Notes under the pieces: model-generated
Told to the model about the DNA's origin: nothing
Database searches by the model: none
The model's input: only the letters and a program-made list of their open reading frames with translations
Source: Pyxicephalus adspersus
Lineage: Eukaryota > Chordata > Amphibia > Anura > Pyxicephalidae
DNA: 64,000 nucleotides
Assembly: GCF_032062135.1 (NCBI RefSeq)
Contig: NC_092860.1
Location: forward strand, 1,783,100-1,847,099
Direction of reading: 5' to 3'
Made by a program: the position numbers and the translations under genes
In this document: positions 1 to 64,000 of the stretch, piece by piece
Layout: the number at the start of each line of letters is the position of its first letter
Position numbering within the stretch: position 1 is the stretch's first letter

Positions 1-108
1 AGGACTCTGCTCCTTCCTCTATAACTCTCCTCTCCTGAAATACTCTGCCCTGCTGAAGGACTCTGCTCCTTCCTCTATAACTCTCCTCTCCTGAATAAAT
101 ACTCTTAG
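1..108 (+). repeat. Tandem repeat, period about 57 bp, two units
   Basis: AGGACTCTGCTCCTTCCTCT, ATAACTCTCCTCTCCTGAA appears at 1 and again at about 58. The array may extend before the window. Confidence 0.85.
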
Positions 109-1252
109 GGATTGTTGTTATTGCCTTGTCCAATGTCCTCTCATTAGTTTAGAGTTGAGGAGAAAAGGAAGCCTGACCTGTGTCCCATTCATCCCAGATC
201 CGGTATATATTGCAGGCTGTGTTGTAATGGTGCGGTTGTGTAAAGTTTACTCAGCACCGTTGTGAACATTCCTCTTGTTTACTTTCCCCATTCAGAAATT
301 TCTTCCTGTGACTTTGCTCACAGTAAGTGTAGAGCGGAAGTGTTGTCTGAGAAGGGCTCTGAATAGGATTTGGATTTCAGGAAGTGCCGGTGTCTTACTC
401 AGCTACAACATTATTGGCTTTGCATTGCATCTGATAAGAGGCTTCCTGCAAGGAATGATACGGAGACCCCATTCATGACTTCACTGGACTGCTGCTGCTA
501 TTTCTTGAATGTAGATTCAGCTTTTGTTCTGGTCAGTGTTAGGGTTTGGTGACCCCACATGATTATTGAGCTATAGGAATGTTGTACTGGCATTTGTCAA
601 CCTTTTGTGGTGCTACTCGGCCATAACTCCGGCTAAAATCATTCAGAATACACAAGTTTACCATTGGAGAAAAAAAATGTCAAAAAGGAAGTCCAGAAAC
701 AGTAGCACTGGGACTTGATTGGGTTCTTCTTATGTGCTCACAGTACAGTTTAGGAAAGAGCAGCCTGATTGGTCAAAAGAAGGGGGCGGGACTAAGATAT
801 AATTTCAGCTGCTCATTTATAAATCTATTCATAATACAGGGTTCCTCCATAAATTGCTAGGGGTTCCCTAAACTGTGGCTGATGAAACATTTTGATTTAA
901 GGAAGTCTGCAGACAATACCACTTGGTAGATCCAGCTGCATGATTTTAATGTTTCGCTGTCGCTTAGTCTGTGTACACACGCTGGATGTTTCTCGCCCGA
1001 TATAAATAGCTGGGCTTGTCTCAGGCGACAATCTGACATTTGTAATGCGGTCGTCCGGTGTTGGTGATGGATCCATGAACGACCCCAATACAAGTCAAAG
1101 GAGAAGAGCACAGCGGGGTTCCACTCGATCGTTTCACCTTCTTCATAGAAAGAACGCCACTGTATGTACAACGCTTATTCATTCATCTGCCACTCTCACA
1201 ATCTTTACTGATTGTTTCCAGCGACAAATATTGAACACTGCCTTAGCTTAGG

Positions 1253-1391
1253 TATTATTAAACAGGATTTATATAGCGCCAACATAATACGCAGCGCTGT
1301 ACGTTAAATAGGGATTGCAAATGACAGACTAATACAGACAGTGATACAGGAGGAGAGGACCCTGCCCCGAAGAGCTTACAATCTAGTAGGT
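1253..1391 (-). repeat. L2-type 3' tail
   Basis: AACAGGATTTATATAGCGCC, GCAGCGCTGTACG and CCCTGCCCCGAAGAGCTTAC, the reverse of the L2 end seen in 28358-29292. Confidence 0.8.
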
Positions 1392-1420
1392 ATACTTTTA
1401 TATATGCCCATAACTCCTTT

Positions 1421-1570
1421 CAGTATTCTACGTATAAAGTTTTTCAAGCCAGGTGGAAAGAAATTGTGGTTGAGGCCTCTGTATTCTGAACCAACTTTTC
1501 AGTAACCACCCGGCTGCTTTACAAATTGCTTGGTAATGCACCCAGCTAAAGAGGGCTGGGGAGAATACTG
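1421..1570 (+). mobile_element. CAGTGTTC MITE copy 1
   Basis: Starts CAGTATTCT and ends GAGAATACTG. The core has CAACTTTTCAGTAACCACCC. The left flank CCTTT also appears one base after the right end. Confidence 0.7.
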
Positions 1571-1600
1571 ACCTTTTAATGCATTTATGGGCATTTTATT

Positions 1601-1719
1601 AATATTATTAAACAGGATTTATATAGCACCAACATATTATGTAGCACTGTATATTTAATAGGGGTTGCAAATGACAGACAGATACAGACAGTGACACAGG
1701 AGGAGGACCCTGCCCTGAA
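1601..1719 (-). repeat. L2-type 3' tail
   Basis: Same family as 1253-1391: AACAGGATTTATATAGCACC and ATGACAGACAGATACAGACA; shorter. Confidence 0.8.
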
Positions 1720-4700
1720 TCAATAGAAATGTTTATAGGTGTTTACAGGCAGCAACAAAATTAAAATGCTGCAAGAAGCTTTTTCTTTAAAGCTCAGAAA
1801 TGCTGGGGAAACAATGCATGCAGACAAATCCTTATGTCTTGTTTTTTTTTCTAAAGTGATTTTCGTAGGGGTTCCATAAAACCTGCAAATTTAAAGACTG
1901 GTTCCTCAGTGGTGAAAAGACAGGTTTTATCTTGTCCTCAATTTTTTAAATTTTCTTTTATTGTAGAAAATTCAGGAAAAAATTTGAAAAGTTTTTCAGT
2001 TCACATTTGCATTCTTTCAAAGTTCAGCAAGTGCAATTTCCTGGAATTCTTTTTACACTGACTGTAGGGTAGGGGTGGGGGGAATTCATTGAACATGGGG
2101 TGGGGCAGTGGCACAGTTTTGTGTTTTAGCTGCAGAAATCAGGCTTGTAGTGAAAATCTCTGACCTGATGTATTCTGACTTCTGACATTTCACCTGCAGT
2201 TTAAACAATCAGGACCTGAAAAATTGCAGGACTGCAGTGGTAATGCACAGCAGGGCAGGAAAGGTCACTGTGTGATTTGTCTTTATATTTATGTATTGGT
2301 CACAAAGGACGTAACATTTGTTTCTCAGTCTTTTCTGATGCGCGCAATCTCCTCCTGCATGAACGCCGCCTTGTTCTTTGCCTCGTCTGCCTTTAGCAGC
2401 AGAACTTGTGTTTACAAGCCAGCGGCGTACTGGTCTCGGCCTGCACACTTCCTCTGGCATCAGTTCCGTCTCTTTGGCTTCAGCAATCTTTGTTTTCACC
2501 CAGTCAAAGCTGGGAGTGTTAGAGCTGCAGACAGAGCCAGCTTGTTGTAAGATTAGGAACGCTTAGGGATCGGGAGCAAGACTCTGCCGAGACATGCGGC
2601 TACTTATATTCTCAATAACACATTGATGGGCTGGGTAAATCCAGTCTAGACTGTGTGTGTGCGCTCGCACATGTGTGTGTTATGCTGGAACTTGTGGTGG
2701 TCTTGCATAGTCGGTATGGATAGAAAGCATTTCAACCCAGGCTATGGAGCATGAAGAATCCGTGCAGAAACTTAGAGAAGCACCACTAAATCTGTAAACT
2801 CATAATTCTTTTTTGTAGCTGAATTCCATTCTTCAGTCTGCTCGGTCCAATTACATCACACATAGCTTCTCATTAGAAGCTGCAACAAGTCAAAAGACCA
2901 GATCTCGGAGAAGTCCCCCTCCTCCCTTCCCCACCAGTCCCGGACTGGCTCTGGTCTGCCCCTTTCATTCACTGGATTTCATTCACAGGGGCTCAGCGTC
3001 AGGAAGCTATGTACAGCACCATTCTGTTCCCTCCCACCAGCCGTGATCTTTCTGCATCGCACAGACACCCAGGTTGCCGAGTCTAAACAAAAGTATTTAC
3101 TAAAAACTAAAAAGTACATTTAGTATATTGCTGAGGGAAAGTGAAAAGGAAAGGCAAATATTGGCCTTTCTTTAAGGGTATTTACTCTTCAAAGAAACTG
3201 TTCACTTAGCTTGGGTATTAGGATAAAACTGTGTTCCAACCAGTAATCCAGTCGTGTGGAAAGTTCTAATTTTTTATTTTATTTCCCTTTTCTGTAAAGG
3301 ATATTATCAGAGTGAACACTTACTTTGCTGCATGAACATCCTCTATTATAGTAAAAGGCCCCTCTGTGTGCCTGCAATGTCCTGATGGTATCACTTGCAC
3401 ATTTGAACCTCCCGCGCAGCCACCTTCCCCAGTCCTGCTGAACTGGGGAAATGGTTAAAGGCCTCGTCAGTAACCCCTTCAGACCCAGGCCACTTTTTAT
3501 TTCTGCATTTTATTTTTCCTGCACTGAAATTGCATGGATTAGCAGTGGGAGTGTCCGCATTGTGCGGCGCTGACAGTCTGCTTCTAAGTGACGTCAGATA
3601 TTAAAACATTCCACATAGTTTGTGGTTCCTGTAAAATGTTTCTCCCGGCCTGGGACCGGTGTATGCAGGATAACATTACAGATCAGTGTATACTGGCAGC
3701 TCCTCACAGAGGTCTCAGGAGAAGACACAAGCCAACACATAAACTTTCTTTGCTTCTAGGAAAAACTTCCCCACTTTAATCATATTCTTGGAATTATTTC
3801 TTTCCTGGCTCTGGCGTTTTGTGCTCACTGCTACATTCTCAATGTTTTCATTCTGCTTGGTCAGAACTCCATTGCTGTGCATATAGAAAGCTTGTAAATT
3901 AGTGATACCTTAAAAACTTAATAAGCTAACATTTGGGATGGATTGGATCTCTACCAGGCTCACTCTGATACTTTATATATGAAAGGAAAAAAAAAGAATA
4001 GTATTAAGTACTATAAATAAAATACACACAAAATATTTCTTGTTACTATTGTTCTTTTGATTGGGCAATGAACGAGCAGCAGCATACTGATTTCATCCTC
4101 CTCTTACTCTGTGTTCTTGTAGTTTTTGCAGCAATACAATGATTGTCACCCAACTAGTTGACTGCACACAAATTGTATGTCTTGCATTCTCCAGGCCAGC
4201 TGTTTTTGAGAGATCAATCATAGCGGAACTAAAAAAAAAAAATTAAAAAAATCACGCTTACCTTTACTTCCGCAGATCCTTCAATCCCCTTAAAACTGTC
4301 TTCAAATTGGTCCCACTGTCCATATTTCCTCCCTCTTCCCAACGCTGCACCAACATCTTTCTCCTTTATGCTTTTTCTGCCTACATCACCCGATCTTGCA
4401 TTGCGCAGGCGTGAAATCAGGTGACGTATTCTGCTGTATTTGTAAAATAAAGATGCCAATCTCTGTGCGTGCATGAGATTGGCACTTTTTTTGATGACTG
4501 AAAGCCCCTTCTGCTCATGCCCGAAGCATCCTGGGATACTTACATCACATAACCAGAAGGCTTCAGGATGCTCCTTCTGCACAAGCCTGGGATGCGCATG
4601 CTTGTGTGGCGGTAAAGACTGATTGGGAGGGGTTTAGATTTTTTTTTTTTTTCCTGCGTATGATGAAGTGTATGATTTTCTGGGCTCTCTTTCTTACTTG

Positions 4701-4765
4701 CAACTCTCACCATCATTGTGTGAGCCGCTCTGAAATAATTGTGCATTAGATTCAAGCTTCAACTT

Positions 4766-4838
4766 CCTGAGAACGCAGCCAATCCGATCACTAGAGACCG
4801 GTGACATCACAGAGACGCTTCATATTCACAAAAATGCT
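4766..4838. repeat. Family E dispersed repeat
   Basis: GAGAACGCAGCCAATCCGAT, AGACCGGTGACATCACAGAG and ACGCTTCATATTCA, shared with 32108-32226. Confidence 0.65.
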
Positions 4839-4875
4839 TCCAATAAATATAATAAAGCCTAGGAACTTGTCATGA

Positions 4876-5067
4876 CAATGTTTCTCAAACTTTTTACAAC
4901 TGGGGGAACTCTTGAAATAACTTTCAGATCTTAAGTAATCCTCTGCAATAATTACTATATCCACAGCTTCGGAGTATATTAGCGTGGTGGCCATTGGGAA
5001 GAATGTTGCCCTTACAGATAGCCCAAAAGGCACAAACTTATCAAAGAACCCTGCTTGAGAAACACTG
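4876..5067. mobile_element. Short hAT-like MITE
   Basis: Ends are CAATGTTTCTCAAACTT and TTGAGAAACACTG, typical hAT MITE termini. The body (GAACTCTTGAAATAACTTTC) is shared with 13025-13296. No clear target duplication was seen. Confidence 0.7.
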
Positions 5068-5790
5068 ATGTCGAAGATTTAGTAAATGTCACGTTTTCCC
5101 TTTAAAATATCCATTTTCATCATGGTGCCGGCTGTAAGGAGCTGGTGGGGTATATAGTGGCACTCAAGGTTCCAACAACGGTAAAAAGAAAATATAAAAC
5201 AAAACCTCTGCCAGTAAAAAAAAAAGTGGCTTAGACTTCAGCATTAATAAAAGCATTTTATTGACCGTTTCCATTGCATTTGTAGGGCTACCATCCCAGC
5301 ATTTTGTTTTAGATTTTGTTGCATTTTTATTTTCGTTTTCTAAGAACATTGCTGGAAAGCAGGGAGGGAGTGTGTGGGTTCCTGCACCGGGCTGTAAAGC
5401 GTAGCAGCGTCTTTCCTTCCTGCTGTGGCTTCTGTAATGTGGGCAGCCTGGCGCGTCATGAAATGTCCTCCTCCCCTCTGCCTGCACATGGCCTACTTCT
5501 GGGGTGATAAATAGCAGCATACAGAAGGCCGCACGCAGGAACATGTTGTGAGGCCAACCAAAAATAGGCCTTGTGTACGAGAAGTGGGAGAAGTGCTTAA
5601 AATTGGTGCAGGAGATTGCCTGGGGTTACAGGCCAAATCTTCCATCTGATTCACTTTATGTGCGGATTACTTGTGTTTTACTCATGACATCTTCCATCTA
5701 TTGCTGGTCTTTTATGTTCCATTATGTTTTGGAATTAGAGGTTGCTGCCTGCTTGAGATGCAGGTGTGCTTAAGCAATATTTGTGTATAT

Positions 5791-5829
5791 TTATATATAT
5801 ATATATATATATAACACACACACACACAC
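5791..5829. repeat. TA/CA microsatellite
   Basis: A TA run of about 11 units (5791-5812), then a CA run (5813-5829). Confidence 0.95.
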
Positions 5830-6667
5830 CTATTCAAAGTTATAAAAAGACAAAACACATCAGATGAAGAATTGAGCTATGACCCATAGTACAGATCCTA
5901 TGTGCACTATTTGTAGCTCCTATTTACTGTACTGCCCTGCATAATATGTTGGTGCTTTATCAATCCTGTTGAATATTAGTTGAATATTAATGTTACATTA
6001 TAATCCTCTTTGGGTTAGATCATCCAGTGAATGACAAATCATCTGCACAGCGATTTCGTCTTTGCAATAAAACAACATTAGAAGACCCTCCAGTTTTTGT
6101 TTGCAACCTGCTCCGCACATTGGAGTTGTGGTTAGACGGCACCTCTGGTTTTCTTTTGCTTAGGGGGGCGTATCGACAAAGCTTTTCTTTGGAAGTGAGA
6201 GTGTTCAATGTCTGCACTCCATGTGGCTATATTCATGCAGTCACGTACTTGGACCTCAGCTTTCCTGAACTTACGACCTTTATTGCCCTGGGGCTTTAGC
6301 TGTTTGGTCCCTCCAAAGAGGATATGTTTAGAGCATTTCTTGTGACAGGACAATTCTTTCGGGGAATTTGATGCGGGAGGGTTTCATTCAGGGAAGTTTA
6401 TTAGGTCTATAAGTATTAAAAAAAAAAAAGAGTCCCAGCATTAAGGTTGAGGTGTCATTTTTGGGGAGATCTGCAAATCTTTTGTTGCCGTAACATATAA
6501 ACATTGATTGTTATGCATGCATGCTGTCCATTGTTAGGACTGATTGGCTCTTTGTGCTGCTTCGCTTTCCCTAAGCCTTAGCACTCTGTACAGGGACTGA
6601 AAGCGTCTGAGACTAGATCACATTCAGGTATTTGCACTGCAGAATATGTCCAAGCTATATATGTAGT

Positions 6668-6957
6668 ATTGGGCAGCACTGTTGTCCCAGGTTCGAATCT
6701 CTACCATCTGCATTGAGTTTGCAGGTTCTCCCCGTGTTTGTGTGTTTTTCCCTCCAGGTTTCTTCCCACATTTCAAAATCATGCACTAAGGTTTATTGGC
6801 TTCCCCCAAAAATTTACATTAGACTGTATTAATGACATATGACTGTGGTAGGGACATTAGATTGTGAGCTCCTTTGAGGGACAGTAATATGACTATGGCG
6901 TTTTTACAGCGCTGCGTAATATGTCAGTGATATATAATAATATTGTGTAATAATAAA
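6668..6957 (+). repeat. V-SINE (tRNA-derived SINE with L2-type tail)
   Basis: GGGCAGCACTGTTGTC leads to a B-box-like GGTTCGAATC, then the vertebrate V-SINE core TTTGCAGGTTCTCCCCGTGT. The tail has TTAGATTGTGAGCTCCTTTG and CAGCGCTGCGTAATATGT, then TA-rich repeats. Confidence 0.8.
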
Positions 6958-7461
6958 CAACTCAGCTATAGTAAATGGCCACTGCAAATTATGCATTACG
7001 GTAATCATACATCTATATATTGTATATAAATTGATTCCGTATTCACCATGCGTCGTGTGAATGTGCTGTTCTCTGTGTGTTTTGACGTTGGCCTCTTTGG
7101 TGCCTCCGCTAAGGCCATGTATTGGAAAGTTGGTGACAGATTGGCTGCAGTAAACAAACTCTATTCCCCGAGCTGCAATTAAACCTTTTCCTTGTTTCCA
7201 CCTTCCTGCAGCTGTCCCCAAATCTCAGCGCTGCTGGGTAGAGCGAGACGTGTAAAATGTGCTTGCATGGCTTGTGTATTCTCATGTTATACCACACATG
7301 TTATACCACGGATCTTCTTCTACAACTTGCTGAAACTTTCATTTCTGTCTTTATACCACAGGCTTCTTTTATATTACAACTTTAAAGCCAAACTGGATAA
7401 CTTTAAAATTGCACAAAAAAGCATTTTCAATGCCTGCTTGTAGCTGTTTTCCTTTCCATAC

Positions 7462-7616
7462 CAGTATTCTCTCCAAAATATTTTAAAACTCGGTGGGAAG
7501 AAGCTGTAGGCAAACAATGACCATGTATTATGACCCAACTTTTCAGTAACAGCCGACTGGTTAGTGAAAAGTGCCGGGTGGTGCGCCCAGCTAAGAGGGG
7601 CCAGGGGAGATCACTG
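7462..7616 (+). mobile_element. CAGTGTTC MITE copy 2
   Basis: Starts CAGTATTCTC and ends GAGATCACTG. An exact 5-bp direct repeat CATAC flanks it (7457-7461 and 7617-7621). Confidence 0.8.
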
Positions 7617-8499
7617 CATACATTTTTATTGACTTGTGTCTCGTCACATTCCCTTCCCTCCCTCAATGGCATAGCCCCATCTTCTACGAGTTTGTGATCT
7701 CTTTGCTTGCCCAAATCTACCACCCAAACATACATAACCTTTTATGTATCCCTCCCATTGTCTAATACTTTCTCTACCTCTCAGATTGTTAATAATAATG
7801 TAGAAGTTCCTCTATCATTGACCAGCTTTCAAGGGGTCTATATTAAGGATAGCCGATGTCTGCAACATCAGACAGTGCAGTTCATAGGAGTTTAGCTCCA
7901 GACTAGGTTGGGATGAAGTGTCTGCTCATGATTGTCCCCTGCAGGAACGTGAATGACTGTTCATGTACTATTTTCAATGGCCAGTTAGCCTTAGGGTACC
8001 CCTAGACATGAGACTGGACGTGGATATTGGTCTATAATTTCCCATAACGTTTATCTCTTCCTATTAGGAGCAACTGGAGCGGCCATGTTTGTGTGCACAA
8101 CATCTGATTCTTGTGGTTCAATATGGTTGGATTGTGTGCATGCTTTTGAATGGCCCTAAACGTTGTGCATGGGTTTATTCTATGGCTATCATTGGGTCCA
8201 TGCATGCCTTAAAGGCCATTGGTTTCCCCTGTGCTATGAAGGCATATATATTCATTAACCTGTGACCCCACCATGTGTTGTCTCCAGCTCTATTGTGCAG
8301 TGAATGTGCAGGAGCTTTTTGCATTCGGCCAAATGCTCATTCATGGAAACATAGAGGGTGAACGCTGGGGGGAAGACTACATCCATTTATTCATTGTCCT
8401 GAAGACCTTTGTCACTTGGATGGAGAATGATGAACAATCCAAAATGTTACATTTATCCACAGGCAGACCTTCTAACCATTCCCTACTCTGTAGTTAGTA

Positions 8500-8667
8500 C
8501 AGTGTTCTCCCCGGCTGTTTTTAGCGGGGTGCACCACCCGTCACTTTTCAGTAACCACCCAGCTGTTTCTGTATGGTTACTGATAAGTTGGCTCACAATA
8601 CAGGGGCTGTCATCCACCTACAGTTTCCACCACCCAGCTTTAAAAAGAAAATCTGGGTTGAGCACTG
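8500..8667 (-). mobile_element. CAGTGTTC MITE copy 3
   Basis: The only FOXK2-intron copy in the opposite orientation: CAGTGTTCTCCCCGGC at the left, GGGTTGAGCACTG at the right. Flanks TAGTA and TAGTG match at 4 of 5. Confidence 0.8.
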
Positions 8668-9535
8668 TAGTGGTAAGCTCATTTAAACACAAAGAGCAAG
8701 AAAGGACAAACTCCATGCAGTGGAGGAATTCAAACAAATCTCTCCATTGGCTCCAAATAAATGTCCTGGATTTTGTTTTGATCACACCAGTCTTCATTTC
8801 CCATCTGAATGCAAAGTTTGTAAATGTCCCCCGTTGTGGTGAATTTCCACTTCATTGTGTTTGTAGAACTGAGTGCAGCTGCTTTCTCTGCACTGTGAGC
8901 ATTGCTGCTGATTACTGCCCACACACTACATCAGTATTTCTGCAGGACTGAATGATATTCTGAAGAGTACAAATAGGGACATCAATGAAAATCAAGCAAG
9001 GTGATGATGGGGTTTAATGCAGCAATCACTTCTTGCAGCATTTCTGCCATCACCATGCAGTTGCATATCAGTGGATTTGTGACCCAGCTGTGCAGGGGAA
9101 AAGTTTTGTTGGGGCTATCACTGATTTACTTTTTTAGTGTGGTTGCATTATTTCTGCACAATGATGAAAATGTTTTGCATGATCCCTTTGTGTCCGAGCC
9201 TGGGTTTTATTGTCTTAGGACTGGGGCACCAGCAGTGCAGCCTCTTTGTGCATTACTTGCAGCAATTATAGATTTATATCACAGGGCGTGCAGTACCATT
9301 GCATGCTGATATGAGTAGAAATACATTTCTTCTGTTGGTGAGCAGATTGCCGCTTTGTGTTGTGAGGTGCAATCGTTGTATGTCGGCCTTCAGGAAAGAT
9401 TATGTAATGAGATCACGGAGAGAGGATGACAGGAAACTTGTGAGGGGGAAGAAGAGGATTGCACTGACCACAGTGACAAACCAATACAGCTTGTATGTCT
9501 CCTCCCCAAACCTCACATACAGAGCTAAAGATGTT

Positions 9536-9905
9536 TACGTTATTGGTTTATATAGCTCTGACATATACCGCAGCAATGTACAAAGAACATAGAGCTGATC
9601 CTATCATCTCTGTACAGAGGACCTGACACTCTAATGTACCCCACAGTCGCACACCATTATACATTTATATAGCTCTGACATATACCGCAGTGCTGTACAG
9701 AGATCACTGAGCCAGTCCCATCAGTCTCTGTACAGAGGAGCTGACACTCTAATGTCCCCCCACAGTCACAGCTGTACAGAGATCACTGAGCCAGTCCCAT
9801 CAGTCTCTGTACAGAGGAGCTGACACTCTAATGTCCCCCCACAGTCACATACTATTAATATACATTTATATAGCTCTGACATATACCGCCGTGCTGTACA
9901 GAGAA
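9536..9905 (-). repeat. Family B SINE/L2-tail repeats, three adjacent copies
   Basis: TATAGCTCTGACATATACCG, CAGTGCTGTACAGAGA and CAGTCTCTGTACAGAGGAGC occur three times (about 9536-9655, 9656-9770 and 9771-9905). The tail resembles the L2 type (GCTGTACAG), but the body differs. Confidence 0.8.
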
Positions 9906-11008
9906 CACTGAGCCATGGATATAATATAAAGTATGGTAGAACATTCTGTATCTTGCAATTCACAGCCATTGGGGAGAAGTGATGTTACTTTGCCCTTTGT
10001 TTTCCATGGTGCTGCAGTATAACACGTCTGCTCTTGCAGTGTTTGTTTTGTAAAATGTGGCAACACGCAGCATACCCGGGGCCACATTTCATAATTCGTC
10101 TCCTTCTCAACAACATACAATGAGGGTGTTCCTCCTTTAGGTGCTCCGGCTGTTGCTGGAGCGCCGCCTGTAAGCGGACACAACTATCACTCCCTATGGT
10201 GGGAGTATCGCTGACACCTCCACAGACCTCCAGTTGTTTCCTTACTTTCTGTATGGATCGGCACGATTTACCTCCAACATACCCCAATGTCATTTGCCGT
10301 AACATTTTCTAAGACGGGAGGAGGCTGGGGGTTTGTGGGCCTTTAGGTTCATTCTCTCTACACCCCCCCTCCACGCCCAGTGTCCCCTAAGCTGTTTCCC
10401 CCCTCGGTTTCCGGGAATGCTGGCGCTGGTAGTGGTGCGTGTTGTATTTCAGCTCGGAATGTTTGCATTGTGTCACACAAAGCTCAATACCTCCAAACAG
10501 ATTGAGCTTTGTACGCCCGAAGGGTTCAGCAACGTGACAGCACTGGAAATATGAGTTTGTTTCTAGGGAACCGAGCAGCCTTGCTGAATGGTAGCCCCGG
10601 TATTACTTTTATTATTATTAAACAGGATTTATATTTCTTTGTATATTCCCCACAACTGCTTCTTGTAAACCCCACATTTGTCATCTTTACAAATCTTCCC
10701 CATGAGCTCCTACAACACCAGCAATAAAGAAATGTTGGGTTTGTGTTTTATTTCCTTGAATGTATTTCATTCTGTGATCAGTGAGAAAATACAGGAAGTC
10801 AGCTGTTTGCAGAGAAATCTCTTCCTTCTGGGTCAGAGATTTAACCCTGATATGTAACCCCATCATAAACATTTGTGCTGCGGTTATAATTCAGTGAAAT
10901 TCAGGAAACCTTTTGTGTGCGTGCAGTGGGCAGACATCTGTTTGCTTGAAATTTTCTCCTGGGCTGTGGAAACCTCAAAAATTATATATTTTTTTCTGCT
11001 GCTGATCT

Positions 11009-11030
11009 CCCCCCCCCCCCCCCCCCCCCC
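11009..11030. repeat. C homopolymer (22)
   Basis: Uninterrupted run in FOXK2 intron 1. A shorter G run lies at 12436-12451. Lengths may be assembly-sensitive. Confidence 0.9.
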
Positions 11031-11644
11031 ATGCCTTGTTTTGCAGCCATCTTGGTAGAAGCAGAGCTTTGTTTTATCATGTTGGAGCTGCCCACTTAAT
11101 GACTGGCGGGAGAAATATTCAAGAAGCAGCAGGAATGATTCACAAAGACTCACAATGAATGAATGAAGCCGATGCGTGCAGCACAGATTCCTTTCCAGCA
11201 TGCAGCACGGCAGTGACGTCACCGCATAGATTACACATTGTAAGCAATAGGAAGACAGATATGAGGAAAATCAATCCAATCAGGGCATTCCTAATCAATA
11301 TATTGATCACTTGTGCTGGTTCTTTATTTCGTCATTCAGCACGGAGTATTCCCACCAGCCAAAAAGATTGTTTTCTGTATTACATGAACGCAACACTGCC
11401 AGCAGTTTTTAGGAAATGCTCCTGACTGGTTTGATCTATTAATGCATGGCGGTAATCCAATACGTGACTAATATCAGGAAGACATTGATCATTTACTGGC
11501 ATTCATTGGCCAATGTATACCTGGCATTGCTAATTCTAGCAATCGGTCGTAGTGCCTCCCTCCTGTTTTTGCGTCAGGGTCTCTGCAATTTTAAACCTCT
11601 TCTTTACCCATTTAGGACAAAGCAAAGAGTTTGCAATAAACCCC

Positions 11645-11785
11645 ATTATTATTAATAAACACGATTTATTTAGCGTCAACATATTACGCAGCGCTGTGCA
11701 ATAAATAGGGGTTGCAAATGACAAACAGATACAGGCAGTGACACAGAAGTAGACCCTGTTCCGAAGAGCTTACAATCTAGGAGGT
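11645..11785 (-). repeat. L2-type 3' tail
   Basis: GCGTCAACATATTACGCAGC, GGTTGCAAATGACAAAC and GAGCTTACAATCTAGGAGG. Confidence 0.8.
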
Positions 11786-11994
11786 GGGGGAAGTAGCACA
11801 CAAAAGGAGGGTCCCAGCCATTGATATTCCTTTTCTCCATTAAGTTGACAAGAATTTCCTGTACTTCGGGAGCAGCATATGACTATTTCTCTAAGACTCA
11901 CAGACCTTACATTTGTTTGCTTTTCCCTTTGGGTTATTTTGAACAATCCAAAAACATACTGATTACAGCATTTACATTGTGTAGCTACATTGTG

Positions 11995-12070
11995 GACATT
12001 AGATTGCAAGCTCCTGTGGTGCCCATGGTTACAATATTCATTCTCTGAAGTGTTTATAAATAAAGGTTCC
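11995..12070 (+). repeat. Degenerate L2-type tail
   Basis: GGACATTAGATTGCAAGCTC followed by a TATAAATAAAGG-type end. Confidence 0.45.
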
Positions 12071-12500
12071 TAATAATTGTTCTTTAGTACTTTTTATAGG
12101 TGTCTTGCTGTATTTTTGGTCCGGCTGTCTCAGCAGTATGGCCGTAGGCTGCGAGGGGTGAATGTCCAATAAACAAAGCTGTATTGAATGAACAATGTCA
12201 GAGCCTCTCTTGTTCAGCAGTTTCCTCAGACTGGTCATTTACATAACCCAGCTTGAGAATTTGTCACTTTGCCTTTGCTGACAAAAGGCTAGTTCAGAGG
12301 TTCCTTGCAGACCGGAGTGAATGTGCCCGGCTGGGTAAGCAAAGTCGGATCATCTACAAGGCGGCTTAGGACCATAGGGCCCAGGAGATGTCAAGGACGC
12401 CCAGATATCAATATTACTGAACCAGAGCCAATGATGGGGGGGGGGGGGGGGAAAGATGTCAACCTGCCAATGTCTGTCCCTTCTGCAACATTTTCCTATC

Positions 12501-12812
12501 TTAATAATATTACACAATATTTATATAGTGCCGACATTTTATGCAGCGCTGTACAAAGTCTATAGTCATGTGACTAACTGTCCCTCAAAGGGGCTCACAA
12601 TCTAATGTCCCTACCATAGTCATATGTCATTAATACAGTCCAAGGTCAATTTTTGGGGGGAAGCCAATTAACCTAACTGTATGTTTATAGAATGTGGGAG
12701 GAAACCCACACAAACTTGGGGACAACTTGCAAACTCCATGCAGATATTGTCCTGGCTGAGTTTCGAACCTGGGGCTGCAAAGGCCAAAGTGTTAACCTCT
12801 AAGCCAAAGGAC
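12501..12812 (-). repeat. V-SINE
   Basis: Reverse copy. The tail with GCAGCGCTGTACAAAG comes first on the + strand, then GTGGGAGGAAACCCACACAA, AACTCCATGCAGATA and GTTTCGAACCTGGG. The tRNA-like head is decayed. Confidence 0.8.
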
Positions 12813-12901
12813 TCTTGATTCCAAGGCCCCATTTCCCCTGTTTTGTCATAATTCATTCCTATATGTAAAGGGTGAGATGTCTGTGGTATTGGGACATAGG
12901 T

Positions 12902-13008
12902 CCTCCTCCTTGGTCATTGTATGTATCTGTCTGATATTTACAGCCCCTATTTATTTTACAGCGCTGCGTAATATGTTGGCGCTATATAAATACTGTTAAA
13001 TAATAATA
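12902..13008 (+). repeat. L2-type 3' tail
   Basis: TTTACAGCGCTGCGTAATAT, GTTGGCGCTATATAAATACT and a TTAAATAATAA end. Confidence 0.75.
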
Positions 13009-13024
13009 CTTGCATTAGAGAGGG

Positions 13025-13296
13025 CAGTGTTTCTCAAAACTTTACCATGAGGGAACCCTTGAAATAACTTTCAGGTCTTCAGGGCCCGCCTTCTATAATT
13101 ACTATGTCCACAGTTCAAAGTACATTAGTGTGGTGATCAGTAGGAAGAATGCCTCAGACATTGCTGGTCAATTTGAAGAATGTCACGCTTACAGATAAAC
13201 TAATTATTGGGGCTCTTACTCTCTCTGACTTGAGAGGCACAAACTGCTCATTGGTCCAGGAACCCCTAGCGCCCTCTGGAGGAACCCTGGTTGAGA
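13025..13296. mobile_element. hAT-like MITE, longer relative of 4876-5067
   Basis: Starts CAGTGTTTCTCAAAACTTT and shares GGAACCCTTGAAATAACTTT and the TCCACAG segment with the other copy. The right end GGAACCCTGGTTGAGA lacks the last bases of the terminus. Confidence 0.7.
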
Positions 13297-13463
13297 TGGA
13301 GGCTGATATCCAGGACTAAAGCTAAATCCAAGCAGCTTTCCCAAAGTGATTACTGGCCCAAAACTTGCATAAAGCTTGATGAAGAATGACAATTTCTAGA
13401 TGTGGCTTCTCACGGAGGTCGATTCTCTATAATCTATGTCCTGCATCTATTCGGTGTACAATC

Positions 13464-13552
13464 CAGAAGTTTTTTTTTTTTCAGCCGGTTGGAAAGGTTA
13501 CTGAAAAGTGCCGGAATGATGTATCCAGCTAAAAGGGGCGGAAAGAACACTG
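13464..13552 (+). mobile_element. CAGTGTTC MITE copy 4 (internally deleted)
   Basis: Retains GGTTACTGAAAAGTGCCGG and the GAACACTG end; the central part is missing. Confidence 0.7.
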
Positions 13553-14619
13553 CTATTGCTCATGAACCCGATCTCTGCTGCTTTCCTCAGTGACCCGGCT
13601 CTTTCTGCTGCCTTTTAACACCTTTTTTTTCCCACTTCCCCTCCGCCTTGTGTGATGGTTGCCCTATTTACGGAGCTCTAATTAAATCTTCCTTGACCCA
13701 ATTTGTTGCATTAATAGAAAGCAACTTTGCAACCAGAATGGAAGCAGAACAAGTCCCAGCGGAGAGTGGAGGTGGCCCCGTGTCATGTGAAAAGAACAGG
13801 GCCACACATGGAGATGGCCTCGGGCTGCAGATATCCGGCTATTCTGGTCCTGCAATGTCCGGGGCCACATCTGTCTGATAGCCAGCCGTACGTCGGTCTG
13901 ATGTGCATCCTTAGGTGATCCCTACTTGTATGAGATAATGTAGCCTCTGCCGCATGGAATAACAATATTACAATCCACCGAGGTTAGCGGTCATGTAAAT
14001 GCATGAGATTGCTGGCTGCTTGTATTTCTAATGATTGGAGAACTCCAAAGTGAATCCAGATTATAATTTATTGCTGGGGCTGCAATACTCCTGCTGCAGT
14101 AAATGGATGAAAGGAGAAGTAAATCTGGGAGACTTGTAGGCCTGCGAGAAAGCTGGACTTTCAGCTTTACATTACAGCTTCTTCCATCTGTCCACATTGT
14201 AACCTATTCCTTCTCTACATCTTCCAACAGTTTGTAGCGTGAGGACACCCTGACACTTGTAGTCCCCCCAGGAACTTTTAGCATGAGTGTCGCTATTAAA
14301 GGGGAGTCTGTTCGCAGCCTTCCTTGTTCCCGTTGCCCAGCAAGGCCGCTTCATCCTGAACAATGCCGGCCCAGCAGATATTGGCTCCTTTTTTCTGTTG
14401 TGGGAGCTGGAAGACGTTTTCTGGGAGAGTAGAGTCACTATAGCAACAGCCGTGCTCGCTCATAGACTCGTGGAAACGGCTTGATAAAGATTCCATTTTC
14501 TCCGGGGTTCTTTCTGTAGCCTGGGAGATGGCTGTTTCATGTACAGCACCGGCATGATGCAGAGTTTATAAAAGTGGCGGCGCAGCGGCCATTTTGTATG
14601 AACAGATACCAGTATTCAA

Positions 14620-14753
14620 CCCTGAAATTTTTTTAAGGTTGGTGGCAGCCTCTGTATTGTGACCCAACTTTTCAGTAACTACCCAAAAAGCCGGGTGAAT
14701 ACTGTAAAGTGCCGGATGGTGCGCCCAGCTTAAAGGGACTGGGGAGATCACTG
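14620..14753 (+). mobile_element. CAGTGTTC MITE copy 5
   Basis: Starts CAGTATTCAACCC and ends GAGATCACTG, with CAACTTTTCAGTAAC inside. No flanking duplication was recognised. Confidence 0.75.
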
Positions 14754-15424
14754 GGAGACCCTCAAGTCACATGGCAACAAGTCATTTGACCGGCACCTTG
14801 TGACATCACTGGGGTATAAGAACGTTATATGTAAAATTCAAGTTTTCCTGCAGCATTTAGATGCCCCATTGTGCAGGTTGGGTGTCATGCAGGAAGCCCA
14901 GGCAGTTCCTGCATTGCATTATGGGTCCAGGTATTATAGAAAGGAGCCGGTTTATAATCCGTTATTACGCTACCGATCCCCTTTAAGCAAAGTTCGTGTT
15001 TTCATATGGTGCCTTCCTGCTGTTTGTTGATTTTCAGTGCTCCGAATCCGTTCCAGAATCTCCTCCCCATGTGCTACAGTGCCAGCACTTCTCCGGACCC
15101 TGGCAATGTCCCTTCCTCTCCTGTTTCCATTTGGCCGTTTACACGCTGGGTTTCCAGGAATCATACAAAGTCTTTTCTGCAGGAGTGTGCGGCCTTATAA
15201 AATTACAACCAAAAAAAGAATCTGCCAAGTCCTATGTGCAGCATGACAACAGACCGGGGCAGAAATCTGTGATTACCAGCAAATTTTAGGAATCACTCCA
15301 ACCACAGCAATTATAAACTCTTAATTTGAGTTATTGTAGGTGGGGTTATAGTGAGTTTGGCGTCTTTGTGCATTTCTTTTACAATATTGTGCAGAAATGT
15401 TTTCATTGTCCAATCTTGGTGTAT

Positions 15425-15537
15425 TGTGAATCCCTGTATTGTGACCCAACTGTTCAGTAATCGCCCAAAAACAGCCGAGTGGTTACTGAAAAGTTCCAGG
15501 TGGTGCACCCATCTAAAAGGTACCGAGGAGAATACTG
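15425..15537 (+). mobile_element. CAGTGTTC MITE copy 6 (left-truncated)
   Basis: Has CCTGTATTGTGACCCAACTG, the GTGGTTACTGAAAAG arm and the GAATACTG end. Confidence 0.7.
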
Positions 15538-15802
15538 ATTTTGTCCTCTCTCCTGTTCACTTTCCAAGGGCCCAAGTCATGTGACTGCAAGTTCTGTTCA
15601 TCAGCTGTGCTTTGAGTAAATATCTTCCTGAATCCATGTACTGAATATCGTTGAAGTGTTCAGCATCCGATACGTTCACTTTTCTGTTTTTGTTATAGAG
15701 CAGCAGCCTGCAAGGTCCTCCCAATGTACAAAACGTCTGTCACAGTGCCCTCTAATGGCAGGGCTCATATTTTACAGTGACAGGTCAACCCAACTGTGTT
15801 AA

Positions 15803-16235
15803 GCTACGTACACACTTCCAATAATTATCGTTGGTAAACGAACGACGAACGATCCTGCACGATATCGGCGAACGATCGTATAGCACCGATCCTGTACATG
15901 CAGATAACGACACGATCGTTCGCAGATATTGTACACACAATAGATGCGATCGTTTGAACGATACAGGAAGTGACGTGCACCACAGGAAGTGAACGAACGT
16001 TCGTTCATCACGCATGCTCAGACCATGGACGATCAATGAACGACCGTACACACGATAGATGGTAAACGATCGTCGTCCAATCCGATCCGCCGGTCCGGTC
16101 GTTCATTTCCAGCGACTATTCTCGTTCGTCGGCGTCGTTGGTTACTTTTTTTACGAACGATTTTTGACCAATCGATCGTTCGTCGTTCGTTCGTCGTTCA
16201 TTTCCAACGATAAAAATTGGAAGTGTGTACGCAGC
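15803..16235. mobile_element. GAACGA-rich MITE with TTAA-type target site
   Basis: Ends are GCTACGTACACACTTCCAAT and, inverted on the right, ATTGGAAGTGTGTACGCAGC. Flanks are TTAA (15799-15802) and TTTA (16236-16239). The interior is dominated by GAACGA/TCGTTC motifs in both orientations. No coding capacity. Confidence 0.8.
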
Positions 16236-16332
16236 TTTATTGTAAATTAGGGAAGCATTGGGCTCGTTAAAATCAAGTGACAAATGTCCAATACATTTTC
16301 CTTCAACTGTACTATTCTAAGGATGTACAAGA

Positions 16333-16441
16333 ACCCCCACCTCCTAGATTTTAATCTCTGTATCTGTCTGTCATTTTCAACCCCTATTTAATGTACAGCG
16401 CTGCATAATATGTTGGTGCTATATAAATCCTGTTTAATAAT
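16333..16441 (+). repeat. L2-type 3' tail
   Basis: CCTCCTAGATTTTAATCTC, CTGTCTGTCATTTTCAACCC and ATGTTGGTGCTATATAAATC. Confidence 0.8.
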
Positions 16442-17652
16442 ATCTGGAGCAGAAGTGGTGGCATTACCCTTAGCACATGCTATCATAGAATCAGTGTCAC
16501 CTTTATAGGAAGGGCAGTGAAAAGCTAAATATATTTTACAGGTTACAGCCTAAACCAATTGCCCCAACCCTTTTATCAGTCCTTCTTGCTGGACAGATGG
16601 CTCTGCATTGTACTGAAGTGGGCACCTTGAGGGAATCATTCCCTGGTATTAACCCCATAATTACCACAATTCCTTTGAAAGGGAATTGCATTGGTGGCTA
16701 TTTTGATTTGTCCATGAAAGTTTCTGATTACTAGAAGATCTTTTAATATCTTATTCATTGCATTGCATTCTCTCTATCTAAACCCCGATCTGCAGCAAGG
16801 CGCTGAGTGTAGGCGAGGGATCTTGTTGCATCGACGGTGACCACATGGAGTATTTACACGATTTGTTTTTGTAAACATGAAGATGTTTAGAGAGCCGGCA
16901 TTTCACATGGAGATCAAATAGACCTCGTAGAAGAACTGTGTGAATGTTATCGGTGCTGTAGACATTCACTCCTGACTTGAGGACTGCGGTCTCTGAATGA
17001 GTTCTTCTGTGGGACAGGTACACTTTATTAAAAAACTGCAGGGGGACCCCACCAGGGGCTGCAAAGTAAATCTGTAGAGTGCTTATTTCTCCATTGTTCA
17101 GTGAAGTTCACAAATGTCAGGATTTGTCTGCAGATGTATGCAGGGTTTGAGCTCGTTTTGCACACTTGGCCCGGCTTTCCCTTGCAGATGTGAGCAGTTA
17201 ATGTCCATCCAGGGACCAGTCAGTGGCCGGGCATTTTTTAGGCCTTACATACTGTACTCCTGGCTAGAGGACCCGGCTCTTTGTGGGGATTTTTTCCACC
17301 CCTTTTCTCCTTCTTTTGTTGCCTTCCCCCTCCTCAAAGCTGAACACAAGGGGGGCGCATGAGGAATGCAAGAAATCGCAAGGCGCCTGGTTACTACAGT
17401 AACCCATTGCCCGCAGTCTGCAGTGCTGACCAGAGCCGCCTTCCCAGCCCCCTGTGTTGTTCCCTTTTTTTGGGTGAATTCCTTCGTCCATTCATTCAAC
17501 TTTCATAGAACTCCGAAACCACTCAAAGATCCCCCAAAGCTTTCACACAGACTGTTCCTGTCCGAAAGGCGGGATGAATATTGATGTGTTCTGCTCTCAG
17601 GGTTTATCAATTTAACTTTTATATTTTATCCAGCCAGAGCCAACGATCCAGT

Positions 17653-18220
17653 NNNNNNNNNNNNNNNNNNNNNNNNNNNNNNNNNNNNNNNNNNNNNNNN
17701 NNNNNNNNNNNNNNNNNNNNNNNNNNNNNNNNNNNNNNNNNNNNNNNNNNNNNNNNNNNNNNNNNNNNNNNNNNNNNNNNNNNNNNNNNNNNNNNNNNNN
17801 NNNNNNNNNNNNNNNNNNNNNNNNNNNNNNNNNNNNNNNNNNNNNNNNNNNNNNNNNNNNNNNNNNNNNNNNNNNNNNNNNNNNNNNNNNNNNNNNNNNN
17901 NNNNNNNNNNNNNNNNNNNNNNNNNNNNNNNNNNNNNNNNNNNNNNNNNNNNNNNNNNNNNNNNNNNNNNNNNNNNNNNNNNNNNNNNNNNNNNNNNNNN
18001 NNNNNNNNNNNNNNNNNNNNNNNNNNNNNNNNNNNNNNNNNNNNNNNNNNNNNNNNNNNNNNNNNNNNNNNNNNNNNNNNNNNNNNNNNNNNNNNNNNNN
18101 NNNNNNNNNNNNNNNNNNNNNNNNNNNNNNNNNNNNNNNNNNNNNNNNNNNNNNNNNNNNNNNNNNNNNNNNNNNNNNNNNNNNNNNNNNNNNNNNNNNN
18201 NNNNNNNNNNNNNNNNNNNN
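17653..18220. other. Assembly gap (568 N)
   Basis: Run of N. The right edge is a family B repeat, so the gap probably fell in repeats. Confidence 1.
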
Positions 18221-18300
18221 AGCTCTGACATATACCATAGTGCTGTACAGAGAACACTGAGCTGGTCCCATCAGTCTCTGTACAGAGGAGCTGACACTCC
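18221..18300 (-). repeat. Family B repeat at the gap edge
   Basis: AGCTCTGACATATACCATAG and CAGTCTCTGTACAGAGGAGC; its start lies in the N gap. Confidence 0.8.
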
Positions 18301-18769
18301 TTTTATTACACATTTCTGTGCCCCCCTTGCTTTCGGGGTTAGAATAACATTGCAGTCTTTCCAAGGTCTGTGTTTCTGTCCCCTCCACTCATGTCATAGA
18401 TAACAGATGTCTGTTCGTCACCCCAGCCTTGAATGTCCTTCATATAAACTGCAATGTTCTGTGTAAAATTCTGCTGCAGAGCTCATTAAAAAAAAACAAA
18501 CAAAAAACATAATTTCTGTGTTAGATGGAATAGAGCCACGGAATCGATGAACCTTAAAATAGTTTGCTGTGTGATTGATTTCCTGCCCACCAATTATGAC
18601 CCATTGGGGTATAATTTCTCCACTCATGTTTTCTTGGGTGGCTACAATGCCTTGTGGGGTCCCCATTGTAGCCACCCTTGTGTGACTTGAGATGAGAGGC
18701 CGGCAGAAGCGCTGTGTGGGTTGGATGTACACACATGGTGGTAACTGCGTCCGCTACAATGGGGATCTA

Positions 18770-18927
18770 CTGTGTTGAACCCAGATTTTTTCTTTAGCTG
18801 GTTGGGATAAAAAAAAACTGTAGGCGGGTGGCAGCCTCGGTATTGTGTCCCAACCCAAAAACAGTTGTGTGGTTACTGAAAAGTGCCGGGTGGTGCGCCC
18901 AGCTTAAAGGGGCCAGGGAGAGCAATG
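18770..18927 (+). mobile_element. CAGTGTTC MITE copy 7
   Basis: Starts CTGTGTTGAACCC and contains GGCGGGTGGCAGCCTC and GGTTACTGAAAAGTGCCGGG, ending GAGCAATG. Confidence 0.7.
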
Positions 18928-19295
18928 CACTACAACTTTACAAGCCTGCTCGGTAAATGTAGATTGGTAATGGCTGCAATGGTCAGATCCTCACACATAA
19001 CTGTGCTGTATAGAGTAAAGGTATGGCAGTAGCAGGTGAGCATGTACAGTATATTATGTCAGACTGCAAGTGATCATGAGATAAGTCATCCCACCAGCAG
19101 GGGCGCACCTGAAGCAAGCATGAATGTAACCGTGCAGCAAATCGTGCTGCAATCCCGAACACATGAGCTGCTTCCAATTCAATAAATTACAAAATTGGAG
19201 GATCAGAGCACCAAGCTGCATGTTGCAGGTCGGCAATGGCAGTTCATCTCTCAGTGACATGTCCACTTCAAATGCATTGAATCTATGAAAGTATA

Positions 19296-19370
19296 TTTTT
19301 ATTATTATTACACAGGATTTATGTAGGATTTATGCAGCGTTGTACATTTATATAGGGGTTGTAAATGAAT
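19296..19370 (-). repeat. L2-type 3' tail, short
   Basis: ATTATTATTACACAGGATTT and GCAGCGTTGTACATTTATAT. Confidence 0.6.
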
Positions 19371-20653
19371 CTTAAAACTTGCAAGAGATATTGAGAAGGA
19401 GGGAGAAAGTGGGAAAGAAAAGCACAAAAATGAGTTGCATTCCTGTGAGAAATGTTGTCTGGGTGCACTTTGGAAAGATTTGCAAGCATTTCCTGTTATA
19501 GGGTGACCACGCTATGTCCTGTTTCCAAATTCTGCTACTGTATTGTCACACAGACTCAAGTGGCCATCTATTACAGACCCCCTGCGAGTACAGCCGCCGC
19601 CTGTAGATACATCCGGGTCTGAGAATTCGGCAGAACAATTGTCCAACCCTGTTATAGGTTCCAGCTGCTGTTGCTGCTGCTCACTGCTCGGCGCGATGAA
19701 AGAAGAACTTCAAGTTGCCGCTCATTGTTATAAATACCAATAAATAGAATTATAGGAGCAAATGTGCATGAATTTTTAAACCCTGATTTATTGCACATTA
19801 TATAACTACCATGTTTTCTAAAATATTCTATGCTTTGCTTCTAGTCTGAGACGATATCAGTCTGCTGCTGGGCATTTCCACAGTCTCCTCTCCACCATTG
19901 ATCAGACTGCAACATTGTAATATTTGTATCCAGTTCAAGGTAATAGAGGCTGCAGCAGAGACTGATCTGTGTCAGACCTTTGTGGACACAAACAAGAGCT
20001 GCACAAGGACTTTATTTAAACACAGTTGCAGTGCCTGCTGGTTTCCATTGAAGGGTCACATGACCTGATGTTCACGTTATATGGGATTGTATACTTTGTG
20101 ACCAGTTGGGCTTGACACAAAGTTGCTGAGCACTAATTCGGGTCAGCCTTTCTTTGCTCCATATGCGGCTGCACGGTTACCGTTTTATAGATGTGCGTCC
20201 GTTCCTCCCGATGAAACACCTTCTCTCTCCGCCACGCACGCCATCCTTCCTGCGGAATATGGATTTAATTTGTGTTTGAAGATAGCGGGGAGCCGACTGC
20301 AAGCAGCAAAGGATTAGCCGCAGCACATTGCGCTTTAATCCGGAATCTTCAGAGGAAATGATTAGCGGAGAGTTTCCACATGCTAATCCCGACCTCTGAT
20401 TGGCTTTGCTCGAATCCATCACAGGAGGAAGGAGACAAATACACTGCAATGAGCTGCTGATTCTGATTCTGGGCAGGAAAATACAGAACTGCGCTTTAAT
20501 CTTTGCAGGACTTTAGGCAGCACAGGAATTATTTGGTACTTCTGTGTGTGGATGATCATGTGACTCCTTATTGCCATATATGTGGTTGCTGATTGGTCCC
20601 ATGCTGTCACATGGTGGCTGGGATTTGTGAATCTGCACATCACATGCAGGCAC

Positions 20654-20880
20654 TATTTAAATCCACGATCCAATGAAATTTTTATAGTCACATGACTATG
20701 GGCTGCCTGTACTTCACTATGCTATATGTAAGAAATATATCAATACGCGATAGGACATATTTATGAACACATGACTGTGCTCTCTGTACATTGCTACATC
20801 ATATGTTGCAATTATATAAATCCAAGATGCAATGGAATTTTTATGGAGCCACATGACTAGAGGAGCTGTATGGAGTTGCT
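20654..20880. repeat. Three degenerate tandem units of about 75-80 bp
   Basis: Each unit carries a form of ATAAATCCA, CAATGGAATTTTTATG, CACATGACT and CTGTAC. They vaguely recall the 3' tail of the local V-SINE. Weakly conserved. Confidence 0.5.
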
Positions 20881-21484
20881 TCTGTGCCTGAGCCAGAACC
20901 AAGTGATTTAGGTAAAAAAAAAATATAACATTTCCTGTACCTGAATGTATTGTTTGTTTAGTTTGTTATTATTGCACTTTTTTTTTTATTGTCCTCTGAT
21001 GCCACATGTGATTTCCAGCTACTTCACACCAAAAATACCTAAAATCACCTTTTTTTTTCTCAATGAAATTGCTGCTTCCTGTGCTCTGTGCTGGTCAGGA
21101 TCCATGGCGGCTCGTTAGTCATAGGTACTAATGTAGAGGGTGCGACTGATTGAGTCCTCTGCGCTCCACCTGCATGTTATCGGGCTGTTTGGTTATTTTT
21201 GGCCATTCTGCACAATTGCAACTGTTTAAATTGTCTCTACTACCAAGCTATAAAGTAAGCCGCCATAGCTGACCAAACACTTGAAACAAGCATGCATGCA
21301 AGGACATCGATCACAACACCAACCAGACAAGCTGTAATAAAGAGCCTGGTCAGCAATGGCAGCTTTCGGAAAGGTCTACTTCAATGATATCTGCCTGGCT
21401 AAGGCAGCGTACTCACAATAGATTTTTGACGATCACTTCCAACGTCAAAAGACTAAACCATGCATGAATGAGCATTGTATATAC

Positions 21485-22732
21485 CAGGGGTCTGCAACCT
21501 GCGGCTCTTCAGCCGCCTCGTTGTGGCTCCCTTCGGCTGCCGCGGGGAGATCTCTGATGGAGGATCCCCTTCCTCCCAAGACACTGCGGAGGAGGGGGAT
21601 TCCCTATCCGGTGTNNNNNNNNNNNNNNNNNNNNNNNNNNNNNNNNNNNNNNNNNNNNNNNNNNNNNNNNNNNNNNNNNNNNNNNNNNNNNNNNNNNNNN
21701 NNNNNNNNNNNNNNNNNNNNNNNNNNNNNNNNNNNNNNNNNNNNNNNNNNNNNNNNNNNNNNNNNNNNNNNNNNNNNNNNNNNNNNNNNNNNNNNNNNNN
21801 NNNNNNNNNNNNNNNNNNNNNNNNNNNNNNNNNNNNNNNNNNNNNNNNNNNNNNNNNNNNNNNNNNNNNNNNNNNNNNNNNNNNNNNNNNNNNNNNNNNN
21901 NNNNNNNNNNNNNNNNNNNNNNNNNNNNNNNNNNNNNNNNNNNNNNNNNNNNNNNNNNNNNNNNNNNNNNNNNNNNNNNNNNNNNNNNNNNNNNNNNNNN
22001 NNNNNNNNNNNNNNNNNNNNNNNNNNNNNNNNNNNNNNNNNNNNNNNNNNNNNNNNNNNNNNNNNNNNNNNNNNNNNNNNNNNNNNNNNNNNNNNNNNNN
22101 NNNNNNNNNNNNNNNNNNNNNNNNNNNNNNNNNNNNNNNNNNNNNNNNNNNNNNNNNNNNNNNNNNNNNNNNNNNNNNNNNNNNNNNNNNNNNNNNNNNN
22201 NNNNNNNNNNNNNNNNNNNNNNNNNNNNNNNNNNNNNNNNNNNNNNNNNNNNNNNNNNNNNNNNNNNNNNNNNNNNNNNNNNNNNNNNNNNNNNNNNNNN
22301 NNNNNNNNNNNNNNNNNNNNNNNNNNNNNNNNNNNNNNNNNNNNNNNNNNNNNNNNNNNNNNNNNNNNNNNNNNNNNNNNNNNNNNNNNNNNNNNNNNNN
22401 NNNNNNNNNNNNNNNNNNNNNNNNNNNNNNNNNNNNNNNNNNNNNNNNNNNNNNNNNNNNNNNNNNNNNNNNNNNNNNNNNNNNNNNNNNNNNNNNNNNN
22501 NNNNNNNNNNNNNNNNNNNNNNNNNNNNNNNNNNNNNNNNNNNNNNNNNNNNNNNNNNNNNNNNNNNNNNNNNNNNNNNNNNNNNNNNNTTGTTGTAACA
22601 GGTAAAATTAAAAAAATATTAAAACTTTTAAAAGTTTATAAACTGTGTTATGTTTTGCGGCTCCAGGCTATTTTTCTTTAGTGGAAGAGGAGGCAAAATG
22701 GCTCTTTTGATAGTAAAGGTTGCTGACCCCTG
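21485..22732 (+). mobile_element. hAT-superfamily element with 8-bp target duplication, interior in gap
   Basis: Ends are CAGGGGTCTGCAACCTGCGG and, on the right, GGTTGCTGACCCCTG, which are inverted. It is flanked by an exact 8-bp duplication GTATATAC (21477-21484 and 22733-22740). The interior 21615-22589 is unsequenced, so a transposase cannot be judged. It is inserted inside another element (21403-22927). Confidence 0.9.
21615..22589. other. Assembly gap (975 N) inside the hAT element
   Basis: Run of N between the two ends of the hAT element at 21485-22732. Its real length is unknown. Confidence 1.
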
Positions 22733-23112
22733 GTATATACCGTTCTGTTCTATGGATAGGGTAGGGGGCAGAACAAGCAAGCGGCATCCCACTTTGCTCT
22801 CCTCCCTTTCCTTCCATTGCAGTTTTTCATCTTCTGTTCGGGATGGCTGCTGTACACACCTTAGATTCTCGTCTGATATCGGCCCTGAGGCCCCCGTCGG
22901 ATGAGAATCATCTGACGTGTACGTAGCCTAAGCCAAGGAGCACAACTGGACGGGGACGATGATGGCACCGTTTACCAGGAAGTGCCAGAATGACATTTTT
23001 CTTGACTGGATTTTTTGAAGGACAAGCAATTTTAAGATCCAGAAGACAAAGAAACCTGTGAGCTTCATTTGCAATAAAGTTTATCAAATAAGCCATGGTC
23101 AGCATACATCTA

Positions 23113-23123
23113 CAGTGTTCAGA

Positions 23124-23154
<31 letters not shown>

Positions 23155-23264
23155 AAGGTGGATGGGAAAAATTGTAGGCGGGTGGCAGCCTCATCATTGG
23201 CCCAACTCAGCCGGGTGGTTAGTGAAAAGTGCTGGGCGGCTTAAAGGGGCCGGGAAGATCACTG
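23113..23264 (+). mobile_element. CAGTGTTC MITE copy 8
   Basis: Starts CAGTGTTCAGACC and ends GAAGATCACTG. An exact 5-bp direct repeat ATCTA flanks it (23108-23112 and 23265-23269). Confidence 0.85.
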
Positions 23265-24351
23265 ATCTAATGAAGTGCACGTCTTTTACAAACATCCAGG
23301 CACTACTAATTACCTAAAACATGTTAGTAAAGAAGTGTAGTGTCAAGTAAGGTGTACTCATCCCGAATGGGTCCATCCCTCCCCTCTGTAAGTGAATGCT
23401 TTCTGCAGATGGTGTTTGGGGAAAGATGCAAATCTTACGTGTGGGCCCTGGCCGCTGCTGAGCATGCATGACTGGTGCACCTAACTTGCCATTGCAGCAT
23501 GCAAACATTGTACATATGCATCTGGGAAGGATATACACCGTTCACATGTGCACTGCATTGGAGTTTGATTTACTTTCTACACAGGGAGTTTGAGAAGATT
23601 ACATAGAAAGAGATTTTAGGTACTTTATTTCTTTCCGCCTCTATATCAGGCAAGTGCTGAGCAAGTAACAGTTTCAGCTCATCCTGCATGTGCAGAGCTG
23701 GAGGTGGATCATATTCCTGCAGGCCTCTCTGTCTCTGCATTTTCCATTCCAGGATTAACCCATCTGTGCTGCATAAGATGACATTACAATACAACATGTA
23801 TACAATGTATAAATCCCCTTCCCACTTCACCACAGGAAGATTCTGCAGTCTTCAGTATTCTGTATGGAAGCTTGGAGCTGGTTGTCAGCTGTTGCTTACC
23901 AGGCAGTTAGCATTAGGGAGGGGGAGTGACTCCTGACATCCATCTCTGTTCAGTGCTCACATATCACCCATCTACTTTAACCCCAATTCATCATTTTCCT
24001 ATCTTTTAAAGCAGCCCAGGTATTTAATAAAAGCATGTTAATGAAACCAGAACCCAAAAAGAGCAAACTGCACTCGCATTTCCGGCTGCACAGGACAGCC
24101 AAAACTGCTCTGATCCTGAGAAATCCTTATATGAACTGTTGAGCTGCACAGATCCAAAACCGAGGCATTTCACTCTTAAGCATTGAATGTGCTGTGTTTG
24201 GCTCCAGGCTTTCCTTATGCTTTTATCCAACAGAACCCGAACATGCCTTCATCCGTAGCTGGAAACTGAGCTTCAGAATGAGACGGAGGAGTCGCTGACA
24301 CTTCCAGGAATCTGCATCTCTTGGGTCCCCTGCAGCCCCTAAATGCTCTTG

Positions 24352-24403
24352 CATTGCAGGATAAATTGACATCCTCCAATGGATGTCAATTTATCCTGCA
24401 ATG
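24352..24403. repeat. Perfect inverted repeat, 23-bp arms, 6-bp loop
   Basis: Arms at 24352-24374 and 24381-24403 are exact reverse complements; loop TCCAAT. The arms start CATTGCAGGATAAATTGACA. It lies in intron 1, about 1.4 kb before exon 2, and no transposon ends were seen around it. Confidence 0.9.
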
Positions 24404-24764
24404 GCTTCCCGGCTATCATTCTGATCACTTGGTTTACACATATAGAAGTTGGTGACCTTGAACAAGCATGCAGGTCTGTAGGTGGAACTATCCAGTGGAT
24501 ACCGGGTATTTTTTACCCTTTTGATATTGAATATATATTTTTTGTATATAGGGTTTGTACAGCCAAAATTTTCAGACTGTAGCCCATTAGAGGGATTTCC
24601 TCTCATTGCCGGTTCTATGTGTGTATGATGGGTGTTATTTCTGGCGTGTTTTTGCTTATACTATAGATGACAGGTTTGTGTTGTATGTTTTTATGACATT
24701 TTTATCATAATTTTTGTGCTGTGCTTGCAGACTCCATCCTCAGCTGCTGTGTAAGTTGTTGTGT

Positions 24765-24912
24765 TGGCATCTGTTGTGTACACACCGTATACCAAATACC
24801 GTCACCCAGTAAGGCCTTTAGTCTATTTTGGCTGCAGAGTATCTGTTGTGTACACACACGGCCAAATACCACCACTGCTGTCACCCAGTAAGGCCTTTGG
24901 TCTATTTTGGCT
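24765..24912 (+). repeat. Imperfect tandem duplication of about 75 bp
   Basis: ATCTGTTGTGTACACAC, CCAAATACC and GTCACCCAGTAAGGCCTTT, then GTCTATTTTGGCTG, occur twice in a row. The second copy has a short insertion. Confidence 0.85.
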
Positions 24913-25446
24913 GTCGCTGGGCAGTTTTCTATACGCACTGCCAAAGTCTGAGCTAGATTAATGCCCCAGGTTATTTTCACTTCATACTGGCCCACTGCCA
25001 TCTCGTGGATTTGTTCACACTGCTATTACATAGTGTAATGGTCCCGTTCAGCCTCTTCTGGAAAACAATTAACCCTTGCACCTCTAACTATTCAAGTTAG
25101 AACCAATGCGGGTCTGTGCTGAATCTCTCCAAACACAGGCATGGCCCTCAGATCATTTCCTCAATGAAACGCAATGTGTGCCTTGCAATGGTAAAAAAAA
25201 AAAAGCTTTTCGTATCATTGGCCTTTAATATTTTGTCACTGGCCTGGAGTGATAATGCAGCACTTGTAGCCTAGAACTCTACTTTTAGGTCACTTTTAAT
25301 GTGATGTCCTCTTTGTCAACACATGGATTTAACCCGGGCCCAACTGAGAGTTACACTACAAAGGGGCAGATTCTTTGGCACCATTCAAGAGCCACCAACT
25401 CCTGGGATGTTTGACCTATATCCCCCCTTCCTGTTGTATGCTGCTT

Positions 25447-25585
25447 CCCCACCTCTTAGATTGTAAGCTCTTTGGAGCAGGGTCCTATCCTCCTGTGTCA
25501 CTGTCTGTATCTGACATTTGCAACCCCTAATTAATGTACAGCGCTGCATAATATGTTGGCGCTATTTAAATACTGTTTAATTTAA
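25447..25585 (+). repeat. L2-type 3' tail
   Basis: TTAGATTGTAAGCTCTTTGG, AGCAGGGTCCTATCCTCC and GCTGCATAATATGTTGGCGC; 200 bp before FOXK2 exon 2. Confidence 0.85.
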
Positions 25586-25760
25586 TAGACATATGGTTGC
25601 ATGATGGGCCATGTTGGAGCTTAGTGGTCCTTCCTTTCTGGGTATTCTATTTCTGCAAAAAATAGCTATTAGGTCTGGACCCTGTCCTCAGTTTTCCAGT
25701 CCATAAGTAGTTGTTGGTCCACCTCAATTTTTATTTTCAGTGCTTTGATTTCTGTATTGA

Positions 25761-37113
<11,353 letters not shown>

Positions 37114-38755
37114 GAACCACGCATATTTTCTTTTTCTTTTCTTCGCCCTGTTTTGTTTTTTTTTTTTGTTTTTGCCCTATTTCTGGAAAGAGGACACCCA
37201 TTTACCAGTCACAGCATCAGAGGTGCCAAAAGCAAAATGCTCTCTCATCGTACACACCGGTGGGGAGGCCCTGTGATGAAAATTATGTTCCAAATCAGCA
37301 CTGAATCCACACGGGTCACCATGGAAGAAATAGAGAAAGTGCATCTAATCTCATCTAGCGCCTAAAGCTTCCATCCCCCGCCCGCAGTAGATGCAGGATG
37401 TACCGACATGCGTAAAAGCCGACCAGATTTACATTTTTTTTTCCATGTCATATACTGAGCACACTAACGTGGCAAATACTATAATTAATATGATCGAGAT
37501 CTGACAAGTGATTGCATATTCCTTATCCAAGGAATACCCGGCAGCTAAGTCCTCCACCTCTCGCCCTTTCCAGAACGGCCTGGAAACGTCTTACCGGCGG
37601 GCGGGAGGATAGGCATTACAATAAATTTCTTTTGCAGTATTTTTTTTCCCCCCATTTTTTCTTTTTTCAAACAGATCAGGAATATGGGTCGTACATTTCA
37701 TATAATCCAGCCACTCCAATGTTAACATCTTCTGTTGCTTTTTTAGTATTATAATTTTTTTTTAGTTTGCAAAACGAATGTAGTTTTTCTTTTTCTTTTT
37801 TTTCTTTTTCGATTTTATCTAAAAAAAAATTCACATTTGCAAAAATGTCGCCCTTTTTAGTCTAAATTTTTTTATATTGTTTCCCTCGTCTCTGTAGTGA
37901 TTTTATTTCTTTTATTTGAAGCTTGCATACACCTGCAACAATTTTTATTTTGAAGAAGAAAAGAAAAAGAAGATAAAAAAAACATCGGATACCTAAAGAG
38001 ACATTTTAACAAATTGTAAAAGAAACTGCTATTGATTTTGATCAGAGCTGCACTTAACCCCCTTTTGTTCCCTTCTGTTCTGTGTTCCAGCCTAATTTAC
38101 CCACCTTTCACCCTTCCCACCCCTCCTCCTCCACTGCCCTGCCCCTCCCTTCCTTACTTCTAAGGTTATAAAAAAAGAAAAAAAAAAACATAAAAATTAT
38201 CTTGCTTAATATTGTGTATGTTATGGCAAAGGCTGCTGTCAAAGTCCCAGTTAGGAAGAAAAAAAATCCAAACAGCAAGAAGGAAATGATGAAAAAAAAA
38301 TAATAAACAAAAAAAAAATCGTAAAAGAAAAACGTGTCAAGGGTAACTTTCATCCAACAGCCGAAAATGTCAGCGGTGAAACGCGTTTGTCCCGTTTTTA
38401 GTTTCCGTTATGGGTCATCTTTTGATTTTGGCGAGCCAGTTTGTCACATGACACACTTGTAACGGTCACATTTATGTTTTTAGTTTGTGTCCGTTGTGCG
38501 GCAGGAAGTTTCCATGCGCCTGGCAAAGTTTTACATTCATTTCCCATTTCTCCATTGTTCCTTTTTAACTGCAGGGTTTTTTTTTTTTCCTCCAATCCGG
38601 TTCCGTTTCATTATTCAAAATGTCTGACCTTCTCTGAAAATGGCGTTTGGATGATGCAAGGTGGCATTTATTTATATATATATTTTTTTGTTTAATGGCA
38701 TCATTAAAATATTTATAATCTTGACATTTAATAAACCTAGGAGTATGACGTTTTA
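37114..38755 (+). other. FOXK2: FOXK2 3' UTR (extent inferred)
   Basis: No ORF of note follows the TAG stop. The stretch is T-rich with many homopolymers, as in long vertebrate 3' UTRs. AATAAA hexamers occur at 37620, 38302 and 38730; the last is taken as the main end. The true cleavage site is not visible from sequence alone. Confidence 0.6.
38730..38735 (+). promoter_or_regulatory. FOXK2: AATAAA polyadenylation signal, FOXK2
   Basis: A canonical hexamer about 1.6 kb after the stop. T-rich sequence about 30 bases downstream could serve as the downstream element. Alternatives at 37620-37625 and 38302-38307 could give shorter UTRs. Confidence 0.5.
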
Positions 38756-39312
38756 CATCAAAAACTTTTTTTTTTTAATTGTCTGTACGTTTTTCTTCTG
38801 TGGAGAAGATTTGGAGGCGGTCGAGGCTTGTGGAGGAATCTGAAAAGAATTGGGTTGGGTTGCTTAGAAAAGCGTTATAGCCCAATTCATACAAAATTAT
38901 TATGTTCCAGATCCATCACAAGGTGAGCAAACTTAGAGGGTTTCTTTTCAGTGAAAAGGAGTAGAAAAGCCTCTCCCCTGCCAGTGTTCTGCAGAAATAG
39001 AACTTTTGATTGCAGATACTGGTGCTTCCACACAAAGGCCTGATGCTCCATCCTGAATCCGAGGCCCTCCCATCTGCAGATATTCTGTTGCATAAAGCAA
39101 ATACTTACTGCTTCTTATTGGGGTTACAATGAACCTGAGGCCAATCTGCTTTAATTTTGTCATAAAAGTTGAGATTGAATTGGTTGGTTGAGTTCTGCTT
39201 TCCAGTTCTTTCTGAATGAATATTGTAAGAGACTTTTTTTTTTTTTTTTTACAACCCGTCACCTGTGCTGTGTTTGCTTCCTAGATGGGGGAAGTCTGTT
39301 GTGTTTGGATCA

Positions 39313-39314
<2 letters not shown>

Positions 39315-39348
<34 letters not shown>
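39315..39348. repeat. AC microsatellite
   Basis: About 17 AC units in the intergenic region. Confidence 0.95.
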
Positions 39349-39353
<5 letters not shown>

Positions 39354-39544
39354 AAAATATGAATATATTGTGAAAATCTCTGTAAACAGACTGAGGTCCA
39401 TGGCACAGAGGCAGCCAATTCTTTCCTTTTTTTGGTCTGCTGTTTTTTTTCACCCCCTTTCTTTTTTTTCTTTTCAATATTGCTTTGTATTCTATTAATA
39501 ACAAATTGAATGTTAAAGGGTAAAACTGATGTACAGCCAGTGGG

Positions 39545-39715
39545 CTGAGAAGTATGTAATGTGCGGGGTTCAGGAGGCAAATTGATGTGCAGAGTGCGGG
39601 TGGTTAGGAGGCAAAGTGGCGTGCCGAGTGCGTGGAGGGGTCCGCACCTAAACTGACGTGCCGAGTGTGTGGGGGGGGCCGCAGGTAAACTGACGTGCTG
39701 AGTGCGCAGCCCAAT
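39545..39715 (+). repeat. Tandem repeat of about 47 bp, 3-4 units
   Basis: Units carry AACTGACGTGC (or AAGTGGCGTGC), CGAGTGCGTGG and GGTCCGCA, lying about 0.8 kb after the FOXK2 3' end. Confidence 0.7.
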
Positions 39716-40689
39716 ACACTGTGTAAGTCAGCGGTAATGTATTTTCAAAGGGCAAAAGTAGAGTGACCTCATACCGTATGCTTAATGCCACCATATTCAA
39801 AGCACACCCCTAGGGAATTTTGCCAACATACACCCACATAGTATCCTTAACTTACACACCAGCCATCACTTACCTTTTTTGGGATGGCTGCTTCTTCAAT
39901 GTCTTCAGTTTGTCCCTACAAAGCTAGTACAGGCACTCTATCTGCACTCCTGGGCTCCCTGTGATAATGTAGTTGTAAACTTTGTCATCTCACGCATTCC
40001 AGCCCAGAGTCCTCCAGTAAAAAGCCTCACAGAAGATGGGATAAAACTGCCAGCATTTCCTATTGGCAGACCGGACTGATCTCCCAATATGATTGGTCAA
40101 TGGCTAAGGCTATTATGGTGAATTAGCAAACCTACAATTGATGACCTTTCTAAAAATGCATCCCCTCCCGCTGTGTCATTACTGAATCACCAGCATCAGG
40201 AAAAAGCTTCTCTACCTACCAGTTCTGCTCCTCCATTTTTGGACTCTGTTCTTAGAAGGTATAGCAAAATTACAGATTACTTTTTTCAGTTTTAACATCA
40301 TGCATGCCATAATATCCATGCTTTTACTAGTCTCCTGCCCTAATTTTATATAATAAAGTGTTATCTGAACCCTGCTGAGCACAAAAAAGATTTTGCTGCC
40401 TGGTCTAGGCCAATAATCTACCCTGGAGATAAAAAAAAACTCTTTATCCTGGGACAAACTGCAGTGTAGGTTAAAGCCACATTTCTTTCATTCCCTCTGG
40501 CATTATAAATCTGTCCATATTTCTGCGCAAAAAGCATTACTTTTTTTGCATGGAAATTTATTTTACCTTGTAGGCCTGTATTTCTTAGGTATACCTCACT
40601 GAAATATGTTCAATATTTAAAAATAAACTTTAAATAAAAAAAACACCAAAATCTGTTAAAAAAATAGCTAAACATGTAATATACCTGTA

Positions 40690-40930
40690 CAGTAGCTTGT
40701 ATAATGTATATATAAATAAATATAAAGATTTATTTGTATTGGACTCAATACAGCTTTTTTGTATTAAATACAATACAAAATTATTTGAATTTCCCGCCGC
40801 TCCTCCCGCCCGCAGACGTCACCAGGAAAACCCTGGAGAACGTCTCTGCACATGGCGGGAGAAGATCGAAGAAAGAAGACCTGTCCCAAGGAGCTGTAGG
40901 ACCCTGGAGGACAACAGGACAAGGTTAGTG
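40690..40930. repeat. Possible dispersed element in intergenic region
   Basis: TTTGTATTGGACTCAATACA, then AATACAATACAAAATTATTT, a dyad-rich AT block, is followed by a GC-rich CACATGGCGGGAGAAGATCG block. It looks like an anuran repeat I have seen, but there is no second copy in the window to prove it. Confidence 0.35.
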
Positions 40931-42099
40931 TTTTTTTTTATGTTTTAGGCAAACCTCAGCTTTTTAAATGGTAAATCCACCCCAAGTCAGTCTGTCATAA
41001 TAAATAGATGGGTTTAGAACAGTCTGCGTTAGGAAGTGGAAAAAATTGGACCTACTGGCAGCATCAACAGATAAACTATTACAGGAGCATTCTAGGAAAC
41101 AAAGGCTGCTTAATGCCACTGCCAGGTTATAATATCTCATTTGTATTCTGCCCATGGTCACACTTCAAGGAATCAGCACACATTGGGGATGTCCTAAATT
41201 TTTATAATGAATTCCATAAAACCTGAAACCTCCTATAGCTGATCTCTTCCTAAACTGATGACTTCCGCCGGGTCTCATACCACACACAAAGAATTATGGT
41301 CTGGGGTAAAGGGAAGCCAATCAGAAAGCAGTCTCACTGATCTAAGGCCAGGTAAGTTGATTGTGATTGGCTGGAGATTGCCCAATGCTGACCACACCTA
41401 ACTGCTAGAAAAAGATTTTTCATAATAAAAGGACAAGATCAGCGGTTTAATTATTATTTGTAATTTATTATAAATAATTAATTGTTTAAGGATTGGCTTT
41501 CCATGTAGTGTGGATGATTTTAGAATTCCCCAATCAGATGCTGTGGGTCATTTTTTTTTTTACCCTTCGTGACTAGAACATTAGAGGCTGCAATGCGCAG
41601 CAACATATAACACGACATGCTTGTGTAGCTCTGCGTGTTCTTGCAGCTGATAAATAACGAAATCATCAATTTCAATATGGAGACCTTGAAGATGTCTTGT
41701 CTGTATATGCTATCTAAAAGCGTCAAGTGGTACTGAAGTCTAACAGCTTGCTTCAAGTCATAATCAGTTTTTTCTGCAATATTCATCCTGAATATTTGGG
41801 ATTTTCTATTATGTTGGAACTATTTGGGGTTTTAAATGGTATGTGAAAGCTTTTTGTACACAATCCTTACACCTGTGTCATCCTTTCTCCCTTGGACAAT
41901 ATCCTAATCGTTCTTTCACAACTTTTCTGCCTCCCTTTTGAAGCTGCCACTTCTGCCAATATGTCACCCCTATTCTCTCTTGCCATCATACACTATGCAA
42001 GGATAAAGCAGCTGCCAACTTTAATAGGGAAATGTTGTTAGGCGCCCTCTGGAGGCAGATGAGACAACAACTACCTGCAGTAACATCGCCACACTACAG

Positions 42100-42232
42100 G
42101 ATCCGGCCTTTTTTCAGCAACCACCAGGCTATTTTTGGGTGGTTATGGATGAGTTGGGTCACAATACAGGGGCCACCACCCATCTACAATTTCTTCCCAC
42201 CCAGCCTAAAATAATGTATGGGTCGAGCACTG
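42100..42232 (-). mobile_element. CAGTGTTC MITE copy 11 (intergenic)
   Basis: Opposite orientation; GGGTGGTTATGGATGAGTTG and GGGTCGAGCACTG recognisable. The far terminus is lost. Confidence 0.65.
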
Positions 42233-42233
42233 A

Positions 42234-42312
42234 TTAGTATAATAATAGTGTTTTTTATAGCCCCAACATAATATGCAGCACTGTACATTAAATAGGGGTT
42301 GCAAATGACAGA
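42234..42312 (-). repeat. L2-type 3' tail, short
   Basis: AGCCCCAACATAATATGCAG, CACTGTACATTAAATAGGGG and TTGCAAATGACAGA, adjoining MITE copy 11. Confidence 0.7.
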
Positions 42313-42449
42313 TGTAAGTATGCGTTATTGCAGAAGGGACATGTCCTGTCCACTTCTGCAACAATGACTTACACAATCTCAGATTATGCAGAAAAAGGTT
42401 GGCTTCGCCTTTTTTACAAAATATTCAATGGCGGATTAAGAAACAGAAA

Positions 42450-43911
42450 ATTGTGAAATCTGGTCATAATTTTATTAAAAAGCATTAACATATCTTACAA
42501 AGTGTGCAAAACAAAAACTGAATTCATGATTAATTGCACTAAGCCACATGCAGATTCTTACACTCCAAAATCTACCTAAAAAGTTCTCTGACAGCGGGAG
42601 CCTTTAAAATGTCTCTGCTCACACCGGCTTCTGGTGAAATGCCTTGTGTGTTACTTTCACTTTTTCACCATAATGAAAGGGGCGCGGCTGGTCAACAATC
42701 TATGGCCTTCAGCATATTAACTTTTGCAGGAGAGCTGCATGATTCCTGAGCCTTGACCTGATTTTAGGACTGGATAAGGGAGTCAGGTGCTGCTAAAAAG
42801 CCGAAAGAGTATCCTTGGCACCCTCTTCAGTAAAGGCCCATGCTCTCCTGCAGCAATTAAAGACAACCTGTCACCTTGCCAATTATAGCTGACCCTTATC
42901 TGTTGAAGCCACCACAGAATACATGCTGCGTCCATATGGGAACAGATCATGTGACCTATTCCCAATAAGCAATGATCCAGTGGCTAGTCACTAGGTCATA
43001 TGATTAGGGGGGGGGTGTGTGATTTTAGGGATGTGTTAGCTATTGTTAACCTTAAGCCCTAACACCAATTGACATTTTGTCGGTTGTAACAGAGAAAGTA
43101 GCAGCGGGGGAGTGCTGGAGAGATGAATAAATACAGAACCTGGGTTGACTACAAATGAGCGAGGTGACAAGTGTCTCTTTACAGTGAAATCCTGCACTAT
43201 TTCTATTCTCCTTTTTAATGCCGCTGATGGTTTTAAATAACTGAACAGCAACTTACCCTGGGAAATCTTTTTAAAAACAGAAAGCTTTGATCAGCAAAGT
43301 TGACTTCACACACCACATGGCGGGCTACAATCCACATCGGTCTGTCCAGCGGGCCTGGAGGTGCAAGTTGTCGTACATCCATGGCTTGCAGGACGGGGCT
43401 ACAGAAGCAATCTGGGGCTGTCAGAGCTCTAGACACAGTCTGGCATGATATTAGTGGTTGCTTTGTCAATGTTAGTATGTGCTATTTTAGTGTGACATTG
43501 ACAAACGGGGCATCATGGGTTAGGCTGAAAACGGGGCAGTAAATGTTAAAAATGAATAGATGAAAGTTCTGACAGTGGCTAGATGTTCCCGAAGCCTCCG
43601 GCTTGCCGTACAATACTGCTGCGGCTCGTTCTATAGGAAGCAGAGGACGTTCATACAACAAAATGTCTTCATCTCCGTTCACTCATCGCAATTTGTGGCA
43701 GAAAAAAAAGAAACCTTCCTGGATGTTTCCGATCGTCAGGAAAGAAAAACTTAATGGATGGAAAAAGATTCTCAAAAGCACAATAGTCAAACGATGAATT
43801 CATTTCAAAGATAAAACTTTCATCAGAAAGTAAGCGTCAGTTTGCGGCGACTTCCAGATGAACAACAAAGATGCTCCCAAGAAAAGTCCCATCGTCTGTC
43901 TGCTAACCGTC
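42450..43911 (-). other. WDR45B: WDR45B 3' UTR (extent inferred)
   Basis: About 1.45 kb between the stop and the first strong polyadenylation signal on this strand. No coding frame was recognised. The end is inferred from the hexamer only. Confidence 0.55.
42471..42476 (-). promoter_or_regulatory. WDR45B: AATAAA polyadenylation signal, WDR45B
   Basis: A canonical AATAAA on the - strand (TTTATT on +) about 1.44 kb after the stop codon. It is the most plausible main end. Confidence 0.5.
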
Positions 43912-52489
<8,578 letters not shown>

Positions 52490-52560
52490 TTACCTCATAA
52501 CCGGGACCCCCTTCTGCTGACAGAGCCAAGACCGCTTCCGGCTTCCGCCGCCCTGTATTA

Positions 52561-52570
52561 GTCACGTGAC
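52561..52570. promoter_or_regulatory. CLEAR-type E-box 1
   Basis: Exact palindrome GTCACGTGAC, 105 bp upstream of the WDR45B ATG. This matches the known CLEAR consensus bound by TFEB, TFE3 and MITF; USF and MAX/MYC bind the CACGTG core too. Confidence 0.7.
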
Positions 52571-52610
52571 CTACCCAGAAGAGCGCCGAGCGAACACACA
52601 CACACTCCCT

Positions 52611-52620
52611 GTCACGTGAC
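52611..52620. promoter_or_regulatory. CLEAR-type E-box 2
   Basis: Second exact GTCACGTGAC, 50 bp start to start from the first, inside CCCT/ATGG flanks that do not resemble those of copy 1. Confidence 0.7.
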
Positions 52621-52658
52621 ATGGACTGGGGCAGATAGCCGGCAGGTACGCCCCTTCC

Positions 52659-52668
52659 GTCACGTGAC
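52659..52668. promoter_or_regulatory. CLEAR-type E-box 3
   Basis: Third exact GTCACGTGAC, 48 bp beyond the second. Flanks are TTCC and CCGG. It is 203-212 bp upstream of the ATG. Confidence 0.7.
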
Positions 52669-52700
52669 CCGGCCAGACTCAGAGCGCCGATGTTATCGAG

Positions 52701-54829
52701 CAGTTTTAGTAGCAGGGTTGTCACAATGAGGGAAGGTAGTCAGAGGTTATTTCTTCTCAGTGAACCACAGAGAGCTGAATGAACAGAGACAGGGAAGCTG
52801 ACTTGTTTTAAGAATCAAACAGCAGTGGTATTATTTTATAGTAACTAACCCCTAACAAGGATTTGTTTAAAAGGTACCTTAACTGACTAGATGCTTGTTG
52901 TTTTATGTGTTGGATGAGGGATCAAGATGATATCCATAGAGATGGCATTGTTCAATCTTGGTGGCTGATAGCATTCTAAAGGGACAGGATAAATAATAAT
53001 AAATTCTTTGATCTATGATGACAGATTCATTTTAAACCATATGAGAACTTGAGAAAAGAAGAAACAGATAAAATCTGATTGGCTGCTGCAGGAAACATTA
53101 TTATTCTGCAGGTTTGGGTCTATGGCAGAGCTGGGAGACGCTTGGGCCTTTCATAATATTAGCAGAAACGGGGAATGTTCTCACCATGTGTCATGTGCTA
53201 ATAATACCATGCACCCTATATACAACTATGAGAACCAGAATCTCTGATGATATGAGTGTCCTGTCACTCATAAATCAGGCTCCTTACCTGATACCTAAGG
53301 TGATGACTTACCAGCATGCTGCTGCTCCTTCACTGTCCAATCAGAACGCTGGGAGGTGACACCTCTTTATATTTTACCTGTAGTAGAGAAAGTGTTTACA
53401 CCCTCCTCATGTCTGATGAGCGGGAAGACAAAGGTTTCAAATTATTTGTCAGATAACACAGAACATGGCAGCAATGTGTTTGGGGGTTTCACGTAAAGCT
53501 GGCACTTGGAGTGTTTTAGGAGGAACAGATAATTGGGCCTCTAGAGGGGTCCTATGTGTAGAAGATCCCCCCAGGGTCCCACACCCTGCCCACTCCATAT
53601 ATGAAGAGTTCTGACACAAAGAGCAAAGCGCACATTTGCATTGGTCAGGGGTTAGCATTGGTATAGAGAACACTCTGGATTCAGGGGACCCTGGAGCATA
53701 CACAGAGAGATGCTTGTGTAGCCCTGTTATGGGGGGGTAATGTAAATGGCTCCCTCAAAACAAGCTATGGCGCTAACCTGTAGATAACAGAGAGGATCCT
53801 GAGCCTTCGCTATGTGGGAGTGAGGATACTAATAAAGTTGGCAGTGCCTCCACCCAGGACAGGGTCTCTGTTAGCAGAGGGGCTCCCTTCCTGGGACATT
53901 AACCAGAAATAATAACAGCAATATAAAACAACATCTGATGAACCACTACACCCAGCATGCAACATTAACCATTGCAGCTAAATGAACACACAGGTTGGAG
54001 TATTTGTAAGCTTTATATCTCAAAACAGTAATAACAATATATACCATCAATAAACAGCAATGAATACACGTAACAAGCACATAGTAGAGTCCTGAGGAGA
54101 ATTGTGCACAGATATACCCGGGTATATATACAGTCTATACCCACAAATACCTCCAGTAATGATCAGTGTCAGGGTGAGTTGCAGAGGCCTCTGGAGTTGA
54201 TTGTAGTAAAGATGTCCTGATGAGATGATCCTGAAAACAGCAGCAAGGAAATCCTCCAACCGACAATTGGGCTGTGTGTGCTATGATCCTGTATTGCAGG
54301 GATGGAGGCAAAATCTCTGGAGTTCAGGAACAATCTATCTGCCCTACCACTTAGACCCTAGCAATCACACTAATCTGCCAAGGCAACCGGACCTCTGCTA
54401 CCTATGGGCCATCGGATGCCTAACCTATGCTAGATGTAACTAGACAGGACGCGGATCAGCAAAGATAACTGAAACGGGCAGAGCACATATATATCTGTAT
54501 ATATAGCTGATACACTGACAGTAGGGATATCCCAAAGTGATCTCTGATAAGATATCACATATACCCCATTATTACAGAGGGAATTATTATAATATTGCAC
54601 TACACACAGACAAGGCAGTCAGTGTGTTCTGGAAGGGAAGCAGGCACCTATCCTGGCTGAGCACATGTTCTCATCTCTATCCCTGTACCTCGTGCATTTC
54701 TCTATATCCTGATGGGGTTTCCCAGGCCACTATCAGAGGCAGGAAAACTTCAACAACTTTATTTGCTATTTACAAAGTTACAACTCAGCAAGCAGATAGA
54801 AAAAGGCAAACCCCTACACTTGCTTATCT
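52701..54829. other. Non-coding stretch upstream of WDR45B
   Basis: No gene, exon or transposon was recognised in these 2.1 kb. RAB40B, expected next in the human order, was not found. Confidence 0.5.
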
Positions 54830-55735
54830 GTATGATGCCTCTATGCGATATATGATACCCCTTATGACATATTATGCCCCTATATGATATATGATACCCC
54901 AGCTGACATGTAATGCCCCTATATATTTTATGATACCCCCACTGACATGCAATGCTTCTATATGACATATAATACCCCCCCTGACATGTGATGCCCCTAT
55001 ATGACATGATACCCCCACTGTCATGTGGTGCTCCTATATGACATATGATACCCCCACTGACATGTGAAGCACCTATATATGATACCCCAGCTGACATGTA
55101 ATGCCCCTATATATTTTATGATACCCCCACTGACATGCAATGCTTCTATATGACATATAATACCCCCCCGACATGTGATGCCCCTATATGACATATGATA
55201 CCCCCACTGTCATGTGGTGCCCCTATATGACATATGATACCCCCAGTGACATGTGAAGCACCTATATGACATATGATACCCCTAATGACAATTGTTGACC
55301 CTATATGATATTTGACACCCCTAATGACATTTAATGATCCTATATGATAAATGGCACGCCTTATGACATGTACTTCTATGTGACATATACCACACTTTAT
55401 GACATGTGTTGGCCATAAATGACACCCCTTAAAACATATGATCCCCCGGTTGTGATATGATATCCCTTTGTGCTCATTGTCACATGTGACAGCTCATATG
55501 ACATGTGATGCCCCTATGTGTTGTATGACACCCTTTATGACATATGATGCCCATTTATAGAATCTGACACCCATTATGACATGAGAAGCTTCTGTGATAT
55601 GTAACACCCCTTATCACATATGACACCCCCTTGTATGTGATGCACCAATGTGACATATGACACCTCTTACATGGTATGCCCCCATGTTATATGTTACAGC
55701 CTTTTGACATGTGATGCATCCATGTGACAAATGAT
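54830..55735. repeat. Minisatellite of about 38-bp ATGACATATGATACCCC units
   Basis: Repeated landmarks are ATATGATACCCCCACTGACA and TGTGATGCCCCTATATGACA. Order is high in 54880-55300 and decays toward 55735. A block of about 170 bp (from near 54900) is itself repeated from near 55085. No gene. Confidence 0.9.
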
Positions 55736-55834
55736 ACCGGAGTGATTCTGTTTGCCTCTAAAGATTGATGTACAGTATTCCCTTATTTTAGTTACAATCT
55801 CTGTGCTTTAACTGTTAAGCATTTGATTTTATTG

Positions 55835-56107
55835 GTCTGTTTGGAGACCTAAAAGAACCGAACACCCATGTCCAGGATGCATCGGTGTGTGTGATGGCTC
55901 CTGAAGCTCTGATTCCACCCACAGTCCACTCCTTGTGAATCACTCCCAAATTCTTGAATGGGTTTCAAGGCTAAGGTTACTCCTGTTGCTTTGTGCCACA
56001 TTTTTTTCCTTCCACTCAACTTTCCATTACTATGCATATTCTTAAATTGAATCACTGAAATAAATTAACTTTTCAATGATTTTCTAATTTGTTGAGATTC
56101 ACCTGTA
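55835..56107 (-). mobile_element. Tc1/mariner-like transposon 5' fragment
   Basis: The - strand starts TACAGGTGAATCTCAAC, the terminus of a widespread vertebrate Tc1 family as I recall it. One frame gives FKNLGVIHKEWT, resembling the transposase DNA-binding region (RFKNLGELHKEWT-like), and another gives SGRKK. Frames are broken and the rest of the transposase is missing. Confidence 0.65.
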
Positions 56108-56601
56108 CAGTGAGAGGGTGGTGGGCTGTCGAATAGGCATTTCTACCTTTGTACTGCGCCATAGCTACAACACTACAAACCAAATATAAATTCTTTAATT
56201 ATCTGTCAGTATTCATTTTGTCTGCTGTTATTCTTTGAGTATACACCTCAGGTGATCATCCAATTGTGGCAGAACGTTGTATGACAAAAACCCTCCAAGC
56301 AATCAACAGCTCAGCAATGAAATAGTGTGATGTGCTCCTTGTGAAGGGATAGAGACACTGCAGCTTTCCTCATTACACTCTGCCGTGTATAACTATGAAC
56401 AAGATCTCCCAATCAGAAATCAGTCTGCAAAGAACAAACTATCAGGTAGGTAAAGGTATCTCTATTCACATTTGTCAGTGTTTAACAGACATGAGTCTGT
56501 TCTGTAACTTTATAAAATTTGGATTTCTGTAAACTTGCTGGTAAATGTTGCTATCAGGCAGGGCTTACCATCCCAAACCTCCCACCCTATGGTGTGGGGT
56601 A
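56108..56601. other. Stretch with nothing recognised
   Basis: Between the Tc1 fragment and the tRNA-like copies no coding or repeat signal was identified. Confidence 0.4.
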
Positions 56602-56683
56602 ACCAGCCACTAACAGTCTTTTCTGTTCCCTGGAAGCCCAATTGATTTCTAGTGTATCGACTTAACCACTCGGCCAAAACTAC
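56602..56683 (-). pseudogene. tRNA-Ser(AGA)-like pseudogene
   Basis: The - strand begins GTAGTTTTGGCCGAGTGGTT and continues with an anticodon arm CACTAGAAATCAATTGGG, matching tRNA-Ser(AGA) through the variable arm. The T arm and the 3' acceptor strand do not match (no GGTTCGAATCC), so it is a decayed or 3'-truncated copy. Confidence 0.6.
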
Positions 56684-56790
56684 CTGCTGACTGCTCTGGC
56701 TTTTTCCCAATCCTGAGAGCGTAGGGGGTAGGACTGGAGCCTGTACAGAAAGTGCCCCATGAATTTCTCTGCAGTCCTCGTCCACGTCAC

Positions 56791-56872
56791 CCAGACGCTT
56801 TCCGATCGCAGATGGCGTTGGATTTAGGCTCCAGTATCTCCGGAGGCGTGGGTTTAAATCCCACCGCTGCCA
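56791..56872 (+). pseudogene. tRNA-Leu(UAG)-like pseudogene
   Basis: The 3' two-thirds, GGATTTAGGCTCCAG (anticodon UAG), GGAGGCGTGGG and TTTAAATCCCACCGCTGCCA, match tRNA-Leu closely over an 82-nt length. The 5' acceptor strand (CCAGACG) no longer pairs with CGCTGCC, and the B box has TTTAAATCC in place of TTCGAATCC. It is probably inactive. Confidence 0.65.
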
Positions 56873-57289
56873 GTCACAAGCTTTTAGGTTTTTCTCTTAC
56901 CTCCCAAACACAGGTTAGGAAGGCTACATGTGCGGCCTCTGGATCTGTTAAAGTTGGTTGTTCCAGTTTGACCAAGATGGACTATTTTGTGAATGACTAT
57001 GGTTTGGGCAATTCTTGTAAGTCAAATGTCCCCCCTCCCCTCTGTGAAAATTTTGGGCAGTTCTCCGACCCCCAAGGAAAGTCCAATATATGCCATGGCA
57101 ATTCCAACATGACTGGCTGGAGAAAGACTCTGCCTGGAGGAAAAGCGCTAAGACTGCCACTGCTGCCAAGGCCTCTTCTCCCACACTGTTTCAAGCAGTG
57201 AAAACTCTATTGGGGGGTCCGTGAAAGATAAGACTACAAGATGCCTAATAAGCAAACAACTTTTTTTTGCCTTTATCCACCCCCAGATC

Positions 57290-57345
57290 GGCAAGAGCAC
57301 AGTGATTTGAACCTGCGTGGGATAACCCCAATGGGTTTCTAGTCA
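57290..57345 (-). pseudogene. tRNA-Ser 3' fragment at the edge of the PCED1-like locus
   Basis: On the - strand, GACTAGAAACCCATTGGGG, then CCCACGCAGGTTCAAATC, match the anticodon, variable and T arms of tRNA-Ser(AGA). The 5' part is replaced by left-arm repeat sequence (GGGCAGTGTGCAGGCGGCAG), so the locus appears to have joined or inserted here. Confidence 0.55.
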
Positions 57346-57717
57346 ATTGAGTCTGCCGCCTGCACACTGCCCAGTACCCATCTCATCCAGACTAGACTCA
57401 AGCTCAACAGGTTCTTCTTTCCCCGCTGATTCCGCCAAACCCAATGCCTTTCTTGTAGTTTCGCTACATAGTAGGTAGGGACAGATCTCGTTCATCCAGT
57501 CATGTCTCCAATAGCTACAGCTTCGACACTGTCCATTTAGGTGATGGCCTCGACCTCTAATGCTATCTTTGCTCCGTCTTAGGGCCCACCGTCTCCTCCT
57601 CATGCTGTTACTGCTGCCGCCTACCCAGTACCCAGCTCTAGATGCCAGTTACCAATTCTGTCTACGCTGCATCTCAGAGCCCACCGCCTCCTCTTCCTGC
57701 TATTTCTGCTGCACGCC
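57346..57717 (-). repeat. Left inverted arm of the PCED1-like locus
   Basis: Read on the - strand, this contains one or two units of the same roughly 100-bp minisatellite that fills 58840-62340, in opposite orientation. It also contains a module with GGACAGTGT, GAAGCTGT and GGAGACATGA, and another with GGAATCAGCGGGGAAAGAAG. Both modules recur on the + strand at 62360-62512, and the second also at 58760-58830. The arm ends against a tRNA-Ser-like sequence. Confidence 0.7.
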
Positions 57718-58457
57718 CCCGGCTTGATCAGTATGAGCCATCATGATGCAGGTATACTTCAGATCAGCCAGCTGATTCGAGTGGGTTGCATCTTTAACCC
57801 AGGAGCACAGCTTAAAGCGAAAGTGGAAGTGCATGTCAATCACATTCAATCGGTGCAAATCTGCCAGTGTGGCGCTGTAGAAATCCCCTTTTATGATGTC
57901 CCAACGCACATTTGGAATTGTGTATTCTAGCACTTCATCAGCTTTGAATCCAACAGACATGGACATGTTGCATATCACCAGACACTTGGGGCTCAGCACC
58001 TTGGTGAGCCAAATAAACAGGTTGTCCCGGGTTGTTTTGTACATTTGCATTGATTGCTCATGATACCTGATAACATTCTATATACACGAGTTAAAGACTA
58101 CATCGGGCTGAGGTCCATGTTCGAAGACAGCCAGCACGCTCTCTATGTACTCCGAAGAGACACGGGTCAGTAAATAGAACCGTACAAGGTGGTGGTCAGT
58201 TCTGTAATGATGCACTTGGCAGTAAATTTTGCCATTGTGCATTTCACCAAGAGATCCCCTAAAGTGTCGTTTGCATATGACATCTCACCCTTCCCTTTCA
58301 GCTGCTTCTCAGTCAGAAACTCATCATTCTGCAGTATTTTCACAAGATCCTTGTTGATGGATCTTTGAATGGAGTCTCCCAGGTCGGCCACATACTTATG
58401 GAGAAGATACTTTTTATGGCGAAGTCTTTGGACATCTGCTGAGCTCAATAACTTCAT
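57718..58457 (-). pseudogene. PCED1-like (PC-esterase/FAM113) intronless copy, broken
   Basis: PCED1A/B are GDSL/SGNH-type PC-esterase domain proteins of uncertain substrate. An ATG at 58457 opens a frame with LGDSIQR (the GDS nucleophile block), INKDLV and LTEKQLKGKGEMSY. The frame then shifts by one base near 58255-58268, after which GEMHNG, HHLVRFYLLTR and SSEYIESVL continue the family match. A TAG at 58080-58078 sits where the family has Trp after NSC. Beyond it come CLVICNMSM, GDFYSATLADLHRLNVIDMH, FHFR and DATH, close to the family's catalytic end. The whole domain is contiguous without introns, unlike the mammalian genes, so a retrocopy is likely. The usual proline-rich tail is absent: the frame runs into minisatellite DNA. 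With only two lesions, an assembly error or a recent origin cannot be excluded. Confidence 0.8.
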
Positions 58458-58706
58458 GGCTCAATGTGGTCATCCAGGACCTCTGGGTTCCCGTTAAACA
58501 TTCCGGTGTCTCCTATCTCATCACCCTGACATATACAGAGGGACTGCTGTCAAACTTTCCAGTTCCGGGGTAACATACACAGAAATTCAGTCCCATAAAG
58601 CGTGGTACCGATCGATGAAGCAGAAGACTTGGCTTTCTACATTCAATCACAAATTTCAGATTACACACTTGCGTTACACACTTCGGGGTGTCATTAAAGA
58701 TGCACT
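58458..58706 (-). other. Unassigned sequence upstream of the PCED1-like copy
   Basis: About 250 bp between the PCED1-like ATG and the first right-arm module. No repeat unit and no known domain was recognised. It could be 5' UTR carried along with the retrocopy, which is inference. Confidence 0.35.
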
Positions 58707-58860
58707 ACACCCAGCTCTAGATGCCAGTTACTAGTGCCTTCCACACTCCGTCTCAGGGCCTTCTATCGAGTGAAAGCACATGAAAGGGAACGGGCTTGGC
58801 AGAATCAGCGGGGAAAGAAAACCCTGTTAAGCTTGAGTCTAGTCTGGCATCTAGAGCTGG
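58707..58860 (+). repeat. Inner junction module of the right arm
   Basis: 58707-58758 is a minisatellite piece in left-arm orientation (AGCTCTAGATGCCAGTTACT). 58760-58860 then switches orientation with AATCAGCGGGGAAAGAAAAC, GAGTCTAGTCTGG and the start of the + strand array. So one orientation switch lies inside this short stretch. Confidence 0.65.
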
Positions 58861-61800
58861 GTACTGGGTAGTGGGCAGGCAGCAGTAATAGCAGGAAGTT
58901 TGGTACTGGGTACTAGAGTTTGGTACAGGGAAGGTGGCAGCATCATTTACAGCAGAAGGAGTAGGAGGCGGTGGGCTCTGAGACGGAGTGGATACGGCAT
59001 TAGTATCTGGCATCTAGAGTTTGGCACTGGGCAGGCGGCAGCATCATTTACAGCAGGAGGAGGAGGAGGCGGTGGGCTCTGACGCGGAGTGTGAACGGCA
59101 TTAGTATCTGGCATCTACAGTCGGGCAATGGGCAGGCGGCAGCATCAGTTACAGCAGGAGGAGGAGGAGGCGGTGGGCTCTGAGACAGAGTGTGGACAGC
59201 ATTAGTATCTGGCATCTACAGTCAGGTACTGGGAAGGTGGCAGCATCATTTACAGCAGGAGGAGGAGGCGGTGGGCTTTGAGACGGAGCATGGACGGCAT
59301 TAGTATCTTGCATCTACAGTCGGGTACTGGGCAGAGGGCAGCATCATTTACAGCAGGAGGAGGAGGCAGTGGGCTCTGAGACGAAGCGTGGACGGCATTA
59401 GTACCTGGCATCTACAGTCGGGCAATGGGCAGGCGGCATCATTTACAACAGGAGGAGGAGGCGTTGGGCTCTGTGACGGAGCATGGACGGCATTCGTATC
59501 TGGCATCTAGAGTTTGGGACTGGGCAGACGGCAGCATCATTTACCACAGGTGGAGGAGGCGATGGGCTCTGAGACGAAATGTGTATGGCATTAGTATCTG
59601 GCATCTAGAGTTTGCTACTTGGCAGGCGGCAGCATCAGGTACAGCAGGAGGAGGAGGAGGTGGTGAGCTCTGAGACAGAGTGTGGATGGCATTAGTATCT
59701 GGCATCTACAGTCGGGTACTGGGCAGGCGGCAGCATCATTTACAGCAGGAGGAGGAGGAGGCGGTGGGCTCTGAGACGGAGCATGAACGGCATTAGTATC
59801 TGGCATCTAGAGTTTGGGACTGGGCAAGCGGCAGCATCAGTTACAGCAGGAGGAGGCGGAGGGCTCTGAGACAGAGTGTGGATGGCATTAGTATCTGGCA
59901 TCTACAGTCGGGTACTGGGCAGGCAGCAGCATCATTTACAGCAGGAGGAGCAGGAGGCGGTGGGCTCTGAGACGGAGTGTGAGCGGCATTAGTATCTGGC
60001 ATCTACAGTCGGGTACTGGGCAGGCGGCAGCATAAGTTACAGCAGGAGAAGGAGGAGGTGGTGGGCCCTGAGATGGAGTGTGGACAGAATTAGTATCTGG
60101 CATCTACAGTCAGGTACTGGCCAGGCAGCAGCATCATTTACAGCAGGAGGAGGAGGAGGCGGTGGGCTCTGAGACGGAGCATGGACGGCATTAGTATCTG
60201 GCATCTAGAGTTTGGTACTGGGCAGACGGCAGCATCAGTTACAGCAGGAGGAGAGAGAGGCGGTGGGCTCTGAGACAGAGTGTGGACGGCATTAGTATCT
60301 GGCATCTACAGTCGGGTACTGGGCAGGCGGCAGCATCATTTACAGCAGGAGGAGGCGGTGGGCTCTGAGACGGCGTGTGAACAGTATTAGTATCTGGCAT
60401 CTACAGTCGGGTACTGGGCAGGCGGCAGCATCATTTACAGCAGGAGGAGGAGGAGGCGGTGGGCTCTGAGACGGCGTGTGAACGGTATTAGTATCTGGTA
60501 TCTACAGTTGGGTACTGGGCAGACGGCAGCATCAGTTACAGCAGGAGAAGGTGGTGAGCTCTGAGACGGAGTGTGGATGGCATTAGTATCTGGCATCTAG
60601 AGTTTGCTACTTGGCAGGCGGCAGCATCAGGTACAGCAGGAGGAGGAGGAGGTGGTGAGCTCTGAGACAAAGTGTGGACGGCATTAGTATCTGGCATCTA
60701 CAGTGGGGTACTGGGCAGGCGGCAGCATCATTTACAGCAGGAGGAGGAGGAGGCGGTGGGCTCTGAGATGGAGCATGAACGGCATTAGTATCTGGCATCT
60801 ACAGTGGGGTACTGGGCAGGCGGCAGCATCAGTTACAGCAGGAGGAGGAGGAGGCGGTGGGCTCTGAGACAGAGTGTGGATGGCATTAGTATCTGGCATC
60901 TAGAGTCGGGTACTGGGCAGGCAGCAGCATCATTTACAGCAGGAGGAGGAGGAGGCGGTGGGCTCTGAGACGGAGTGTGAACGGCATTAGTATCTGGCAT
61001 CTACAGTTGGGTACTGGGCAGGCGGCAGCATCAGTTACAGCAGGAGAAGGAGGAGGTGGTGGGCTCTGAGATGGAGTGTGGACAGATTTAGTATCTGGCA
61101 TCTAAAGTCAGGTACTGGCCAGGCAGCAGAATCATTTACAGCAGGAGGAGGAGGAGGCGGTGGGCTCTGAGATGGAGCATGGACGGCATTATTATCTGGC
61201 ATCTAGAGTTTGGTATTGGGCAGGCAGCATCATTTACAGCAGGAGGAAGAGGCGGTGGGCCCTGAGACAGAGTATGGACGGCATTTGTATCTGGCATCTA
61301 GAGTTTGGTACTGGGAAGGTGGCAGCATCATTTACAGCAGGAGGAGGTGGTGGGCTCTGTGACGCAGTCTGGACGGCATTAGTATCTGGCATCTACAGTT
61401 GGGTACTGGGCAGGTAGCAGCATCAGTTACAGCAGGAGAAGGAGGAGGTGGTGGGCTGTGAGACGGAGTGACGACAGAACTAGTATCTGGCATCTACAGT
61501 CAGGTACTGGGCAGGAAGCAAGATAATTTACAGCAGGAGGAGGAGGAGGCGGTGGGCTCTGAGACAGAGTGTGGCCGGCATTAGTATCTGGCATCTACAG
61601 TTGGGTACTGGGCAGGCAGCAGCATAACTTACAGCAGGAGGAGGATGAGGCAGTGGGTTCTGAGACGGAGTGTGGATGGCATTAGTATCTGGCATCTACA
61701 GTCGGGTACTGGGCAGGCTGCAGCATCATTTACAGCAGGAGGAGGTGGTGGGCTCTGTGACGGAGTGTGGACGGCATTAGTATCTGGCATCTATAGTCGG

Positions 61801-62345
61801 GTACTGGGCGGGCGGCAGCATCAGTAACAGCAGGAGGAGGCGGTGGGCTCTGAGACGTAGTGTAGACGGCATTAGTATCTGACATCTACAGTCAGGTACT
61901 GGGCAGGCGGCAGCATCAGTTACAGCAGAAGGAGGAGGAGGTGGTGGGCTCTGAGAAGGAGTGTGGACGGCATTAGTATCTGGCATCTACAGTCGGGTAC
62001 TGGGAAGGTGGCAGCATCATTTACAGCAGAAGGAGGAGGAGGTGGGCACTGGGACGGAGTGTGGACGGCATTAGTATCTGGCATCTACAGTCGGGTACTG
62101 GGCAGGCGGCAACATCATTTACAGCAGGAGGAGGAGGAGGAGGTGGTGGCTCTGAGACGGAGCTTGGACGGCATTAGTATCTGGCATCTAGAGTTGGGTA
62201 CTGGGCAGGCAGCAGTAACAGCAGGAGTAGGAGGCGGTGGGCTCTGAGACATAGTGTGGACGGCATTGGTATCTTGCATCTAGAGTCAGGCACTGGGAAG
62301 GCGGCAGCAGTAACAGCAGGATTAGGAGGCGGTGGGCCCTGTGAC
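58840..62345 (+). repeat. Minisatellite, period about 98-104 bp, about 35 units
   Basis: Unit landmarks are GGCATTAGTATCTGGCATCT, GGGTACTGGGCAGGCGGCAG, CATCATTTACAGCAGGAGG and GGCGGTGGGCTCTGAGAC. Starts of the GGCATTAG landmark at 59098, 59198, 59296 and 59394 give the period. The number of GGA triplets varies from unit to unit, so frames shift. ORFs across it (Pro-rich on -, Gly-rich on +) are products of the repetition rather than genes. Confidence 0.95.
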
Positions 62346-62515
62346 GGAGCGTGGACCGCATTGGAGGTTGAGGTCATCACCTCTATGGACAGTGTAGAAG
62401 CTGTTGCTAATTGAGACATGAATGGGTTAATGAAAATCACACTTTCCATACCTACTATCTAGTGAAACCACATAAAAGGGAACGGTCTTGGTGGAATCCG
62501 CAGGGAAATACATAC
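62346..62515 (+). repeat. Right terminal module of the PCED1-like locus
   Basis: Contains GGTTGAGGTCATCACCTCTA, TGGACAGTGTAGAAGCTGTT, GAGACATGA and AAAGGGAACGGTCTTGG then GGAATCCGCAGGGAAA. It is the inverted counterpart of 57370-57600, so the array and the pseudogene share one pair of ends. Confidence 0.65.
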
Positions 62516-62518
62516 ATT

Positions 62519-62989
62519 TTTTATCATTTGTGGATCTGTATTTGTTTCACATAAATATTTACATTTTTATAGGTTTTAGGATACATACCTAGTGCTATTA
62601 GAATAAAATATCTGTATTCTTTGGAAAAAAATATACAATTTTTTATGGCCTTTTGGATAGATATCAACCTACAAGTGCTATCAGAATTAAATATCTGTAT
62701 TGTTTGTAGAGAAATACATCATTTTTTTATGGCTTTAGGGAATCATAGCAAAGTGGGATCAGAACTAAAGATCTGTATTTTCTGTAGAGAAATATATAAT
62801 GTTTTATGGTCTTTTGGATCGATACAAAGTGCTATCAGAATTAAATATCTAGATTTTTGGGAGAGAAATATAGACATTTTTATGGCTTTGGAGATGTATA
62901 GCAAAGTGGGATCAGAATGAAATATCTGTTTTTTTTGGAGAGAAATACTGAAATTTTTATGGGTTTTAGGATGGATACCATGTGCCATC
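62519..62989 (+). repeat. Minisatellite, period about 77-83 bp, about 6 units
   Basis: Repeated landmarks are TTTTTATGG, GTGCTATCAGAATTAAATAT and GTAGAGAAATA; unit starts are near 62638, 62721, 62799, 62876 and 62953. The array resumes at 63947 after an insertion and runs to the window end. Confidence 0.85.
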
Positions 62990-63946
62990 TTTAGAGATGA
63001 GCGAATTTCTCAAAAATTTGATTCGGCCGGTTTCCCGAATTTTCCTGAAAAGATTTGCTTTGATCTGAATTTATTTGTGGCGAATTGCGGTTAAAAACTG
63101 CTATTTCCGGTTATTTTGGCTATTTCGCAGTTGCCGTGCAGTACTTCTACTATGTATTCTTAGATAGAGTTTCTCTATCTAAGAATACAGGGCACTAAAG
63201 GGGATGAATAGGGACAAGTCCCCATTCATCATCTGTAGTGCTCTGTATTCTTAGATATTGAAACTCTATCTAAGAAATCATAGAACAGCACTGCAACAGC
63301 AATCGCCGTTGCCGTGCTGTGATTTTACTATGTATTCTTAGATGGATTTTCTCTAACTTCTCTAACTATCTAAGAGTACATTCCTGGACATTGTAGTGGA
63401 ACTGCAGAGGACTGCAGTTCAGTTTCCCACATGACGTCACAGTGGCAAAACTGAACTGCAGATGACCTCTGCAGTTCCACTGCAGTCCCCATTCATCACC
63501 TGTAGTGCCCTGTATTCTTAGATAGAGAAACTCTATCTAAGAATACATAGTAAAAGCACAGCACGGGTGTTGCAGTGCTGTTCTATGTATTCTTAGATAG
63601 AGTTTCACTATCTAACAATACACAGCACTACAGGGGATGAATGGGGACTTGTCCCCATTCATCCCCTTTAGTGCCCTGTATTCTTAGATAGAGCTGTGCT
63701 TTTACTATGTATTCTTAGAGTTTCTCGATCTAAGAATACAGGGCACTAGTCCCTATTCATCCCCTGTAGTGCCTAAAAATCGTAGTGGAATCTCTAAAGT
63801 CCTCACACGTCTAGCTGCCATTTCAGGAAAGAATGGCGATTCGTTACAACGAATCGCGGGGAAATTTGGATTCCGAGCGAAACAAATTTTTCATGAAATT
63901 CGGATTGAATTCCACTTCGTCAGCTTCAATTTACTCATAATTAGTT
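62990..63946. mobile_element. Hairpin-rich non-autonomous DNA element inserted in the 78-bp array
   Basis: Its ends are weak inverted repeats (AGATGAGCGAATT on the left; AATTTACTCATAA on the right). It splits one minisatellite unit between GTGCCATC and ATCATAAT, so ATC may be a 3-bp target duplication. Inside are at least six versions of a TGTATTCTTAGATAGAG palindrome. Two are perfect with 17-bp arms (63153-63189 and 63511-63547). A second perfect palindrome lies at 63632-63667. The superfamily was not determined. Confidence 0.65.
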
Positions 63947-64000
63947 ATCATAATAAAATATCTGTATTTTTTTTTACAGAAATTTTTAGGTTTTTTTGTG

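What the first reader, a model, noticed from the sequence alone, without database searches (positions are those of the whole stretch)
57346..62515. PCED1-like retrocopy held between inverted minisatellite arms
Seen: an intronless PC-esterase (PCED1/FAM113) domain on the - strand, with one frameshift and one stop, sits between arms carrying the same roughly 100-bp unit and two shared end modules in opposite orientation. The left arm has one or two units and the right about 35. Known: mammalian PCED1 genes have introns. Inference: this may be a foldback-like composite element, or a duplicated locus, that captured a processed PCED1 transcript and whose arm then expanded. I know of no described element with this design.
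Basis: partly seen in the sequence, partly recalled or inferred. Interest (0 to 1): 0.78.

Follow-up and report, generated by a model that had tools for sequence, protein, structure and literature searches.

The report
Frog repeat carrying dead gene copies
A broken piece of a host enzyme gene, apparently copied from its messenger RNA, sits inside an inverted-repeat element and was multiplied together with that element's repeat unit into dozens of copies in an African bullfrog genome, a design known mainly from flies.

Summary
A broken PCED1A-like frame (- strand, about 57719-58457, with a 5' stretch to 58708) lies between inverted arms built of a ~100-bp unit and modules A, B, C. The left arm has about two units, the right about 35; the outer ~300 bp pair at 80% identity. 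It is not a lone oddity. Two capped protein searches list 29 further broken copies in Pyxicephalus adspersus. They form one clade with the window copy (100/99), beside that species' own PCED1A-like proteins. An otherwise invariant Trp is replaced in 25 of 29; 8 of 29 show the window's deletion frame; 7 of 29 run straight into the arm unit, against 0 of 128 proteins of other species. So a dead, apparently processed gene piece was joined once to the repeat and the composite was multiplied. Old-type units sit only at the arm edges; the 33 interior units of the long arm are of a derived type, so that arm probably grew later. Not shown: that other copies have inverted arms or common ends; no target-site duplication was found. 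The own-genome search did not complete. Best reading: a vertebrate element built like the gene-carrying Ssk-FB4 and the foldback Tetris of Drosophila.

The parts
57353..57386 (-). outer unit fragment of the left arm
   Evidence: pairs with 58854-58885; left limit uncertain by a few bases
57387..57417 (-). module A, left arm
   Evidence: pairs with 58817-58847
57418..57475 (-). module B, left arm
   Evidence: pairs with 58759-58816 and with 62451-62508
57476..57557 (-). module C, left arm
   Evidence: pairs with the C copy right of the array inside the 301-base arm pairing
57558..57718 (-). left-arm units, old type: one complete unit and the remainder of the unit interrupted by the gene piece
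57719..58457 (-). broken PCED1A-like frame, residues 1 to about 247 of P0001; one frameshift, one stop; 3' limit is within short similarity to the unit
58458..58708 (-). stretch upstream of the ATG, partly shared with P0129 (58659-58483); possibly 5' UTR (not tested)
58709..58760 (-). other part of the interrupted unit, in left-arm orientation; inner end of the left arm
   Evidence: 81% to 57630-57681
58759..58816 (+). module B, inner end of the right arm
58817..58847 (+). module A, right arm
58848..62362 (+). array of about 35 units; old-type units only at the inner edge (58862) and outer edge (62196, 62290), 33 derived units between
62363..62450 (+). module C, right arm
62451..62508 (+). module B, outer end of the right arm
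57304..57347 (-). flank: tRNA-Ser(AGA)-like 3' part directly beside the left end
   Evidence: 37 of 44 bases to a recalled tRNA-Ser

Best explanation
A decayed copy of a non-autonomous, foldback-like composite element. Inverted arms (each first a few ~100-bp units plus modules C, B, A) took up a piece of spliced PCED1A mRNA sequence (an upstream stretch plus about 247 codons) inside the innermost unit of one arm, joined by short similarity and without poly(A) or target duplication, as expected of gap-filling or template-switching repair. The captured frame was broken before most of the spread, so its enzyme did not drive the spread. The composite was multiplied, probably by a transposase supplied from elsewhere acting on the arms. 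In this copy one arm then grew to about 35 units from a derived interior unit. Shown: the composite, a multi-copy family of single origin, shared damage, the distribution of unit types. Inferred: spliced-mRNA origin, order of the arm growth, inverted arms in other copies, transposase-driven spread.
For: 29 broken P. adspersus relatives (lower bound: two lists capped at 120) form one clade with the window copy, 100/99, sister to P0001 and P0006. 7 of 29 carry the arm unit after the PCED1 part, 0 of 128 other-species proteins and 0 of 2 gene-like P. adspersus ones do. Deletion frame LG[DEI] in 8 of 29 against 0 of 130; Trp of the HW.Q block replaced in 25 of 29 against 0 of 130. Foreign N-termini join PCED1 at about Q26 in 3 of 128 other-species models, an apparent exon joint that the window DNA crosses without an intron. 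Outer arms pair over 301 bases. Unit types.
Against: No target-site duplication at the ends tried. Arm order is not fully symmetrical (A outside B on the left, inside on the right). The two flanks are unrelated (tRNA part left, AT-rich array right). Taken alone, the left-arm unit is not closest to the outer right units (ranks 12 and 16 of 33). 22 of 29 relatives show no arm unit, most being models that stop or splice before it. No other copy was seen as DNA, so inverted arms elsewhere are unknown. A search with an array frame found no protein.
Confidence: 0.5

Rival explanations
1. Satellite-type or segmental amplification: a unit array into which a PCED1 piece fell was multiplied by unequal exchange, circles or duplication, and the inverted arms of this copy come from a local inversion.
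For: Long array; modules recur as B-A-units-C-B on the right, like part of a higher-order repeat; no target-site duplication; three pairs of P. adspersus accessions lie within 5 numbers of each other, a weak hint of clustering.
Against: The window copy lies alone near a conserved gene; 25 accessions of element proteins are otherwise spread over some 9,600 to 19,200 accession numbers, depending on the letter order assumed, weak evidence of dispersal.
Confidence: 0.25
2. A rolling-circle element of the Helentron type with internal tandem repeats carried the piece.
For: Non-autonomous Helentrons with satellite-like repeats are in print (PMC7492417 and PMC4067079, search listings only); absence of target-site duplication fits.
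Against: Long inverted arms are not part of that design as I recall it; no end signature was recognised by eye, and ends are uncertain.
Confidence: 0.1
3. A composite retrotransposon (SVA-like: repeat units plus gene piece) spread by LINE machinery.
For: Gene piece without introns joined to a GC-rich repeat of variable number.
Against: No poly(A) and no target duplication seen at the piece or the element ends; inverted arms unexplained.
Confidence: 0.1
4. Independent processed pseudogenes of PCED1A, the neighbouring repeats being coincidence.
For: Processed pseudogenes are common in vertebrates (general knowledge).
Against: One clade, shared damage and a shared junction with the arm unit.
Confidence: 0.02

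Closest known systems
Ssk-FB4, a gene-carrying foldback of Drosophila melanogaster, and animal Pack-TIRs (PMC8277862; abstract, passages and the section on multicopy Pack-TIRs seen)
   Same: Inverted-repeat element with repetitive arms that holds a host gene and moved on as a chimera; microhomology at a breakpoint; no transposase of its own.
   Different: Ssk-FB4 took up a genomic gene, has 9-10 bp target-site duplications and few copies; here the piece looks spliced, the family has at least 30 members and no duplication was found. That survey reports four multicopy Pack-TIRs in its reference genomes, three of them in Xenopus tropicalis.
Tetris, foldback of Drosophila virilis (PMC4079207; abstract, passages and section 'Characterization of Tetris')
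   Same: Arms of outer domain plus variable number of tandem units, variable middle part, units that expand into longer, more homogeneous arrays.
   Different: Middle part of Tetris has no protein-coding capacity; 8-10 bp target-site duplications are reported; unit about 220 bp, AT-rich, and unrelated species.
Galileo (passages in PMC4079207; search listing)
   Same: Long inverted repeats with internal tandem repeats.
   Different: P-superfamily transposase known for Galileo; none found here.
Dada transposons of tRNA and snRNA genes (PMC3706591: passages and the tRNA-Leu section; PMC8869645: passages)
   Same: Element end directly beside a tRNA-Ser part, a tRNA-Leu part nearby; Dada-tL can be flanked by parts of different tRNA genes.
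   Different: Dada-U6 and -U1 are said to lack terminal inverted repeats; the junction here is near tRNA-Ser position 27, not the reported Dada-tS target TGGCCG; no tRNA part was seen on the right.

Membership tests
Foldback element | Long inverted terminal repeats containing tandem units | tested here: met
   Outer 301 bases pair at 80%, units in both arms; not fully symmetrical
Foldback element | Target-site duplication of about 8-10 bp | tested here: not met
   No shared word of 5 or more bases at the outermost ends; with other left limits one 6-base word (57465/62509), taken as chance
Foldback element | Several copies with the same arms and ends | not testable with these tools
   Other copies seen only as proteins; own-genome search unanswered in 11 of 11 tries
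Pack-TIR | Host gene piece with a known parent inside the element | tested here: met
   PCED1A; sister to P. adspersus P0001 and P0006
Pack-TIR | Chimera multiplied with the same junction | tested here: met
   7 of 29 proteins show the 3' junction; 5' junction not seen in any
Pack-TIR | TIR element of a known superfamily with target duplication | tested here: not met
   No duplication; no Pfam transposase in the 4 arm frames tested
LINE-made processed pseudogene | Introns absent | tested here: inconclusive
   Frame crosses apparent exon joints inferred from 3 gene models at about Q26 and 1 near residue 14-17; parent gene DNA not seen
LINE-made processed pseudogene | Poly(A) tail and target-site duplication | tested here: not met
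   Piece ends in mid coding sequence against the unit
Dada | Insertion in a small-RNA gene with 6-7 bp duplication and gene parts on both sides | tested here: not met
   tRNA-Ser part on the left only; no duplication
Helentron | Characteristic end structures and insertion site | not tested
   Ends too uncertain

The most novel reading that the evidence does not exclude
A vertebrate foldback family that repaired a break in its own arm with sequence of a spliced host mRNA, spread the result to dozens of places, and whose arms seed new minisatellites by one-sided growth. A still bolder addition, a liking for tRNA genes as insertion sites, rests on one end of one copy (about 0.1).
Probability: 0.35. 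Interest if true: 0.7.

Novelty: new variant of a known kind. Interest (0 to 1): 0.5.

Why it matters
Multi-copy host-gene pieces in inverted-repeat elements are rare in animals in the one survey I saw (four multicopy Pack-TIRs in reference genomes plus the fly family Ssk-FB4; PMC8277862). A family of at least 30 members with one capture, a parent gene in the same species and a shared junction would let one test how such elements take up host sequence, from DNA or from spliced RNA, and how one arm turns into a minisatellite. It would also account for a set of short 'uncharacterized protein' models in the public P. adspersus proteome.

Tried and rejected
Pfam and NCBIfam on the two core frames gave only matches far below cut-off, and no PDB sequence matched at E up to 10; the core was identified through the large protein search. 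Rfam at gathering score and ARAGORN found nothing in the window; a permissive Rfam scan of 56.0-62.7 kb gave one hit at E 5, no tRNA; the tRNA parts showed only with recalled tRNA sequences. A protein search with an array frame scored nothing, so units away from PCED1 could not be shown. Pfam on four arm frames gave two matches below cut-off in one frame, none in the rest. In viral contigs 48 stretches matched a pattern and none encoded a relative. Rejected: independent pseudogenes (shared junction and damage); PCED1 proteins that contain the unit (P0001, P0006); selection for the enzyme (shared damage). The left-arm unit alone is not closest to the last two full right units (ranks 16 and 12 of 33); the edge argument rests on unit type. 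In one search two of the 33 derived rows (61273, 61368) were registered one motif off, and I read their units as derived; a third - strand row (57377) is a truncated fragment with low scores for both types and is not counted as a unit. Absence of the VEGG block in 29 of 29 models is weak, because many models splice past that place; the 8 of 29 with the deletion frame are the direct evidence.

Literature: no paper in the library holds 'PC-esterase domain', 'frog' and 'transposable element'; none holds 'Pyxicephalus adspersus' and 'PC-esterase'; none holds 4 of the 5 terms. Searches listed nothing on this element by title or abstract start. 'Not found in print' rests on these alone.
Full report
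WHAT IS THERE. On the - strand a PCED1A-like frame runs from an ATG at 58457 to about 57719, with one frameshift near 58258 and one stop. It covers residues 1 to about 247 of the 432-residue P. adspersus protein P0001 and stops in mid coding sequence, where it meets the ~100-bp unit at a short stretch similar to both. Upstream of the ATG a further stretch reaches 58708. On that far side, 58709-58760 is a fragment of the unit in left-arm orientation (81% to 57630-57681). So the gene piece interrupts a unit, and the fold axis lies at 58759/58760.

ARMS. In + coordinates the left arm reads unit fragment, A, B, C, units, [gene piece], unit fragment, all in - orientation; the right arm reads B, A, unit fragment, about 35 units, C, B in + orientation. 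The outer 301 bases (units, C, B) pair with 60 mismatches and 5 gap columns; the B-A stretches pair with 22 mismatches in 133 aligned bases; neighbouring units of the array differ by about 11% on average. The arms are inverted but not fully symmetrical. With 200 two-base-block shuffles of the left arm the best minus-strand score was 31 bits against 255.

ARRAY HISTORY. I classed units by whether they read more like GCAGCAGTAACAGCAGG (called old) or GCAGCATCATTTACAGCAGG (called derived). Of 36 rows on the right arm 33 are derived; the 3 old ones lie at the inner edge (58862) and the outer edge (62196, 62290). The two left-arm units are old (caveats in Tried and rejected). Two P. adspersus proteins read through this part of the unit (P0059, P0085: GNWHLELGTG/GNWHPELGTG followed by QVAAVPA/QAASVTA), and their residues fit the old type, as in the left arm. 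So both arms probably began with few units and one arm was later filled by a derived unit. The order is inferred from unit types.

A FAMILY, NOT A SINGLE LOCUS. The frame, read through with X at the stop, found 268 proteins (E up to 0.001), 120 listed, 24 of them from P. adspersus. A profile of 20 of those found 187 (E up to 1e-10), 120 listed, 30 from P. adspersus. Together 159 proteins were seen, 31 from P. adspersus: two gene-like ones with the normal C-terminal part (P0001, P0006) and 29 short broken ones. Both lists are capped, so 29 is a lower bound. In a maximum-likelihood tree of 43 rows the window and the 29 form one clade (100/99; 100% of 200 bootstrap trees), sister to P0001 and P0006; the window pairs with P0091 (86/84). 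This suggests that the window is from Pyxicephalus or a near relative; no call names the source.

SHARED JUNCTION AND DAMAGE. Seven of 29 (P0005, P0011, P0027, P0059, P0068, P0085, P0124) run into the arm unit; 0 of 128 other-species proteins and 0 of the 2 gene-like ones do; P0129 shares the stretch upstream of the ATG. The remaining 22 are mostly models that stop or splice earlier and say little. The frame left by the window's deletion (LG[DEI]) shows in 8 of 29 against 0 of 130; the VEGG block is in 0 of 29 models against 93 of 130, though many of the 29 splice past it; the Trp of the HW.Q block, present in 130 of 130 others, is replaced in 25 of 29 (mostly by Ser), the other 4 lacking that part. 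The captured frame was thus broken before much of the spread, and its enzyme cannot be what drove it.

SPLICED ORIGIN. Among 128 other-species proteins three models carry unrelated N-termini that join PCED1 at Q26 or one residue before it: Acipenser P0098, Ranitomeya P0046 and Aquarana P0126 (sequences read by eye; the aligner starts them slightly earlier). One more, Pelobates P0035, joins near residues 14-17. These look like exon joints, and the window DNA is continuous across both. That favours a spliced source, but the parent gene's DNA was not seen. No poly(A) and no duplication flank the piece, so it is not an ordinary LINE-made pseudogene; repair of a break in the unit fits better, by inference.

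AGE. The window differs from the family majority at 28 of 177 residues; a neutral simulation gives about 7.5% base changes. Twice that is 0.15; the arms differ by 0.17-0.20. The arms were thus alike, perhaps not identical, when the copy arose. This does not separate the models.

ENDS AND SURROUNDINGS. Directly left of the element (57347-57304, -) is a tRNA-Ser(AGA)-like 3' part (37 of 44 bases); at 56683-56637 (-) a tRNA-Ser-like 5' part (41 of 47) and at 56814-56872 (+) a tRNA-Leu(TAG)-like 3' part (54 of 59) (recalled queries, recognised as tRNAs by ARAGORN). Right of it a 76-bp AT-rich array begins. No shared word of 5 or more bases joins the outermost ends; with other left limits one 6-base word appears. 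Exons of WDR45B/WIPI3 lie on the same strand, the nearest recognised by eye at about 49.8 kb, one confirmed by sequence at 46.1-46.5 kb.

WHAT IT WORKS LIKE, AND WHAT IT IS. It works most like Ssk-FB4 and Tetris: inverted arms with tandem units, a captured middle piece, no protein of its own, units that expand in place. Membership of the foldback group is not claimed, because a target-site duplication was sought and not found and common ends could not be tested. Dada was considered for the tRNA parts and set aside. Satellite-type spread with a local inversion is the main rival.

VERDICT. The new point is the family: one broken, apparently spliced PCED1A piece was joined once to a repeat and multiplied to at least 30 members in a frog. 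How it moved stays open until other copies can be read as DNA.

Noticed in passing
56637-56683 (-), 56814-56872 (+), 57304-57347 (-): Three broken tRNA-like stretches (Ser 5' part, Leu 3' part, Ser 3' part) within 0.7 kb, the last touching the element; each is cut at a different place.
   Followed up: partly
about 44.1-49.9 kb, - strand: Exons of a WDR45B (WIPI3) gene; one exon matches solved WIPI3 structures at E 1.5e-36, others recognised by eye.
   Followed up: partly
62534-62972: 76-bp AT-rich tandem array starting directly right of the element.
   Followed up: no
63173-63298 and 63568-63693: Inverted repeat of 126 bases at 94%, probably a separate small inverted-repeat element.
   Followed up: no
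35982-36325 and 28800-29041: 39-bp and 43-bp tandem arrays; the first is open in one frame with repeats like [13 protein letters not shown].
   Followed up: no
about 17.6-18.2 kb and 21.6-22.6 kb: Stretches that read N (as X in translations).
   Followed up: no
protein P0046 (Ranitomeya imitator), not in the window: A public gene model joins a Tc1-type transposase N-terminus to the PCED1 domain at the apparent exon joint; may be an annotation artefact.
   Followed up: no
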